A DNA stretch of 64,000 nucleotides from Micromonospora globbae (GTDB taxonomy: Bacteria; Actinomycetota; Actinomycetes; Mycobacteriales; Micromonosporaceae). A model generated the notes under the pieces. It was not told where the DNA came from. It saw only the letters and a program-made list of their open reading frames with translations, and did not search any database. Made by a program: the position numbers and the translations under genes. Within the stretch, counting starts at the first letter, position 1. Every line of letters begins with the position of its first letter. Below are positions 1 to 64,000 of the stretch, piece by piece. The stretch covers positions 1-64,000 of the forward strand of contig NZ_RAQQ01000005.1 of assembly GCF_003610785.1 (NCBI RefSeq), read 5' to 3'.

Positions 1-314
1 CGCCGCCTACGCCGGTCTGGCACCCGTCACCCGCCGCTCCGGCAGCAGCATCCGCGGCGAACACCCACCCCGCGGCGGCAACAAGCAACTCAAACGCGCC
101 TTCTTCCTCGCCGCGTTCGCCGCCCTCGCCGACCCCATCAACCGCGCCTACTACGACCGCAAAAGAGCCGAAGGCAAACGCCACAACGCCGCCCTCATCT
201 GCCTCGCCCGACGCCGCTGCGACGTCCTATTCGCCATGCTCCGCCACAAGACCCCCTACCAACCACGCCCGACGGCCCCCGTCGCTGCTTGACGAAACCC
301 ATAGGGACACCCCC
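1..314 (+). mobile_element. IS110-family insertion sequence, right-end fragment
   Basis: The window opens inside an IS110-type element: the 3' part of its transposase gene is followed by a short tail containing CATAGGGACACCCC at about 299-313, which resembles the ends of IS110 elements. IS110 elements lack long terminal inverted repeats, so the outer boundary is approximate. The left end and the region that could encode a bridge RNA lie outside the window, so completeness and activity cannot be judged. Confidence 0.7.
2..292 (+). CDS. IS110-family transposase, C-terminal part (cut by window edge)
   Basis: An open frame runs from the first bases to a TGA at 290-292 and encodes about 96 residues. 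It begins AAYAGLAPVTRRSGSS and continues with GGNKQLKRAFFLAAFAAL and a YYDRKRAEGK segment. This is the Transposase_20 (IS116/IS110/IS902) domain, which carries the catalytic serine region of these DEDD/Ser recombinases. The N-terminal RuvC-like half is beyond the window edge. Codon use contains more A-ending codons (CAA, AAA, AGA) than neighbouring genes, consistent with a mobile gene. The gene may be intact outside the window. Confidence 0.85.
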   Translation, partial: AAYAGLAPVTRRSGSSIRGEHPPRGGNKQLKRAFFLAAFAALADPINRAYYDRKRAEGKRHNAALICLARRRCDVLFAMLRHKTPYQPRPTAPVAA

Positions 315-413
315 CGGGCCGAACTGCCGGATCCCCTCGGCGGTGACAGACCGAGCGACCTGGGCACCCGATCGTCTCGCGTGGTTGCGCGATCCTCTTC
401 GTCCGGGCGAGTG

Positions 414-1376
414 TCAGGGCAGCGCCGCGGGGGCGGGGGCGGCGGCACCGCGCATACGGGCCGCGTCGACGCTGGGCGGCGCACCGAACTGACGCCGGTA
501 CTCACGGCTGAACTGGGACGGATTGTCGTACCCGACACGGTGACCGACACCGGTGACGTCGTGCGGGCGGCTCGCCAGCAGCAACCTCGCCGCCTGCAGC
601 CGGATGTGCTTCTGGAACTGGATAGGGGCCAGCCCCGTGACCGCCTGGAAGTTCCTGTGGAAGGCGGGCACACTCATCCCCGAAAGCCGCGCCACCTCCT
701 CGACCCGGAACGGTCGGTGGTAGTTCTCCCGGATCCACTGCACGGCCCGTCTGATGTGCGCCAGGCTGCTGTCGGCCAGGCCGAGCTGGCGGACGACGTC
801 CCCTTGCTCGCCGGTCATCAACAGCCAGAGGATCTCCCGCTTCACCAGCGGGACCAGCACCCTCCGGTCCCGAGGCCGGTCGAGCAGCCGCAGGAGCCGC
901 ACGATCGCGTCGAGCAGCTCGTCCGGGGCGTCGGTGACCGCGATTCCCGGCCGTACGCCGCCCGGGGACTTCGGTAGGTCACCCGGCCCGGCCTGCAACA
1001 GCAGCTCCGCGATGGCAGCGGGCTCCACAGTCATCCCGAAACCGAGTGCCGGCTGGTCCGGACCGGCGTCGAGGAACTGCCCCGTCACCGGAAGATCGAC
1101 CGAGGCCACCAGGTACTGACCGGGGCCGTACTCGTAGACGTGATCCCCCACCGCCAGACGCTTGGTGCCCCGGGCGACGACCGCCAGCACGGTGCCGGAC
1201 ATCGAGGATCCCGGCGAAACCGTGTGGTCGGCCCTACAGATCCGGACCCCGTCGATGACAGTGGTCAGATCGGGACGCGCATGCCGTTGCAGCAGCTCGA
1301 CCAACTCGTCTGCGGGCATGGCACCAGTGCAGCACAGAACCCACGCCGGCTCCCACGAGGCGAAAGGATCGTGCAT
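414..1376 (-). CDS. AraC-family transcriptional regulator
   Basis: The 320-residue protein has an N-terminal AraC_N-type cupin region (about residues 25-190) and a C-terminal AraC DNA-binding domain. Two helix-turn-helix units are visible: around VEEVARLSGMSVPAFHRNF, and around DVTGVGHRVGYDNPSQFSRE near residues 270-297. Regulators of this type often control a neighbouring reductase or dehydrogenase, but none lies next to it here, so the target is unknown. An internal ATG at 1319 (MPADELVELLQ) matches the usual family start better than the first ATG; neither has a clear ribosome-binding site. The gene lies just inside the chromosome next to the IS110 end. Confidence 0.85.
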   Translation of the reverse strand: MHDPFASWEPAWVLCCTGAMPADELVELLQRHARPDLTTVIDGVRICRADHTVSPGSSMSGTVLAVVARGTKRLAVGDHVYEYGPGQYLVASVDLPVTGQFLDAGPDQPALGFGMTVEPAAIAELLLQAGPGDLPKSPGGVRPGIAVTDAPDELLDAIVRLLRLLDRPRDRRVLVPLVKREILWLLMTGEQGDVVRQLGLADSSLAHIRRAVQWIRENYHRPFRVEEVARLSGMSVPAFHRNFQAVTGLAPIQFQKHIRLQAARLLLASRPHDVTGVGHRVGYDNPSQFSREYRRQFGAPPSVDAARMRGAAAPAPAALP

Positions 1377-1722
1377 GCATGAGAGAGTTTCGTGCAGAGC
1401 CGCAGGCGGAACAGCGGTGGGATCTCGCCAGCCGCCGACACCACCGATCCAATGGGCTTATGGTGACAGACTGGGTGGAAATGGTCCCCGTCCGTTGATC
1501 TCCGGCGGGTGCGCGCTCCACCGACGTGTCTGTGAACGGAGGGTGGACCGTTGACCGAGAGGATCTCGGCGCGCCCGTCGACGGCTCGCCGTTCGGCAGC
1601 TCGCCAGCTCACCGTGGTTGACGCGGCCGGCGGGAGACTCGGCGTCGCCGGCGCCCGCCGCGCGTGCCGGGGAGGGCTCGCCGTAACGACCGCGCACGCC
1701 CGCGGCGTCCAGCACCGCTGAG
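1377..1722. other. 346-bp region without a confident gene
   Basis: This stretch separates the AraC gene from the membrane-protein gene. On the plus strand a GGAGG at about 1539 precedes a TTG at 1551 that opens a 56-codon frame (LTERISARPSTARRSA...) ending at a TGA three bases before the next gene's ATG. The composition is Arg/Ala-rich and no family is recognisable, so I do not call it as a gene. No terminator or strong operator was seen. Confidence 0.4.
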
Positions 1723-2199
1723 ATGGACTGGGCCGGATGGGCGTTGTTTGGTCTGGTCGCCACCACGGCGCTCACCGCCGCGCTCGTTGCCGCCCAACTG
1801 GCCGGCCTCACCCGGCTCGACTTTCCCCTGGTGCTCGGGACCCTCGTCACCGAGGATCCCGACCGGGCCCGGATCGTCGGGTTCCTCATGCACCTGGGCA
1901 TCGGCCAGGGCTTCGCCGTCGGTTACGCCGCCACGTTCGCCCTGCTGCACCGCGCCACGTGGTGGATCGGGGCGCTGCTCGGCGCAGTCCACGTGGGCAT
2001 CGCGCTCACGGTGATCCTGCCGCTGCTTCCGGGTGTGCACCCGCGCATGGCCTCACCGCGGGCGGGCCCCGCCAGCACCGCCGTGCTGGAGCCGCCCGGC
2101 CTGTTCGCCGTCAACTACGGCGTGCAGACTCCCACCGTCGCCGTGGTCGTCCACATCCTCTACGGAGCCGTTCTCGGACTGCTCCTCGACGGCGCGTGA
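1723..2199 (+). CDS. small integral membrane protein of unknown function
   Basis: The 158-residue protein has four hydrophobic helices: about residues 5-25, 45-75, 80-100 and 135-155. A conserved-looking loop (PLLPGVHPRMASP) lies between the third and fourth. The pattern resembles an actinobacterial family of uncharacterised four-helix membrane proteins, but I cannot name it. The ATG at 1723 starts just before the first helix; no convincing ribosome-binding site precedes it. It lies 67 bp upstream of the GH15 gene on the same strand and could be co-transcribed with it. Confidence 0.7.
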   Translation: MDWAGWALFGLVATTALTAALVAAQLAGLTRLDFPLVLGTLVTEDPDRARIVGFLMHLGIGQGFAVGYAATFALLHRATWWIGALLGAVHVGIALTVILPLLPGVHPRMASPRAGPASTAVLEPPGLFAVNYGVQTPTVAVVVHILYGAVLGLLLDGA

Positions 2200-2266
2200 C
2201 CCGCTCCCCCGGGCCGGACGGGGGCGTGCTCGCCAGCGCACCGCGCGATCGTCAGGAAGCGACGTC

Positions 2267-4081
2267 ATGAGCGGTGAGCCCCTGGTGACGCGTCCGCGAT
2301 CCCCCATGAGGATCGAGGACTACGGGCTGCTGGGTGACACGCGCACCGCTGCCCTGGTCGCCGCTGACGGCGGGATCGACTGGCTCTGCGTACCCCGCTT
2401 CGACGGCGAACCCCTGTTCGGCCGCCTGGTCGGGGGGTCGGAGGCGGGAACGTTCCGGGTCGGCCCCGCCGGGCCGGTGACGGCCGTCGAGCGCCGCTAC
2501 CGGCAGCACAGCGCCACCCTGGAGACGACCTGGACGGTGGGGAGCGGCCGCCTCAGCCTCACCGAGGGCATGGTGGCCGAGGTCGGCGGCCGTCTGCTAC
2601 CCGGAACCCTGCTCGTGCGGCGGCTGTCGGCCGAGGGGGCACCCGTCGCCGCCGTCATCGAGTTCGATCCACGCCTCGGCGTACGGCACCGGCGTCCCCG
2701 GGTCGATCAGCGGAGCTGGGCCCTGGTGTGCCAGTGGGGGTCGCTGGCGGTCTCGCTGCGCTGCTCGCCCGAGTTGACCGTCGAACCGGGTCGACCCACC
2801 ACGATCACGGTCACGCCGGACCGTCCGGTCACCCTGGTGATGGCCGTGGCCGACCGCGAACCGCTGGTCCACATCGAGCCGGAGGCCGCCTGGGCGCTGC
2901 TCGGCGAGGACGAGGAGCGCTGGCGGGAGTGGACCGCCGGGATCGACGAATCGCTGCCCTTCCGCGAGCACGTCGTCCGAAGCCTGCTGACCATGCGGCT
3001 GCTGACCTACTCACCCTCGCGCTCCCCGGTGGCGGCGCCCACGACGTCGCTGCCCGAGGATCCCGGCGGCGTACGCAACTGGGACTACCGCTACGTGTGG
3101 CCCCGAGACGCCAGCATCAGCGTCAGTGCCTTCCTCAGCGTCGGCAAGGCCGACGAGGCCCGCGGTTTCCTCGCGTGGCTGCTGCACGCCAGCCGGCTGC
3201 AGCGGCCCCGCCTGCCCGCGCTGCTCACGCTGCACGGCCGCCACGTACCGGCCGAACGGGAGCTGCCCGGCTGGCCCGGCTATCTCGACAGCGCCCCGGT
3301 ACGGATGGGCAACGGTGCCGCCGGCCAGCACCAGCTCGACGGGTACGGCTGGGTGATCGACGCCGCCTGGGCCTTCGCGCAGGCCGGTCACCGCCTCTAC
3401 AGCGAAACGTGGCGGGCGGTGCGCGGCTTCGCCGACGTGGTCGCCCGTTGCTGGCCGGAGCCGGACGCCGGCATCTGGGAAGTCCGCGAACCCGCCCACC
3501 ACGTCCATTCCAAGCTCATGGGCTGGCTCGCCCTGGACCGGGCCCTGCGCATCGCCGAGACCCACCCGCTGCCGGATCGTCAGCGGCGACGCTGGCGGAC
3601 GGCACGGGACGCCATCGCCGCCGAGGTCCGGACGCGCGGCTTCGACCCGGAGATGGTCAGCTACGTCCGCAGCTACGGCTCCGAGGACCTCGACGCGGCC
3701 CTGCTCGCCCTGCCGCTGCTCGACATGGACGACATCGACTCGCCCCGGGTACGTGGCACCATCGACGCCATCCGCGCGAGGCTGTCCGCCGGCGGGCCGC
3801 TCCTCTACCGCTACCCACCGGGACGTGACGGCTTCCCCGGCAGCGAGGCCGCCTTCCTCCCGTGCTCGTTCTGGTTGGTGCAAGCCCTGGCTCGCACCGG
3901 GCGCCACCGCGAGGCGGTCGAGCTGTTCGAGGCCATGGTCGGCTACGGCACCCCGCTCGGCCTCTACGCCGAGGAACTGGACCCCGCGACCGGCGCGCAT
4001 CTCGGCAACTACCCGCAGACGCTCACCCACGCCGCGCTCGTCCAGGCCGCGCTCGCGATTCGAGACGCCCCCCGCCCGTGA
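2267..4081 (+). CDS. glycoside hydrolase family 15 protein (glucoamylase/trehalase-like)
   Basis: The 604-residue protein has the bacterial GH15 layout. An N-terminal beta-sandwich begins at IEDYGLLGDTRTAALV. A catalytic (alpha/alpha)6 barrel carries NWDYRYVWPRDAS, the general-acid segment AGIWEVREP and the general-base region LGLYAEELDP followed by GNYPQTLTH. Family members hydrolyse trehalose, maltose or dextrins to glucose; the Mycobacterium-type trehalases look most alike, but substrate cannot be read from sequence. I chose the ATG at 2267 because AGGA lies 9 nt upstream and the sandwich begins soon after; the frame stays open further upstream. No signal peptide is seen, so it is probably cytoplasmic. 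Its 3' end overlaps the convergent esterase gene by 59 bp. Confidence 0.9.
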   Translation: MSGEPLVTRPRSPMRIEDYGLLGDTRTAALVAADGGIDWLCVPRFDGEPLFGRLVGGSEAGTFRVGPAGPVTAVERRYRQHSATLETTWTVGSGRLSLTEGMVAEVGGRLLPGTLLVRRLSAEGAPVAAVIEFDPRLGVRHRRPRVDQRSWALVCQWGSLAVSLRCSPELTVEPGRPTTITVTPDRPVTLVMAVADREPLVHIEPEAAWALLGEDEERWREWTAGIDESLPFREHVVRSLLTMRLLTYSPSRSPVAAPTTSLPEDPGGVRNWDYRYVWPRDASISVSAFLSVGKADEARGFLAWLLHASRLQRPRLPALLTLHGRHVPAERELPGWPGYLDSAPVRMGNGAAGQHQLDGYGWVIDAAWAFAQAGHRLYSETWRAVRGFADVVARCWPEPDAGIWEVREPAHHVHSKLMGWLALDRALRIAETHPLPDRQRRRWRTARDAIAAEVRTRGFDPEMVSYVRSYGSEDLDAALLALPLLDMDDIDSPRVRGTIDAIRARLSAGGPLLYRYPPGRDGFPGSEAAFLPCSFWLVQALARTGRHREAVELFEAMVGYGTPLGLYAEELDPATGAHLGNYPQTLTHAALVQAALAIRDAPRP

Positions 4082-5309
4082 TCCCGGGCCGCAGAGCCCG
4101 TGGATTCCGGCCCGTGGATTCCGGGTCCGCGGCTCCCTGACTAGCGGGGACGTTCCTGTCCCGTGACCTCACCCAGGCCGTGAAGGCCTCGACGGCGTCG
4201 ACGACGGCCTCGAAGCGGAGCGAGTGGAACAGGTCGAAGGCGTGGTGCCCGCCCTTCAGTTCGGCGTAGACGACGGGGGCGGCCGAGGTCCGGCGGAGCT
4301 GGCGGACGAAGTGCCGGGCGTCCGCCACGGGGACCAGTGTGTCCTTGTCGCCGTGCGCCAGGAAGAAGGGCGGTGCGTCCGCGGTGATGTGCGGTTCCGG
4401 CGAGGACTCTGGCCCCTGGCCGTAGTAGGGGCCGTACCAGGCGTTCAGGCAGATGGCGCCGCTCACGGACGTGTCGACGTCCGCGAAGCCCGGCTGGAAG
4501 GCGGGGTCGTTCTGGGTGAGTGCGGCCAGCGCCGCCAGGTGTCCGCCGGCCGAACTGCCCGCGACGAACAACGTCGTGGGGTCGGCTCCGTACTCGTGGG
4601 CGTGCCTCCGCACCCAGCCGATGACCTTCTTGAGGTCGATCAGGTGGTCCGGATGCTGGGCCTGTGGCCGGAGCCGGTAGTTGGCGCTCACGCACACCCA
4701 GCCCTGGCTGGCGAGCCGGTGGAGCAGCGGCAGCGACTGGCTGTTCTTGTGGCCCCCGGAGTAGCCGCCGCCGTGCAGGTGGATCATGACGGGCGCGCCG
4801 TGCGGGCGCGCGCGGTGGTGGTAGAGGTCGAGCAGGTTGCGCCGGCCCGCATCGCCGTAGGCGAGGTTGGCCACGCGCCGGACGTCCAGGCGGCGCCGGA
4901 AGACGGGCAGGAGCAGGATGCGGGCCAGCGGAAGGCGGCGCCGCAGTCCCGCGGCGAGGTCGGCGTCCACGGCGGCACGCCACCCCGCCCCCAGCCCTTC
5001 GTCGAGGGCGCGTCTGATCCTGTCCCGCTCGCCCAGCGCCTGACAGGCGACGACCGCGAGCCCGGTCGCGGTCACGGTGGCCAGGGCGACGACCGCCCAG
5101 CCACCCGGCGAGTCGATGTCACCCTCGGCGAACGCCAGCGCCGTCGGGAGCAGCAGCATCCAGAAGAAGGCCGCGAACGGCAGTTCGTTGGCGGCGACGC
5201 CGACGAAGTAGCTGACGCGGCCGAGCGGGCGCGACCACGGCACTGGCCGCAGCGCGAACAGCGTGCCGATCGCGACCAACACCACGGTGATCAGATAACC
5301 GACCGGCAC
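4023..5309 (-). CDS. membrane-anchored alpha/beta hydrolase (HSL-type esterase)
   Basis: The 428-residue protein starts with a hydrophobic helix (about residues 2-22) and has further hydrophobic stretches to residue 90. The hydrolase domain carries the oxyanion-hole motif HLHGGGYSGG, the nucleophile elbow GSSAGG, an aspartate in AHGDKDTLVP and the catalytic His in GGHHAFD. This is the hormone-sensitive-lipase/BD-FAE type of carboxylesterase, here tethered to the membrane. The GTG at 5309 is chosen because GGGAGG precedes it by 4 nt and the first helix starts there. The last ~35 residues are Arg/Gly-rich and read through the end of the convergent GH15 gene, so the frame overlaps that gene by 59 bp. 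Confidence 0.85.
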   Translation of the reverse strand: MPVGYLITVVLVAIGTLFALRPVPWSRPLGRVSYFVGVAANELPFAAFFWMLLLPTALAFAEGDIDSPGGWAVVALATVTATGLAVVACQALGERDRIRRALDEGLGAGWRAAVDADLAAGLRRRLPLARILLLPVFRRRLDVRRVANLAYGDAGRRNLLDLYHHRARPHGAPVMIHLHGGGYSGGHKNSQSLPLLHRLASQGWVCVSANYRLRPQAQHPDHLIDLKKVIGWVRRHAHEYGADPTTLFVAGSSAGGHLAALAALTQNDPAFQPGFADVDTSVSGAICLNAWYGPYYGQGPESSPEPHITADAPPFFLAHGDKDTLVPVADARHFVRQLRRTSAAPVVYAELKGGHHAFDLFHSLRFEAVVDAVEAFTAWVRSRDRNVPASQGAADPESTGRNPRALRPGITGGGRLESRARPGRARRG

Positions 5310-5434
5310 GGAGCCTCCCGGGGATCGTCGATGGCCGGGAGCGCGCGGGCCGCTCCCGCGGCGACGGTGACCGCGCGGCCCGTGTGCCCCGGGATCGTCC
5401 AGGTCGTGCCGGTCGGTTGCGTGTCGTTCCTCAT
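5291..5434 (-). CDS. possible 47-residue small protein upstream of the esterase
   Basis: An ATG-led frame (MRNDTQPTGTTWTIPGHTGR...) starts 9 nt after a GAGG and runs into the start of the esterase gene, overlapping it by 19 bp. The amino-acid mix is balanced rather than Arg/Ala-biased, which argues mildly for a real gene that could be translationally coupled to the esterase. No family is recognised and it could be a chance frame. Confidence 0.3.
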   Translation of the reverse strand: MRNDTQPTGTTWTIPGHTGRAVTVAAGAARALPAIDDPREAPCRSVI

Positions 5435-5737
5435 GCCGATGAGCCTCGCAGCCCGGCCGACCGGTGACATCCGACCGCGCGCCGCGCCGGCGCTCACCTG
5501 GGTAGGGCCGACCTCCGACTTTGGAAGGTGCCAACGCCCGGCCCCGCGACCGGCGTGTGAACAGCACTTCCGCAAGCTGTCGTGCAGAGTTCGTGCCGGC
5601 GTAGCCCGGGCCCCGAGGACAGGGCCCGGACCGGGTGGACGGGCCGGGTCAGCGGGCCGGGACGGTAGGGGTGGCCATACCCCGATGGTGGACGCAGCCG
5701 GCTGGGTCGGCGCCATCGCCGTCGATAGCGTCGCCGC
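5435..5737. promoter_or_regulatory. divergent intergenic region with leaderless promoter for the sensor kinase
   Basis: The 303 bp between the small minus-strand frame and the plus-strand kinase hold no convincing gene. At the right end TAGCGT (5726-5731) lies exactly 6 nt before the kinase ATG, the layout of a -10 hexamer for a leaderless transcript. Nothing else stands out. Confidence 0.5.
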
Positions 5738-7027
5738 ATGACATCGGCTCAGCCTCCACACCTGGCCGCGGCACTGCGCCACCGCGGCTACCTGCTCTCC
5801 TGGTGGCCGTGGCGGGCACTGGCGTACGTGCTGACCACCGTCCCGATCGCCGGCGTGCTCTCCGTCGGTCTGCTCGTGGTCGGCGCGCCCCTACTGGCGG
5901 CCGTCAACGCGGTCCGCCAGCACGACCGCCCGGTCTCGCTGCCCCTCGCGCTCTTCCTGGCCGTGGGGACGCTCGTCGTGGTGGCCCTGGCCCCGCTGGT
6001 GAGCGCCGCGGTGGCGGCGCTGGAACGCGGGCGGCTCGGCGTCGTCGACGGGCGGCCGGTGCCGGCCCGGCCCTGGTCGGGCCTCGCCGCCCGCTACACG
6101 AGCGCGGACGCCTGGCGGGAGGCGGCGTACGCGGCGCTGCTGGGCAGCGTGGTGCCGCTCGCGTACTGGGTGTACCTCCTGCTCGTGCTCGTCGACCTCA
6201 TGCTGGTCGCCAGCCCGTGGCTGGCCGGGGACGCCGACCAGGTCATCGTGGTCTGGTCCACCGTCGACACGCCGGCCGAGGCCGCCCCGTACGCCGTCGT
6301 GGGCGTCCTGCTGCTGCCGGTGCTCTGGTACGGCCTCGGGGTGGTCGCGGCGGCTCAGGCCGCGATGGCGCGCAGGCTGCTGGGATCCGCGGGCGACACG
6401 GCGGCGCTGCGGGAGGTCACGCGGTCGCGGGCCCGCCTGGTCGACAGCTACGAGGCCGAGCGCCGCCGCATCGAACGCGACCTGCACGACGCCGCCCAGC
6501 CACGGCTCACCAGCCTGACCCTGCAACTGGGCCTGGCCCGCCTCGACGTGCCCGAGGACTCCCCCGCGGCCCGGCCGCTCGCGGTGGCGCACGAGCAGGC
6601 GAAGGGACTCATGGTCCTGCTCCGGCAGATCGTGCACGGCATCCGCCCGCAGAGCCTCACCGACCTCGGCCTCGCCGGGGCGGTCCGGGAACTGGCCGGC
6701 GAGGCCACCATCCCCGTCACCGTGCACGCCGACCTCGACCGGCCCCTGCCCGAGACCGTCGAGACGACCGCCTGGTACGCGGTCTCGGAGGCCCTGAACA
6801 ACGTGACCCGGCACGCGGCGGCGACCCGGGCCGAGGTGCGGCTGGCGCGGGCCGGCGACCGGCTGGTGGTGGAGGTCTCCGACGACGGCCGGGGCGGCGC
6901 CGACCCGGCGCGGGGCACCGGGCTGACCGGCCTCGCCGACCGGGTGGGCGCCGCCGGCGGCCGGTTGCTGCTCGCGAGCCCGCCGGGCGGACCTACGCTC
7001 GTCCGGGTGGAGCTGCCATGCCGGTGA
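5738..7027 (+). CDS. two-component sensor histidine kinase, NarL partner type
   Basis: The 429-residue protein has an N-terminal putative-sensor domain with four to five membrane helices (residues ~18-225), then a HisKA_3 dimerisation domain with the phosphorylated His250 in ERDLHDAAQPRL, then an HATPase_c domain (N-box EALNNVTRHA, G-box DDGRGG). These kinases phosphorylate NarL/LuxR-type response regulators, and the gene for one overlaps its 3' end by 10 bp. The ATG at 5738 has no ribosome-binding site but follows a TAGCGT -10 element by 6 nt, so a leaderless mRNA is likely. The signal sensed is unknown. Confidence 0.93.
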   Translation: MTSAQPPHLAAALRHRGYLLSWWPWRALAYVLTTVPIAGVLSVGLLVVGAPLLAAVNAVRQHDRPVSLPLALFLAVGTLVVVALAPLVSAAVAALERGRLGVVDGRPVPARPWSGLAARYTSADAWREAAYAALLGSVVPLAYWVYLLLVLVDLMLVASPWLAGDADQVIVVWSTVDTPAEAAPYAVVGVLLLPVLWYGLGVVAAAQAAMARRLLGSAGDTAALREVTRSRARLVDSYEAERRRIERDLHDAAQPRLTSLTLQLGLARLDVPEDSPAARPLAVAHEQAKGLMVLLRQIVHGIRPQSLTDLGLAGAVRELAGEATIPVTVHADLDRPLPETVETTAWYAVSEALNNVTRHAAATRAEVRLARAGDRLVVEVSDDGRGGADPARGTGLTGLADRVGAAGGRLLLASPPGGPTLVRVELPCR

Positions 7028-7692
7028 CCCGGGTCGTGCTCGCCGAGGACGAGGTCCTCCTGCGGGAGGGGCTCGTCGGCCTGCTGGACCGGTTCGGCTT
7101 CCAGGTGCTGGCCGCCGTCGGCTCGGCGCCGGACCTGATGGACGCCGCCCGTACGCACGGCCCCGACCTCGTGGTGACCGACATCCGGATGCCCCCCGGC
7201 GGACGCGACGACGGCCTGCGCGCGGCGGTCGCGTTGCGGGACGAACGGCCGGACCTCGCGGTCGTGGTGCTCAGCCAGCACGTGCAGGCCGAGTACGCCG
7301 CCGCCCTGCTCGACAGCGGGGACGGCCGCCGCGTCGGCTACCTGCTCAAGGACCGGGTGGCCGACGTGGCCGAGTTCGTCGGGCATCTGCGTACCGTCGC
7401 CAGCGGCGGCACCGTCGTCGACCCCGACGTCGTACGCCGGCTGCTGCACCGCCCGCGCGACCCCCTCACCGCGCTCTCCGCCCGGGAGCGGGAGGTGCTC
7501 GCGCTGATCGCGGAGGGCCGGTCGAACGCGGCCATCGCCGCGGCGCTGCACGTCACCGAGGCGGCCGTCGGCAAGCACGTCGGCAACATCCTCACCAAGC
7601 TCGGCCTGCTGCCGAGCGACGACACCAACCGCCGGGTGCTGGCGGTGCTCACCTACCTGCGTACGCAACCGCCCGGCGGACCGCCGCGGTAG
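7018..7692 (+). CDS. LuxR/NarL-family response regulator
   Basis: The 224-residue protein has a receiver domain (phospho-acceptor Asp55 in VVTDIRMPPGG, switch Lys in YLLKDRV) and a C-terminal GerE/LuxR helix-turn-helix (LSAREREVLALIAEGRSN, then AAVGKHVGNILTKLGL). It is the cognate partner of the kinase in which its ATG is embedded (10-bp overlap), giving a coupled two-gene operon. The receiver carries a short GGRDDG insertion after the phospho-site, common in this actinobacterial subgroup. Confidence 0.93.
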   Translation: MPVTRVVLAEDEVLLREGLVGLLDRFGFQVLAAVGSAPDLMDAARTHGPDLVVTDIRMPPGGRDDGLRAAVALRDERPDLAVVVLSQHVQAEYAAALLDSGDGRRVGYLLKDRVADVAEFVGHLRTVASGGTVVDPDVVRRLLHRPRDPLTALSAREREVLALIAEGRSNAAIAAALHVTEAAVGKHVGNILTKLGLLPSDDTNRRVLAVLTYLRTQPPGGPPR

Positions 7693-7728
7693 GCCGAGTC
7701 GCGCGACCGGCCCGACCAGCGACCACCG

Positions 7729-7764
7729 GGGCGGCCGCCTCCCGCGGAAGGGAGATGGCCGCCC
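7729..7764. terminator. bidirectional hairpin between convergent genes
   Basis: Arms GGGCGGCC and GGCCGCCC, extended by CCTCCC/GGGAG, fold over a short loop between the response regulator and the SRPBCC gene. There is no T-run, as is usual for actinobacterial terminators. Confidence 0.6.
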
Positions 7765-7776
7765 GCGTCTCGACAC

Positions 7777-8535
7777 TCAGCCGATGGCGAGGTTGTCCAC
7801 CCACGCCTGCCACGCCTGCTCGGCACGCGCCGGGTCCTGGTCGGCGGCGAAGAGGTGGTGGCCGAGCACCAGGACGTTGCCCCGGTCGGTGCCGGAGTGC
7901 AGGAACCGGTAGAGCGCGTCGTCGGTGCGGACCCCGAAGTAGGTGGGCAGACCGGCGAGGTCGACCACGCCGTCGATCGGGGGCAAACCGTCGACGGTGA
8001 GCCGGGCGCGCTGCCCCTCGGCGACCGGGCCGGAGATGCCGAAGGCACCGGCCACGGCGGCCCAGACCTGGTCGGGGGTGCCGGCGCCCGGACGGAACGC
8101 CGCGACCGGTGCGCCGGAGCGGCCGGCGAAGTGGGCGACGTACGCGGCGAGCGTGCCGAGGTACATGTCCCAGCCGACCTTCATGGCCTCGTACTCGGTC
8201 TCCCAGTTGTCGCCGAGCACGCCGCTCTGGACCATACGCAGCACCGTCGAGCCCTGGTCACGCCCCTCGATCAGGTACTCCAGTGCCATGAACGTGCCGT
8301 CCGGCCCGGGGTCGCTGCGGTACGCGAACCGCTTCCCCGGCTCCCACGAGGTGACCGTCGCCTCCTCGGTCTGGCCGGCCATCGTGAAGCGGGTCCGGCC
8401 GCCCTCACGCGGCTCCACCTCGCTCCGGCCCATGAACCAGGAGTCGATGCCGGGCCCCGTGGCGATCGCGTCCCACACCTCCTCGGGGGTGGCGGCCAGC
8501 TCGATGTCCTTCTGAAGCTCGAAGTGGTGTCCCAT
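7777..8535 (-). CDS. SRPBCC (AHSA1-type) domain protein
   Basis: The 252-residue protein begins with an AHSA1-type START/Bet v 1 fold (KDIELAATPEEVWDAIATGPGI at residues ~9-30, GGRTRFTMAG, then RMVQSGVLGDNWETEY). A second, more divergent alpha/beta module follows from residue ~145. AHSA1-like proteins encoded next to ArsR regulators are common in actinomycetes; a small hydrophobic ligand is presumed but unknown. It lies 108 bp downstream of the ArsR gene on the same strand and is likely its regulatory target. The ATG follows an AAAGGTT weak ribosome-binding site. Confidence 0.85.
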   Translation of the reverse strand: MGHHFELQKDIELAATPEEVWDAIATGPGIDSWFMGRSEVEPREGGRTRFTMAGQTEEATVTSWEPGKRFAYRSDPGPDGTFMALEYLIEGRDQGSTVLRMVQSGVLGDNWETEYEAMKVGWDMYLGTLAAYVAHFAGRSGAPVAAFRPGAGTPDQVWAAVAGAFGISGPVAEGQRARLTVDGLPPIDGVVDLAGLPTYFGVRTDDALYRFLHSGTDRGNVLVLGHHLFAADQDPARAEQAWQAWVDNLAIG

Positions 8536-8643
8536 CGTGGTGAACCTTTCGTGTGCGGGTGTCGGTGGCGGGTCGAAGGTGCGTGCCGGTCCGGACGGCC
8601 GGCGGGCAGGCCCCGGCGGGACGTCGGTCCGTGCCGGGGGCGG

Positions 8644-9252
8644 TCAGGACTCCTCGGGGGCGTCGGTGGTCGCCGGATTGACGCTGGGGTGCAGGGCGAT
8701 CACGACGCGGTGCTCGCGGCCGCCGGGTGCGTTCTCGTCGTGGTAGCGGCCGACCAGGGAGGCGACCGTGGCGGCCAGCTCCTCGGCGAACGCGGACCGG
8801 TCGCTCGCCGACGCGAACCTCACCGTCGCGTCGACGGTGAAGGTCGCCAGTCGCTTCTTCGCCCGCTCGGCACCGGTGATGAGGGCGCCGACGTCCTGGA
8901 CGAGCCGGGCCGCGACCGCGAGCAGCCACCGCGCCGACAGGCGGTCGGGCGCTCGGGCCGGATCGGGCCGCACGGCGGCCAGGGCCGCGGGCGAGATCAC
9001 GTACGACGCCGCGGTGGCGCGCATGACCCGCTCGGTGACGTTGCCCTTGCGCCGCTCCTCCACGAGCTCGATGAGGCCGTGCTGCTCGAGAGCGCGGAGG
9101 TGGTAGTTGACCTTCTGCCGGGGCAGGCCGACCCGGGCGGCGAGCATCGTCGCCGAGGCCGGCTCGGCGAGCTCGGCGAGGAGCCGGGCCCGCATCGGGT
9201 CCAGCGACGCCTCGGCCGCCGCCGGGTCCTCGATCACTGCGATGTCGAACAT
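8644..9252 (-). CDS. ArsR-type helix-turn-helix regulator
   Basis: The 202-residue protein has a winged helix near the N-terminus (RARLLAELAEPASATMLAARVG, KVNYHLRALEQHGLIELV at residues ~20-75) and a C-terminal alpha/beta region without metal-binding Cys pairs, so it is not a classical metal sensor. It precedes the SRPBCC gene and probably represses both. AGGAGA lies 8 nt before the ATG. The upstream region carries three GACAA/TTGTC half-sites that could be its operator. Confidence 0.85.
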   Translation of the reverse strand: MFDIAVIEDPAAAEASLDPMRARLLAELAEPASATMLAARVGLPRQKVNYHLRALEQHGLIELVEERRKGNVTERVMRATAASYVISPAALAAVRPDPARAPDRLSARWLLAVAARLVQDVGALITGAERAKKRLATFTVDATVRFASASDRSAFAEELAATVASLVGRYHDENAPGGREHRVVIALHPSVNPATTDAPEES

Positions 9253-9269
9253 GCCATGACTCTCCTACC

Positions 9270-9292
9270 GACAAATCCTCTTGTCAAGACAA
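9270..9292. promoter_or_regulatory. candidate ArsR operator, three GACAA/TTGTC half-sites
   Basis: GACAA (9270-9274), TTGTC (9281-9285) and GACAA (9288-9292) form two overlapping inverted repeats, one with a 6-nt and one with a 2-nt spacer (TTGTCAAGACAA). The array lies 18-40 bp upstream of the ArsR start, where autorepression would act. Confidence 0.5.
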
Positions 9293-9320
9293 AAAATCTC
9301 GTCGGTGCGAGATCAGCACC

Positions 9321-9394
9321 CGCGATCTTGCAGTTTCGGCCCCGACAAAAAACCCGAAATGCCGCAAAACGAGGGCACAAAGTGCAAGATCGCG
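9321..9394. repeat. long intergenic palindrome, family A copy 1
   Basis: The left arm begins CGCGATCTTGCAGTTT (9321-9336) and the right arm ends AAAGTGCAAGATCGCG (9379-9394). They pair over 16 bp with one G-G mismatch, extendable to about 24 bp through GCCC/GGGC. The loop is A-rich. The element lies between the ArsR promoter and the end of the convergent-side TetR gene. A second copy with the same arms and the same mismatch is at 34838-34908. Confidence 0.85.
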
Positions 9395-9427
9395 GGGGGT
9401 TCGGCGGGGAGAGAGAGCGCGGGGGCG

Positions 9428-10060
9428 TCAGGGTTTGGGGGTGGGGCGGCGGTAGACGCCGTACCACCAGGTGGCGGCCAGCTCACGGGCGGCTGTCTCG
9501 TCGCCGCTGCCGTCGTCGCTGGTCACGTGGTCGGCCACGAACCGCTCGCCGCCGACCACGATCAGGCGGCTCGCGATGACCGGGTCGAGGTCGGCGGGAG
9601 CACGGCCCGCCCGCTGCTCGGCGATCAACAACTCTTCGGTACGGGCCGCGAACTGGTCGACCCGGGCGTGCCAGAACCGGCGGATCATCGGGTCGTACGC
9701 GGAGACCTCGGTGATCGCGGCGAGCACCGCGGCGTGCCGCCGGTAGACGGCGATGATCTGCCGGAACGTCTCGACCAACCCCTCGAACGCGTCCGGCCCG
9801 CCCGGCTCCCACGCCGCCGCCACCTCGAAGGACTCGGCGCTGAACGAGCCCGCGAGCCGCATGAGCAGCTGCGACTTGTCCGCGAAGTGGGTGTAGAAGG
9901 TCGACCGGGCGACGCCCGCCTCCCGGGCGAGGCGCTGCACGCCCAGTTCGGTGAAGGTCTCCCCCTCGCTCAGCAGGCGTTCGGCGGTGGCGAGGATCCG
10001 CGCCTCGACCGTGAGACGTCGGTCGGCGCCGCCGGAGCGTCGTCGCGTGATCGAAGGCAT
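9428..10060 (-). CDS. TetR-family transcriptional repressor
   Basis: The 210-residue protein has a TetR_N helix-turn-helix at residues ~18-65 (ILATAERLLSEG, LAREAGVARSTFYTHFADKS) and an all-helical ligand domain. It is divergent from the aldo-keto reductase gene, and the shared 123-bp region holds repeated TGTC-N-GACA palindromes, so it likely represses itself and the reductase. Its ATG follows a TAGGAT hexamer by exactly 6 nt with no ribosome-binding site, suggesting a leaderless transcript. The inducer is unknown. Confidence 0.92.
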   Translation of the reverse strand: MPSITRRRSGGADRRLTVEARILATAERLLSEGETFTELGVQRLAREAGVARSTFYTHFADKSQLLMRLAGSFSAESFEVAAAWEPGGPDAFEGLVETFRQIIAVYRRHAAVLAAITEVSAYDPMIRRFWHARVDQFAARTEELLIAEQRAGRAPADLDPVIASRLIVVGGERFVADHVTSDDGSGDETAARELAATWWYGVYRRPTPKP

Positions 10061-10105
10061 ATCCCGATCCTAGGCAGCTCGCGACGGGCCTGGGTACGCT
10101 TGCCC

Positions 10106-10134
10106 GGACACAGTGTCCGACAGAGTGTCCGACA
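10106..10134. promoter_or_regulatory. candidate TetR operator array
   Basis: GGACACAGTGTCC (10106-10118) is a perfect 13-bp palindrome. It is followed by GTGTCCGACA repeated at 10114 and 10125 with an 11-bp period, each containing the palindrome TGTC-C-GACA. The array sits between the divergent TetR and aldo-keto reductase genes, on the same face of the helix at each repeat. Confidence 0.6.
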
Positions 10135-10183
10135 TCTTGACCGACGCGCGGCCCGACCGCGCACCACGCAGGGAGCTGTCAGC

Positions 10184-11215
10184 GTGAAGTACCGACTCCT
10201 CGGCCCCACCGGCGTCTGGGTCTCCGAGCTCTCGCTCGGCGCCATGACCTTCGGCGGCACGAACCACCCCGTCTACTCCACGCTCGGCGCGCTGGGCCGC
10301 GAGGACACCGAACGCATGGTCGGCACGGCGCTCGACGCCGGGATCAACTTCATCGACACGGCGGACGTCTACAGCGACGGGGAGAGCGAGGAACTGCTCG
10401 GCCACGCGCTACGGCACCGGCGGGACGACGTCGTGCTGGCCACGAAGGTGTACGCCCCGACCGGCCCCGGCCCCAACGACGTCGGCTGGTCGCGGCTGCA
10501 CGTGACGCGGGCGCTGGACACCAGCCTCCGCCGGCTCGGCACCGATCACATCGACCTCTACCAGCTGCACAACATCGACCCCGTGACCCCCTTCGAGGAG
10601 GTCCTCGCCGCGCTCGACGACGCGGTGCACCAGGGCAAGGTCCGCTACATCGGCTGCGCCAACCTCGCCGCCTGGCAGATCAGCAAGGCCCTCGGCGTCT
10701 CGGCGCTGCGGAACCTGAACCGGTTCGTCTCGGTCCAGGCGTACTACTCGCTGGTCGGCCGGGACGTCGAGCGCGACCTGCTGCCGATGGCGCAGGCCGA
10801 GAACCTCGCGGTCACCGTCTGGAGCCCGCTCGCCGGCGGCTTCCTCACCGGGAAGATCAGCCGCGACGGGGGCTCCACGGGCCCCTCCCGCCGCACGGCC
10901 GAGGGCGGGCAGGACTTCCCGCCCGTGGACCGCGAGCGCGGTCACGAGGTGCTCGACGTGCTGCGTACCGTCGCCGGCCGGCACGGGGTGAGCATCCCCC
11001 GGGTCGCGATCGCCTGGCTGCTGGCCCAGCCGGCCGTCACCAGCGTCATCGTCGGCGCGCGCACGACCGACCAGCTCACCGACAACATCGCGGCCAGCGG
11101 GCTCACCCTGAGCGAGCAGGACCTGGCCGAGCTGGACGCGGTCAGCCGGCAGGCCCCGGCGTACCCGAACTGGATCCACGAGATGTTCGCGCCGGTGCGC
11201 AACCCGAACGCCTGA
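10184..11215 (+). CDS. aldo-keto reductase (potassium-channel beta / YhdN-like group)
   Basis: The 343-residue protein is a complete AKR TIM barrel. It starts KYRLLGPTGVWVSELSLGAMTFGG and carries the catalytic Asp in NFIDTADVYSDGESEE, the Tyr in that same motif, a Lys in LATKVYA and the His in LYQLHNID. The NADPH-binding C-terminus includes SVIVGARTTDQL. Such enzymes reduce aldehydes or ketones with NADPH. The GTG at 10184 follows AGGGAG by 8 nt. Divergent TetR and shared operators suggest inducible expression by an unknown, possibly toxic, carbonyl compound. Confidence 0.92.
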   Translation: MKYRLLGPTGVWVSELSLGAMTFGGTNHPVYSTLGALGREDTERMVGTALDAGINFIDTADVYSDGESEELLGHALRHRRDDVVLATKVYAPTGPGPNDVGWSRLHVTRALDTSLRRLGTDHIDLYQLHNIDPVTPFEEVLAALDDAVHQGKVRYIGCANLAAWQISKALGVSALRNLNRFVSVQAYYSLVGRDVERDLLPMAQAENLAVTVWSPLAGGFLTGKISRDGGSTGPSRRTAEGGQDFPPVDRERGHEVLDVLRTVAGRHGVSIPRVAIAWLLAQPAVTSVIVGARTTDQLTDNIAASGLTLSEQDLAELDAVSRQAPAYPNWIHEMFAPVRNPNA

Positions 11216-11280
11216 CCGCCGCCCGGCCGTGGGCCCGGGGGTCCACGGCCGGCCGGCAGGCCGCGGGCAGCGCGGGCGGG

Positions 11281-11376
11281 GGCCACGGGCCGCGCGGGGC
11301 GACAGGCCACGGGCCGCGCACGGCGACAGGCCACCGGCCGCGCACGGCGACAGGCCACGGGCCGCGCAGGCCGGCA
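11281..11376 (+). repeat. 24-bp tandem repeat, four copies
   Basis: Four units beginning GGCCACGGGCCGCGC start at 11281, 11305, 11329 and 11353, differing by one to five bases. A degenerate partial unit follows at 11377. The array fills the gap between the aldo-keto reductase stop and the ileS promoter, contains no gene, and can fold into many GC hairpins, so it may also act as a terminator. Confidence 0.85.
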
Positions 11377-11449
11377 GGCCGCCGCGCCGGCCGCGGGCTC
11401 GGACGCCGGGCACCCGGCGTCACCGTCGTGGCCCGCGCTCCGGCTGGGA

Positions 11450-11706
11450 TAAGATGCGTCCGGAAGGCGTAGATGGGGACGAGTACCGTCGCACGCAGCC
11501 AGGAGCGATCCGGGGATGGTGGAAGCCCGGAGGCGTGCGCGGCGGGAAGATCACCCCGGAGCCGTCGGAAGAAAGGCCGCGAGGCCGAGTAGAACCGACC
11601 ACACCCGAAACGAGAGGGCCGGCACACCGGTCAAGGAGGGTGGTACCGCGGGGCCACGGCCTCGTCCCTCCGGCGGAGCTTCAGCACACGCGCCGACGGA
11701 GGAGCG
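11450..11706 (+). promoter_or_regulatory. T-box riboswitch leader of ileS (translational type), with promoter
   Basis: TAAGAT at 11450-11455 is a good -10 element. The leader then has a compact stem I region (GGGGACGAGTACCGTC, later GATGGTGGAAGCC) and the conserved T-box core AGGGTGGTACCGCGG at 11637-11651. The core pairs with the uncharged tRNA acceptor end. Next to it CCCTCCGGCG (11666-11675) can pair with CGCCGACGGAGG (11691-11702), burying the ileS ribosome-binding site GGAGG at 11698-11702. That layout, without a terminator, is the translational T-box known from actinobacterial ileS genes. An ATC at 11508-11510 is a candidate isoleucine specifier (inference). Confidence 0.9.
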
Positions 11707-14700
11707 ATGTACCGCAGCGTACCGACCCAGGTCGATCTGCCCGACCTCGATCACCAGGTCCTGCACTTCTGGCACGCCAACAGCATCTTCAGGCGCAGCC
11801 TGGAGCAGTCCGAGGGCCGGCCGGAGTGGGTCTTCTACGAGGGCCCGCCCACGGCCAACGGCATGCCCGGCGCCCACCACATCGAGGCGCGCGTCTTCAA
11901 GGACGTGTTCCCGCGCTACAAGACGATGAAGGGGTTCCACGTCGCCCGTAAGGCCGGCTGGGACTGCCACGGCCTGCCCGTGGAGCTCGCCGTCGAGCGG
12001 GAACTCGGCTTCTCCGGCAAGCAGGACATCGAGAAGTACGGCATCGCCGAGTTCAACGCCCGGTGCCGGGAGTCGGTGACCCGGCACACCGACGCGTTCG
12101 CCGAGCTGACCGAGCGCATGGGCTACTGGGTCGACATGGACGACGCCTACCGGACCATGGACCCGGAGTACATCGAGTCCGTCTGGTGGTCGTTGAAGCA
12201 GATCTTCGACAAGGGTCTGCTGGTGGAGGACTTCCGGGTCGCGCCGTGGTGCCCGCGCGACGAGACCGGCCTGTCCGACCACGAGCTCGCCCAGGGGTAC
12301 GAGACGGTCGTCGACCCGTCCGTCTTCGTCCGCTTCCCGCTCACCTCCGGGCCCCTGGCCGGCCGCGCCGCCCTCCTGGTCTGGACGACCACCCCGTGGA
12401 CGCTGCCCTCGAACGTCGCCGTGGCCGTGCACCCCGACGTGCGGTACGTGGTCGCGAGCGACGGCAACGAGCAGCTCGTCGTCGCCGAGCCGCTGCTGGC
12501 GTACGCGCTGGGCGACGGCTGGGAGCTGACCGGCGAGTCGTTCAAGGGCAAGGAGCTGGAGCGCTGGACGTACCGGCCGCCGTTCGACCTCGTCGAGGTG
12601 CCCGACGCGCACTTCGTGGTCCTCGCCTCGTACGTGACGACGGACAGCGGCACCGGCCTGGTCCACCAGGCGCCGGCGTTCGGCGCGGACGACCTCGCGA
12701 CCGCCCGGACGTACGGGCTGCCGATGGTGAACCCGGTGCAGTCGAACGGGCGGTTCTCCCCGGAGATCCCGCTGGTGGGCGGGAAGTTCTTCAAGGAGGC
12801 CGACCGGCCCCTCATCGAGGACCTCCAGCTGCGCGGGCTGCTCTTCAAGAACGTCCCGTACGAGCACACCTACCCGCACTGCTGGCGCTGCCACACGGCG
12901 CTCATCTACTACGCCCAGCCGTCCTGGTACGTGCGGACCACCGCCATCCGGGACGCGCTGCTGCGCGAGAACGAGCGCACCACCTGGCACCCCGCCACCG
13001 TCAAGTACGGCCGCTACGGTGACTGGCTGAACAACAACGTCGACTGGGCACTGTCACGGCGGCGCTACTGGGGCACTCCCCTGCCCATCTGGCGCTGCCC
13101 GAACGACCACCTGACCTGCGTCGGCTCGTTGACCGAGCTGAGCGAGCTGACCGGGACGGACGTGACCGGCCTCGACCCGCACCGGCCGTTCATCGACGAG
13201 GTCACCTTCGCCTGCCACTGCGGCGAGACCGCCCGCCGCGTGCCCGAGGTCATCGACGCCTGGTACGACTCGGGCTCCATGCCGTTCGCCCAGTTCGGGT
13301 ACCCGTACCGCAACGCCGACCTGTTCGAGAAGCGCTACCCGGCCCAGTTCATCTCCGAGGCCATCGACCAGACGCGCGGCTGGTTCTACACCCTCATGGC
13401 GGTCGGCACGCTGGTGTTCGACCGGTCGTCGTACGAGAACGTGGTCTGCCTCGGCCACATCCTCGCCGAGGACGGCCGGAAGATGTCCAAGCACCTGGGC
13501 AACATCCTCGAACCCATCCCGCTGATGGACCAGCACGGCGCGGACGCGGTGCGTTGGTTCATGGCCGCGGTCGGTTCCCCGTGGTCGGCCCGGCGGGTCG
13601 GGCACACGGCGCTCCAGGAGGTCGTCCGCAAGATCCTGCTGACCTACTGGAACACCGTCGCCTTCCAGTCCCTCTACGGCCGTACGGCCGGGTGGACCCC
13701 GTCGGCGGCCGACCCGGCGCCGGCCGAGCGGCCGGTGCTGGACCGCTGGCTGCTCTCCGAGCTGAACACCCTGGTCCAGCAGGTCGACGCGGCGATGGCC
13801 GCGTTCGACACGCACCAGGCCGGCCGGCTGCTCGCCGCGTTCATCGACGACATGTCGAACTGGTACGTCCGGCGCAGCCGGCGGCGGTTCTGGCGCGGTG
13901 ACCCGGCGGCGCTCGCCACCCTGCACGAGGCGCTCACCACCGTCACCCTGCTGCTGGCGCCGCTCACGCCGTTCATCACCGAGCGGGTCTGGCAGGACAT
14001 GGTCGTGGTCGTCGACCCGGAGGCGCCGCAGTCGGTGCACCTGGCGCCGTACCCGGTGGCCGACGAGTCGCTGATCGACCCGGCGCTGTCCCGGCAGATG
14101 GCGCTCGCCCGCCGGCTCGTCGAGCTGGGCCGGGCGGCCCGGGCCGACTCCGGCATGAAGGTCCGCCAGCCGCTGTCGCGGGCGCTGGCCTCGGCTCCCG
14201 GCTTCGAGGAGCTGTCGCCGGAGCTGCTCGCCGAGGTGGCCGCCGAGCTCAACGTCGGCGCGGTCGACCCGGTGGGCGGGGCCGGCGGATCGCTCGTCGA
14301 CACCACCGCGAAGGCCAACTTCCGTACGCTCGGCCGGCGGTTCGGCAAGACGGTGCAGCAGGTGGCCAAGGCGATCGCCGCGGCCGACGCCGCCGCCCTC
14401 CGCGACTCGTTGCGGGACACCGGTTCGGCGACCGTCCAGGTGGGCGACGAGACCGTGACGCTCGGCCCGGACGAGGTGGTCGTGACGGAGACCCCGCGGG
14501 AGGGCTGGGCGGTGGCCAGCGAGGCCGGCGCGACGGTGGCGCTGGACCTGCACCTCACGCCGGAGCTGCGCCGCGCCGGTGTGGCGCGGGACGCGATCCG
14601 GCAGATCCAGGAGGCGCGCAAGTCCAGCGGCCTGGAGGTGACCGACCGGATCGAGCTGCGCTACCGCACCGACCGGGAGGAGACCGCGCTGGCGCTGCGC

Positions 14701-14829
14701 GAGCACCGCGACCTCGTCGCCGAGGAGGTGCTGGCCACCGACTGCGCCGAGGGCGAGCCGACCTGGGCCGACCCGCGGGCGTTCACGGAGGAGTCGCTGG
14801 GCCTGACCTTCTGGATCCGCCGGTCCTGA
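11707..14829 (+). CDS. ileS: isoleucyl-tRNA synthetase, type 2, with exchanged HIGH motif (GAHH)
   Basis: The 1040-residue class I synthetase charges tRNA-Ile. The Rossmann fold is split by the CP1 editing domain (TTTPWTLPSN, about residues 235-245, and GTGLVHQAPAFGADD). KMSKH is at residues 592-596, followed by the anticodon-binding domain and a C-terminal extension typical of type 2 (eukaryotic-like) IleRS. The usual HxGH signature is replaced by GAHH at residues 55-58 (context NGMPGAHHIEAR). The same swap of first and third positions is known in type 2 IleRS enzymes that are hyper-resistant to mupirocin. A GGAGG 4 nt before the ATG is sequestered by the T-box leader. The frame is intact and the editing and KMSKS regions look functional, so I regard it as an active enzyme. 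Confidence 0.97.
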   Translation: MYRSVPTQVDLPDLDHQVLHFWHANSIFRRSLEQSEGRPEWVFYEGPPTANGMPGAHHIEARVFKDVFPRYKTMKGFHVARKAGWDCHGLPVELAVERELGFSGKQDIEKYGIAEFNARCRESVTRHTDAFAELTERMGYWVDMDDAYRTMDPEYIESVWWSLKQIFDKGLLVEDFRVAPWCPRDETGLSDHELAQGYETVVDPSVFVRFPLTSGPLAGRAALLVWTTTPWTLPSNVAVAVHPDVRYVVASDGNEQLVVAEPLLAYALGDGWELTGESFKGKELERWTYRPPFDLVEVPDAHFVVLASYVTTDSGTGLVHQAPAFGADDLATARTYGLPMVNPVQSNGRFSPEIPLVGGKFFKEADRPLIEDLQLRGLLFKNVPYEHTYPHCWRCHTALIYYAQPSWYVRTTAIRDALLRENERTTWHPATVKYGRYGDWLNNNVDWALSRRRYWGTPLPIWRCPNDHLTCVGSLTELSELTGTDVTGLDPHRPFIDEVTFACHCGETARRVPEVIDAWYDSGSMPFAQFGYPYRNADLFEKRYPAQFISEAIDQTRGWFYTLMAVGTLVFDRSSYENVVCLGHILAEDGRKMSKHLGNILEPIPLMDQHGADAVRWFMAAVGSPWSARRVGHTALQEVVRKILLTYWNTVAFQSLYGRTAGWTPSAADPAPAERPVLDRWLLSELNTLVQQVDAAMAAFDTHQAGRLLAAFIDDMSNWYVRRSRRRFWRGDPAALATLHEALTTVTLLLAPLTPFITERVWQDMVVVVDPEAPQSVHLAPYPVADESLIDPALSRQMALARRLVELGRAARADSGMKVRQPLSRALASAPGFEELSPELLAEVAAELNVGAVDPVGGAGGSLVDTTAKANFRTLGRRFGKTVQQVAKAIAAADAAALRDSLRDTGSATVQVGDETVTLGPDEVVVTETPREGWAVASEAGATVALDLHLTPELRRAGVARDAIRQIQEARKSSGLEVTDRIELRYRTDREETALALREHRDLVAEEVLATDCAEGEPTWADPRAFTEESLGLTFWIRRS

Positions 14830-14850
14830 CCGCGGAAGAAAAATCCGCGG
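14830..14850 (+). terminator. hairpin terminator after ileS
   Basis: CCGCGGA and TCCGCGG form a perfect 7-bp stem with an AGAAAAA loop, immediately overlapping the ileS stop region. Confidence 0.6.
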
Positions 14851-14854
14851 GGCC

Positions 14855-14884
14855 TGTCGATCCGCGCCGGAGCCGTTCGTCGTC
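14855..14884 (+). promoter_or_regulatory. candidate ECF42-type promoter for the DGPF gene
   Basis: TGTCGA (14855-14860) is followed after 17 nt by CGTC (14878-14881). A TGTCGA -35 with a CGTC/CGAC-like -10 is the pattern described for ECF42 sigma factors, whose gene lies directly downstream, so autoregulation is likely. The predicted transcript would have a ~30-nt leader before the DGPF start. Confidence 0.55.
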
Positions 14885-14919
14885 AGGTCGTACGGCAACC
14901 GAGACGACAGGAGTCGGAC

Positions 14920-15252
14920 ATGAAGTACATGCTGCTCATCTACGGTTCCACCGACACGCAGAACGCCTGCACGGTGGAGGACTGGATGGCCTACGACAAG
15001 GAGGTCCAGGAGGCGGGCATCTTCGTCACCGGGCACTCGCTGGCGGACCTGACGACGGCCACCACGGTCCGGGTCGACGACTCCGGCGAGCGGACCGTCA
15101 CCGACGGTCCGTTCGCCGAGACCCGCGAGGTCCTCGGCGGCTACTACGTCATCGACGTGCCGGACCTCGACGTGGCCCTCGACTGGGCCGCCCGCTGCCC
15201 CGGCGCCCGTGACGGCGGGACCGTCGAGGTGCGGCCGGTCGCCGAGTTCTGA
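14920..15252 (+). CDS. DGPF/YCII-related protein paired with an ECF42 sigma factor
   Basis: The 110-residue protein is a single YCII-like alpha/beta barrel starting MKYMLLIYGS with the diagnostic DGPFAETRE segment near residue 67. DGPF proteins are encoded beside ECF42 sigma factors and are their main regulated targets; their biochemical role is not established. AGGAG lies 8 nt before the ATG. The sigma gene begins 12 bp downstream in the same operon. A paralogue with its own sigma factor is at 49662-50027. Confidence 0.9.
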   Translation: MKYMLLIYGSTDTQNACTVEDWMAYDKEVQEAGIFVTGHSLADLTTATTVRVDDSGERTVTDGPFAETREVLGGYYVIDVPDLDVALDWAARCPGARDGGTVEVRPVAEF

Positions 15253-15264
15253 GGCGAGGTCGGG

Positions 15265-16527
15265 ATGGACGAGCGAGCCGCCGGCACGCGCGCCTCGGTC
15301 GAGGCGGTGTTCCGCGAGGAGCGCGGCCGGCTGCTCGCCACACTGGTGCACCGCTTCGGCGACCTCGACCTCGCCGAGGACGTCGCCTCCGAGGCGGTCG
15401 AGGCGGCCCTGGTGCACTGGCCGGTCGAGGGCGTACCGGCCCGGCCCGGGGCGTGGTTGCTCACCACGGCCCGGCGCAAGGCCGTGGACCGGCTCCGGCG
15501 CGACCAGGCGTACGCCGCCCGGCTGGCCCTGCTCGCGGCGGAGGCGGAGCGGACCGGCGGCGCGGTGCCGGAGGAGGCCGACGGCGGCCTGCCGGACGAG
15601 CGGCTGCGCCTGTTCTTCACCTGTGCCCACCCGGCGCTGCCGGCCGCCGACCGCGGTGCGCTGACCCTGCGCTACCTCGCCGGCCTCACCACGCAGGAGG
15701 TGGCACGGGCGTACCTGGTGCCGAACGCGACCATGGCCCAGCGGCTGGTCCGGGCCAAGAAGAAGATCCGCGAGGCGCGGATCCCGTTCCGGGTGCCCGA
15801 ACCGCACGAGCTGCCCGGGCGGCTGCCGGGAGTGCTCCAGGCGGTGTACTCGATCTTCACGGAGGGGTACGCCGCCAGCTCCGGTCCTCTGCTCCAGCGG
15901 CTCGACCTCGCCGAGGAGGCCGTCCGGCTGGGCCGGATCCTCCACCGGCTGCTCCCCGCCGAGCGGGAGGTGACCGGCCTGCTCGCGCTCATGCTGCTGG
16001 TGCACGCCCGGCGGGACGCCCGGACCGGTCCGGACGGCGAGCTGGTGCTCCTCGACGCCCAGGACCGCGGGCGCTGGGACCGGGACATGATCGCCGAGGG
16101 GGAGGCGTTGGCGGTCGCCGCGCTGACCGGCGGTCCACCCGGCCCGTACGGGGTGCAGGCCGCCATCGCCGCGCTGCACGACGAGGCCGCCGACGCGGCG
16201 TCCACCGACTGGCCGCAGGTGGTGGCGCTGTACGACGTCCTCCTCGCGCTGAACCCCTCGCCCGTCGTGGCGTTGAACCGGGCCGTGGCGGTCGCCATGC
16301 GCGACGGCCCCGCGGCCGGCCTCGCGCTGCTCGACGAGCTGGCGGGCGAACCGCGGCTGCGCGCGTACCACCCGTGGGTGGCGGCCCGGGCCGAGCTGCT
16401 GCACCGGCTCGGCCGGGACGCGGAGGCGGCGGACGCCTACCGCCGTGCGCTGGAGCTGGCCGGTACCGAGCCGGAGCGGTCACACCTGCGCCGGCGGCTG
16501 GCCGCCGTCGCGCCGCCCGAGCGCTGA
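15265..16527 (+). CDS. ECF RNA polymerase sigma factor, ECF42 group
   Basis: The 420-residue protein has sigma region 2 (VHRFGDLDLAEDVASEAVEAAL, residues ~27-50) and sigma region 4 (LTLRYLAGLTTQEVARAYLV, residues ~130-150). A long C-terminal extension of TPR-like helices (residues ~180-420, DUF6596 type) contains LPGVLQAVYSIFTEGYAAS and LNRAVAVAMRDGP. This extension replaces an anti-sigma factor in the ECF42 group. The upstream DGPF gene and its TGTCGA-N17-CGTC element are the expected target. A second complete module of the same architecture occurs 35 kb away. Start ATG follows GAGG. Confidence 0.93.
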   Translation: MDERAAGTRASVEAVFREERGRLLATLVHRFGDLDLAEDVASEAVEAALVHWPVEGVPARPGAWLLTTARRKAVDRLRRDQAYAARLALLAAEAERTGGAVPEEADGGLPDERLRLFFTCAHPALPAADRGALTLRYLAGLTTQEVARAYLVPNATMAQRLVRAKKKIREARIPFRVPEPHELPGRLPGVLQAVYSIFTEGYAASSGPLLQRLDLAEEAVRLGRILHRLLPAEREVTGLLALMLLVHARRDARTGPDGELVLLDAQDRGRWDRDMIAEGEALAVAALTGGPPGPYGVQAAIAALHDEAADAASTDWPQVVALYDVLLALNPSPVVALNRAVAVAMRDGPAAGLALLDELAGEPRLRAYHPWVAARAELLHRLGRDAEAADAYRRALELAGTEPERSHLRRRLAAVAPPER

Positions 16528-16546
16528 GCCCGGGCGGGCCTGGGCC

Positions 16547-16580
16547 AGGAGGGGATCCCTTCGGGAAGGGTCCCCTCCTT
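16547..16580. terminator. bidirectional terminator hairpin
   Basis: AGGAGGGGATCCC and its complement, around TTCGGG, form a nearly perfect stem-loop between the convergent sigma factor and LLM genes. Confidence 0.8.
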
Positions 16581-16584
16581 CCGC

Positions 16585-17493
16585 TCAGGCGGCGGTGCGG
16601 GCGCGCTCCTCGGCGACCAGTTCCCGGGTCGCCGGGGCGACCTCCGCGGCGAAGACCTCGATGGCGGCGGGGTCGTCGGTGGCCAGGATGAACGCGCTCA
16701 CCCCGTGCTCCAGGGCCAGCCCGGCGAGGTCCTCCGCCCACTGCTCCGGCGGCCCGTCGAGCAGCGCCCGGCCGGTCGGCGCGAACCGGCCGGCGACGTT
16801 GAGCAGCCGCCGGATCCGCGCCGGCTCCCGACCCGCCGCCGCGGCGGCCTCGTCGATCTGCGCGTTCATGGCGGTCAGGTCGGCCGGCCCGCCGGGCAGG
16901 TACTGGAGGCTGGGCAGCCACCCGTCGCCCACCCGACCGGTGAGGCGCAGCATCCGCGGCTTGTACGCGCCGATCCACACGTTCACGTGGTGGGCCGGGG
17001 CGGGCCCGCGCTTGGCGCCCTCGACCCGGTAGAAGTCGCCGTCGACGCGTACGCCGCCGGGCCGGTCGGCGGCCCAGACCTCGCGGATCACCCGGATCGC
17101 CTCGTCCAGGGCGGTGATCGCCTGGCCGGGGGCGAGCCGCCGGCCGCCCATCGCCTCGATGGCCTCCCAGAACGCGCCCGCGCCGATGCCGAGTTCGAAC
17201 CGGCCGCCGCTCAGCAGGTCGAGGCTGGCCGCGGCGCGCGCGAGCACGGCCGGTTGCCGCAGCGGCAGGTTGAGCACGTTGCCGCTGAGGTGGACCCGTT
17301 CGGTGCGCGCGGCCACGTACGACAGCAGGGTCCAGGTGTCGTGGAACCGCGGCTGGTACGGGTGGTCCTGGAAGGTGACCAGGTCCAGCCCGGCGCGGTC
17401 GGCCAGCACGGCCAGGTCGACGGCGTGCCGCACGGGTTGCGCGGCGGGCGTCGTGAACGTGCCGAACAGCAGGTCGTGCCCGTAGTCGGTCAT
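16585..17493 (-). CDS. LLM-class (luciferase-like, probably F420-dependent) oxidoreductase
   Basis: The 302-residue protein is a bacterial luciferase-like TIM barrel. It shows LAVLADRAGLDLVTFQDHPY, the DLLSGGRFELGIGAGAFW substrate/cofactor loop and a C-terminal GVSAFILATDD. In actinomycetes this group usually uses coenzyme F420, but flavin use cannot be excluded. Its ATG overlaps the stop of the upstream fusion gene by 4 bp, so the two are translationally coupled. The N-terminal half of that fusion protein is homologous to this enzyme, giving a tandem pair that could form a heteromer or arise by duplication. Confidence 0.9.
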   Translation of the reverse strand: MTDYGHDLLFGTFTTPAAQPVRHAVDLAVLADRAGLDLVTFQDHPYQPRFHDTWTLLSYVAARTERVHLSGNVLNLPLRQPAVLARAAASLDLLSGGRFELGIGAGAFWEAIEAMGGRRLAPGQAITALDEAIRVIREVWAADRPGGVRVDGDFYRVEGAKRGPAPAHHVNVWIGAYKPRMLRLTGRVGDGWLPSLQYLPGGPADLTAMNAQIDEAAAAAGREPARIRRLLNVAGRFAPTGRALLDGPPEQWAEDLAGLALEHGVSAFILATDDPAAIEVFAAEVAPATRELVAEERARTAA

Positions 17494-19778
17494 GGCGTCG
17501 TCCTCGATGCGGTGTCGGGTGTGATGGCGAAGTTGTCGTGGAACAGGCGGTCCGGGTCGTACCGCGACTTCAGGGCGCGCAGCCGGTCCAGCGTGGCGGG
17601 CGGGAACGCGTCGCGCAGGCGTTCCGGGCGCGGGTCGGTCTCGAAGCTGAGGTAGAGGCCGCGCTGGTGCGTCCCGAGAAGCTCGTCCCAGAGCGCGTCC
17701 AGCCGTCCGCGGTGCCGCCCGAACGCGGTCACGTGGAAGTTGGCTCCCCGGTGGCTCCAGGCCATGGCGCCGGGCGGGACGTCGTTGACCGCCCCGCCGA
17801 CCGAGCGGATGTGGAAGAAGTAGACCACCCCGCTGGCGAGCAGGCGGGCCGCGGCCTCGGCGAAGTCGGGCGTGATGTGGTCGACGAAGCCCGAGCGGGT
17901 GATGGGCTCGCCCTGACCGTGGTGCGGGCCGTCGGTCGCGTTGGCCATCACCGACGCGTACGAGGTGAGCACCACCTGCTGGTCGTAGCCGGGCGCGACG
18001 TCGGCGAGCGGCTGGAGCTGCCGGACGACCGTCTCCGGGTCGTCGGAGTCGACCATCGCCATCACCTGCGCCACCCGCGGCTGGCCCATCCGGGGCGGGC
18101 CCATGATGATCGCGCTGGTGAGGTCGCGGGGCGCCGCCTCGACCGCGGCCCCCCACCGGGTCAGCAGGCCCACCGGGTCGCTGGCGTCGAGGGCGAACTG
18201 CGCCCAGCCGACCGCGCCCACCTCGTCGACCTCGAACTCGAACGCGGTCACCACGCCGAAGTTCGCGCCGGCTCCGCGTACCGCCCAGAACAGGTCCGGG
18301 TTCTCGGTCTCGCTGGCCCGCACCCGCGTGCCGTCGGCGAGGACCATCTCGACGGCCCGCAGGTGGTCGATGGTCAGGCCGTGCTTGCGCGCCATCCAGC
18401 CGACGCCGCCGGCGGTGGCGAGGCCGCCGACGCCCACGCCGCCGTAGTCACCGGAGGTGAGCGCCCAGCCGTACGGGTGCAGCGCGGCGGCCACGTCCAT
18501 CCACCGCGCGCCGGGGCCGATCCGCACCCGGCGGGTGGCCCGGTCGAGCACCTCGATCTCGTTCAGCGCGCCGACGTCGATCACGATGCCGCCGTCGTTG
18601 GTGGAGCGCCCGCTGATGCCGTGCCCGCCGCTGCGGACGCCCAACGGCAGGTGCCGGTGCGCCCGGGCGAACGCGAGCGCGTCGGCCACCTCGGCGGGGG
18701 TACGCGGGCGCAGGACGAGCCCGGGCGCGCCGCCGCGCAGGTAGTTCGACCGGACCCGGGCGTACGCCACGTCACCGGGTTCCACGGCGGTGTCGGCCAG
18801 CGAGGCCGGCACCTCGTCGTACGCGATGCCCGGACGCCGCTTGGCGCGGACGGCGGCGCTGCGTCCCACGGTGCGCGGCAGCGGCGCGGGCAGGGCCCGG
18901 TCGACCGCCTCGCGCAGTGCGGGAACCACCTCGCGGGCGAACCTCTCCATCGTCCCGGTGTCGTCCGTCGCGACGACGAGGGTGCCGACGCCATCCTCGA
19001 CGACCAGCGGCAGCAGGTCCTCGACCCACGCGGCCGGCGGCCCGTCGAGGAAGCCCCGGCGGGTGTCGGCGAAGACACCGGAGATGGTCACGAGCCGCCG
19101 GATCTCGGCAGGGTCGCGGCCCGCCTCCCGCGCCGCCTCGTCGATGATCTTGTTCCCGGCGCGGAGGCCGTCCGGTCCCGTGCGGTCGAGCGTGGCGAGC
19201 CACCCGTCGGCCTTCGTCCCGACGAGCCGCAGCAACCGGCCGTCGTCCCCGTCGAGCCAGAACGGGATGTGGTGCGCCGGCAGCGGACCGCGCTCGGCGC
19301 CGGCGAGGCGGTGGTGGGCACCGGAGTAGCGGAGGGCGTCCTGCCGGTCGGTGTCCAGCATGTCCCGGATGACGTCGAGGGCCTCGCCGACGGACTCGAC
19401 CGCCTGGTGCGGGTCGAGCCGGGGGCCGCCCATCGCCTCGACGGCCTCCGGGGCGTCGCCGACGCCGAGGGCCAGCTCCAGCCGGCCGCCGGAGAGCAGG
19501 TCCAGGCTGGCGGCGGAGCGGGCCAGCACCGCCGGGGAGCGCAGCGGGACGCTGCGCACGCTCGCGGCGAGGTGGATCCGTTCGGTCCGCCCGGCCACCC
19601 AGGCCAGCAGTGTCCAGATGTCGAGGTGCGCCGGCTGGTCCGGGTCGTCCCGGAAGGCCACGAGGTCGTACCCCAGTTCCTCGCTGCGCCGCGCGAGCGC
19701 CACCGGCGTGGCGGGCGACGTGGCCACGGGCGTGACGAGTGTGCCGAACTCGAGCCGGTGGCCGTAGTTAGCAGTCAC
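17490..19778 (-). CDS. fusion: LLM oxidoreductase domain + FAD-linked BBE-type oxidase
   Basis: The 762-residue protein joins two enzymes. Residues 1 to ~300 form a luciferase-like barrel (SLDLLSGGRLELALGVGDAP). From about residue 340 to the end is an FAD-binding PCMH domain with the His-linked flavin motif VRSGGHGISGRS and GGLATAGGVGWMARKHG, closed by a berberine-bridge C-terminus (YDPDRLFHDNFAI). Both halves look complete. I chose GTG 19778 because GGGGGAAG precedes it and homology starts there; the frame remains open upstream. It is divergent from the MarR gene. A single polypeptide with an LLM and a covalent-FAD oxidase is unusual and hints at two consecutive redox steps on one substrate. 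Confidence 0.88.
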   Translation of the reverse strand: MTANYGHRLEFGTLVTPVATSPATPVALARRSEELGYDLVAFRDDPDQPAHLDIWTLLAWVAGRTERIHLAASVRSVPLRSPAVLARSAASLDLLSGGRLELALGVGDAPEAVEAMGGPRLDPHQAVESVGEALDVIRDMLDTDRQDALRYSGAHHRLAGAERGPLPAHHIPFWLDGDDGRLLRLVGTKADGWLATLDRTGPDGLRAGNKIIDEAAREAGRDPAEIRRLVTISGVFADTRRGFLDGPPAAWVEDLLPLVVEDGVGTLVVATDDTGTMERFAREVVPALREAVDRALPAPLPRTVGRSAAVRAKRRPGIAYDEVPASLADTAVEPGDVAYARVRSNYLRGGAPGLVLRPRTPAEVADALAFARAHRHLPLGVRSGGHGISGRSTNDGGIVIDVGALNEIEVLDRATRRVRIGPGARWMDVAAALHPYGWALTSGDYGGVGVGGLATAGGVGWMARKHGLTIDHLRAVEMVLADGTRVRASETENPDLFWAVRGAGANFGVVTAFEFEVDEVGAVGWAQFALDASDPVGLLTRWGAAVEAAPRDLTSAIIMGPPRMGQPRVAQVMAMVDSDDPETVVRQLQPLADVAPGYDQQVVLTSYASVMANATDGPHHGQGEPITRSGFVDHITPDFAEAAARLLASGVVYFFHIRSVGGAVNDVPPGAMAWSHRGANFHVTAFGRHRGRLDALWDELLGTHQRGLYLSFETDPRPERLRDAFPPATLDRLRALKSRYDPDRLFHDNFAITPDTASRTTP

Positions 19779-19791
19779 GACTTCCCCCAAA

Positions 19792-19807
19792 GGTTGATGC
19801 GTCAACC
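19792..19807. promoter_or_regulatory. candidate MarR operator
   Basis: GGTTGATGCGTCAACC is a perfect inverted repeat (6-bp arms, 4-nt centre), 14 bp upstream of the fusion-gene start and in the region shared with the divergent MarR gene. Confidence 0.65.
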
Positions 19808-19912
19808 AGAATACGGCCGCGGCGTCCCACCCGCGTGTGAGCCTCGTCATCCCCGCCGGACCCGGATTCTTCCCGACAGGCCCGGTCGTGCCAGCCGAAC
19901 TACGCTGGTCGT

Positions 19913-20392
19913 GTGGGCGGATCGGTAACTCGGCTCGACGAGCGCGAGCAGCAGGTCTGGCGCACCTTCCGACGGATGCGCGACCAGCTCGCGCTCGCCC
20001 TCAACCAGTCCCTCCAGCAGGATTCCGGCATCTCCGAACCGGACTTCGAGGTGCTCGCCGCGCTGGAGGAGGCGCCGGAGCACGCCCTGCGCGCCCGTAC
20101 GCTGCGCCAGGAACTCCAGTGGGAGAAGAGCCGCCTCGCACACCAGATCCGCCGGATGGAGCAGCGCGGCCTGGTCGCCCGTGACGAGTGCCCGGAGGAC
20201 GGCCGCGCCGCGACGGTCCGGCTCACCGACGCCGGCCTCGCCGCCATCCGCGCCGCCACCGCGGCCCACGCCGCCCGGGTGCGCGAACTCTTCCTCGACG
20301 CGCTCACCCCCGCCCAGCTCGACGCCCTGCACGAGGCCGGAACGGCCGTGCTGGCTCGGCTGCACCAGAACTGCCCGGCCGAGGCGCCGTGA
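19913..20392 (+). CDS. MarR-family transcriptional regulator
   Basis: The 159-residue protein has the MarR winged helix (DFEVLAALEEAPEHALRART at residues ~44-65, then LAHQIRRMEQRGLVARDECPEDGRA with the wing arginine). It is divergent from the LLM-FAD/LLM operon and is its likely repressor through the palindrome at 19792-19807. The GTG start has no ribosome-binding site but follows TACGCT by exactly 6 nt, suggesting a leaderless mRNA. Its stop overlaps the next small frame by GTGA. Confidence 0.9.
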   Translation: MGGSVTRLDEREQQVWRTFRRMRDQLALALNQSLQQDSGISEPDFEVLAALEEAPEHALRARTLRQELQWEKSRLAHQIRRMEQRGLVARDECPEDGRAATVRLTDAGLAAIRAATAAHAARVRELFLDALTPAQLDALHEAGTAVLARLHQNCPAEAP

Positions 20393-20523
20393 CCCGGTTG
20401 TGCCTAGACTGCCGGCATGAGGCACAGGGCGTGACCCGGCACGTGCGCGCCTCGACACCGCACGGCCACGTCTGCTCGGTCCGTGACGACCCGATCGGGC
20501 CCACCGTGGAGGTGGCCGGATGA
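20389..20523 (+). CDS. possible 44-residue protein bridging MarR and MEDS genes
   Basis: A GTG overlapping the MarR stop (GTGA) opens a frame of 44 codons with CLDCRHE near the N-terminus. Its stop overlaps the ATG of the MEDS gene (ATGA). A separate -10-like TAGACT (20405-20410) lies 6 nt before an ATG at 20417 that reads only MRHRA and stops on a GTG at 20431, which is in frame with this gene and would give a 30-residue version. Both arrangements would couple translation into the MEDS gene. No family is recognised. Confidence 0.4.
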   Translation: MTRLCLDCRHEAQGVTRHVRASTPHGHVCSVRDDPIGPTVEVAG

Positions 20524-21473
20524 GGACGGGCGCCGCCGCCGGGCACCAGGGCTACTTCCACGAGGCGGTCCGCTACGACTCGGACGAGGAGTTCCTCGCC
20601 GTCGTGGTGCCGTTCCTGCGCGGCGGGATCGAGGCGGGTGAGCCGACGTTCGTGGCGCTCGGCGAGCGCACCGCCGACCTCGTCCGGCGCGCCCTGCCCG
20701 CCGGCTCGGACGTCGAGTTCCTGAGCGGCAGCGGCATGTACGCCCGCCCGACCGCCGCGATCCGCTCCTACCGCCGGTTGCTCGCCGACCGGACGGCCGC
20801 CGGGGCCGCCCAGATCCGGATCATCGGGGAACTGCCCCCCGTCGCGTTCGGCGCCACCTGGGACTGGTGGGCACGGTACGAGTCGGCGATCAATCACGCG
20901 TACGACGACTACCCGCTCTGGAGCATGTGCGCGTACGACAACCGCACCACCCCGCCGCACGTCCTCGACGAGGTCGCCCGCACCCATCCGCGGTTCGCCA
21001 CGCCGGACGGCCGGCACCCACCCAGCCCCGCGTACACCGAGCCCGCCGTCTACCTGCGCGAGGAGCGGGCCGCGCCGCCCGACCCGCTCCAGGCGACGCC
21101 GCCGCTGGTGGAACTCACCGACCCGACGGCGGCGCAGGCCCGCGCCGCCGTCGAGGCCGTGGGCCGCGGCGTGCTGCCGCGGGACGACGTGGACGACCTG
21201 ATCGTCGCCGTGAGCGAGACCGTCAGCAACGCGCTGCGGCACGGATGCCCCCCGGTCCGGCTGCGCCTCTGGACCGGCCCCGACCGGATCGTGGCCACCG
21301 TCAGCGACTGCGGTGACGGCCCGAAGGACCCGTTCGCCGGGCTGCTCCCCGCCGGCACCGGGGTGACCGGCGGCCTGGGCCTCTGGATCACCTACCAGTC
21401 CTGCAACCACGTGAGCCTGCAGCGGGGGGCCGCCGGCTTCACGCTGCGCCTCACCGCCGGCAACCCGCACTGA
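20520..21473 (+). CDS. MEDS-domain sensor with anti-sigma-type histidine kinase domain
   Basis: The 317-residue protein starts with a MEDS (DcmR-type sensory) domain, residues ~10-170 (HQGYFHEAVRYDSDEEFLAV, GEPTFVALGERTADLV). It ends with an HATPase_c_2 domain of the RsbW/SpoIIAB kind (VSETVSNALRHG as N-box, VSDCGDGPKDPF and GLGLWITYQSC). This combination is found in RsbA-like regulators that control stress sigma factors through antagonist phosphorylation. No sigma or anti-sigma antagonist gene is adjacent, so the partner is unknown. Start ATG overlaps the preceding small frame by 4 bp. Confidence 0.85.
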   Translation: MRTGAAAGHQGYFHEAVRYDSDEEFLAVVVPFLRGGIEAGEPTFVALGERTADLVRRALPAGSDVEFLSGSGMYARPTAAIRSYRRLLADRTAAGAAQIRIIGELPPVAFGATWDWWARYESAINHAYDDYPLWSMCAYDNRTTPPHVLDEVARTHPRFATPDGRHPPSPAYTEPAVYLREERAAPPDPLQATPPLVELTDPTAAQARAAVEAVGRGVLPRDDVDDLIVAVSETVSNALRHGCPPVRLRLWTGPDRIVATVSDCGDGPKDPFAGLLPAGTGVTGGLGLWITYQSCNHVSLQRGAAGFTLRLTAGNPH

Positions 21474-21491
21474 CCGGCGGCGGGACGACTG

Positions 21492-21950
21492 TCACTCGGC
21501 CACCACGAGCGCCTGCGGTGCGGCCTGCTTCATCCGCGTACGCAGCCACTTGAGCTGCATGGCGGTCTCCCCCTCGCAGCGGCGGACCACGGCGAGCAGC
21601 TCCCGGTCCCGGGCCCCGTACGCGGCCTGCCCGACGATCGTCCAGCAGATGTCGCACTCCGCCGCCATCAGGTAGAGGTCCTGGAGGTCGCGCAGCAGCC
21701 CGATCCCGCCGGTACGGGTGCCCCGGAACAGCTCCGAGTGCAGCCGGTCCGGCTCGGCCGGCGCCTCCTCGGCGTACCGCTCGGCGAAGGGGCGCAGCTG
21801 TTCGGCGTACCCGTCGCAGCGCTTCGCCTGCTGCTCGCACAGGTGGAAGACGTCCGGCTCCTCGCCGTGCGCCGCGCCGACCTGCCGGAACGCGTCGGCG
21901 AGGTTCAGCTGGGCCCGGTGCAGCAGACCGAGGTAGTGGGCGAGATGCAT
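21492..21950 (-). CDS. small helical (ferritin-like) protein linked to the molybdoenzyme
   Basis: The 152-residue protein is predicted all-helical, with four long amphipathic helices and His/Glu/Cys residues in HYLGLLHRAQ, HLCEQQAKRCDGY and AECDICWTIVGQ. The layout suggests a ferritin-like bundle, but the metal-ligand set is incomplete and the assignment is tentative. Its ATG lies 2 bp after the stop of the molybdopterin oxidoreductase, so the two genes form one transcription unit and it may be an accessory or electron-transfer subunit. Confidence 0.65.
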   Translation of the reverse strand: MHLAHYLGLLHRAQLNLADAFRQVGAAHGEEPDVFHLCEQQAKRCDGYAEQLRPFAERYAEEAPAEPDRLHSELFRGTRTGGIGLLRDLQDLYLMAAECDICWTIVGQAAYGARDRELLAVVRRCEGETAMQLKWLRTRMKQAAPQALVVAE

Positions 21951-21952
21951 CG

Positions 21953-24391
21953 TCACTCCCCTCCCGCTCGGCTGGTCGCCTCGGCGGCGGGTCCACCCAC
22001 CGTGGCCGGGACACCGGCCACCACGGGCGCGCTGCCCCCGACGGTCGGCGCCGGGGACGGTACGCCCCGCCCGTCGCCGAGCCGGGCCACGGCGACCGCG
22101 GCGACCTTGAAGAGCGGCTGTTTGGACACGGGATCCCAGGCGGTGATGGTCAGCTCGTTGGCCGCCCGCGGCGTACGGTCGGCCGGGTCCTGGTCGAACC
22201 AGCCGTAGTGGAACGGCAGGAAGACCACGCCGGGGCGGATGCCGCTGAGCCGGGCCCGCGCCTGCACCCCGCCGCGCGCCGAGGCGATCCCCACCAGGTC
22301 CCCCTCGGCGATGCCGAGGCGATCGGCGTCGGCCGCGTTGAGTTCCACCCACACGTCCGGCGCGGCGGCGTCCAGTTGCGGCGCCCGCCCGGTCTTCGTG
22401 CGCGTGTGGAACTGGTAGACGGTGCGACCCGTGGTGAGCAGCAGCGGATGTTCCGCGTCGGGCACCTCCGGTGAGGGCTGGTAGTCGACCGCGTGCAGGA
22501 ACGCCCGCCCGCCCGGCTGCTTCGCCCGGTACTCGGCGGCCGTGAACTCGGCACCCGTGGCCAGGTCCTGGCCGTAGGTCTCGCACACCTCCGGGTCGGT
22601 GGGGAACACGCCGTCGGTGTAGAGCCGTTCCGTGCCGTCGGGGCGCTCCTCGGTGCACGGCCACTGGATGCCGCTGCCGCCGCGCAGCTTCTCGTAGCTG
22701 AGGCCGGTGTAGTCGCAGGGCCGCCCCCGCGAGCACTCCTTCCACGCCTCGAACGCCTCCTCCGGGGTCGTCCACCGGATCAGCGGCTGGCCGTCGCGGT
22801 TGCGGAAGTCCATCCGCCGCGCGTAGTCGAGGAAGATGTCCAGGTCGGCGCGGGCCTCGCCGGGCGGGTCGACGGCCTTCTCACTGAGGTGGACGGTGCG
22901 GTCCACGTTCGTGAAGGTGCCGGTCTTCTCGCCCCAGGTCGCGCCGGGCAGCACCACGTCGGCCAACTCGGCGGTCTCGGTCAGGAACAGGTCCTGCACC
23001 ACGACGAACAGCTCCGGCCGGCGCAGGATGTTCCGGATGCGGGACAGGTCCGGCAGGGACACGGCCGGGTTGGTGGCGCTGATCCAGAGCAGCTTGATCG
23101 AGCCCTGCTCGGCGTACCGGAAGATCTGCATGGCGTGCGTCGGCGGCGCCCAGTGCGGGATCGTCTCCGGCTCCACGTTCCACAGCCGGGCCAGTTCGGC
23201 GATGTGCTCGGGGTTCTCCCAGTTCCGCAGGCCGGGCAGGTCCCCGTCGGCGCCCGTCTCCCGGGTGTTCTGCGCGGTGGGCTGGCCGTTCATCTGGTAG
23301 ATGCCCGCGCCCAGACGGCCGATCATCCCGCGGATCAGGTGCAGGTTGTTGACCTGGCAGGACGCCGCGGTGGCCTGGTTGGACTGGTAGAAGCCCTGGA
23401 GGACGGTGGAGAGCAGCCGTTGCGACCCGCCGAGCAGCTCGGCGGCCCGGCGGACGTCGGCGGCGGGCACGTCGCAGATCTCGGCCACCCGCTCGGGCGG
23501 GTACGCGTCGACCGTCCGGCACAGCTCGTCGAAGCCGAGGGTGTGCGCGGCCACGTACTCCTCGTCGTACCAGCCGTTGCGGATGATCTCCCGCAGCAGG
23601 CCGTTCATCAGCGCCATGTTGGTGCCGTTGCGGATCGCCAGGTGCAGGTCCGCCTCGCGGGCGACCGCCGTGGCCCGGGGATCCGCCGCCAGCATGGCCG
23701 GCGGGTTCGGGCCGCGCCGCCGGTCGAGCATCCGCATCCAGAGCACCGTCTGGGTCTCCGCGACGTTGTGCCCCCAGAGCGCTATCGCGTCGCAGTGGTC
23801 GATGTCGGTGTACGAGCCGGGCTGCCCGTCGGCGCCGAAGGTCGCCTTGAGCGCCGCCGCGGCCGTGGCGGTGCAGAGCCGGGTGTTGCCGTCCATGTGC
23901 GGGGTGCCGATACCCGCCTTGCCGATCACGCCGAGCGTGTAGTACTCCTCCAGGAACAGCTGTCCCGTGGTGTAGAACCCGAAGTGCCCCCACCCGCCGG
24001 GGCCCTTCAGCAGCTCCTGCGAGCGGGCCACGATCCGGCCCATGGCCGTGTCCCAGTCGGTCTCCACCAACCGTCCGCCCTCGCGGACGAGGGGCCGCGT
24101 CAGCCGGTCCGGGCTGTGGTTGGCCTGCCAGCCGTAGAGGTCCTTCGGGTCGACCCGGCCCCGGTTGACCCGGTCCACCGCCCGGCCCCGTACGCCGACG
24201 ATCCGGCCGTCCTTCACGGCGATGTCGAGCGCGTCCCCGTTGGAGTGCAGGATGGACGCCGACTGCACCCAGCGGTCGACGTCCGACTCCCGCAGGCCGG
24301 CGTCGAGGAACGTGTCCACCCGCACCGGCCACTCCTGCCCCGGCCCGTACGGGGTGCGGTCCCCCCAGGGGTCGGCGATCCGGTCAACCAC
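21953..24391 (-). CDS. molybdopterin oxidoreductase (formate dehydrogenase/nitrate reductase type) lacking the N-terminal Fe-S motif
   Basis: The 812-residue protein has the large DMSO-reductase-family fold: FYTTGQLFLEEYYTLG, WGHNVAETQTVLWMRM, NNLHLIRGMIGRLGAGIYQ, LPGATWGEKTGTFTNVDRTV, and the C-terminal molydopterin-binding barrel (LLLTTGRTVYQFHTRT). The probable molybdenum ligand is Cys173 in NTRLCTATAAAAL. It is also the first cysteine in the protein: the CxxC-x3-C [4Fe-4S] motif normally near residue 45 is absent, being replaced by WVQSASILHSNGD. There is no Tat signal, so it is cytoplasmic. The GTG at 24391 follows GGAGGGAG by 6 nt. Substrate is unknown. Confidence 0.88.
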   Translation of the reverse strand: MVDRIADPWGDRTPYGPGQEWPVRVDTFLDAGLRESDVDRWVQSASILHSNGDALDIAVKDGRIVGVRGRAVDRVNRGRVDPKDLYGWQANHSPDRLTRPLVREGGRLVETDWDTAMGRIVARSQELLKGPGGWGHFGFYTTGQLFLEEYYTLGVIGKAGIGTPHMDGNTRLCTATAAAALKATFGADGQPGSYTDIDHCDAIALWGHNVAETQTVLWMRMLDRRRGPNPPAMLAADPRATAVAREADLHLAIRNGTNMALMNGLLREIIRNGWYDEEYVAAHTLGFDELCRTVDAYPPERVAEICDVPAADVRRAAELLGGSQRLLSTVLQGFYQSNQATAASCQVNNLHLIRGMIGRLGAGIYQMNGQPTAQNTRETGADGDLPGLRNWENPEHIAELARLWNVEPETIPHWAPPTHAMQIFRYAEQGSIKLLWISATNPAVSLPDLSRIRNILRRPELFVVVQDLFLTETAELADVVLPGATWGEKTGTFTNVDRTVHLSEKAVDPPGEARADLDIFLDYARRMDFRNRDGQPLIRWTTPEEAFEAWKECSRGRPCDYTGLSYEKLRGGSGIQWPCTEERPDGTERLYTDGVFPTDPEVCETYGQDLATGAEFTAAEYRAKQPGGRAFLHAVDYQPSPEVPDAEHPLLLTTGRTVYQFHTRTKTGRAPQLDAAAPDVWVELNAADADRLGIAEGDLVGIASARGGVQARARLSGIRPGVVFLPFHYGWFDQDPADRTPRAANELTITAWDPVSKQPLFKVAAVAVARLGDGRGVPSPAPTVGGSAPVVAGVPATVGGPAAEATSRAGGE

Positions 24392-24408
24392 GATCCACTC
24401 CCTCCACG

Positions 24409-24909
24409 TCAGGCCGCCCACACGGGCATCGCCCGACCCGTCGCCCGGTTGTACGCCCAGTCCACGACCGTCACCAGCAGCACCGAGGCGGCCGCCACGA
24501 CCAGTTGGACCGGGGTGTGCAGCAGTCCGAGGCTCACGATCAACGTGGTGGCGCCAGCCGGCGGGTGCGACGCCCGCAGCAGGTACAGCACCACGGCCGT
24601 GACCGCGAGCGAGCCGGCCGCCGCGACGATCCGCCACCCGCTGACGCCCTCCTCCAGCGCGGACGGGTGATCGGCGAGACCGCAGGCCAGCAGGAAGGCG
24701 TACCCGGCCAGCAGCGCCACGACGTGCCCGATGAGGGTGCTGCGCGGTGACGACTGCGGCGCCCGCGGCTTCTCCACGTGCAGCATGACGGCGGGGCCGA
24801 GGCTCGGGAAGAGCCAGGGCTGCCCGGTGGCGATCGCGACCGCGCCGGCCACCACGACGGCGACGGCGCCGCCCACGAGGATGTGGGTCGCGTCCCGCGC
24901 GTTCGCCAT
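24409..24909 (-). CDS. HPP-family integral membrane protein
   Basis: The 166-residue protein has four membrane helices and the signature RASHPPAGATTLIVSLG around residue 115. HPP proteins are small membrane proteins, some implicated in nitrite transport; this gives a possible link to the downstream molybdoenzyme, which starts 17 bp later on the same strand. AGGAGGT lies 9 nt before the chosen ATG (24909). Confidence 0.88.
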   Translation of the reverse strand: MANARDATHILVGGAVAVVVAGAVAIATGQPWLFPSLGPAVMLHVEKPRAPQSSPRSTLIGHVVALLAGYAFLLACGLADHPSALEEGVSGWRIVAAAGSLAVTAVVLYLLRASHPPAGATTLIVSLGLLHTPVQLVVAAASVLLVTVVDWAYNRATGRAMPVWAA

Positions 24910-25058
24910 CGCCGTGCCACCTCCTCGCGGGCTCAGCCGGCTTTCTCCACCGGTCCGATCCTCACACCTGCCCGGCGTGAAGCGGCCCAAACGGGAGAGA
25001 CGGGTCGAACCCCGGCCCGGGCGGGGAATGGCCCCGCCGCGGACGGGTAGCCAACGCC

Positions 25059-25586
25059 GTGATCGACTGGGGGCAGGTGTTCGTTCCGAGCACGCCGCTG
25101 CTGGAGACGGTCGTCCGGGGCAGCGTGATGTACCTGACCCTCTTCGGGCTGCTCCGGGTCATCCTCAAGCGCGAGAGCGGCACCACCGGCGTCACGGACC
25201 TGCTGGTCATCGTGCTGCTGGCCGACGCCGCCCAGAACGGCATGTCGGGCAACTACACCTCGATCACCGACGGGGTGCTGCTCGTCGCGGTGATCATCGG
25301 TTGGTCGTACCTGCTCGACGCCGTCGCGTACCGCTGGCCCGCCGCCGCCCGGCTGATCCGGCCCGGTTCGCTCGTCCTGGTACGCGACGGACGCATGTTG
25401 CACCGCAACATGCGGCGGGAGCTGATCACGGACGAGGAGCTGCGTCAGAAACTACGCGAACAGGGCGTCGACGACATCGCGAAGGTCCGGGAGGCCCGGA
25501 TGGAGTCCGACGGGCAGGTGAGCGTCACCACGTCGAGCGGCGACGACCAGCCCCGCTCGCAGAGCCGACGCCGCGGCGTCCCCTGA
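25059..25586 (+). CDS. DUF421 (YetF/YcaP-like) membrane protein
   Basis: The 175-residue protein has three N-terminal membrane helices (residues ~18-95) followed by the cytoplasmic DUF421 domain (LIRPGSLVLVRDGRMLHRNM, RRELITDEELRQKLREQG). The function of the family is unsettled. GTG at 25059 starts directly before the first helix. It is divergent from the HPP gene. Its stop codon lies inside the first copy of a 22-bp direct repeat. Confidence 0.85.
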   Translation: MIDWGQVFVPSTPLLETVVRGSVMYLTLFGLLRVILKRESGTTGVTDLLVIVLLADAAQNGMSGNYTSITDGVLLVAVIIGWSYLLDAVAYRWPAAARLIRPGSLVLVRDGRMLHRNMRRELITDEELRQKLREQGVDDIAKVREARMESDGQVSVTTSSGDDQPRSQSRRRGVP

Positions 25587-25621
25587 CCGGCGGGCCGGCG
25601 CGTCCCCTGACCGGCGGGCCG
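25576..25621 (+). repeat. 22-bp direct repeat
   Basis: GCGTCCCCTGACCGGCGGGC begins at 25576 and again at 25600 (period 24). The first copy spans the DUF421 stop codon. It looks like a small local duplication. Confidence 0.8.
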
Positions 25622-25703
25622 TTTGCCCGTACCGGCACCGGGAAACCGTCTGCTGCCCGGCGCGAGGCCACGCCTCGTGCGAGTCACACGGATGGAGGCT
25701 GAG

Positions 25704-25862
25704 ATGACCAGCCGGGAGCAACTGCACGATCTCCGTCAGCGCGCCCACAACGCGGGCATCGAGGGCAACTCCAAGATGACGGAGAGCCAGCTGAAGGACG
25801 CCCTCAAGAAGGTCGGCAAGGGCATGGACCCGCAGGCCGCGAAGCAGCAGACCCGCCGCTGA
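25704..25862 (+). CDS. small Rho-N-like protein
   Basis: The 52-residue protein (TSREQLHDLRQRAHNAGIEG..., ending KQQTRR) is a helix-rich small domain like the Rho N-terminal/SAP-type modules seen as stand-alone actinobacterial stress proteins. GGAGG lies 5 nt before the ATG at 25704. GTTT (25621) with GGGAAA (25640) 15 nt later loosely resembles a SigB-type promoter. Function unknown. Confidence 0.75.
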   Translation: MTSREQLHDLRQRAHNAGIEGNSKMTESQLKDALKKVGKGMDPQAAKQQTRR

Positions 25863-25919
25863 CCCCGGGCATCCCGCCGACCGTCCCGGCTGTGCCGGCA
25901 GGCGGTCGGCGGCCGTCGC

Positions 25920-26327
25920 TCAGCTGATCGTCGCCAGCAGGTCCCGGCAGGCCCGTTCGCACTCGCGGCAGGCGTCGGCGCAGATCCGGCAGTGCTCGTG
26001 CCGGTCGGCGTGCCGGGCGCACTCGTCGCCGCAGGAGCGGCAGGTGGTGGCGCACGCCTCCAGCAGGCTGCGGGTCACGTTGGCGTCGTAGCCGGTGTGC
26101 CGGGACAGCACCCGGGCCGTGGTCGTGCAGACGTCCGCGCAGTCCAGGTTCGAGCGGACGCACTTCGCCAGCTCGGCCACCATGTCGTCGCTGAGGCAGG
26201 CGTCCGCACAGGCGGTGCACGCCTGGGCGCAGGAGTTGAGCGTGTCGACGACCGCCGCCAGCTTCGCGCGGTCCAGGTTGATCGACTTCGGGTACGCCTC
26301 GAGCATCGACATCGTCACGCTGGCCAC
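25920..26327 (-). CDS. cysteine-rich four-helix copper-storage protein (Csp type)
   Basis: The 135-residue protein has 16 cysteines spaced along four helices (SCAQACTACADACL, KCVRSNLDCADVC, EACATTCRSCGDEC, EHCRICADACRECERAC). This is the Csp/DUF326 pattern, in which the bundle core is lined with Cys thiolates that bind many Cu(I) ions. There is no Tat or Sec signal, so it is the cytosolic (Csp3-like) kind. GTG at 26327 is chosen because GGAGG precedes it by 6 nt. It follows kdpE by 125 bp on the same strand; no CsoR-like operator was found in the gap, so copper control is not evident. Confidence 0.9.
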   Translation of the reverse strand: MASVTMSMLEAYPKSINLDRAKLAAVVDTLNSCAQACTACADACLSDDMVAELAKCVRSNLDCADVCTTTARVLSRHTGYDANVTRSLLEACATTCRSCGDECARHADRHEHCRICADACRECERACRDLLATIS

Positions 26328-26452
26328 TGGCTGCCTCCGATCGTGGTGGACAGGGCTCCGCCAGCCGTACCCGAACACCTCCCGGACATGCCTACCGGCC
26401 ACCCGGGACCCACCCGACGGCGACGTGGCCGTCCCGCCCGGCCGCGCGAGGG

Positions 26453-27133
26453 TCAGGGGCGGTAGCGGTAGCCCATCCCCGGTTCGGTGATGAGGTGCCG
26501 GGGACGGGCCGGGTCGTCCTCCAGCTTGCGGCGCAGCTGGGCCAGGTACTGCCGCAGGTAGTTGCTCTCGTTCTCGTACTCCGGCCCCCACACCTCGTGC
26601 AGGAGCTGCCGCTGGCTGACCAGCTTGCCGGGGTGGCGCAGCAGCTTCTCCAGCACCGACCACTGGATCGGCGTCAGCTTGACCTCGGCGCCGTCGTCGC
26701 GGGTGACCGTCCGGTCGGCGAGGTTGACGGTGTGCCGACCGACCCGCAGGGCGGCGTTCGCGTCGCCGCCGGGTCCGAGCCGTCGGGTGACCGCCCGGAT
26801 GCGGGCGAGCAGCTCCTCGACCCCGAACGGCTTGGTCACGTAGTCGTCGGCCCCCGCGTCCAGCGCGCCCACCTTGTCCTCGCTGCCGGCCCGACCGGAC
26901 AGGACGATGATCGGCGCGCTGGTCCAGCCTCGCAGACCACGGATGACGTCCACGCCGTCCATGTCGGGCAGGCCGAGGTCGAGGATGACCAGGTCCGGCG
27001 GGTGGCCGGCGGCGGTCTTGAGCGCGGCCGCGCCGCTGTCGGCCACGTCGACGTCGTACCGGCGGGCGCGCAGGTTGATCCGCAGGGCACGCAGGATCTG
27101 CGGCTCGTCGTCGACGACCAGGATGCGCGTCAT
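26453..27133 (-). CDS. kdpE: KdpE response regulator
   Basis: The 226-residue OmpR/PhoB-type regulator has a receiver domain (Asp52 in LVILDLGLPDMDG, Lys in DYVTKPFGVEELLARI) and a winged-helix domain (LTPIQWSVLEKLLRHPGKL, NYLRQYLAQLRRKLE). It activates the kdp transporter genes under potassium limitation with KdpD. Its ATG overlaps the kdpD stop by 4 bp and it is the last gene of the kdp operon. Confidence 0.97.
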   Translation of the reverse strand: MTRILVVDDEPQILRALRINLRARRYDVDVADSGAAALKTAAGHPPDLVILDLGLPDMDGVDVIRGLRGWTSAPIIVLSGRAGSEDKVGALDAGADDYVTKPFGVEELLARIRAVTRRLGPGGDANAALRVGRHTVNLADRTVTRDDGAEVKLTPIQWSVLEKLLRHPGKLVSQRQLLHEVWGPEYENESNYLRQYLAQLRRKLEDDPARPRHLITEPGMGYRYRP

Positions 27134-29688
27134 TCCTGTGGTCCCTCCACCATGCCGTGGGTGGCGGCGGGCAGCCGCAGCACCATGGTCAGTCCACCAC
27201 CCGGCGTGGTCTCCGGGGTGAGGCTGCCGCCCATCGCCTCGGCCAGCCCGCGGGAGAGCGCCAGCCCCAGCCCCACGCCGGTCTGGTTGTCCCGGTCACC
27301 GAGCCGCTGGAAGGGCAGGAAGACGTGCTCCCACTGGTCCTCCGGGATGCCCGGGCCGGTGTCGATGACCCGTAGCTCGACCTGATTGGCGTGGGCGCTC
27401 GCGGTGATCGTCGGCGGCTGGCCGGGCGGGCTGTGCCGCAGGGCGTTGGCGACGACGTTGACGAGCACCCGCTCCAGCAGGCCGGGGTCGGCGGTGGCGG
27501 CGGGCAGGTCGGCGGGGATGTCGGTGGCGACACCGGCGGCCTGGGGCCCGAGTTCGTCCAGGGCGCGCGGCACCGCGTCCTCCAGCCCGATGACGGCCGG
27601 CGTGACGCCGAGCGCTCCGGCCTGGAGCCGGCTCATGTCGAGCAGGTTGGCCACCAGCCGGGCCAGTCGGTCCAGCGACTCCTCGGCGGTGGCGAGCAGC
27701 TCCGCCCGGTCCTCCTCGTCGAAGTCGATGTCGGGGCTGCGCAGGCTCGTCACCGCCGCCTTGGCCGAGGCGAGCGGCGTGCGCAGGTCGTGGCTGACCG
27801 CCGCGAGCAGCGCCGTACGCATCCGGTCGGCCTCGGCCAGCGGCCGGGCGGTGGCCGCCTCCTCGGCCAGCCGCTCCTGCCGCAACGCGACGGCCGCCTG
27901 CGCCGCGAACGCCTCGATCAGCCGGCGGTCCGCGGCCTCCAGCCGGGCGCCGCAGAGCACGACCGTGATCCGCTCGTCGACCGGCACCACCGTCTCACCG
28001 CTGTCCGGCGTGGTGGCCGCTTCCTCGCCGACACTGGCCACCACGCGCCAGGCCCGCTCCTCCCGGGCCCGGGCCGGCCGGCCGGTGGCCTCCTCGGCCA
28101 GCTCCAGCACGCTCACCGCGCGCAGGCCGAACGTCTCCCGGAGCTGGTCGAGCAGGGCGATCAGCGGACGGCCGCCCCGCAGCACCCCGCCGGCGACCGC
28201 GGCCAGGGTCTGGGCGTCGGCGGCGGCGCGGGCGGCCTCCCGCGTGCGCCGGGCGGCCACGTCCACGATCCAGCTCACGGAGAGCGCCACCCCGACGAAG
28301 ACGGCCAGGGCGAGCAGATTGTCCGGCTCGGCGATGGTCAGCGTGTAGAAGGGCGGCGTGAAGAACCAGTTGAGGATCAACGACCCGCCGAGCGCGGTGA
28401 TCAGCGCCGGCCAGAGCCCGCCGACCAGCGCGACCACGATCACCGCGGCGAGGAAGAGCAGGATGTCGCTGGCGAGGGTGAGGTCGGGCAGGACCTTCAG
28501 CAGCAGCGTCAGCAGCGGTACGCCCACCGCGGCGAGGGCGAAGCCGAGCAGCCGCCGGGGCCGGGACAGGGCCGCCGGTACCCCGCCGGCCCGGCGTCCC
28601 CGGCCGGCCTCGGTGTGGGTGACGAGGTGCACGTCGATGGCGCCGGACTGCGCGATGGTGGTCACCCCGACGCCCCGCGAGAGCAGCTGGGCGAGGCGGC
28701 CCCGGCGGCTGGCCCCCAGCACCAGCTGGGTGGCGTTGACGCCCCGTGCGAAGTCGAGCAGCGCGGCCGGCACGTCGGTGCCGAGCACCTGGTGGTACGT
28801 CCCGCCGAGGCTCTCCACCAGCACCCGCTGCCGGGCGAGCTGCGCCGGGTCCGCGCCGACCAACCCGTCACTGCGGGCCACGTGCACGGCGAGCAGGTCG
28901 GCGCCCTTGCTGCGCGCCGCGATCCGCGCCGCCCTGCGGATCAGCGTCTCGCCCTCCGGACCGCCGGTCAGCGCGACGACCACCCGCTCGCGGGCCTCCC
29001 AGGTCTCGGCGATGCCCTGCTGGCTGCGGTACTGGCCGAGCTGCTCGTCCACCTTGTCGGCCAGCCACAACAGTGCCAGCTCGCGCAGCGCGGTGAGGTT
29101 GCCGACCCGGAAGTAGTTGCCCAGAGCGGCGTCGATCTTGTCGGGCCGGTAGATGTTGCCGTGCGCCATCCGCCGGCGCAGCGCCTCCGGGGTCATGTCG
29201 ACCAGCTCGACCTGCTCGGCGGCCCGCACGATCTCGTCCGGGACGGTCTCCCGCTGCACGGTGCCGGTGATCTGCGCGACCACGTCGTTGACCGACTCGA
29301 GGTGCTGGATGTTGACGGTCGACAGCACGTCGATCCCGGCGTCGAGCAGCTCCTGGACGTCCTGCCAGCGCTTGCCGTTGCGGGAACCGGGCACGTTGGT
29401 GTGCGCCAGCTCGTCGACGACGGCGACCTGCGGCCGGCGGGCGAGGACGGCGTCCACGTCCATCTCGGTGAACTCGGCGCCGCGGTACTCGATGGTGCGA
29501 CGGGGCACCTGCTCCAGGTCGCCGATCATGGCCGCCGTGTGCTTGCGGCCGTGCGTCTCGACGAGCCCGATGACCACGTCGGTGCCCCGCTCGGCTCGCC
29601 GGTGGGCCTCCTCCAGCATGGCGTACGTCTTGCCGACGCCCGGGGCGGCCCCGAGGTAGATGCGGAGCTCTCCCCTTGCCACGGGCAC
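27130..29688 (-). CDS. kdpD: KdpD sensor histidine kinase
   Basis: The 852-residue protein has all KdpD parts. These are an N-terminal KdpD domain with Walker A GAAPGVGKT (residues 13-21), a Usp-like domain (VVVALTGGPEGETLIRRA), four membrane helices (~residues 385-480), a GAF-like region, HisKA with His633 in SHDLRTPLASAKAA, and HATPase_c. It senses potassium or turgor and phosphorylates KdpE. The GTG start follows GGAGAGG. It is separated from kdpC by 72 bp containing a strong hairpin, which may lower kinase expression relative to the transporter. Confidence 0.97.
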   Translation of the reverse strand: MPVARGELRIYLGAAPGVGKTYAMLEEAHRRAERGTDVVIGLVETHGRKHTAAMIGDLEQVPRRTIEYRGAEFTEMDVDAVLARRPQVAVVDELAHTNVPGSRNGKRWQDVQELLDAGIDVLSTVNIQHLESVNDVVAQITGTVQRETVPDEIVRAAEQVELVDMTPEALRRRMAHGNIYRPDKIDAALGNYFRVGNLTALRELALLWLADKVDEQLGQYRSQQGIAETWEARERVVVALTGGPEGETLIRRAARIAARSKGADLLAVHVARSDGLVGADPAQLARQRVLVESLGGTYHQVLGTDVPAALLDFARGVNATQLVLGASRRGRLAQLLSRGVGVTTIAQSGAIDVHLVTHTEAGRGRRAGGVPAALSRPRRLLGFALAAVGVPLLTLLLKVLPDLTLASDILLFLAAVIVVALVGGLWPALITALGGSLILNWFFTPPFYTLTIAEPDNLLALAVFVGVALSVSWIVDVAARRTREAARAAADAQTLAAVAGGVLRGGRPLIALLDQLRETFGLRAVSVLELAEEATGRPARAREERAWRVVASVGEEAATTPDSGETVVPVDERITVVLCGARLEAADRRLIEAFAAQAAVALRQERLAEEAATARPLAEADRMRTALLAAVSHDLRTPLASAKAAVTSLRSPDIDFDEEDRAELLATAEESLDRLARLVANLLDMSRLQAGALGVTPAVIGLEDAVPRALDELGPQAAGVATDIPADLPAATADPGLLERVLVNVVANALRHSPPGQPPTITASAHANQVELRVIDTGPGIPEDQWEHVFLPFQRLGDRDNQTGVGLGLALSRGLAEAMGGSLTPETTPGGGLTMVLRLPAATHGMVEGPQE

Positions 29689-29704
29689 ATCCTCTCCGAT
29701 GGGC

Positions 29705-29753
29705 GGAAGGAGGGGCCCCTTCTTGACGCGGACGCGGCGAAGGGGTCCCTTCC
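29705..29753. repeat. GC hairpin inside the kdp operon (family C element)
   Basis: Left arm GGAAGGAGGGGCCCCTTC (29705-29722) and right arm GAAGGGGTCCCTTCC (29739-29753) pair around CTTGACGCGG. It sits between kdpC and kdpD. A degenerate relative with the same CTTGACGCCCC core is at about 34795-34815, upstream of the same operon. Confidence 0.65.
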
Positions 29754-29760
29754 CGACAGG

Positions 29761-30641
29761 TCAGCGGGCCGGGAACTCCCGGTCCAGGGCCAGGTTGAGT
29801 TCGAGCACGTTCACCCCGGGCTCGCCCATGAAGCCGAGCGCCCGGCCGGTCGTGTGCGCCTCGACGAGCCGGCGGACCGCGGCCGGGTCCGCGCCGCGCT
29901 CACGGGCGACACGGTTCACCTGCAGCTCCGCGTACGCCGGGCTGATGTGCGGGTCGAGGCCGCTGCCGCTGGCGGTCACGGCGTCGGCGGGCACCGCGGG
30001 GTCGGCCGGCGCGTCGCCCCGGATCGGGGTGACGATCCCACCCTCGGCCACGTAGTCGTGGCCCGGCTGGGCCAGCTCCACCGGCACCCCCTCGTAGGTC
30101 GCGAGGAACGGGGTGGCCGGAGCCGTCTGGTTGACGCTCACGACCCGGGTGACCGGGCCGGTGAGCCCGTCGGCGCGGAACACCGCGAGCACGGCGCCGA
30201 CCCCGTCCGGCGTGCAGAACGGCCGGCTGCCGTCCACGCCGTCGAGCTCACCGACCGCCCGGCTCCGGGCGCAGACCTGGGTGAGCAGGCTCTGCGTGGA
30301 CTCCTCGGGATCGGTGGCGATGGTGTCCACCACGCTCTCCGGCCCGAGGTTGCTGGCCGAGGTGGACGTGGGGTCGTAGCCGTCGCCGGCCGCCGACGGT
30401 CGACTCTGGAAGTAGCGGACGATCGGGTTCCCGTCCGCGTCGGTGAAGGACTGGCCGATCAGGCTGCTGCCCACGGTGCGTCCGTCGACGCTGATCAGGG
30501 AACCGTCCGCCCTGCCGTCGAGGCCGGGGATCCGACCCACGGCGACCATCGCGAGCGGGTAGGCGATGCCGAGCAGCACGGTGAAGACGAGCACGGCGCG
30601 CAGGGCGGCGAGGTGCTGGGCGAGCCAGGTTGGTAGGCGCA

Positions 30642-30642
<1 letters not shown>
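29761..30642 (-). CDS. kdpC: KdpC subunit of the K+-transporting ATPase
   Basis: The 293-residue protein has a single N-terminal membrane helix and the KdpC domain (GSSLIGQSFTDADGNPIVRY, SGSGLDPHISPAYAELQVNRV, LGFMGEPGVNVLELNLALD). KdpC stabilises the KdpFABC complex and the ATP-binding step. It is longer than enterobacterial KdpC, with an insertion around residues 110-190. ATG 30642 overlaps the kdpB stop as TGATG; a GTG one codon earlier is equally possible. Confidence 0.95.
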
Positions 30643-32834
<2,192 letters not shown>

Positions 32835-32854
32835 GTTCTCGTTCCTCATGGAGA

Positions 32855-34510
32855 TCAGAGCCCCTCGGCCAGCGGGCCGAGCGCGAGGGCGGGCAGGAAG
32901 GTCAGCGCGACGAGGACCACCGTGACGCCGACGACCATCCCGACGAACAGGGGTCGGTGGGTCGGCAGGGTGCCCTCGGACGCCGGGGTGGGTTGCTGGC
33001 GGGCCAGCGAACCGGCCAGGGCGAGCACGAAGATGATCGGCAGGAACCGGCCGAGCAGCATGCACAACCCGAGTGCCGTGTTCCACCAGGCGGTGTTCAC
33101 GGTGATGCCGGCGAACGCGGAGCCGTTGTTGTTGCTGGCCGAGGTGAACGCGTAGAGCACCTCGGTGAGCCCGTGCGGTCCGACGTTCAGCGCGGTCGCG
33201 TTGTTGCCGGTGGCGAACGCCGCGGCCGTGCCGATCAGCACCAGCGCCGGCGTGATCAGGAAGTACATCGAGGCGAACTTGATCTCCCGGGCACCGATCT
33301 TCTTGCCCAGGTACTCGGGAGTACGGCCAACCATCAGTCCCGCGACGAAGACCGTGATCACCGCGAGGATCAGCAGGCCGTACAGGCCGGCGCCGACACC
33401 GCCGGGGGCCACCTCGCCGAGCATCATGTTGACCAGCGGCACCATGCCGCCGAGCGCCGTGTACGAGTCGTGGAACGAGTTGACCGCGCCGGTGGAGGTC
33501 AGCGTGGTCGCCGCGGCGAAGGTCGCCGAGTTCGAGACGTCGAAACGGACCTCCTTGCCCTCCAGCGCGGCGCCGACCGCCTGCGGCACCGTGCCGTGGC
33601 CGCTCAGCTCGAAGACGTTGGTCAGCGTGACGCTGGCCAGCGCGAGGATGGCCATCACGGCGGCGATCGCGTAGCCCTGGCGGTTCTGCCCGACCATCCG
33701 GCCGAAGACCCGGGGCAGGCTGAACGGGATCATGAGGATCAGGAAGATCTCGATCCAGTTCGTCCAGGACGTGGGGTTCTCGAACGGGTGGGCGCTGTTG
33801 ACGTTGTAGAAACCGCCACCGTTGGTGCCCAGCTCCTTGATCACTTCCTGGCTGGCCACCGGCCCACCGGTGATCGTCTGCGTGCCCCCGGTCAGCGTCG
33901 TGACGTCGGTGCCGCCCGACAGGTTCTGCACCGCGCCGCCGATCATCAGTGCGAGCGCCCCGAGCACTGCGATCGGCAGCAGGACGCGCAGGGTGATCCG
34001 GGTCAGGTCGACCCAGAAGTTGCCCAGGTGCCCGGTGCGCTGCCGCGCGAAGCCACGGACCAGGGCGATGGCGACCGCGATGCCGACGGCGGCGGAGACG
34101 AAGTTCTGCACCGCGAGACCGGCCATCTGCACGAGGTGGCCCATGGTCGACTCACCGGAGTACCACTGCCAGTTCGTGTTCGTCACGAACGAGACCGCGG
34201 TGTTCCAGGCGCCGTGCGTCATCACCGGGTCGAGGCCGAGCGACAGCCAGAGGTGGTTCTGCAACCGCTGGAAGGCGTACAGGAACAGGATCGAGACAGC
34301 CGAGAAGGCCAGCACGCTGCGGGCGTAGACGCCCCAGGTCTGCTCGGCGGCCGGGTTGACCCCGACCAGCCGGTAGATGCCGCGCTCGACGCGGGACTGC
34401 CGGGTGCCGGACACCACCCGGTACATGTAGTCGCCGAACGGCCTGTAGATGGCGACCAGCGACACCACCAGTGACAGGACGAAGATGACGCCGGCCGTTG
34501 TCGTGGTCAT
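32855..34510 (-). CDS. kdpA: KdpA, K+-translocating subunit
   Basis: The 551-residue membrane protein has about ten membrane helices and the four K+-selectivity regions of KdpA, including [48 protein letters not shown] and [12 protein letters not shown]. It forms the potassium pore of KdpFABC. The ATG overlaps the kdpF stop (TGATG). Confidence 0.97.
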
Positions 34511-34599
34511 CAGAAGCGCTCCGGGAACAGCAGGGCGACCACCAGGAAGATCCCGAGGCCGATCGCCAGCACCAGGCCGACGGCGTTGACGACGCTCAC
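34510..34599 (-). CDS. kdpF: KdpF small subunit
   Basis: The 29-residue protein ([20 protein letters not shown], ending LLFPERF) is a single membrane helix with the typical KdpF C-terminal FPERF. It stabilises the KdpFABC complex. Its GTG overlaps the stop of the preceding mini-gene (GTGA), and its stop overlaps kdpA. Confidence 0.93.
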
Positions 34600-34679
34600 A
34601 GCTTCTCCACCGCCCGGACCACCAGGACGAGCGCCGCGAAGAGCGCCACCGTCAGGACCACGAACACCACGTCAGACAC
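34596..34679 (-). CDS. 27-residue membrane peptide at the head of the kdp operon
   Basis: A GTG at 34679, with GAGGAG 5 nt upstream, opens a 27-codon frame ([20 protein letters not shown], ending RAVEKL) whose stop overlaps kdpF. It is one hydrophobic helix with a charged C-terminus, distinct from KdpF. The clean ribosome-binding site and overlaps on the operon's 5' edge argue that it is translated. Similar mini-ORFs occur before kdpF in other actinobacteria as far as I recall; function unknown. Confidence 0.75.
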
Positions 34680-34837
34680 GCCGACTCCTCGTAGGGAAAG
34701 GTTCGTCCGCGACCGCCTTCCGGTCGCGCCGGGCAATCAAAACGCCGGGTTCACAGGGGCGACAGGGCCCATAACGAAACCATGACGAGACGACCCCCTT
34801 TCTTGACGCCCCTTTCACACCCCCACCCCACCCCTCC

Positions 34838-34908
34838 CGCGATCTTGCAGTTTCTGCCCCGGCATTCCGGGTACAAGCCGCGAATCGAGGGCCGGAAGTG
34901 CAAGATCG
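34838..34908. repeat. long intergenic palindrome, family A copy 2
   Basis: The left arm starts CGCGATCTTGCAGTTTC (34838-) and the right arm ends GGAAGTGCAAGATCG (-34908). The arms pair over about 23 bp, with the same G-G mismatch after TTGCA as in copy 1 at 9321-9394. The loop sequence differs. It lies between the divergent kdp operon and the AfsR-like gene. Confidence 0.85.
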
Positions 34909-34942
34909 ACGCGGTGGGGGGCGGGGGGCCTAACCTTGTCGC

Positions 34943-37900
34943 GTGACCGCCGAGCTGATCCTGCTTGCGGGCGTCTCCTACCGGGGCCGGGAGATCACCG
35001 GCTCCCGGCTGCGCGGGCTGCTCGCGCTGCTCGCCACCGACCTGCGCACCGGGTGCGGCACCGGCCGCCTCATCGCCGGGCTCTGGCCCGACGAGCTGCC
35101 GGAGAACCCCGCCAAGGCGTTACAGGTCCTGGTCTCCCGTGCCCGGGCACAGCTTGGCGCGGACGTCATCGAGCGGACGCCCACCGGCTACCGGCTCGCC
35201 CTGACCGAGGAGCAGGTGGACGCCGCCGCCGTACGCGGCCTCGCCGCCGCGAGCGCCGACCGGGCACGCGCGGGCGACCACGCGGCGGCCCTCGCCCACG
35301 CCGAGGCCGGGCTCGCGCACTGGGCCGGGCCGCCCGAGGAGACCGAGGCCGTCGACCCGCTCGCGGCGCTGCGGGCGGAACGGGCGGCCACGTACCGCGC
35401 GTTGGTGCGCGCCCGGGCGCTCGCGCTGGCCCGGCTCGGCCGGCACGCCGAGGCGGTCGGGCCGCTCGGCACGCTGGCCACCCAGCGTCCACGGGACGAG
35501 GAGGTGCTGGCCGAACTGCTGCGCGCCGAGGCGGCCACCGCCGGCCCGTCGGCGGCGCTGGCCCGGTACGAGGCGTACCGCCGGAGGCTGCGCGACGAGC
35601 TGGGCTCGGACCCGGGCGCCGCACTTCAGGCCGTGCAGCGGGACCTGCTGCGCGGCGAGTCGCCCACGGTCCGGCAGGGCGTGCCGTACGAGCCGAATCC
35701 GCTGCTCGGCCGGGACGCCGACATCGCGGCGGTGACCGACCTGCTCCGCACCTCGCGGGTGACCTCCATCGTGGGGCCGGGCGGGCTGGGCAAGACCCGG
35801 CTCGCGAACCTCGTGGCCCGGCGGGCCGAGCAACGGGTCGTCCACCTCGTGCCGCTCGCCGGCGTCCGGACGGACGACGACGTGGTTCCCGAGGTTGCGG
35901 CCGCCCTCGGCGTCGGGGAGTCCCGCGCCACCGGCGCCTCCGCCCACCCCGGCGGGCGGGACCTCCTGGCCGGCATCGCCGCCGCGCTCGGCACCGGCCC
36001 CGCGCTGCTGGTGCTGGACAACTGCGAGCACGTCGTACGGGGCGCCGCCGACCTCGTTGGTGGGCTGGTGGCGATGACCCACGACGTGCGGGTGCTCACC
36101 ACCAGCCGTACGCCCCTGGGCCTGTCCTCGGAGGCGGTCCACCTGCTGCCCGAGCTGACGCTGTCGACCAGTGTCGAGCTGTTCGGGCAGCGTGCCCGCG
36201 CGGCGCGGCCGGGCGTCGAACTGCACGGCGACACCGTGGCCTCGCTCTGCCGGCACCTCGACGGGCTGCCGCTCGCCGTGGAACTGGCGGCGGCCCGGGT
36301 CCGGACCATGTCGGTGGCGGAGATCGCCCGCCGGCTGGACGACCGGTTCGCCCTGCTGCGCGGCGGGCCACGGGACGCGCCGCGGCGGCACCACACCCTG
36401 CACGCGGTGGTCGACTGGAGCTGGAACCTGCTCGACGAGGCCGGCCGGACGGCGATGCGGGCCCTCTCGGTCTTCGCGGGCGGCTTCACCGCCGACGCGG
36501 CGCGCTTCGTGGTCGACGGCGACCCGCTGCCCGTCCTGGAGCATCTCGTCGACCAGTCCCTGCTGAAGGTCGACGAGACCGTGACCGGCGTACGGTTCCG
36601 GATGCTCGAGACGGTCCGCGAGTTCAGCGCCGCCCGGCGGGACGAGGCCGGGGAGACCGAGGTGGTGACCGACCGCTTCCTGGCCTGGGCGCGGAGTGTC
36701 GGGCTGGAGCACCACGAGGCGCTGCTCGGCCCCGAGGCGTTCCGCACCGCCGAACTGGTCCGCGCCGAGCAGGACAACATCGTGCAGGCGTACCGGATGG
36801 GACTTGCCCGGGACGACGGCGCCACCGTGGCGGCCACCGCCGCGGTCCTGGCCAGCATGTGGACGCTGGAGGCCGCCTACACCCGGATGCTCACCCTCGC
36901 CGAGGAGACCGGGCCGCTGCTGTCGCACTACCGGCCGACGCCGGAGTTCGTCGAGGTGACCAGGACCGCGTCGGCCCTCTCCGCGGCGAACCTGTTGATG
37001 CTCCAGGGCGCCCGGCCCGTCCGCCCGCTGGTCACGCTGCGCCGCCTGCCACCACCGTCGGCGGCCACCCTGACCGGGGCGTTGTCGATCCTGCTGGACG
37101 CCCTCCCGGCGATCGGCGCGGACCGCGCCGCGCTGCGCGCGCTCCAGGACGGCCCGGAACCGGTCGTGGCCTGTCTCGCCCACTGCCTCGGCACCTACCT
37201 CTACGAGCGGGACGGCGACCCGGAGCAGGCGCTGGACGCGGCCCGGCGCATGGTCGACGGCGTCGGGACGGGCGTCAACCCGTGGTTCCGGATCCTCGCC
37301 CACACCCGGCTCAGCGAACTGCTCGCGCAGCAGGAGGAGTGGAAGCAGGCCCGGCACCACCTCACGGTCGCGCTCGGTCTGCTGGAGGAGACGGGGCCGT
37401 GGGCCGACGTGATCCAGCTCCGCTGGGCGCTCGCGCTCGCCAACCTCGGGGCCGGTGACGTCGACGCCGCGGAGCGCTGGCTCGACCTGGCGGCCCGGGA
37501 CGACCTCGGCGACGCGTACGGGCTGGCGTCGTTCGCGCTGGGCGTCCGGGCGGAGGTCCGGCTGTGGCGCGGCGAGGCCGACCGCGGACTCGACCTGTGG
37601 CGGCAGGCGGTCGCGCAGGTCACCGCGTCCGTCGATCCGCTGTTCGAGGCGGACACGTCCGGTGCGACCCCGTGGGGCCTCCAGATCCAGGCGGTCGCCG
37701 TCGTCGCGCACGCGCGGTGCGGCCGGCTCGACCTCGTTCCCGCGTTGCCCGACGAGTTGGCCGGCCACCTGTGCCGGATGCTCGCGAACCCGGCCGTGAA
37801 CCCGCCCGCGTTCGTGGCGGAGCAGCCCACCTGCGGCACGCTCCTCCTGGCGCTCGCCATGGTGGACATCGAGCGGGCCCGGCGCACCGGCGACGCGGTG

Positions 37901-38137
37901 GCCGCCGCCACCGGCGCCCGGTTGGTCGCCCTGGCGGAGCGGTTCCGCTTCCTCAAGGACTTCCAGCCCACGATGTCCTCGGTCACGGCCCGGCACGAGG
38001 CCGAGCAGGCGGACAAGGCGGCGTACGCCGACGCGGTGTCGTCGTACGCCGCCCTCGATCCGGCCGAGCTGCGGGCGGCCGCGTTGTCGGCGCTGGCCGC
38101 CCGCGCCGGCGGTCACCGCGAGGCGTCCCGGTCGTAG
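34943..38137 (+). CDS. AfsR/SARP-like regulator with BTAD and NB-ARC ATPase domains
   Basis: The 1064-residue protein has an N-terminal winged helix (RLRGLLALLATDLRTG, VLVSRARAQLGADVIERTP), a BTAD helical domain (residues ~90-235), an NB-ARC STAND ATPase (Walker A GPGGLGKTRL near residue 280, LLVLDNCEHVV, LPLAVELAAARVRTMS) and C-terminal TPR-like helices. Such proteins act as large multidomain transcription activators, often of secondary metabolism or transport genes. The GTG has no ribosome-binding site but follows TAACCT by 6 nt (leaderless). Its last 25 bp overlap the convergent DrrB-like permease gene. Confidence 0.9.
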   Translation: MTAELILLAGVSYRGREITGSRLRGLLALLATDLRTGCGTGRLIAGLWPDELPENPAKALQVLVSRARAQLGADVIERTPTGYRLALTEEQVDAAAVRGLAAASADRARAGDHAAALAHAEAGLAHWAGPPEETEAVDPLAALRAERAATYRALVRARALALARLGRHAEAVGPLGTLATQRPRDEEVLAELLRAEAATAGPSAALARYEAYRRRLRDELGSDPGAALQAVQRDLLRGESPTVRQGVPYEPNPLLGRDADIAAVTDLLRTSRVTSIVGPGGLGKTRLANLVARRAEQRVVHLVPLAGVRTDDDVVPEVAAALGVGESRATGASAHPGGRDLLAGIAAALGTGPALLVLDNCEHVVRGAADLVGGLVAMTHDVRVLTTSRTPLGLSSEAVHLLPELTLSTSVELFGQRARAARPGVELHGDTVASLCRHLDGLPLAVELAAARVRTMSVAEIARRLDDRFALLRGGPRDAPRRHHTLHAVVDWSWNLLDEAGRTAMRALSVFAGGFTADAARFVVDGDPLPVLEHLVDQSLLKVDETVTGVRFRMLETVREFSAARRDEAGETEVVTDRFLAWARSVGLEHHEALLGPEAFRTAELVRAEQDNIVQAYRMGLARDDGATVAATAAVLASMWTLEAAYTRMLTLAEETGPLLSHYRPTPEFVEVTRTASALSAANLLMLQGARPVRPLVTLRRLPPPSAATLTGALSILLDALPAIGADRAALRALQDGPEPVVACLAHCLGTYLYERDGDPEQALDAARRMVDGVGTGVNPWFRILAHTRLSELLAQQEEWKQARHHLTVALGLLEETGPWADVIQLRWALALANLGAGDVDAAERWLDLAARDDLGDAYGLASFALGVRAEVRLWRGEADRGLDLWRQAVAQVTASVDPLFEADTSGATPWGLQIQAVAVVAHARCGRLDLVPALPDELAGHLCRMLANPAVNPPAFVAEQPTCGTLLLALAMVDIERARRTGDAVAAATGARLVALAERFRFLKDFQPTMSSVTARHEAEQADKAAYADAVSSYAALDPAELRAAALSALAARAGGHREASRS

Positions 38138-38904
38138 AGGCGGCGTGCCCAGAGGTAGCCGAGCAACGAGATGGCGGCGCACCAGGCGAGCGCCTGCGTC
38201 GCGCTGGAGCCGATCGGCCCGCCGACGAGCAGGCCGCGCAGCGTCTCCATCACCGGCGTGAACGGCTGGTACTCGGCGAACCAGCGCAGTCCCGCGGGCA
38301 TCGAGTCGGTGGGGACGAACCCGCTGCCGAGGAACGGGAGCAGCAGCAGCGGCATGGGCAGGTTGCTCGCGGTCTCCACGCTCTTGCTCACCATGCCGAG
38401 GGCGACCGACAGCCAGGTGATCGCGAACGTGACGGCGGCGAGCAGCCCGGTGGCCGCCAGCCACTCGACCGGATTCGCGGTGGGACGGAAGCCGACCAGC
38501 AGGGCGATCCCGGTGACCGCCGCGAGACCGAGCATGGTCTGGATGAGGCTGCCGACGACGTGACCGGTCAGCACCGACACCCGGGCGATCGACATGGTGC
38601 GGAAGCGGGCCACGATGCCCTCGGTCATGTCCATCGCCACCGAGATGGCCGTGCCCTGCGCCACCCCGGCGATGGTGATCAGGAGGATGCCGGGGGTGAC
38701 GTACGTGGCGTACTCGGCCCGGCCGCCGGACGTGCCGCCGAGCCCGGCGCCGAGGGTGCCGCCGAAGACGTAGACGAAGAGCAGCAGGAAGACCACCGGC
38801 ATTCCGATGATCATCAGAGTCAGTGACGGGTAGCGCTGCATGTGGCGCAGGTTGCGCCGCAGCATGGTCGCGGAGTCGCTGAGGGTGTGGGCCATGGTGC
38901 TCAT
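38113..38904 (-). CDS. ABC-2 type transporter permease (DrrB-like)
   Basis: The 263-residue protein has six membrane helices and the ABC-2 signature (TYVTPGILLITIAGVAQGT, MDMTEGIVARFRTMSIARVS, PLLLLPFLGSGFVPTDSMP, FAEYQPFTPVMETLRGLL). This is the DrrB daunorubicin-resistance permease family, which exports drugs or lipids. Its ATG overlaps the ATPase gene stop by 4 bp. Substrate unknown. Confidence 0.92.
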   Translation of the reverse strand: MSTMAHTLSDSATMLRRNLRHMQRYPSLTLMIIGMPVVFLLLFVYVFGGTLGAGLGGTSGGRAEYATYVTPGILLITIAGVAQGTAISVAMDMTEGIVARFRTMSIARVSVLTGHVVGSLIQTMLGLAAVTGIALLVGFRPTANPVEWLAATGLLAAVTFAITWLSVALGMVSKSVETASNLPMPLLLLPFLGSGFVPTDSMPAGLRWFAEYQPFTPVMETLRGLLVGGPIGSSATQALAWCAAISLLGYLWARRLYDRDASR

Positions 38905-39857
38905 GCGCTGACCTTCTCCTGGGTCGGGTGGCCGGTGAGGGTGAGGAAGACGTCGTCGAGGTCGGGCGTGTGCACGCTCAGCGACTCGACCTCCACGGCC
39001 GCGTCGTCGAGCCGGTCGAGCAGGGCGCGCAGCGAGCGGACGCCGCCGTCGCTGGGCACCCGGAGGGTGAGCGCCTCCTCGTCGCGTGGTGCGTCGCCGA
39101 GGACGCGGGAGGCCAGCGCCAGTGCGTCGCCGTCGGCGAAGCGCAGCCGGATGTGCCCGCCGGGCACCCTCCGCTTCAGCTCCTCGGCGGTGCCCTCGGC
39201 GACCAGCCGGCCGTGGTCCAGCACGGCGATCCGGTCGGCGAGCTGGTCGGCCTCCTCCAGGTACTGGGTCGTGAGGAAGATGGTCACCCCGCCCGCCACC
39301 AGGTCGCGGATGATCTGCCACATCGCCCGGCGGCTGCGCGGGTCCAGGCCGGTGGTCGGCTCGTCGAGGAAGATCAGCCGCGGCTCGCCGACGAGCGTCA
39401 TCGCCAGGTCGAGCCGGCGGCGCATCCCGCCGGAGTAGGTGGCCGCCGGCTTGCCCGCCGCGTCGACGAGATCGAAGCGCTCCAGCAGGTCGGCGGTCCG
39501 CCGCCGGCCCGCCGCCCGGCCCAGATGGAGCAGGTCGGCCATGAGCTTCAGGTTCTCGGCGCCGGTGAGCAGCCCGTCGACCGCCGAGAACTGCCCCGTC
39601 ACACCGATGCCGGCGCGGACCCGGTCCGGTTCCCGGGTGAGGTCGTGACCCAGCACCCGCACGTCGCCGGCGTCGGCCCGGATCAGCGTGGAGAGGATGT
39701 GGACGGTGGTCGTCTTGCCGGCCCCGTTCGGGCCGAGCAGCGCGAACACGGTCCCCTCGGCGACATGGAGGTCGATGCCGTCGAGCACGACGTGTTCGCC
39801 GTACGTCTTGCGGAGGCCGGTCGCGGCGATCGCCGGCCGTCGTGAGGTCGTCGTCAT
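38901..39857 (-). CDS. ABC transporter ATP-binding protein (DrrA-like)
   Basis: The 318-residue ATPase has Walker A GPNGAGKTTT, signature YSGGMRRRLDLA, Walker B LIFLDEPTTGLD and a C-terminal DrrA extension (SVHTPDLDDVFLTLTGH). It pairs with the overlapping DrrB-like permease to form an exporter. The ATG lacks a ribosome-binding site; CACGCT lies 6 nt upstream, a weak leaderless -10. The convergent AfsR-like gene may be functionally linked, but this is only inference from position. Confidence 0.93.
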   Translation of the reverse strand: MTTTSRRPAIAATGLRKTYGEHVVLDGIDLHVAEGTVFALLGPNGAGKTTTVHILSTLIRADAGDVRVLGHDLTREPDRVRAGIGVTGQFSAVDGLLTGAENLKLMADLLHLGRAAGRRRTADLLERFDLVDAAGKPAATYSGGMRRRLDLAMTLVGEPRLIFLDEPTTGLDPRSRRAMWQIIRDLVAGGVTIFLTTQYLEEADQLADRIAVLDHGRLVAEGTAEELKRRVPGGHIRLRFADGDALALASRVLGDAPRDEEALTLRVPSDGGVRSLRALLDRLDDAAVEVESLSVHTPDLDDVFLTLTGHPTQEKVSA

Positions 39858-39980
39858 GGGAGAAGCGTGCGGCCGGCCGGGATCACGGCGGTTTCACCGC
39901 GGTTTCACGGCCCCCGTCCCGGGGCTCCCGGGGCGAAACCCCGACGCTCCGCCGCCCCTTTCGGAGCTGATCGAGGGCTG

Positions 39981-40009
39981 TTGACACGCCGGTGACCGGG
40001 CACGAGGGT
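39981..40009 (+). promoter_or_regulatory. candidate promoter for the acyl-CoA dehydrogenase
   Basis: A perfect TTGACA (39981-39986) is followed after 17 nt by GAGGGT (40004-40009), a weak -10, 6 nt before the ATG. If used, the transcript would be leaderless; GAGGGTG could alternatively act as a ribosome-binding site. Confidence 0.45.
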
Positions 40010-40015
40010 GGGGCC

Positions 40016-41164
40016 ATGCCGACGCCCCACCCCTGGCGCAAGCCGGAGCACGACGACCTGGCCGACCTGGCCCGCACCTTCTTCACGAAGGAGGTGCTGC
40101 CGCACACCGAGCGGCTGCTCGCGCAGGGCCACCCCGACCGGGAGCACTACCGCCGCGCCGGCGAGCTGGGCCTACTCGGCCTCTCCGTCCCCGAGCAGTA
40201 CGGCGGCGGGGGCGGCGACTTCACCCACGAGGCGGTGCTGCTCCACGAACAGGCGTACGCCGGGGAGACCAGCCTCGGCCTGGCCGTGCACAGCGGCATC
40301 GTGACCGGCTACCTGGTGGCGTACGGCACCGAGGAGCAGAAGCGCCGGTGGTTGCCCGGCCTGTGCAGTGGCGAGCTGGTCGGCGCGATCGCGATGACCG
40401 AGCCCGACGGCGGCTCGGACCTCCAGGCGATGCGTACCCGTGCGGTCCGCGACGGCGACGACTACGTGATCAGCGGCGCGAAGACGTTCATCACCAACGG
40501 CGGGCTGGCCGACCTGGTCATCGTGGCCGCGAAGACCGACCCGGAGCAGCGCGCCGCCGGGATCTCGCTGCTCGTCTGCGAGGTCGGCGACGCGCCGGAG
40601 GGCTTCCGCCGGGGCCGGCTGCTCTCCAAGATCGGTCTGCACGCCAACGACACCGCCGAGCTGTTCTTCGACGGGCTCCGGGTGCCGGCGGCGAACCTGC
40701 TGGGCGGCGCCGAGGGCCTCGGCTTCGTGCAGCTCATGCAGCAGCTCCCGCAGGAGCGGCTGGTGATCGGGATCGGCGCGGTCGCCGCCATGGAGCGAGC
40801 CGTCGAGCTGACCGTGGCGTACGCCAAGGAGCGGACGGCGTTCGGCAAGCCGCTGCTCGGGCACCAGAACACCCGCATGGTGCTCGCCGAGTGCGCCACC
40901 CGGGCCCGGGCCAGCCGGGTCTTCCTGGACGACTGCGTCGCCCGGCACGCGCGCGGCGACCTCGACGTGGCCACGGCCGCCATGGCGAAGTACTGGCTCA
41001 CCGAGGGGCAGTGCGAGGTCGTCGACCGCTGCCTGCAACTGTTCGGCGGCTACGGCTACACCACCGAGTACCCCATCGCGCGCATGTACGCCGACGCCCG
41101 CGCCCAGAAGATCTACGGCGGGACCAACGAGATCATGAAGGAGCTGATCGCCCGTGCCCTCTGA
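40016..41164 (+). CDS. acyl-CoA dehydrogenase
   Basis: The 382-residue flavoenzyme has the three-part acyl-CoA dehydrogenase fold. It carries the FAD/substrate motif AMTEPDGGSDLQAMRT with ISGAKTFITNG, then YAKERTAFGKPL, and the C-terminal LFGGYGYTTEYPIARMYAD and IYGGTNEIMKELIAR, where the catalytic Glu of the short-chain type falls. It oxidises an acyl-CoA to the enoyl-CoA and passes electrons to ETF. It overlaps the following CoA-transferase gene by 11 bp, so the two probably act on one acyl-CoA pathway. Confidence 0.95.
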   Translation: MPTPHPWRKPEHDDLADLARTFFTKEVLPHTERLLAQGHPDREHYRRAGELGLLGLSVPEQYGGGGGDFTHEAVLLHEQAYAGETSLGLAVHSGIVTGYLVAYGTEEQKRRWLPGLCSGELVGAIAMTEPDGGSDLQAMRTRAVRDGDDYVISGAKTFITNGGLADLVIVAAKTDPEQRAAGISLLVCEVGDAPEGFRRGRLLSKIGLHANDTAELFFDGLRVPAANLLGGAEGLGFVQLMQQLPQERLVIGIGAVAAMERAVELTVAYAKERTAFGKPLLGHQNTRMVLAECATRARASRVFLDDCVARHARGDLDVATAAMAKYWLTEGQCEVVDRCLQLFGGYGYTTEYPIARMYADARAQKIYGGTNEIMKELIARAL

Positions 41165-42305
41165 GGCGGGCACCTCCCGTCCACGGTCCGGGGGCCCGCT
41201 GGCGGGCGTACGCGTGGTGGAGCTGGCGAGCCTCGCGCCGGCGCCGTTCGGCTGCATGGTCCTCGCCGACCTCGGCGCCGACGTGCTCCGGGTGGACCGG
41301 CCCGGTGGCCCCGCCGCCGGGCGCCTGGCCGCCCCGGCGGGCGGGCCGTTGCAGCGCGGCCGGCGGGTCACCCAGCTGGACCTGAAGTCGCCGGAGGGCG
41401 TGGCCGACCTGCTGCGTCTCGTGGAGCGTGCGGACGTGCTGGTCGAGGCGTACCGGCCGGGGGTGGCCGAGCGGCTGGGCCTCGGGCCGGAGGTCTGCCG
41501 GGCCCGCAACCCGCGCCTCGTGTACGCGCGGATGACCGGCTGGGGTCAGGACGGGCCGCTGGCGGCACGGGCCGGTCACGACATCGACTACATCGCGGTG
41601 GCCGGCGCGCTGGAGCCGCTGGGCCGCGCCGGGGAGCGCCCGCACGCCCCGCTGAACCTGCTCGGCGACTTCGCCGGGGGCGGGATGCTGCTCGCCGTCG
41701 GGGTGCTGGCCGCGTTGCTGGAGCGGGAACGCTCCGGTGTCGGGCAGGTGGTGGACGCCGCCATGGTGGACGGTTCGGCGCTGCTCACCGCGTTCCTGCA
41801 CGGGATGATGGGCAGCGGCCTCTGGCCCGCGCCCCGGGGGCGGAACCTCCTCGACGGCGGCGCACCGTTCTACGACACGTACCGCACCGCCGACGGCGGT
41901 TTCATGGCGGTCGGCGCGCTGGAACCGGCCTTCTACACGGCCCTGCTCACCGGCCTCGGGCTGGCCGACGATCCCGACCTGCCGCCCCAGTACGACCCGG
42001 CCGGCTGGGACGAGTTGCGCCGCCGGTTCGCCGAACGGTTCGGGAGCCGGACGCGCGACGAGTGGACCGCTGTCTTCGCCGACCTCGACGCGTGCGTGGC
42101 GCCGGTGCTCGCCCCCACCGAGGCGCACCGGCACCCGCACAACGCCGCCCGGGGCACGTTCGTCGAGGTCGGCGGGCAGATCCAGCCGGCGCCGGCGCCC
42201 CGGTTCGACCGTACGCCGGCACCGCCCCCGCGCCCCGCGCCCGATCCGGACCGGGACGTGCTGCCCGTGTCGTCCGTGCTGGAGAGCTGGCCGGCCCGCC
42301 CCTGA
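41154..42305 (+). CDS. CaiB/BaiF family III CoA transferase (alpha-methylacyl-CoA racemase-like)
   Basis: The 383-residue protein has the family III fold: LAGVRVVELASLAPAPFGCM, DLGADVLRVDRPGG, LDLKSPEGVADLLRLVERAD, VLVEAYRPGVAERLGLG, the conserved Asp in GHDIDYIAVAGAL, and GGAPFYDTYRTADGGFMAVG. The GHDIDY context and length fit the alpha-methylacyl-CoA racemase subgroup, which epimerises 2-methyl-branched acyl-CoAs before beta-oxidation; CoA transfer is the alternative. The GTG start lies inside the acyl-CoA dehydrogenase gene. Confidence 0.9.
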   Translation: MPSEAGTSRPRSGGPLAGVRVVELASLAPAPFGCMVLADLGADVLRVDRPGGPAAGRLAAPAGGPLQRGRRVTQLDLKSPEGVADLLRLVERADVLVEAYRPGVAERLGLGPEVCRARNPRLVYARMTGWGQDGPLAARAGHDIDYIAVAGALEPLGRAGERPHAPLNLLGDFAGGGMLLAVGVLAALLERERSGVGQVVDAAMVDGSALLTAFLHGMMGSGLWPAPRGRNLLDGGAPFYDTYRTADGGFMAVGALEPAFYTALLTGLGLADDPDLPPQYDPAGWDELRRRFAERFGSRTRDEWTAVFADLDACVAPVLAPTEAHRHPHNAARGTFVEVGGQIQPAPAPRFDRTPAPPPRPAPDPDRDVLPVSSVLESWPARP

Positions 42306-42319
42306 CGGCGGCCGTGCGG

Positions 42320-42440
42320 ACGCCGGCGCCGCCGGCGTCGCCCGTGGTCGGGAGCCGACCGGCCCGCCCGTGCTCACGCCGGCGCCGCCGGCGTCGTCCA
42401 TGCCCTGACCGGCCCGTGCGGACGCCGGTGCTGCCGGCGG
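42320..42440 (+). repeat. three palindromic direct repeats
   Basis: ACGCCGGCGCCGCCGGCGT occurs at 42320 and 42376, and a degenerate copy at 42422, each preceded by a CCGTGC-like segment. Each unit is itself a GC inverted repeat. The block lies between convergent genes and has no coding signal. Confidence 0.7.
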
Positions 42441-42467
42441 CACCGGGACCGTGCCGCCGGCAGCGGA

Positions 42468-42493
42468 CGGCGGGGGCGCTGGCGCCCCCGCCG
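42468..42493. terminator. perfect hairpin between convergent genes
   Basis: CGGCGGGGGCGC and GCGCCCCCGCCG form a 12-bp perfect stem with a minimal loop, just after the symporter stop. Confidence 0.75.
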
Positions 42494-42497
42494 CCGG

Positions 42498-43892
42498 TCA
42501 GCGCCCGCCCGTGCCGACCTTCTCGGCCGGCTCCGCGCCCGCCGGCTGTTCCGGCTCGGGATCGGGCCCGTCGTGGTGCTCGTCGAGCATGGTGGCCTCG
42601 TCGAACGGCCGTTCGCCGGAGAGGACCGCGAGAGCCTGTTCCCGGTCGAACTCGCCGGTCCAGCGGCCGATGAGGACGGTGGCCACCGCGTTGCCGGCGA
42701 AGTTGGTGAGCGCGCGCGCCTCGGACATGAACCGGTCGATGCCCACGATGAGGCCGACGCCGTCGACCAGGTCCGGCCGGTGCGACTGGAGGCCGCCCGC
42801 GAGGGTGGCGAGGCCGGCGCCGGTGATGCCGGCGGCGCCCTTGGACGCGATGATCATGAAGACGAGCAGCGAGACCTGCTCACCCACGGAGAGCGGGTCG
42901 CCCATGGCGGCGGCGATGAACAACGAGGCCATCGTCAGGTAGATGGCGGTGCCGTCGAGGTTGAAGGAGTACCCGGTGGGCACCGTGATGCCGACGACCG
43001 GCCGGCTGACCCCGACGTGCTCCATCTTCGCGATGAGCCGCGGCAGCGCGGACTCCGACGACGACGTGGACACGATCAGCAGGAACTCCCGACCCAGGTA
43101 CCGCAGCAGCGAGAAGATCGAGATCCGGGCCACGAACCAGAGCAGCGCGCCGAGCACCACCAGTACGAAGATCAGGCAGGTGGCGTAGAAGCCGAGCATG
43201 ATCTGGGCGAGGCTCTTCAGCGCGTCCACCCCGGTCGCGCCGACCACGGCGGCGATGGCGCCGAAGGCGCCGATGGGCGCCAGCCACATGACCATGGTGA
43301 GGATCTTGAAGACCAGGCGCTGGGCGATGCCGACGGCCCGCAGCACGGGCTCGCCCCGGCTGCCCATCCCCTGCACGGCGAACCCGACCAGGAGGGCGAC
43401 CAGCAGGGTCTGGAGCACCTCGCCACCGGTGAGCGCCGACAGCAGCGAGGTCGGGATGATGCCGAGCAGGAAGTCGACGGTCCCCTCGCTCTCGGCGCCC
43501 GCGGCCTTCTGGCCCGCCTCGGCCAGCTCGCTGCTCAGCTGGAGCCCGCTCCCGGGGTGGATCACGTTGCCGACCACCAGGCCGATGGCCAGCGCGACGG
43601 TCGACATGACCAGGAAGTAGCCCAGCGCCAGTCCGCCGACCTTGCCCACCTTGGCGGCCTGCCGTACGGAGCCGACGCCGAGCACGATGGTGCAGAAGAT
43701 GACCGGGCTGATCATCATCTTGATCAGCGCGACGAAGCCGGTGCCCAGGGGCTTGAGTTCCTGCGCCGCGTCGGGGGCCACGAAGCCGAGGACGATGCCC
43801 GCCAGGACGGCGACGATCACCGCGAGATAGAGGAGGTGGGTGCGGTCCCGCCGGGGCCGCGCAGCCGGTGTGCTGGTGGTGGGGGTCTGCAT
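42498..43892 (-). CDS. dctA: dicarboxylate/amino-acid:cation symporter (DctA-like)
   Basis: The 464-residue DAACS protein has eight membrane helices and two re-entrant loops: LIKMMISPVIFCTIVLGV, STSSSESALPRLI (HP1 serine-rich tip), VPTGYSFNLDGTAIYLTMA, KGAAGITGAGLATLAGGL and VGIDRFMSEARALTNFAGNAVAT. The GIDRFMSEAR motif favours C4-dicarboxylate carriers. A charged, Pro/Glu-rich cytoplasmic tail of ~45 residues ends the protein. The divergent two-component system of the CitA/DcuS type, 105 bp away, is the probable regulator. The ATG at 43892 lacks a ribosome-binding site; ATG 43940 is an alternative. Confidence 0.93.
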   Translation of the reverse strand: MQTPTTSTPAARPRRDRTHLLYLAVIVAVLAGIVLGFVAPDAAQELKPLGTGFVALIKMMISPVIFCTIVLGVGSVRQAAKVGKVGGLALGYFLVMSTVALAIGLVVGNVIHPGSGLQLSSELAEAGQKAAGAESEGTVDFLLGIIPTSLLSALTGGEVLQTLLVALLVGFAVQGMGSRGEPVLRAVGIAQRLVFKILTMVMWLAPIGAFGAIAAVVGATGVDALKSLAQIMLGFYATCLIFVLVVLGALLWFVARISIFSLLRYLGREFLLIVSTSSSESALPRLIAKMEHVGVSRPVVGITVPTGYSFNLDGTAIYLTMASLFIAAAMGDPLSVGEQVSLLVFMIIASKGAAGITGAGLATLAGGLQSHRPDLVDGVGLIVGIDRFMSEARALTNFAGNAVATVLIGRWTGEFDREQALAVLSGERPFDEATMLDEHHDGPDPEPEQPAGAEPAEKVGTGGR

Positions 43893-43996
43893 GGCAGAGA
43901 CTGTGGCGCAGGTCTCAACCGGAATCAGCCTTGCGTTCATTCTGTTCACCGGACCTGTACGCCGGCCGTGCCGCACGCCCGCCACGACGAGGAGAC

Positions 43997-45604
43997 ATGA
44001 CCCGACGGAAGTGGAGCATCGCGGGGCAGCTGTTCGCCCTCCAGGTCGTCGTGGTCACGCTGCTGGTGGCGGCGGCCACCGTGGGCGTCGCGCTGGTCGC
44101 CCGTGCCGACGCGCGGCACGCGGCCCGCGAGGAGGTGCTGTCCGTCGCCGAGACCGTGGCCCGGTCACCCGAGGTGGCCGTGGCGTTGCGTTCCGCCGAC
44201 CCGTCCGCCACCCTCCAGCCGTACGCGGAGTCGATCCGGCTCGCCACACGGACCGACTTCGTGGTGGTCATGGCCCCGGACCGGACCCGCTACTCGCACA
44301 CCGACCCGGCCCAGATCGGCCGCCCGTTCATCGGCGAGATCGCACCGGCCCTGGCCGGGCGACCCTTCACCGTCATCAACACGGGAACGCTCGGCGAGTC
44401 GGTCCGTGCCGTGGTCCCGGTCCGCGCCGCCGACGGCACGGTGATCGGGTTGGTGTCGGTCGGCATCACCACCGAGGCGATCAACCGGGAACTGCTCGCG
44501 AGGTCGCCCGTGCTCATCGCCGCCACCGCCGCCGCGCTGGCCCTGGCCGCCGCCGGCTCCTGGCTGCTCAGCCGCCGGCTGCGGCGGCAGACCCACGGGC
44601 TCGGCCCGGAGCAGATGACCCGGATGTACGAGTACTACGACGCGGTCCTGCACTCGGTGGGCGAGGGTCTCGTGGTGATCGGCCCGGACCGGCGGATCGC
44701 GTTGATCAACGACGAGGGCCGCCGCCTGCTGGGGCTGTCCGCCGACGCGCCGCTGGTCGACCGGCCGGTGGCCGAGGTCGACCTCCCCGCCGCCCTGGCC
44801 GACCTCATCACGGCCGGTCAGCCCGCTCGGGACGAGCTGATCCTGACGGCGGACCGCGCCCTGGTGGCCAACCTGCGGCCCACCGGCAGCGGCGGGCGGG
44901 CCATGGGCACGGTGCTCACCCTGCGCGACCACACCGACCTGCGGGCCCTGACGAGTGAGCTGGACTCGGTGCGAGGGCTCACCGAGGCGCTCCGGTCCCA
45001 GGCGCACGAGGCCGCGAACCGGCTGCACACCGTGCTCACCCTGGTCGAGCTGGGCCGTACCGAGGAGGCCGTCCGGCTCGCCACCGAGGAGCTGGCGCTC
45101 GCCCAGCAGCTCACCGACCAGGTCGTCGGTGCCATCGCCGAACCGGCGCTCGCCGCGCTGCTGCTCGGCAAGTCGGCGCAGGCCGCCGAACGCGGCGTCG
45201 AGCTGACCGTCGACCCGGCCTCCCGGCTCGACGTCGGCGCGCTGCCGGCGGGGGATCTGCTCACCGTCGTGGGCAACCTCGTCGACAACGCGCTGGAGGC
45301 CGTCGCCGCCGGGGAACCGCCCCGACGGGTACGCGTCCACGTGGCCGAGGCCGACGGCGAGGTGCTGGTCGAGGTGACCGACAGCGGCGCCGGGCTGCCG
45401 CCCGAGCGGGTCGCCGACGCGTTCCGCCGGGGCTGGTCGACCAAGGCCAGCGGCCGGGGGCTGGGCCTGGCCCTGGTCGGCCAGGTGCTCGCCCGGCACG
45501 GCGGCCGGCACGAGGTGCACGCGGCCCCCGAGGGCGGGACGGTGTTCCGGGTCCGGCTGCCCGTGGCCCCGTCCGGCGCCGAGCGCGGCGAGGTGCCGGC
45601 GTGA
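43997..45604 (+). CDS. sensor histidine kinase, CitA/DcuS family
   Basis: The 535-residue protein has two membrane helices (about residues 10-32 and 175-195) flanking an extracytoplasmic PAS-like sensor with RTDFVVVMAPDRTRYSHTDP. That motif matches the citrate/C4-dicarboxylate binding PASp domains. A cytoplasmic PAS, the SPOB_a-type helix with His337 in SQAHEAANRLHTVLTLVELG, and an HATPase_c domain follow. It overlaps its response regulator gene by 4 bp and is divergent from the dctA-like gene. GAGGAG precedes the ATG. Confidence 0.94.
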   Translation: MTRRKWSIAGQLFALQVVVVTLLVAAATVGVALVARADARHAAREEVLSVAETVARSPEVAVALRSADPSATLQPYAESIRLATRTDFVVVMAPDRTRYSHTDPAQIGRPFIGEIAPALAGRPFTVINTGTLGESVRAVVPVRAADGTVIGLVSVGITTEAINRELLARSPVLIAATAAALALAAAGSWLLSRRLRRQTHGLGPEQMTRMYEYYDAVLHSVGEGLVVIGPDRRIALINDEGRRLLGLSADAPLVDRPVAEVDLPAALADLITAGQPARDELILTADRALVANLRPTGSGGRAMGTVLTLRDHTDLRALTSELDSVRGLTEALRSQAHEAANRLHTVLTLVELGRTEEAVRLATEELALAQQLTDQVVGAIAEPALAALLLGKSAQAAERGVELTVDPASRLDVGALPAGDLLTVVGNLVDNALEAVAAGEPPRRVRVHVAEADGEVLVEVTDSGAGLPPERVADAFRRGWSTKASGRGLGLALVGQVLARHGGRHEVHAAPEGGTVFRVRLPVAPSGAERGEVPA

Positions 45605-46284
45605 GCGACGTCCGGGTGCTCGTCGTCGAGGACGAGGAGCTGATCGCCGAGGCGCACCGCGCGTACACGGAACGGGTGACCGGATTCCGGGTGGTCGGGG
45701 TGGCGCGCACCGCGCGGGACGCGCTGCGGGCGCTGCGGCGTACCGGAGACGACGCCGTCGACCTGGTGCTGCTCGACCTGCACCTGCCCGACATGCCCGG
45801 TCTGGACCTGTGCCGGGCGATGCGGGCGGCGGGCAACGACGCGGACGTGCTGGCCGTCACCTCGGCCCGCGACCTCGCCATGGTCCGTGCCGCGGTGGCC
45901 CTCGGCGTGACCCACTACCTGCTCAAGCCGTTCACGTTCGCCGCGTTCCGGGACAAGCTCGAACGCTACGCCGAATACCGGCGGCAGACCTCGGCCGGCG
46001 GGGCGGTCGCCGCCCAGCACGAGGTGGACCGGATGCTCGCCACCCTGCGCGGCACCGCGCCGGGCACACTGCCGAAGGGGCTCGTCGCGCCGACCCTCGA
46101 CGCCGTGCTGGACGTGCTGCGCCGCCGGCCCGGGCTCTCCGCCTCCGAGGTCGCCGAACACACCGGGATGTCCCGCGTCACCGCCCGGCGCTACCTGGAA
46201 CACCTCGCCGACACCGGCCGGGTGACCCGGAACCCGCGCTACGGCACGCCCGGACGCCCCGAGGTGGAGTACCGGCCCACCTGA
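45601..46284 (+). CDS. response regulator, CitB/DcuR family
   Basis: The 227-residue protein has a receiver domain (Asp59 in LVLLDLHLPDMPG, Lys in YLLKPFTFAAFRDKL) and the CitB-type C-terminal helix-turn-helix (LSASEVAEHTGMSRVTARRYL). It is the output partner of the overlapping kinase and likely activates the divergent symporter gene. GTG start within a GTGA overlap. Confidence 0.94.
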   Translation: MSDVRVLVVEDEELIAEAHRAYTERVTGFRVVGVARTARDALRALRRTGDDAVDLVLLDLHLPDMPGLDLCRAMRAAGNDADVLAVTSARDLAMVRAAVALGVTHYLLKPFTFAAFRDKLERYAEYRRQTSAGGAVAAQHEVDRMLATLRGTAPGTLPKGLVAPTLDAVLDVLRRRPGLSASEVAEHTGMSRVTARRYLEHLADTGRVTRNPRYGTPGRPEVEYRPT

Positions 46285-46357
46285 CGGCCGGTCGCGCCGC
46301 CGGCCTGCCCGTGGCGGCCATCGCGGGCCGGGGCGCGGAGGTCGACCGACGGCGGAA

Positions 46358-46747
46358 TCAGGCCCGCCGCGGCTGACCCGTCCGGTCCCGGCCGAGCAGC
46401 CACCGCCAGCGCGGCACCTCCAGCACCACGGTCAGTCCAGCCAGGGCGGTCACCACCGCCGCGACCGGCGCCGGCCAGGCCAGCCAGGACGACACCACCG
46501 CCGCCACGAGCTGGAGCAGCACGAGACCGACGGTGACCGGGCCCGGAGCGGGCACCATCACCCGCGGCTTGTCGCCGGGTGTCGCGAAGACGGTGGGCAG
46601 GCCGACGAGGACGACGACCGAGGCGACCGCCAGCGCCACCGAGTGCGGCGCGAGCGCCCACGGCGTGGCCACCCAGGCGACCAGTTCGGTGACGAAACGC
46701 AGGGCGGACGCGGCACCCGGACGGTTCGGCGAGGTCGGCGCGGTCAC
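46358..46747 (-). CDS. DUF2568 (YrdB-like) small membrane protein
   Basis: The 129-residue protein has four hydrophobic helices (ALRFVTELVAWVATPWALA, LAVASVVVLVGLPTVFATPG and two more) in the DUF2568 pattern. Its GTG overlaps the CtaG stop by 4 bp, placing it third in a DUF2243-ctaG-DUF2568 operon. Function unknown. Confidence 0.8.
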   Translation of the reverse strand: MTAPTSPNRPGAASALRFVTELVAWVATPWALAPHSVALAVASVVVLVGLPTVFATPGDKPRVMVPAPGPVTVGLVLLQLVAAVVSSWLAWPAPVAAVVTALAGLTVVLEVPRWRWLLGRDRTGQPRRA

Positions 46748-47574
46748 GCCCGCCAGTATTCCCCGGCATGATCATGGGAGGCCAGTCGGCCGATCGGCCG
46801 GGTGTGGGGCGGGGTGCCGGCCCGGCCGCCGGCCCGCGGAGCCCTTCGGCGGTACCAGGCGGCGAAGAGCGCGGTGGCGAGCAGCAGTTCGGCGAGGTCG
46901 CCGCCGTAGTACATGAGGCGGGCGGCCTCGCGCAGCGCGGCGACGTCCCGCCCGTCGAGACCCGGCGGGAGCGTGTCGGCGCGGGCGTAGAGGTACTTGG
47001 CGAGCACCGCGTGCCCGGCCGCCGCGACGAACAGGGCGCCGGCGCGTACCGGCAGGCCGGGGCGCCGGGGCGCCGGGTCGGGGCCGGCGACCGACCAGGC
47101 GAACAGGTACCCGGCGAGCAGGTAGTGCAGGTGCAGCCCGTGGTGCAGCCACCGGTGGCTCTCCGCCGCGGCGTACAGCGGGGTGAGCAGGACGAGGTAG
47201 AGCCCGCCCGTGCCGAGCAGCACCGCCGTGGCGGGATGGCCGAGCAGGTGCACCGGGCGGGAGCGCAGCAGGCGCCCCACGGCGCGGCGTACCGGCGGGC
47301 GCGCGACGCGCAGCAGCAGCGTCACCGGGGCGCCGAACACCAGCGCGACGGGGGCCAGCATCCCGAGCAGCAGGTGCTGGGCCATGTGGCCGCTCGGACC
47401 GGGCGGCAACAGGGCCGGCGGGCCCAGGGCGGCCGCCAGCAGGGCGCAGCCGGCGAGCCAGGCCGCGGTCCGCCGGCGGCGCCAGCCGCGCCGGTCGCGG
47501 GAGACCCCGAAGAGGTACGCGGACGCCAGGAGGGCGACGGCCGCCAGCGGCAGCGGGTCCGCGCCCACGGTCAC
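46744..47574 (-). CDS. cytochrome c oxidase assembly factor CtaG/caa3_CtaG-type
   Basis: The 276-residue membrane protein has seven hydrophobic helices and conserved His residues of the caa3_CtaG family (GHMAQHLLLGMLAPVALV, HPATAVLLGTGGLYLVLLT, HRWLHHGLHLHYLLAGYLFA, MYYGGDLAELLLA). Such proteins help deliver copper to the CuB site of haem-copper oxidases. The GTG at 47574 overlaps the DUF2243 stop by 4 bp; a second in-frame GTG is two codons later. Confidence 0.88.
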   Translation of the reverse strand: MTVGADPLPLAAVALLASAYLFGVSRDRRGWRRRRTAAWLAGCALLAAALGPPALLPPGPSGHMAQHLLLGMLAPVALVFGAPVTLLLRVARPPVRRAVGRLLRSRPVHLLGHPATAVLLGTGGLYLVLLTPLYAAAESHRWLHHGLHLHYLLAGYLFAWSVAGPDPAPRRPGLPVRAGALFVAAAGHAVLAKYLYARADTLPPGLDGRDVAALREAARLMYYGGDLAELLLATALFAAWYRRRAPRAGGRAGTPPHTRPIGRLASHDHAGEYWRA

Positions 47575-48014
47575 GGGGTGCCGGCCGGGCGGGACCAGGC
47601 CCGCCAGGTGAGCGCCGCGCCGGCGAGCAGGAGTACGGCGCCCGCCACGTTCCACACCACGTCGTACGGCAGCAGGTGCACCCCGTACCGGATCTGGTGC
47701 AGCCGCAGCACCTTGTGGTCCACGATCCCGTCGAAGAGCTGGAACGCGCCGGCACCGAGCAGGAACCCGCCCCAGGCGGACCGTGCGGCCAGCACGCCCC
47801 GGCGGCGCAGGTCGGCGAACCAGAAGAAGCCGCCGACCAGGGCCAGCAGTTCGGCCGCGTGCAGCAGCCCGTCGGAGAGCAGCGCCACCGACGGGGTGGA
47901 CCGGTCGTAGAAGTGGTGCCAGCCGAGCACCTGGTGGAAGACGATCTCGTCCACGGCGGCCATCACCGCGACCCCGATCACCGCACCGGCCGCCGTCGAC
48001 CGCCGATCGTCCAT
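47571..48014 (-). CDS. DUF2243 membrane protein
   Basis: The 147-residue protein has four membrane helices and conserved His/Asp clusters (DEIVFHQVLGWHHFYDRST, LFDGIVDHKVLRLHQIR). DUF2243 proteins are often encoded with CtaG, as here, and the histidines suggest a metal-related role. First gene of the three-gene operon; the start has GAGG 14 nt upstream, rather distant. Confidence 0.85.
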   Translation of the reverse strand: MDDRRSTAAGAVIGVAVMAAVDEIVFHQVLGWHHFYDRSTPSVALLSDGLLHAAELLALVGGFFWFADLRRRGVLAARSAWGGFLLGAGAFQLFDGIVDHKVLRLHQIRYGVHLLPYDVVWNVAGAVLLLAGAALTWRAWSRPAGTP

Positions 48015-48170
48015 CGCGTACCCGCCTCACCTCGCGTTCGGTCCCGGACTACCCCGAACGGGACGGGACATGCTCAGAGGGCACGTTCGGACTCCCGCTC
48101 CGACGCCGGCGGCCGGGCGGGGCATGATCCTGGTGGCGGCACCGGGCCGCCGCCGAGGAGGGACCACGCC

Positions 48171-49415
48171 GTGCCGGACGCCGACGAGTTGATCGCCGAC
48201 GCGCTCGCGGCGGCCCGCGGCAGCGACGTACGCCTCGCGGAGCGGCAGCTGGACCGGCTCGTGGTGGGCACCGGCGCCGCGGACGGCGCGGCGGACGTGG
48301 ACGCCGCGCTCCTGCGGCGCCTCGCCCGCGACGTGGGTCAGCTCTGGCCGCGCGGCTGGCAGCCGGCCGACCTGGCGCGCATCGCGCAGCGCCGCCTCGG
48401 CCCCCGGGCGGCCGGGCTGCTGCGGGACGCGATGGCCGCGCAGCGACGTGACCTGCCCGAGCCGGTCCCGGCGTGGTGGGACGACCAGTTGCGGGACCTG
48501 GACGCCCGGGTGTGGTGGGACGACGACCGGCACCTCGCCGCCTGGGCGCGGCGGGAGGGCGTGGACCGGGTGACCGCGCTACGGGAGGCGGTCGACGCGC
48601 TGGCGCTCGTGGCGGGGCTGCCGCCGATCGCCGTGCTGCGTCCACCACCGGGGGCGACGGCGACCGCCCAGCCGGCCCGCCTCGGCGCCGGTGGCAGCGG
48701 CTCCCGGATCCTCGACCGGGTGCGGGCGCTGCTGGCGAAGGCGGAGTCGACGACGTTCCCGGCCGAGGCCGAGGCGCTGACCGGCAAGGCCCAGGAGCTG
48801 ATCGCCCGGCACAGCCTCGACGAGGCACTGCTGGCGGCCGGGGCGCCGCGCGACGAGCTGCCCGGCGGCGTGCGACTCGGCACCGACGCCCCGTACGCCG
48901 GCGCGAAGGCGCTGCTGGTGCAGGAGGTGGCGGCGGCGAACCGCTGCGAGTCGGTGTGGTCCGAGGAGCTCGGCTTCGCCACCGTGCTGGGCTGGCCGGC
49001 CGACCTGGAAGCGGTCGAGTTGCTCTACACGTCGCTGCTCGTGCAGGCCACCGCCGCGATGCTGCGTGGCCGGGGCGAGCGCCGCGCGGCGACCGGCGGG
49101 CGGCGGACGCGCGGCTACGACGAGTCCTTCCTGAACGCGTTCGCGCTGCGGATCGGGGAGCGGCTGCGCGCGGCCACCGAGGCCGCGGACCGGCAGGCCG
49201 CGGAGGAGTCCGGCGGGGAGCGCCTGCTTCCGGTGCTCGCCGCGCGGAGCGACGCGGTCCGGGAGCGGATGGAGGTGTTCTTCCCGGGGGTCACCCGGCA
49301 GCGGCTGACCATCCGGGACGCGGAGGGCTGGGCGTCCGGCACGTCGGCCGCCGACCGGGCGTCCCTCGACGGGCGGCCGACCCGGCAGGTCCCGAGCCGG
49401 CGCCGCCGCCGCTGA
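48171..49415 (+). CDS. DUF2786 protein
   Basis: The 414-residue protein has a central DUF2786 motif (RILDRVRALLAKAESTTFPAEAEALTGKAQELIARHSLDE, read as two halves, residues ~183-222), a helical N-terminal extension and a C-terminal alpha/beta region (ANRCESVWSEELGFATVLGW). The LLAKAEST-FPAEAEAL pattern is diagnostic of the family, but no function is known. GAGGAGGGA precedes the GTG. It is divergent from the CtaG operon. Confidence 0.88.
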   Translation: MPDADELIADALAAARGSDVRLAERQLDRLVVGTGAADGAADVDAALLRRLARDVGQLWPRGWQPADLARIAQRRLGPRAAGLLRDAMAAQRRDLPEPVPAWWDDQLRDLDARVWWDDDRHLAAWARREGVDRVTALREAVDALALVAGLPPIAVLRPPPGATATAQPARLGAGGSGSRILDRVRALLAKAESTTFPAEAEALTGKAQELIARHSLDEALLAAGAPRDELPGGVRLGTDAPYAGAKALLVQEVAAANRCESVWSEELGFATVLGWPADLEAVELLYTSLLVQATAAMLRGRGERRAATGGRRTRGYDESFLNAFALRIGERLRAATEAADRQAAEESGGERLLPVLAARSDAVRERMEVFFPGVTRQRLTIRDAEGWASGTSAADRASLDGRPTRQVPSRRRRR

Positions 49416-49661
49416 CCCACCGCCCCGCCGCCACCCCGTGGATCATGCACTGTGATGCCCGGTATGAGCACCGTCAAGGCTTTTGTCGCCCACCGCAACC
49501 GCGTGATCGACGAGGAACCGGCGCCGGGCGGCCGTGGCACCGCCCTGTCGGCGCGACATTTCTGGGATCTTCTTTCGGGCGGGTGTAGGGAACGGGGCGT
49601 CGGCTCCGACCCCTGGGTGAGCCGCCCCCACCGGGTGCGGCCAGGACACGAGGAGCAGACC
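49416..49661 (+). promoter_or_regulatory. leader region of the second DGPF-ECF42 module
   Basis: The 246 bp hold no gene I trust. TGTCGC (49484-49489) with CGAC (49508-49511) 18 nt later loosely resembles the ECF42 promoter seen at 14855, but it would leave a 150-nt leader. A TGTCGG at 49546 lacks a matching -10. Confidence 0.3.
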
Positions 49662-50027
49662 GTGAAGTACATGCTGTTGATCTGGAACCGGCCCGGTTTC
49701 GTCGAGGAGCTGTCCGAGCAGGAGCGCGTCGCCCTCTTCGGCGAGGTCGACGAGATCATGAAGGAGCTCACCGAGTCCGGGGAGCTGATCGGCGGGCAGG
49801 CGCTGGCCGACCCGTCGCAGACGCGGACGATCCGGCTGGGCGGTGGGCACCCCGAGGTCGTCGACGGGCCGTTCATGGAGAGCAAGGAGCAGTTCGCCGG
49901 GTACGTGGCCGTCGACTGCGACACCCCGGAGCGGGCCGTGGAGATCGCGCGGCGCTGGCCGGACGTGCGCTACGGCGGCGTCATGGAGGTCCGGCCGATC
50001 ATGGACGAGGCCGGGACGGAGATGTGA
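49662..50027 (+). CDS. DGPF/YCII-related protein, second copy
   Basis: The 121-residue YCII-type protein starts KYMLLIWNRPGF and carries VVDGPFMESKEQFAGYVAVD, the DGPF signature, near residue 66. AGGAG lies 6 nt before the GTG; the frame is open further upstream, but homology starts at this GTG. It overlaps the ECF42 sigma gene by 4 bp, tighter than in the first module. The two DGPF proteins share the fold but differ widely, so they are probably not recent duplicates. Confidence 0.9.
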   Translation: MKYMLLIWNRPGFVEELSEQERVALFGEVDEIMKELTESGELIGGQALADPSQTRTIRLGGGHPEVVDGPFMESKEQFAGYVAVDCDTPERAVEIARRWPDVRYGGVMEVRPIMDEAGTEM

Positions 50028-51283
50028 GCGACGGGTCGCGCGAGGTCGAGGAGCTGCTGCGCGTCATGGCGCCGCAGGTCCTCGGCCTGCTCGTCCGCCG
50101 GCACGGCCAGTTCGACCTCTGCGAGGACGCGGTCCAGGAGGCGCTGCTCGCCGCCGCCCTCCAGTGGCCGGAGCAGGGGGTGCCGGACAACCCCCGAGCA
50201 TGGCTGCTCACCGTGGCGACCCGGCGGCTCACCGACGAGTGGCGCAGCGAGCGCGCCCGGCGGGACCGCGAGGTCGCGGTGGCCGTACGCGAGCCGGCGG
50301 CGGTGGCGCCCCCGGCGGACGCGGAGCCCCCGGTCGGCGACGACACGCTGCGCCTGCTGTTCCTGTGCTGCCACCCCGCGCTGGCCCGGTCGGCGCAGGT
50401 GGCGCTGACCCTGCGGGCCGTGGGCGGCCTCAGCACGGCGCAGATCGCCCGGGCGTACCTGGTCCCCGAGGCGACGATGAGCCAGCGGATCCGGCGGGCC
50501 AAGCAGCGGATCGAGGCGACGGGGGCGCGGTTCACCATGCCGTCGCCGGCCGAGCGGGACCAGCGGCTGGGCGCCGTGCTCCAGGTGCTCTACCTGATCT
50601 TCAACGAGGGGTACACCGCCTCCAGCGGGCCCGACCTGCACCGCGCCGAACTGACCGGCGAGGCCATCCGGTTGACCCGGATGCTGCACACGCTCCTCCC
50701 CCACGAGGGCGAGGTGAGCGGACTGCTCGCGCTCATGCTGCTCACCGACGCGCACCGGGCCGCCCGGGTCGGGCCGGGCGGGGAACTGGTGCCCCTGGCC
50801 GAGCAGGACCGCACCCTGTGGGACGCGGCCGCCATCGACGAGGGGGTCGCCCTCGTCACCGAGTCGCTGACCTGGTCGGCGCCCGGCCCGTACCAGCTCC
50901 AGGCGGCGATCGCCGCGGTCCACGCGGAGGCGCCCTCGGCCGCCGAGACCGACTGGCCGCAGATCCTCGCGCTCTACCGGCTGCTCGCGAGGATCGCGCC
51001 CAACCCGATGGTCACCCTGAACCAGGCGGTCGCGGTGGCCATGGTGGACGGTCCCCGGGCGGGACTCGCCCTGCTCGCGCCGCTCGCCGAGGACGCGCGT
51101 ACGGCCGGGCACCACCGGGTCGACGCCGTCCGCGCCCATCTGCTGGAGCTGGCCGGCGAGCCCGGGCCGGCGCGGAAGGCGTACCTGGCCGCGGCGCGGG
51201 CCACCACGAGCCTCCCCGAACAGCGCTACCTCGAACTGCGGGCCGCCCGGCTCGCCGCCGAAGCGACGGCGGCCGATCCATGA
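50024..51283 (+). CDS. ECF RNA polymerase sigma factor, ECF42 group, second copy
   Basis: The 419-residue protein has sigma region 2 (RRHGQFDLCEDAVQEALLAAAL), region 4 (LTLRAVGGLSTAQIARAYLVPEATMSQRI, in two parts) and the long C-terminal TPR-like extension (LGAVLQVLYLIFNEGYTASS, LNQAVAVAMVDGPRAG). The architecture equals that of the sigma factor at 15265-16527, including conserved segments in the extension, but overall divergence suggests separate promoter sets. GTG start overlaps the DGPF stop. Confidence 0.93.
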   Translation: MSDGSREVEELLRVMAPQVLGLLVRRHGQFDLCEDAVQEALLAAALQWPEQGVPDNPRAWLLTVATRRLTDEWRSERARRDREVAVAVREPAAVAPPADAEPPVGDDTLRLLFLCCHPALARSAQVALTLRAVGGLSTAQIARAYLVPEATMSQRIRRAKQRIEATGARFTMPSPAERDQRLGAVLQVLYLIFNEGYTASSGPDLHRAELTGEAIRLTRMLHTLLPHEGEVSGLLALMLLTDAHRAARVGPGGELVPLAEQDRTLWDAAAIDEGVALVTESLTWSAPGPYQLQAAIAAVHAEAPSAAETDWPQILALYRLLARIAPNPMVTLNQAVAVAMVDGPRAGLALLAPLAEDARTAGHHRVDAVRAHLLELAGEPGPARKAYLAAARATTSLPEQRYLELRAARLAAEATAADP

Positions 51284-51332
51284 GTACGGTGACCAGCTAC
51301 GTGGCCGTGCCGCGCTGACCGGTCGTGCCCGG

Positions 51333-51351
51333 CGGCCGGACATGCCGGCCG
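51333..51351 (+). terminator. hairpin after the ECF42 gene
   Basis: CGGCCGG and CCGGCCG pair around ACATG, 50 bp past the sigma-factor stop, in a GC-rich spacer (51284-51476) that contains several repeated GCCGGCGC blocks and no gene. Confidence 0.45.
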
Positions 51352-51476
51352 GCCGCACCTGCCGGCGCCGGGCCGTCGCAGGCTGGGCCGGACGTGCCTG
51401 CGTCCGGCGCCGGAGGTGGCGCCGCACGTGCCGGCGCCCGGCCGTCGGACGGGGACGCCCGGGAGCCGGCACCGGC

Positions 51477-53012
51477 TCAGGAGGTGAGATCCACCGCGGG
51501 GCACCGGGTGCCCCGGGCCGGTGCCACGCCGCCGACGAGGTACCGGTCCACGACCGCTTCCATGCAGGGACTCGTCGTGTAGCTGCCGTGTCCCGAACCC
51601 TCGTACGTCACGAGCACACCGTGCCGGCCGATCTGCCGCGCGACGTTGGTCGCCCACTCGTAGCCGCTGGCCGGGTCGTGCCGGGTGGCGGCCAGGAGCA
51701 ACGGCACGTCGGTGCGTACCTTCAGGCGGTGCTGCGGGTTCGCGACCGTCGGCGTGCCCAGGCAGGTCGAGACCGCGAAGACCGCCTGCGGATACCGCAG
51801 GTCGGGGGCGAGGCGGGTGAGCCGGCGCAGGTGCTTCGCGTACTCCCGGTGGTCGCGCACCGGCAGCGACCAGTCCTGGCAGAAGACCGCGAAGGGGTAC
51901 GGGGTGGCCTGGTCCTCTGCACCGGTCACGGGCGCCGCCGGGTGAGCCGCCGTCGCGGCGGACGCCACCGGGGCGACGGCGGCGGCCGGGGAGGCCGGGG
52001 AGGCCGGGGCGACGGCGGCGGCCGGGGCGGTCGCCATGGTGGCGATGTCGTCGGCGAGCCCGGGCCAGTCCGGGCCGTAGAGCGCCCGTTGCGCGAGCCG
52101 GCTGAGCAGGTACGGCGTCAGCCGCGTTCCGGGCCGGTCGGGGTCGGTGAGGTCACCGCGCTCGGCGCGGGCCCGCAGGCCCGCCCAGACCTCACGGACG
52201 TCCTGCCCGTGCAGGGCGCACCGGGTGGCCGCCGCGCACCAGGCCACGAACTCGTCGAACGAGTCCTGGGCGGCGACGGCCTGGGTGTCCAGGAAGGACC
52301 GGGTGCCGAGGCTGTGGTCGACCACGCTCTCCAGCACCATGGCGCGTACCCGGTGGGGGAACAGCTCGGCGTACTGGAGCCCGAGCAGCGTGCCGTACGA
52401 GCTGCCGTGGAAGGTCAGCCGGGATTCCCCCAGCGCGGCCCGGACGGCGTCCAGGTCCCGCGCCGCGCTCCGGGTGTCGACGGGGTCGAAGAGCGGGCCG
52501 GTCCGGGCGCGGCAGTCGGCCCGCAGCAGCGCGTTGTTCTCGATCGTGGCCGCGAACTGCGCCTGGTCGGCGATCACGTGCGGCTGTGCGGCGAGCAGGT
52601 CGGTGGCGCACCGGACGGGGTTGCTGCCGCCGACGCCGCGCGGGTCGAAACTGACGATGTCGAAGCGACGCCGCAGGTCGTCGCTGAAGCGGTGCATGCC
52701 GGTCAGCACCCGCTGCACACCGCTGTCGCCCGGACCTCCCGGACCGAACACCAGCGAGCCGACCCGGGCCGCCGGGTCCGTGGCGGCGCGCCGGGCCAGC
52801 GCCAGCGTGAACCGCTCACCGTCCGGCTCGTCCCAGTCGACCGGCAACGACAGCGTCCCGCACTCGGCGGTCGGGTCCGCCGCACAGCGCTGCCAGGAGA
52901 TCGTCCACTCGCGGTGCGGTCCGGCCGCCTCTGCCGCGGGCGCGGCGGGGCCGACCAGCGCGACGGCCATCGCGGCCACCGCCGCCCAGCCGGCGAATCT
53001 GCGTGTCCACAT
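51477..53012 (-). CDS. secreted TAP-like alpha/beta hydrolase (tripeptidyl aminopeptidase family)
   Basis: The 511-residue protein has a Sec signal peptide (MWTRRFAGWAAVAAMAVALV, cleavage near AAEAAG). The alpha/beta-hydrolase core carries GPGGPGDSGV, DPRGVGGSNPVRC, nucleophile elbow GSSYGT, the acid region AATRHDPASGYEWA and the catalytic His in GSGHGSYTTS. The TAP-like C-terminal domain is present. These secreted enzymes release tripeptides from protein N-termini. A ~45-residue Ala/Pro-rich insertion (encoded by a 9-bp-like GGCCGGGGA repeat near 51990-52030) interrupts the domain. TAGCTT lies 8 nt before the ATG. Confidence 0.92.
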   Translation of the reverse strand: MWTRRFAGWAAVAAMAVALVGPAAPAAEAAGPHREWTISWQRCAADPTAECGTLSLPVDWDEPDGERFTLALARRAATDPAARVGSLVFGPGGPGDSGVQRVLTGMHRFSDDLRRRFDIVSFDPRGVGGSNPVRCATDLLAAQPHVIADQAQFAATIENNALLRADCRARTGPLFDPVDTRSAARDLDAVRAALGESRLTFHGSSYGTLLGLQYAELFPHRVRAMVLESVVDHSLGTRSFLDTQAVAAQDSFDEFVAWCAAATRCALHGQDVREVWAGLRARAERGDLTDPDRPGTRLTPYLLSRLAQRALYGPDWPGLADDIATMATAPAAAVAPASPASPAAAVAPVASAATAAHPAAPVTGAEDQATPYPFAVFCQDWSLPVRDHREYAKHLRRLTRLAPDLRYPQAVFAVSTCLGTPTVANPQHRLKVRTDVPLLLAATRHDPASGYEWATNVARQIGRHGVLVTYEGSGHGSYTTSPCMEAVVDRYLVGGVAPARGTRCPAVDLTS

Positions 53013-53136
53013 GCCGAGGGAAGCTAGCCGCGTCGATCCATGGTGCACAGAGCCGCCGGCGCGGTCGAGGGGGAAGTGGGGGTTGGCACCCAGGGGTGGC
53101 GGACGTGCGTCACGGGGCCACCTCAGGGACGCGTCC

Positions 53137-53631
53137 TCAGGGGCGGCACTCCCGCATGAGGGTGGCCGGGATCCTCGTGAAGGTGCTGTCCAGCCAGGCG
53201 GCCGGGCGCTGGGCGCGGGCGCCCGCGTCGATCCGGTCCGCGGTGTCACCGAGCAGCGCCCGGACCTCCTGGTCCTGCGCGCGGCGGGCCTGTGCGCGTA
53301 CGTCGTCGGCGAGGTCGCCGAGGGTCCGCCGGAGCTGGGCGCTGATCTGCTCGCCGGTCAGCTCGCGCTCGGTCGCCGCGGTCGAGTCCGCGGCGATCTT
53401 CCGGCTGGCGGCGATGACGAGCCGGTCGACGGCCTGACACACCTCGACGGTGTTGGCCGCCGTGACCGGTGAGGGGCTGGTGGTGGGCGTCGACGCGGCA
53501 CCGGTCGTGGGCGCGGCGGGTGTGGTGGGTGCGGGTCCGCCCGTCTCCGTCCCGGACGTCTGGCAGCCGGTGAGCAGCGCCAGCGCGGCCGCCGCGGCGG
53601 CCCACCGGACGATCGACGTGGGCTGGGACAT
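53137..53631 (-). CDS. putative lipoprotein of unknown function
   Basis: The 164-residue protein has a lipoprotein signal with lipobox LLTGC (Cys23), then a Thr/Pro/Ala linker of ~35 residues and a helical domain (VCQAVDRLVIAASRKIAADS, LRRTLGDLADDVRAQARRA). The two cysteines CQ and EC may form a disulfide. No family is recognised. GGGAG precedes the ATG. It lies 124 bp upstream of the peptidase on the same strand. Confidence 0.8.
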   Translation of the reverse strand: MSQPTSIVRWAAAAAALALLTGCQTSGTETGGPAPTTPAAPTTGAASTPTTSPSPVTAANTVEVCQAVDRLVIAASRKIAADSTAATERELTGEQISAQLRRTLGDLADDVRAQARRAQDQEVRALLGDTADRIDAGARAQRPAAWLDSTFTRIPATLMRECRP

Positions 53632-53776
53632 GCTGTCTCCCGTTCCGTGGTCGGCGTCCCCGTCCGCGCGTCACCCCGACCTGCCAAACGATCGCGCGGT
53701 GGGCCGGGACACGCGGGGGCGGGACGGCGGCGCGCCGGGCCGGTGGTCACCGGCCCGGCGCGCGTACGCCGATGTG

Positions 53777-53950
53777 TCAGCTCTTGAAGGCGTCCTTGAC
53801 CTTCTCGCCGGCCTGCTTGAGGTTCGCGGCCGTCTGGTCGTTGCGGCCCTCGGCCTCCAGCCGCTCGTCGTCGGTGGCGCGGCCCGCGTGCTCCTTGACC
53901 TTGCCGGCCGCGTCCTCGGCCGCATTGCTGATCTTGTCGTCGATGCCCAT
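53777..53950 (-). CDS. CsbD-family stress protein
   Basis: The 57-residue protein reads GIDDKISNAAEDAAGKVKEH..., then a second helix ending AGEKVKDAFKS, the CsbD signature with charged, lysine-rich helices. CsbD proteins are abundant general-stress proteins of unknown activity. An AGGAAGGGG lies upstream of the ATG. A GGTT-N16-GGGTAA element about 30 bp upstream resembles SigB-type promoters, matching the known stress control of csbD genes. Confidence 0.88.
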   Translation of the reverse strand: MGIDDKISNAAEDAAGKVKEHAGRATDDERLEAEGRNDQTAANLKQAGEKVKDAFKS

Positions 53951-53982
53951 GGGATCCCCTTCCTGACGTCGCTACGACCGGG

Positions 53983-54008
53983 TTACCCGGCCGCCCGCCC
54001 GCTCAACC
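53983..54008 (-). promoter_or_regulatory. candidate SigB-type promoter for csbD
   Basis: On the minus strand GGTT (54008-54005), a 16-nt spacer and GGGTAA (53988-53983) match the GNNT-N14-16-GGGTAY pattern except for the last base. The -10 is embedded in a CCGGGTAACCCGG palindrome. Confidence 0.4.
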
Positions 54009-54048
54009 CCACCCCACCGACCGCCCCCACCCCCCCACCGACCGCGAC

Positions 54049-54103
54049 GATCATGAGGTTGACGGGGGTTTCGGAGATCGAACACCCCGCCAACCTCATG
54101 ATC
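54049..54103. repeat. long intergenic palindrome, family B copy 1
   Basis: GATCATGAGGTTG (54049-54061) and CAACCTCATGATC (54091-54103) form a perfect 13-bp stem that continues, after one mismatch, with CGGGG/CCCCG. It lies between copA and csbD. A second copy with the same arms occurs at 62025-62079. Confidence 0.88.
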
Positions 54104-54177
54104 ATCGGTGAGCCGGGCCGGGGCGGGTCGGGGCGGGTCGGGGCGGGCCGGGCGGTGGCGCGGGCGGGCGGCGGCGG

Positions 54178-56442
54178 TCAGCTGGGGTCCAGCGGGCGGA
54201 ACCGGCGGAGGCGGAGGCTGTTGGCCACCACGAAGACCGAGGACAGGGCCATCGTGGCCCCGGCGATCATCGGGTTGAGCAGCCCGGCCGCCGCGAGCGG
54301 CAGGGCCGCCACGTTGTAGCCGAACGCCCAGAACAGGTTCCCCCGGATCGTGTTCAACGTGCGCCGGGCCAGCCGGATGGCGTCCGCCGCCACGGTGAGG
54401 TCGCCGCGAACCAGGGTGAGGTCCGACGCCTCGATGGCCACGTCGGTGCCGGTCCCCATGGCGAGGCCCAGGTCGGCCTGGGCCAGCGCGGCCGCGTCGT
54501 TGACGCCGTCACCGACCATCGCGACGGTCCGTCCCTCGCGCTGCAGGCGGGCGACGACGTCCACCTTGTCGGCCGGGAGCACCTCGGCGATCACCTCGTC
54601 GATGCCGACCTCGGCGGCCACCGCGCGGGCGACGGTGGCGTTGTCGCCGGTCAGCAGGACGGGGCGGAGTCCGAGCTCGCGCAGCCGGGCCACGGCGAGC
54701 GCACTGGTCGGCTTGACCACGTCGGCCACCGCGAGGACGCCCCGCGCCCGGCCGTCCCAGCCGGCCAGCACGGCCGTACGCCCGGCGGCCTCCGCGTCGG
54801 TCACGGCCCGCTCCACCTCCGCGGGTACGTCGAACCCGCGCTCGCGCAGCAGCCGCAGCCGGCCGACCAGCACGGCGCGCCCCTCCACGGTGCCGGTCAC
54901 GCCGAGCCCTTCGACGTTGGCGAAGTCGGTGACCGGCGGAAGCGTGCCGGCCTCGGCGGCGCCGGTGGCGACCGCCCGGGCGATCGGGTGCTCGGACGCC
55001 GCCTCGAGCGCGCCGGCCAGGCGGAGCAGGTCGGCCGGGTCCGTGCCCTCGGCGGGCCGTACGTCGACGAGGGTCATCCGGCCCGTGGTCACGGTGCCGG
55101 TCTTGTCCAGCACCACCGTGTCGACCTTCCGGGTGCTCTCCAGCACCTCCGGCCCCTTGATCAGGATGCCGAGCTGGGCGCCGCGCCCGGTGCCGACCAG
55201 CAGCGCGGTCGGCGTGGCGAGGCCGAGCGCGCACGGGCAGGCGATGATCAGCACGGCCACCGCCGCGGTGAACGCGGCGGTCGGCCCGGCCCCGGTGCCG
55301 AGCCACCAGCCCAGCGTGCCGACGGCCAGGGCGATGACGATCGGGACGAACACGCCGGAGATCCGGTCGGCGAGCCGCTGCACGGCCGCCTTGCCGCTCT
55401 GGGCCTGCTCGACCAGGCGCGCCATCTGGGCGAGCTGGGTGTCGGCGCCCACCCGGGTCGCCGAGACGACCAGCCGGCCGCCGGCGTTGACCGTGGCGCC
55501 CACGACGGCGTCGCCGGGGCCGACCTCGACCGGTACGGACTCGCCGGTCAGCATGCTCGCGTCGACCGCCGACGTGCCCTCCTCCACCACTCCGTCGGTG
55601 GCGATCTTCTCCCCCGGCCGGACCACGAACCGGTCCCCGACGGCGAGCTGGTCGACCGGGATGCGGGTCTCCGCCCCGCCGCGCAGCACGGCGACGTCCC
55701 GGGCGCCGAGTTCGAGCAGGGCGCGCAGCGCCGCTCCGGCCGTCCGCTTCGAGCGGGCCTCGAAGTAGCGGCCGGCGAGGATGAACGTGGTCACGCCCGC
55801 GGCGGCCTCCAGGTAGATGTTCCCGGCGCCGGCGGAGCGGGTGATGTCGAAACGGAAGGGGTGCGTCATCCCGGGCATCCCCGCGTCGCCGAGGAAGAGT
55901 GCCCAGAGCGACCAGCCGAACGCCGCGAGGGTGCCGACCGAGACCAGGGTGTCCATGGTCGCGGCGCCGTGCCGCAGGTTGACGAGCGCGGCCCGGTGGA
56001 ACGGCAGGCCACCCCAGACCACCACCGGAGCGGCCAGGGTCAGGGACAGCCACTGCCAGTAGTCGAACTGCCAGGCGGGCACCATGGCCAGCACGATCAC
56101 GGGTACGGTCAGCGCCACCGACGCCCACAGCCGCGTCCGCAGCCGGCGCAGCTCGTCGACCGGCGCCTCGGCGGCCGGCTCGGCCGCCGAGGCGGGCGGC
56201 GGGGGCAGCTTCGCCGTGTAGCCGGTCTTCTCGACGGTGGCGATCAAATCGTCCGGGGTGACGTCGTCGGCGTACCGGACGGTGGCCTTCTCGGTCGCGT
56301 AGTTGACCGACGCGGAGACGCCGTCCATCCGGTTGAGCTTCTTCTCGATGCGGGCGGCGCAGGAGGCGCAGGTCATCCCGCCGATGGACAGTTCGATGAG
56401 GTTCGGCGCCGTCGGCAGCGGGCTGCTGCTGGTGGTGGTCAT
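54178..56442 (-). CDS. copA: copper-exporting P-type ATPase CopA
   Basis: The 754-residue P1B-ATPase has one N-terminal heavy-metal-associated domain (MTCASC, Cys25 and Cys28), eight membrane helices, the actuator TGES, the Cu(I)-type CPC motif in [11 protein letters not shown], phosphorylation site Asp446 in DKTGT, SEHPIA and [10 protein letters not shown]. It pumps Cu(I) out of the cytoplasm. The ATG at 56442 follows AGGAG by 5 nt and lies 11 bp after the preceding gene, so copZ, the His-rich gene and copA form one operon under CsoR operators. Confidence 0.96.
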
Positions 56443-56453
56443 CACGGCTCCTG

Positions 56454-57449
56454 TCAGTTGTGCCCGTGGCCGGGTTCGCCGTGCGTGGCGGTGCCGGTCG
56501 GGGCGGGTGCGCTCGGGGCGGGTGCGGCGGTCGCCGCCGCGGTGCCGGCCACCACGGTGAACTCCGCGGTGCGCACCGTCCCGCCGTGCTTGAAGTCGAG
56601 GTAGAGCCGGTAGGCGCCGGCGGACGGCACCTCGGCCAGGAACCTGACGGCCGGCCCGGGCGGGGTCCGCCCGTCGCCGGGCGCGCCCTCCGGGTGCACG
56701 TGCAGGTACGCGAGGTCGCCCTGGCGCAGCGCCACCAGGTGGCCGTACGCGCCGAGGTAGGGCTCCAGGTCGGTGACCGGCGCGCCGTCCCGGCTGACGG
56801 TGAGGGTCAACTCCGTCGTCCGGCCCGGCTGCGGGTCGCCGGCCAGCGTGACCGTGTAGCCGTCGACCGTGGTGCTGGTCGCCGGGGCGGGCAGCGGCCG
56901 GGCGGTGAGCGGGCCCGGCACGGTCACGTCGACACCGAGAGTCAGGGGTTCGCCACCGGTCGGGGTGAAGTCGGCGAACGCCCGCCACACCCCGGGGCCG
57001 TCGAGCGGCGAGGCGACCCGCCAGGTGCCGTCCGACCCGAGGTCGGGGTGCACGTGCCGGAAGCCGGAGAGGTCGCGCCGGGCCACGATCAGGTGCATGC
57101 GCTTGTCGTGCGCCACGTCGTACGCCGTGACGGGCCGTCCGTCGGGCCCGAGGACGCGGAAGGCGAACTCGCCCGCCGGGGCGGCGACCGGCGTGAGGGT
57201 GTAACCACGGTCGGAGACGAGAAGGCCCGCCGGCAGGTGCGGGCCCTCGGTGCCGTGCCCGGCGCCGTGCTCGCTGTCGGTGCCGTGCGCGGTGTCGGCG
57301 CCGGTGCCGTGCCCGGCCTCCTCGGCGCCGTCGTGGCGGGATTCGGCGGTGGGGGTGACGGGGCCGGCCACCTGGCCGACCCCGTACGCCGCGCCGAACA
57401 CCGCCGCCAGGCCGAGGGCGAAGCCGCTCAGCTTCATCGCGGTGTTCAT
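56454..57449 (-). CDS. exported His-rich protein of the copper operon
   Basis: The 331-residue protein starts with an uncleaved or signal-like helix ([18 protein letters not shown]). A linker of about 45 residues full of His-Gly/Asp units follows ([19 protein letters not shown]), then two beta-sandwich-like domains containing [20 protein letters not shown] and [19 protein letters not shown], and a second His-rich tail ([10 protein letters not shown]). The histidines suggest periplasmic-side Cu binding, acting between CopZ and CopA functions in resistance. I do not recognise a named family with certainty. GAGGT precedes the ATG. Confidence 0.8.
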
Positions 57450-57480
57450 CTGAGGTACCTCGATCTGCGTCGGGCGCCGG

Positions 57481-57690
57481 TCACTCGCCGACGAGGTCGT
57501 ATCCGGCCTCGTCGACGGCGGCGCGAACGGAAGCGGTGTCCAGCGGCTTGTCGCTGGTGACGGTGACCTGGCCGGTCGCCAGGTCGACCCGGACGTCGCT
57601 GACGCCCTGGATGGCGCCGACCTCGGCGCTGACCGCGCTCACGCAGTGCCCGCACGTCATGCCCTGCACCTGGTACGTCGTGGTGACCAT
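57481..57690 (-). CDS. copZ: copper chaperone CopZ (HMA domain)
   Basis: The 69-residue protein is a single heavy-metal-associated domain with GMTCGHC (Cys13, Cys16) and the C-terminal AVDEAGYDLVG. It carries Cu(I) to CopA and CsoR. AAGGAGAGG precedes the ATG. It is the first gene of the copper operon; a TATATG -10 element and a CsoR-like operator (57719-57733) lie directly upstream. Confidence 0.94.
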   Translation of the reverse strand: MVTTTYQVQGMTCGHCVSAVSAEVGAIQGVSDVRVDLATGQVTVTSDKPLDTASVRAAVDEAGYDLVGE

Positions 57691-57718
57691 CGGACCTCTC
57701 CTTCCCTTGCCCAGCATA

Positions 57719-57733
57719 TACCCCCCTGGGGTA
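57719..57733. promoter_or_regulatory. CsoR-type operator 1
   Basis: TACCCCCCTGGGGTA is a palindromic G-tract operator of the CsoR kind, overlapping the -10/-35 region of the copZ promoter (minus strand). Confidence 0.85.
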
Positions 57734-57769
57734 ATTGCCGGACAGACTGCTCCCCTGTCGGTGCACCGG

Positions 57770-57784
57770 TACCCCGTGGGGGTA
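57770..57784. promoter_or_regulatory. CsoR-type operator 2
   Basis: TACCCCGTGGGGGTA lies between the two divergent promoters, 51 bp from operator 1 and 38 bp from operator 3. Its centre differs from the other two. Confidence 0.75.
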
Positions 57785-57807
57785 TCGGCCACGTGGTCAC
57801 CGTAGCA

Positions 57808-57822
57808 TACCCCCCAGGGGTA
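57808..57822. promoter_or_regulatory. CsoR-type operator 3
   Basis: TACCCCCCAGGGGTA differs from operator 1 only at the central base. It ends 3 bp before the csoR -10 element TATCCT (57826-57831), so it should give autorepression. Confidence 0.85.
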
Positions 57823-57838
57823 CGCTATCCTTGTCGAC

Positions 57839-58135
57839 ATGACCACACCGACCCCGACCCGCGGGTACACCGCCAGCAAGGACCAGCTGCTCGCACGGCT
57901 GCGCCGCATCGAGGGACAGGTGCGCGGCGTCGAGAAGATGGTCGAGGACGACCGCTACTGCATCGACGTGCTCACCCAGATCTCCGCCGTCCAGGCCGCG
58001 CTCGACAAGGTCGCCCTGGGGCTGCTCGACGGGCACGCCCGGCACTGCATGCACGAGGGGGCGGCCGAGGGCCGCGCCGACGAGATGGCCACCGAGATGA
58101 TGGCCGCCGTCGGTCGCCTCATGAAGCGCGGCTGA
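57839..58135 (+). CDS. csoR: copper-sensing repressor CsoR
   Basis: The 98-residue four-helix regulator has the Cu(I) ligands Cys41, His66 and Cys70 (RYCIDVLTQ, DGHARHC) and the DNA-facing RLRRIEGQVRGVEKM. Cu(I) binding releases it from G-tract operators; three are present between it and copZ. The ATG follows TATCCT by 7 nt, without a ribosome-binding site, so the mRNA is probably leaderless. Confidence 0.96.
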   Translation: MTTPTPTRGYTASKDQLLARLRRIEGQVRGVEKMVEDDRYCIDVLTQISAVQAALDKVALGLLDGHARHCMHEGAAEGRADEMATEMMAAVGRLMKRG

Positions 58136-58265
58136 ATCCCCGGCCCCCACCCGGCGACCGTCCGGCCCGGCGGTTACCCTCACGGCCCAGCCCCGCCGGG
58201 CCGTCGGTACTGAACCGATCGTCCCGCCGGCACGTATCCCGCCCCGGACTCGTTGGGAGATTCGT

Positions 58266-59657
58266 ATGGGCGCCGACCATTCCCGTCCCGCACCGCCCGC
58301 CCCGCGCCGGGTGCGGCGGATCCTCGTGGCGGCGGTGGTCCCCCTCGTCCTCGGCACCCTGGTCGCCGCTCTGCTGCTCTGGCCCCGCGACGCCCCGACG
58401 CCGGCCGACGTCAGCGACCCGGCCCGCTACCACGGCACGGTGACCCGCGTGGTGAGCGAGGCCTGCCCGGCCCTGCCGGAGACGCCGGAGGAGGCGCCCG
58501 GCGCCCGGCCGCAGCGGTGCGGCACGGTGAGCGTACGGGTGGAGGACGGCCCGGCCGCCGGGCAGGAGGTCGTCACGCCGATGCCCGACGGGCCGGGCGC
58601 GCCGGTCGTCGAGGCCGGCGACGAGGTCGTCCTGGTGGAGTTGACCGATCCGGCCGACCCGGCCTCGGTGACCTGGAACATCGCCGAGCACCAGCGCGGC
58701 ATGCCGCTGATCTGGCTGGCGCTGGTCTTCGCCGCCGCCATCGTCGTGTTCGGCCGGTGGCGGGGCCTCGCGGCGCTCGCCGGCCTGGCCGCGAGCTTCG
58801 CCATCCTGCTGACGTTCGTGCTCCCCGGCATCAGCGCCGGCCGCCCGCCGCTGCTGGTGGCGGTGGTCGGCGCCGCGCTGATCATGTTCGTGGTGCTCTA
58901 CCTGACGCACGGCGTCACGGCGCAGACCTCGGTGGCGGTACTGGGCACGCTGGGCAGCCTGGTGCTCACCGGCGTGCTCGGCGTGGTGGCCACCGCCGCC
59001 ACCCACCTCACCGGCTTCGGCAGCGAGGATGCCACGACCCTGTCGATGTTCCAGGCCGACGTGGACCTGCACGGCCTGCTGCTGGCCGGCATCATCATCG
59101 GCTCGCTGGGCGTGCTCGACGACGTCACGGTCACCCAGGCCGCCACCGTCACGGAGCTGGCCCACGCGAACCCGGGGCTGTCCCGGCTCCAGCTCTACCG
59201 CGCCGCGACGCGGGTCGGCCGGGCGCACATCGCGTCCACCGTGAACACCATCGTGCTCGCGTACGCCGGCGCCTCCCTGCCGTTGCTGCTCCTGCTCACC
59301 GCCGATTCGCGTCCGGTGAGCCAGATCCTCACGAGCGAGTTCCTGGCCCAGGAGATCGTCCGCAGCGCGGTGGCCACGCTCGGCCTGATCGCCGCCGTAC
59401 CGCTCACCACCGGGCTGGCCGCGGTCGTCACGACCGCCGGACGCGGCGGGCCGGCCGCCGACGGCGCTACGGACACCACGCCGGACCCCACCGCGAACGC
59501 ACTCCCCGCCCCCGCCACCCCGGCCACCCGGCGTCCCGCGCACGACCGGGCGGACGTCCTGCGGGCCCTCGGCGCGGACGGCTCCGACCCGACCGCATCC
59601 CCCGCCGGCCGTCGCGGCTGGCCCGACCCGGACAGGAGCACGGACAGCGCATGGTGA
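58266..59657 (+). CDS. YibE/F family membrane protein
   Basis: The 463-residue protein has an N-terminal helix, an extracytoplasmic OB-like segment with GTVTRVVSEACP, and seven to eight further membrane helices with the YibE/F signature (VTAQTSVAVLGTLGSLVLTG, GIIIGSLGVLDDVTVTQAA, NTIVLAYAGASLPLLLLLT). A disordered Thr/Pro/Ala tail of ~60 residues ends it. The family's role is unsettled. GGGAG lies 7 nt before the ATG. Confidence 0.88.
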   Translation: MGADHSRPAPPAPRRVRRILVAAVVPLVLGTLVAALLLWPRDAPTPADVSDPARYHGTVTRVVSEACPALPETPEEAPGARPQRCGTVSVRVEDGPAAGQEVVTPMPDGPGAPVVEAGDEVVLVELTDPADPASVTWNIAEHQRGMPLIWLALVFAAAIVVFGRWRGLAALAGLAASFAILLTFVLPGISAGRPPLLVAVVGAALIMFVVLYLTHGVTAQTSVAVLGTLGSLVLTGVLGVVATAATHLTGFGSEDATTLSMFQADVDLHGLLLAGIIIGSLGVLDDVTVTQAATVTELAHANPGLSRLQLYRAATRVGRAHIASTVNTIVLAYAGASLPLLLLLTADSRPVSQILTSEFLAQEIVRSAVATLGLIAAVPLTTGLAAVVTTAGRGGPAADGATDTTPDPTANALPAPATPATRRPAHDRADVLRALGADGSDPTASPAGRRGWPDPDRSTDSAW

Positions 59658-59831
59658 CACTCCTCAACGTGACCAAGTGGGCTGGAAGGCCTGACGACTG
59701 GGTCACTCGTTACCCAGCGCTATGGCGAAATGACGCTTTTAGCGGGCATCGGGACGTAGATCCCCAGGAGGGCTCTCGGGTAACCTCGCTGCCGGTCACC
59801 GCCGAAGGCGCGCAGCGGCGCCTGCGGTGCC

Positions 59832-59941
59832 ACCGCCCAATCGCCATCCGGCGAGCCGGGAACCCAGGTACGTGGGGTGAATCCGCGCCAGCGGTAGGGG
59901 CCACTTCCGCCCCGAACCCGTCAGCTAACCCGGTCGGCGGT
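59832..59941 (+). promoter_or_regulatory. c-di-AMP (ydaO/yuaA) riboswitch
   Basis: ACCGCC (59832-59837) and GGCGGT (59936-59941) close P1. Between them are the diagnostic ydaO segments: GAGCCGGGAACCCA, GTGGGGTGAATCC, GGTAGGGGC and CCCGAACCCGTCAGCTAACC. The class binds two cyclic di-AMP molecules and usually turns expression off. It ends 17 nt before the GTG of the exported peptidase, and the ribosome-binding site GGAAGGGAAG lies in that gap, so control by termination at P1 or by translation is possible. The rest of the 301-bp gap (59658-59831) shows no gene. Confidence 0.93.
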
Positions 59942-59958
59942 CGACGGAAGGGAAGACT

Positions 59959-60975
59959 GTGACGGCACCCCTACGCCGCTGGTTGACACCCGTGGTGGCC
60001 GTGTTCGCCGCGCTGACCGTGCTCGCCGGGCCCCTCCCGGTGTCCGCCGCGCCCAAGCCGGCAACGCCGTCCGGCCACGAGGACGACGATCCACCCCTGC
60101 TCAACGAGGTCATCGAGACGACCAACCGCAACTACAGCGCCGCCAAGGCCAAGCTGGCCAAGTCCGAGAAGCGCCAGCTGGAGCTGAGCCTGGAGGTCAA
60201 GCGGGCCGAGGCCGAGCTGCAGGCGCTGGCGCCGCAGGTCAGCGAGATCGCGGCACAGTCGTACCGCACGGGCCGGATCGGCGCGGTCGCCATGCTCCTG
60301 TCGAGCAACAGCCCCAACACCTTCGTCGAGCGGGCCACCGGCCTCGACGAGCTCAACATGGTGAACGCCCAGAAGCTCGCCCAGATCAACGAGATCAAGC
60401 GCCGCGCCGAGCTGGCCAAGCTCGCGATCGACGCCGAGGTCCGCGAGCAGCAGAAGCAGACCGCCATCATGGCGAAGCAGAAGCGGGAGGCCGAGAAGGC
60501 CCTCGCCCTCGTCGGCGGCAAGGGCTTCACCGGCGGCCTGGTCTCCGCCACCTCGCCGGTGGCCCGGATCGGCCCCGGGCGCACCGCCGACGGCGACTGG
60601 AAGCCCGAGTCCTGCAGCGAGCCCGACCCCACCACCTCGGGGTGCGTCACCCCGCGCACGCTGCACGCGTACAAGGAGGTCAAGCGGGCCGGCTTCAACC
60701 GCTTCGTCGGCTGCTACCGGCCCGGCGGGCCCTGGGAGCACCCGAAGGGCCGGGCCTGCGACTGGTCGCTGCAGAAGAGCGGCTTCTCGCCGTGGCACAA
60801 CAACGACACCCGGATGTACGGCAACAACCTGGCGGCCTTCCTGATCCGCAACGCCGACCGGCTCGGCATCTACTACGTGATCTGGAACCGGCAGATCTGG
60901 TTCCCGGCGACCGGCTGGAAGTCGTACAGCGGGCCGTCCAACCACACCGACCACGTCCACATGTCACTGCTGTAG
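59959..60975 (+). CDS. exported coiled-coil cell-wall peptidase (LAS/M15-like C-terminal domain)
   Basis: The 338-residue protein has a Sec signal peptide (VVAVFAALTVLAGPLPVSAA), a long coiled coil (residues ~50-185, Lys/Glu/Ala heptads with SQSYRTGRIG-like hinge AAQSYRTGRIGAVAML) and a C-terminal domain with HPKGRACDW (His261, Asp268) and DHVHMS (His332, His334). HxxGxAxD plus HxH is the zinc-binding signature of LAS/M15 peptidases, so a peptidoglycan-cleaving activity is inferred. The c-di-AMP riboswitch directly upstream links it to turgor or wall homeostasis, as for Rpf-like enzymes in other actinomycetes. Confidence 0.88.
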   Translation: MTAPLRRWLTPVVAVFAALTVLAGPLPVSAAPKPATPSGHEDDDPPLLNEVIETTNRNYSAAKAKLAKSEKRQLELSLEVKRAEAELQALAPQVSEIAAQSYRTGRIGAVAMLLSSNSPNTFVERATGLDELNMVNAQKLAQINEIKRRAELAKLAIDAEVREQQKQTAIMAKQKREAEKALALVGGKGFTGGLVSATSPVARIGPGRTADGDWKPESCSEPDPTTSGCVTPRTLHAYKEVKRAGFNRFVGCYRPGGPWEHPKGRACDWSLQKSGFSPWHNNDTRMYGNNLAAFLIRNADRLGIYYVIWNRQIWFPATGWKSYSGPSNHTDHVHMSLL

Positions 60976-60991
60976 CGACGGCACGCCGAAC

Positions 60992-61016
60992 GGGCCGCCC
61001 CGCACCGGGGCGGCCC
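60992..61016. terminator. intrinsic terminator-like hairpin
   Basis: GGGCCGCCCC and GGGGCGGCCC form a perfect 10-bp stem with a 5-nt loop, followed by TTTC, 16 bp after the peptidase stop. Confidence 0.85.
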
Positions 61017-61110
61017 TTTCGCGTACGGTCTCCCGTGGCTCTGCGGGCCCTGCGCACGGCCTCCTGCGGCGCCGCGTTCGGCGGCCTGGCCTTCGGTCGC
61101 CGGGGACGGC

Positions 61111-61830
61111 TCAGCCGCGTACGCCGGCCGCCGGGCCGACCCCGCCGAGCGCCGCGGGCGCGGCGGCGACCTGGCGGACCTCACCGGCGGCGAGCCGGTA
61201 CGACATGCCCACCACCCCGCACCGCCCGGCCACGACCTCGGCGGCCAGGACGGGCGAGCTGTCGAGCAGCGCCTCGACGGTCTGCGCGATGTGGATGTCG
61301 ACGATTCCGTTGATGTCGTCCACGCCGTCGGCGGCGGCCCTGCGGAGGCTCGGCACCACGGCGTCCACCACCGCACCGAGGTGACCGGCGGGCGGCGTGC
61401 CGGTGGCGACGGCCTCCCGCGCCGCCTGCACGGCCCCGCACGAGTCGTGGCCGAGCACCACCACCAACGGCGTTCCCAGGACGGTGACGGCGTACTCCAC
61501 GCTGCCGAGCACCTCCGGCCCGGTGGTGTGTCCGGCCGTCCGGACCACGAACAGGTCGCCGAGGCCCCGGTCGAAGATGATCTCGGCGGCGAGGCGTGAG
61601 TCGGAGCAGCCGACGATCACCGCGAACGGGTGCTGCTGCTCGGCGACGGCGGCTCGCCGGCCGGCGTCCTGGTTGGGGTGGCGCGGGGCGCCGGTGACGA
61701 AGCGGCGGTTGCCGTCGAGCAGCTCGGCGAGCGCCTGCTCGGGACCGATGGCCGGGGGCAGGTCCGTCTCCGGCCCGCCCGGCCCGCGCTGGGCGTCCGG
61801 CTGCACCACGGTCGATTCCGCTCCGCTCAT
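61111..61830 (-). CDS. beta-carbonic anhydrase
   Basis: The 239-residue enzyme has the beta-class zinc site: Cys75, Asp77 and Arg79 in GCSDSR, His128 and Cys131 in GHDSCGA. It interconverts CO2 and bicarbonate. There is no clear signal peptide; the first ~30 residues are a flexible Pro/Gly-rich leader. I chose ATG 61830, preceded by GAGGTG. Monocistronic, convergent with the peptidase gene. Confidence 0.95.
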   Translation of the reverse strand: MSGAESTVVQPDAQRGPGGPETDLPPAIGPEQALAELLDGNRRFVTGAPRHPNQDAGRRAAVAEQQHPFAVIVGCSDSRLAAEIIFDRGLGDLFVVRTAGHTTGPEVLGSVEYAVTVLGTPLVVVLGHDSCGAVQAAREAVATGTPPAGHLGAVVDAVVPSLRRAAADGVDDINGIVDIHIAQTVEALLDSSPVLAAEVVAGRCGVVGMSYRLAAGEVRQVAAAPAALGGVGPAAGVRG

Positions 61831-62024
61831 CCCCGCACCTCGATTCCCCACCTGATCGATCCGCCCACCCGGATCCCGACTCCGGTCCAACGGTCACACC
61901 GCCCTCAAGACACGTCAAGGGATACGTGATTTGCATTTCAGGTGTCCCCCATCCCCCATCCCCACGGCTTGCCCCCGCCCCCGCCCTGGCCCCGCCCCCG
62001 CTCCGGCCCCGGCTTCGCCCCGGT

Positions 62025-62079
62025 GATCATGAGGTTGTTGTCGCGACACGCCGATGCGGCTGACAACAACTTCATGATC
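62025..62079. repeat. long intergenic palindrome, family B copy 2
   Basis: GATCATGAGGTTGTTGTC (62025-62042) and GACAACAACTTCATGATC (62062-62079) form an 18-bp stem with a single G-T pair around a 19-nt loop. It lies in the divergent region between carbonic anhydrase and the winged-helix gene, 38 bp before the latter's start. Confidence 0.9.
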
Positions 62080-62116
62080 AACGCGCCGGGAGGTGGGGGC
62101 ACCTACGATGACGGCC

Positions 62117-62638
62117 ATGGCGACGACCGGGAGCGGGTACGGGAGCCCCCGAAACTGGACCTTCCTCACCAATCACGGGCACGTGCTGCTCGCCATCGCC
62201 CGCAACCCCACCGCCCGCCTGCGTGACCTGGCCGACGAGGTCGGGGTCACCGAGCGGGCCGCGCAGGCGATCGTCGCCGACCTGGAGGCGGGCGGTTACC
62301 TGAGCCGGACCCGGGTGGGTCGCCGCAACGAGTACACGCTCAACCCGGCCGGGCGGTTCCGGCACCCGGCGGAGGCGGACCAACAGGTGGGTGCCCTGCT
62401 CGCCCTCTTCACCGACGTGCCCGACCGCCCCGACGGCGACACCGATGTCGGAGAGTCGGTCACCGACCGCTCCGCCGCGACTGGCGACCCCACCGGCCCC
62501 TCCGCCGTCACCGGCGATGCCGCCACCACCGACGACCCCACCGGCCCCTCCGCCGCCACCGGCGATGCCGCCACCACCGACGACCCGACCGACCCCTCCG
62601 CCGCCACCGGCGATGCGGCCGACACCTCGACGGCCTGA
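62117..62638 (+). CDS. winged-helix (MarR-like) regulator with a 16-residue repeat tail
   Basis: The 173-residue protein has a compact winged helix (NWTFLTNHGHVLLAIARNPT, LRDLADEVGVTERAAQAIVA, AGGYLSRTRVGRRNEYTLNP; residues ~10-80). A disordered tail made of three TGDAATTDDPTGPSAA-like repeats follows. The helix resembles small stand-alone DNA-binding proteins of actinomycetes. I choose ATG 62117 because TACGAT ends 7 nt upstream (leaderless); ATG 62108 and GTG 62093 are in frame too. The tail is acidic and low-complexity. Confidence 0.8.
   Translation: MATTGSGYGSPRNWTFLTNHGHVLLAIARNPTARLRDLADEVGVTERAAQAIVADLEAGGYLSRTRVGRRNEYTLNPAGRFRHPAEADQQVGALLALFTDVPDRPDGDTDVGESVTDRSAATGDPTGPSAVTGDAATTDDPTGPSAATGDAATTDDPTDPSAATGDAADTSTA
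62486..62629 (+). repeat. 48-bp in-frame tandem repeat, three copies
   Basis: Units starting GACCCCACCGGCCCCTCCGC begin at 62486, 62534 and 62582. The first two are almost identical, so copy number is likely to vary between strains. They encode the 16-residue repeats of the preceding gene's tail. Confidence 0.88.
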
Positions 62639-62733
62639 ACGTGGACCACCGCAGCCGACCGCGCCCCCGCACCACTACCGCGCCCCCGCACCGCTGCGGC
62701 GCTCCCGTCACCGCGCCGCCCCTGCGGCGGCGG

Positions 62734-62739
62734 TAGTCT
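62734..62739 (+). promoter_or_regulatory. -10 element of a leaderless mycosin transcript
   Basis: TAGTCT ends exactly 6 nt before the mycosin GTG, with no ribosome-binding site in between. Confidence 0.55.
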
Positions 62740-62745
62740 CACCGC

Positions 62746-63993
62746 GTGCGCGAGAGCTTGCGGCTGGACGGGAGCGACGTGCCCCGTCACACCGGACGCG
62801 GCCTTCGGGCCGTCCTGTGTGGAGCGGTCAGTGTCCTGCTCGGCACCGCGGTCGTGCCGCCGTCACCCGCCGTGGCGGCACCGACGTGCGGCCCGGCCGG
62901 CGAGGCGGCGCCGAGCGCGGAACCGTGGGGGCTGCGGCGGCTCGAACCGTCGTCGGTCTGGCATCTCACCCGCGGCGCCGGGGTGACCGTCGCCGTCATC
63001 GACTCCGGCGTCTCGGCCACCCACCCGCTGCTGAAGGGGCAGGTCCGCGAGGGCGCCGACTTCAACGGCCTCCCGTCGAGCAAGGGCCAGTGCGACCTCG
63101 TGGGGCACGGCACGATGGTGGCCGGCATCATCGCCGGGAAGGCGGACACCGGGGTTCCGTTCAACGGTGTCGCACCGGAGGCCCGGATCCTGCCGATCCG
63201 GGTGTTGGCGGAGCGCCGCGCACCGAACGACGAGGCGCTGCCGGGTGAGATCGCCCAGGCGATCCGCTGGGCGGTCGACCACGACGCCGATGTCATCAAT
63301 CTGTCCCTGGTGACCCTGCCCCGCCCGCAGCTCGCCTCCGCCGTCGACTACGCCCTGAGTCGGGGGGTCGTCGTGGTGGCCGCCTCCGGTAACCGGGAGG
63401 AGCAGCAGCAGGACTATCTGGCCTACCCGGCCGCCTACCCGGGGGTCATCGCCGTCGCCGGCATGGACGAGCAGGGTGCGCACGTCGGCAGCTCCGTGAG
63501 CGGCGACTACGTCGACATCGCCGCACCCGGGCTCAACATCCTGGGCCCGGCACCGCGCGGCTCGGGCTACGTCCTCGAGCCGCAGGGCGGCACCAGCTTC
63601 GCCGCCGCGTACGTCTCCGGCGTGGCCGCGCTCGTCCGCGCCGCCCACCCGGATCTCACGCCTCAGCAGGTGGCCGACCGGCTGATCAAGACGGCGGACA
63701 ACCCGCCGGAGGGCCACAACGCCGAGGTCGGCTACGGCATGGTGAACCCCTATCGGGCGGTGACGGCGCTGCTCGGCACCCGCACGAACCCGCCGGTGGG
63801 GGCCATGCCGGCACCCGCCGCGCCGGAGGATCCGTTGGGCTGGCAGCGGGTCGTCGCCGTCTGGGTGGCGGCGGTCGGGGCGCTGCTCGCCGCCGTGCTG
63901 CTCACGGTGAGGCCGATCCTGGCCCGCGGCCGGAGCCGCGGCTGGCGTCCGGGCCGGCGCCCCACCGAGACCGGGCCCTCCGCCGCCGGCTGA
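62746..63993 (+). CDS. type VII secretion-associated serine protease (mycosin, S8)
   Basis: The 415-residue subtilase has a signal peptide (LCGAVSVLLGTAVVPPSPAV), the catalytic triad Asp86 (VIDSGVS), His121 (GHGTMVAG) and Ser284 (GGTSFAAAYVSG), and a C-terminal membrane helix (VAVWVAAVGALLAAVLLTV) followed by a short Arg-rich tail. This is the MycP layout, a membrane-anchored protease that stabilises ESX/type VII secretion systems. No ESX core genes lie within the window; they may begin further right. Confidence 0.93.
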   Translation: MRESLRLDGSDVPRHTGRGLRAVLCGAVSVLLGTAVVPPSPAVAAPTCGPAGEAAPSAEPWGLRRLEPSSVWHLTRGAGVTVAVIDSGVSATHPLLKGQVREGADFNGLPSSKGQCDLVGHGTMVAGIIAGKADTGVPFNGVAPEARILPIRVLAERRAPNDEALPGEIAQAIRWAVDHDADVINLSLVTLPRPQLASAVDYALSRGVVVVAASGNREEQQQDYLAYPAAYPGVIAVAGMDEQGAHVGSSVSGDYVDIAAPGLNILGPAPRGSGYVLEPQGGTSFAAAYVSGVAALVRAAHPDLTPQQVADRLIKTADNPPEGHNAEVGYGMVNPYRAVTALLGTRTNPPVGAMPAPAAPEDPLGWQRVVAVWVAAVGALLAAVLLTVRPILARGRSRGWRPGRRPTETGPSAAG

Positions 63994-64000
63994 CGACGCA

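Follow-up and report, generated by a model that had tools for sequence, protein, structure and literature searches.

What makes an isoleucyl-tRNA synthetase (IleRS) gene with an exchanged signature motif the sole one of a bacterial genome? The window, that is the whole stretch of 64,000 nucleotides analysed here, originates from a soil Micromonospora and contains an ileS gene whose first class I signature reads GAHH instead of HxGH. The locus raises the questions of whether this exchange is genuine, whether it predicts resistance to mupirocin, and how the gene came to serve alone. The answer is very likely that the sole ileS of this genome belongs to the actinomycete GxHH/KMSKH clade of type 2 enzymes (IleRS2), the clade of the Streptomyces griseus IleRS, that its product is predicted to be hyper-resistant, and that it has displaced a resident ileS of HYGH type. 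The features of the gene are the following.

11707 to 14829, plus strand: ileS, type 2 isoleucyl-tRNA synthetase, 1040 aa (ORF, NCBIfam, Pfam, structure alignment)
11869 to 11880, plus strand: codons of G55-A56-H57-H58, the swapped HIGH motif (translation, alignment)
13480 to 13494, plus strand: KMSKH, the second class I signature, with His at the fifth place, residues 592-596 (translation)
14236 to 14748, plus strand: C-terminal DUF5915 (PF19302), residues 844-1014 (Pfam)

Translation of ORF 11707-14829 yields 1040 residues with no internal stop. The product, designated P0001, reaches 888.4 bits with the NCBIfam ileS model TIGR00392 and passes its curated cut-off of 621.4. Its Pfam matches are PF00133, PF08264 and PF19302, the last of which is also present in three other IleRS2 scanned. 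P0001 scores 891-912 bits against the IleRS2 chains 1ile and 8c8u-8c9d, 613-689 bits against cytoplasmic and other IleRS chains, 340 bits against S. aureus 1ffy and 363 bits against the 921-residue chain 8c9f, which we take to be the Priestia IleRS1 (PmIleRS1). The assignment to type 2 made in an initial annotation of this DNA is thus borne out, P0001 lying far nearer to IleRS2 than to IleRS1 chains. In the structure alignment, the GAHH motif of P0001 faces HxGH (HVGH) in Thermus 1ile and in 8c8v, and GVHH in 8c8w. Translation and alignment to solved IleRS2 structures therefore agree with the earlier claim that GAHH replaces HxGH at residues 55-58, and the possibility that the true HIGH motif lies elsewhere in P0001 is rejected, since GAHH occupies the HxGH site. 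Judged by the chain scores and by this alignment, the window protein is a type 2 IleRS with a genuinely exchanged motif.

The same motif was read in relatives. All of the best 80 of 588 encoded relatives display GAHH, GTHH or GVHH: whole-protein reading of 78 of them gave 57 GAHH, 19 GTHH and 2 GVHH, and the two that were not read whole contain GAHH (L039) and GTHH (L076). GAHH is also present in three orthologues of 94-95% identity (L098-L100). On these comparisons, GAHH is not a chance reading. The second signature, absent from the initial annotation, reads KMSKH rather than KMSKS in P0001. KMSKH is found in 77 of the 78 relatives read among the best 80 of 588, as well as in every one of 32 Micromonospora GxHH loci; the fifth place is Ser (KMSKS) in L067, L215, L216 and all 25 HYGH loci read. 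A strict coupling of GxHH with KMSKH is rejected, L215 and L216 combining GVHH, and L067 GTHH, with KMSKS. The string KMSKH does not occur in the main text of PMC10485003, whose Fig. 2b, showing both motifs according to its legend, may display it; a search by title found no literature on KMSKH in IleRS.

The gene was described earlier as the only ileS in view, and this observation extends to the entire genome. In the window's own genome, G000 (7.09 Mb, listed as 100% complete), a single TIGR00392 match exceeds the cut-off, the other 13 falling below it, and no second ileS was thus found over that threshold. As the sole IleRS found in G000, the gene is presumably essential. Two of the genes behind the below-cut-off matches encode valyl-tRNA synthetases (ValRS) differing in kind: C9 (L003 808-3405, minus strand) reaches 1443 bits with the NCBIfam exception model alt_ValS (cut-off 900), and C22 (L170) shares 93% identity with the ordinary valS of G045. 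Two ValRS genes are rejected as a peculiarity of G000, ten relatives examined each showing two such matches.

The prediction of mupirocin resistance rests on characterised enzymes. The presence of G/AxHH in type 2 IleRS is reported to raise the Ki for mupirocin by as much as thousand-fold, and motif exchange in the IleRS2 of Deinococcus, Thermus and Priestia ties G/AxHH to hyper-resistance (PMC10485003). The structural reason given in the same report is that the third His replaces the first in catalysis and, by modelling, clashes with mupirocin. In the engineered enzymes of Thermus and Priestia, kcat or KM worsened by as much as 10-fold upon the swap; for the natural ALHH DrIleRS2, the catalytic efficiency is reported to equal that of canonical IleRS2 (PMC10485003). 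As in Deinococcus radiodurans IleRS2 (ALHH) and the engineered GVHH enzymes of Priestia and Thermus, the first and third motif places of P0001 are exchanged in a type 2 background. The X position is Ala in the window and Ala, Thr or Val in the loci read, compared with Ile, Val, Leu, Met or Tyr in the legend of Fig. 1 of PMC10485003. The closest known system is the type 2 IleRS of S. griseus (SgIleRS), for which a mupirocin Ki of 10 mM is reported (PMC4861432). P0001 is 74.6% identical to the S. griseus locus L043, which may not be the assayed protein, and shares its GAHH and KMSKH surroundings, with 28 of 28 residues identical in the neighbourhood of the HIGH motif and 27 of 28 in that of KMSKH; both S. 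griseus loci, L043 and L050, read GAHH. The hyper-resistance proposed from GAHH in the initial annotation is supported by this match together with the reported motif link. Because of the published motif data, the S. griseus Ki and the residue matches, we strongly infer that the window IleRS would be hyper-resistant to mupirocin. By analogy with the GVHH Priestia structures, the catalytic contact that the first His usually makes would pass to His57, at the third motif place, and Gly55 stands in place of that first His. The bulky His57 would clash with mupirocin and tolerate the adenylate; the enzyme should hence stay active, with a Ki in the millimolar range.

The distribution of the motif was assessed in 160 Micromonospora genomes using P0001 and the HYGH-type protein of G045 as queries, a match being an E value printed as 0. 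P0001 retrieved a GxHH-type match in 44 genomes, 26 of them at 78-100% identity (referred to as A type), 16 at 62-66% and 2 at 49-50%. The HYGH query matched 146 genomes, and the remaining 14 are all among the 44. By score, the genus is therefore composed of 116 genomes with HYGH only, 30 with both, 14 with GxHH only, including G000, and 0 with neither. The HYGH-type protein is recognised as an IleRS at 822 bits and is about 41% identical to the GxHH type. It reaches 673-763 bits against IleRS2-like and cytoplasmic chains versus at most 349 against the chains of 917-921 residues, including 1ffy; by these scores the HYGH enzyme is also of type 2. The motif of the GxHH-type genes reads G-A/T/V-H-H in 44 of 44 genomes (9 and 32 loci, then L199, L215 and L216), and the HYGH letters were read in 18 genomes of the genus (16 distinct genes plus those of G266 and G311), all of them HYGH. 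In G266 and G311, which possess HYGH only, that gene is broken over frames, by error or decay. G240, a genome of one contig that carries a HYGH gene as well, has its GxHH ileS (L199) divided between two frames, again through decay or sequencing error. The exchanged motif is common, and what sets G000 apart in its genus is the missing canonical HYGH enzyme, a state found in 14 of 160 genomes.

The region upstream of the window gene contains the elements of a T-box leader.

11461 to 11672, plus strand: T-box leader RF00230, 61.9 bits, E 2.7e-13 (Rfam, below the gathering score of 93)
11550 to 11552, plus strand: AUC specifier codon (Ile), followed by a purine (leader reading)
11639 to 11650, plus strand: t-box core GGTGGTACCGCG (leader reading)
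11661 to 11712, plus strand: hairpin pairing the Shine-Dalgarno stretch before ATG 11707, the predicted sequestrator (fold -23.5 kcal/mol, z -2.68)

The leader is not among the matches of a gathering-level Rfam scan of the window because its score lies below the gathering score. The T-box noted earlier is nevertheless retained, since core, AUC specifier and predicted sequestrator are all present; the fold of the antisequestrator stretch by itself is no more stable than that of shuffled sequences (z -0.47). Such a leader is predicted to release translation, and would thereby raise expression of the gene when uncharged tRNA-Ile accumulates. T-boxes acting on translation before actinobacterial ileS are already known, and a hairpin predicted over the Shine-Dalgarno stretch is ordinary for the group (PMC1262725). 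As in the window, a T-box core and an AUC specifier are located upstream of S. griseus L043 and L050. The Rfam model detected a T-box at 8 of 12 GxHH loci and at 0 of 8 HYGH loci scanned. The t-box core was read upstream of 24 of 25 HYGH loci (22 distinct genes); the T-box as a mark of the GxHH gene alone is rejected on this ground, and the HYGH T-boxes are probably of a kind missed by the Rfam model. Since both ileS types carry the core, a T-box does not indicate control linked to resistance. Among A-type genes, core and specifier are present in 13 of 13 cases in GxHH-only genomes and the core in 9 of 13 in genomes with both ileS types, a small difference between related genomes. In G220, the fourteenth GxHH-only genome, the core is absent before the only copy. 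The core is also absent within 650-700 bases upstream of the motif in L102, L191, L194 and L196, which are of A type and reside in genomes also containing HYGH. Elsewhere in the window, a c-di-AMP riboswitch (RF00379, 59824-59954, plus strand, 85.2 bits, E 2e-18) directly precedes ORF 59959-60975.

The place of the missing enzyme could be located. In G045, valS is followed by two genes, a PhoD-like phosphatase gene, the HYGH ileS and an acyltransferase gene, and in 11 genomes with both types that were examined the HYGH ileS is at this conserved place. Each of the 14 GxHH-only genomes has valS and the acyltransferase gene on one contig and lacks a HYGH ileS between them; the matches to an ileS query in these intervals correspond to valS, at 26-28%, plus a fragment in G284. 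Runs of N faking a missing ileS are rejected, the sole run (L171 1-2501) being outside the interval. The phosphatase is kept in 7 of the 14. The last shared gene and the acyltransferase gene lie about 200 bp apart in G000, 233 in G138, 230 in G179, 220 in G283, 316 in G284, 1283 in G195 and 3936 in G214, and about 3.5 kb in G045; the interval is 643-1675 bp in the seven genomes without the phosphatase. A search for remnants covered the lost HYGH genes. Codons 1010-1048 of ileS remain in G284 (64% identity), and in G267 the 3' end of the HYGH ileS is matched over 86 bases (74%); matches of 32-34 bases in G249, G257, G259 and G319 were left uncounted as remnants. No recognisable piece of the old ileS was found in the gap between the flanking genes of G000. 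In G214, about 3.9 kb of other sequence (L219 9615-13550) stands where the resident ileS would be. The losses were not all neat deletions, as G000 keeps no piece of the gene and the interval of G214 is filled with this other sequence.

Typing by search score of 69 genomes drawn from across the class, among them that of the window, yielded 52 GxHH, 11 HYGH (G369 by a partial match), 6 with neither and 0 with both. The N-termini were fetched for 27 of the 52 GxHH and 10 of the 11 HYGH, along with 3 Micromonosporaceae outside the genus; the motif matches the score type in 30 of 30 GxHH outside the genus, with X mostly Thr, and in 10 of 10 HYGH outside the family. The initial annotation had presented GAHH as an allele of an actinomycete: the exchange itself is upheld by the alignment, and its being special to the organism is not, GxHH being the usual state of its IleRS type. 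Order-mates from another family are of HYGH type by score in 4 of 4 cases. In a sample of 200 Micromonosporaceae, also by score, 62 genomes possess the GxHH type and 179 the HYGH type, 42 of them both, with 20 GxHH only, 137 HYGH only and 1 neither (a genome 69% complete). One of the 20 GxHH-only genomes, G041, has an in-between score of 1.7e-277 with the HYGH query and may hold a partial HYGH gene. Six HYGH-type genes of other family members outside the genus were read and all are HYGH. In the IleRS tree, the locus L084, whose record bears the title 'MAG: Bifidobacterium breve', clusters with MAGs of Actinomycetes; its contig may be misassigned. According to a vertical explanation, the window gene would be the ordinary actinomycete ileS, nothing would have been displaced, and HYGH would be a later arrival in a family ancestrally GxHH. 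This is consistent with the GxHH majority in the class sample and with the occurrence of this type in 62 of 200 Micromonosporaceae, but it is improbable given that HYGH outnumbers GxHH by 146 to 44 among the 160 genomes of the genus, occupies one conserved place near valS whose flanks are kept in GxHH-only genomes, is the type of the four order-mates, and has left a remnant in G284. Moreover, in 20-kb stretches, the flanks of the G000 gene are unlike those of G197 or G134: G000 and G197 match only in leader and gene, and G000 and G134 only in the gene. The DNA flanking the G000 gene is common to G138 and G179 on both sides and to G195 downstream only.

A gain of GxHH followed by loss of HYGH is the direction suggested by the conserved HYGH site, the four order-mates and the G284 remnant. 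The number of events was approached with two trees. An ileS tree was calculated with FastTree from 166 IleRS, omitting duplicate genes (L001, L009, L010, L081) and genes not read whole (L039, L076, L199, L217, L218). The Micromonospora GxHH genes (43 of 44, L199 omitted) fall in eight places of this tree, and L109 and L198 lie within groups of other Micromonosporaceae genera with supports of 96 and 100. Weak and long branches are present; the 49-50% pair L215/L216 is insecurely placed because the program warned of long branches meeting, this pair with the outgroup. The second tree was built from valS DNA of 46 genomes (G288 of the 47 was omitted for its broken valS); valS alone being a weak proxy, the GxHH-only state takes at least 6 changes on it, and G000 is away from G138, G179 and G195. 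Neither tree gives a secure event count, as the ileS branches are weak and the valS tree separates G000 from its nearest ileS relatives; both are read as pointing to several entries and several losses. On the trees, a version predicted to be hyper-resistant thus seems to have taken the place of the essential enzyme more than once. In the proposed sequence of events, the GxHH gene would have entered by transfer within actinomycetes, often carrying its T-box; the two copies would then have coexisted, a state still seen in 30 of 160 genomes; and deletion of the resident HYGH IleRS2 gene near valS would have followed.

The force behind such a displacement may have been an antibiotic. A neutral swap is the main competing explanation: GxHH would be as good as HxGH, and one copy would be lost by chance after transfer without antibiotic pressure. 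The catalytic efficiency of the ALHH DrIleRS2 (PMC10485003) and the frequency of GxHH in the class sample are in keeping with it, and so is the absence of a typical antibiotic assembly-line family among the seven window ORFs scanned near ileS; the repeated entry of the same type, at eight tree places, and the loss of HYGH in 14 genomes, for which the valS tree requires 6 changes or more, speak against it, and its probability appears to be somewhat short of even. The same seven ORFs bear on another explanation, namely that the GxHH ileS was a self-resistance or biosynthetic copy of a natural-product cluster which took over the housekeeping role. Second IleRS genes are so used elsewhere, by mupirocin producers or as SbzA of SB-203208 (PMC9437257), but the ORFs encode an aldo/keto reductase, a YCII protein, a sigma factor and a luciferase-like/FAD protein, the neighbourhoods vary between genomes, and the gene is the sole IleRS of G000; a cluster origin is very improbable. 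A recurrent takeover under way in Micromonosporaceae is proposed tentatively, as a reading that is rather more likely wrong than right: an inhibitor-proof GxHH enzyme led by a T-box would enter as an inducible second copy and displace HYGH under natural IleRS inhibitors, the stages HYGH only, both, GxHH only and remnant being visible side by side.

Several known systems resemble this situation in part. Unlike in S. griseus, the window gene resides in a genus with a resident HYGH IleRS2, and that resident is missing. Bacillaceae with IleRS1 and IleRS2 (cited in PMC10485003) likewise carry two IleRS per genome, whereas both Micromonosporaceae copies are of type 2 by score, differ in the HIGH motif, and the canonical copy is lost in some genomes. 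The staphylococcal plasmid enzymes MupA and MupB are also acquired resistant IleRS, but the gene acquired here is the sole one; membership of P0001 in MupA or MupB is rejected at 769 and 740 bits versus cut-offs of 1900. A literature search by title and abstract start, mostly outside subscription papers, found no paper dealing with two types of IleRS2 in actinomycetes or with a displacement in Micromonospora. The motif and its resistance are already known, and the displacement series in Micromonospora is the new element.

The 2023 description of the motif swap in IleRS2 drew on a tree of 379 prokaryotic IleRS, together with enzymes of distantly related species and their mutants (PMC10485003). 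In Micromonospora, a single genus harbours canonical as well as swapped enzymes, with all three states present. Its close relatives would allow matched tests of the cost and gain of the swap in terms of growth, editing and resistance, and the same series would permit study of how an essential translation enzyme gets replaced. The distribution of the motif also predicts that very high intrinsic resistance to mupirocin-like drugs may be present in many actinomycetes.
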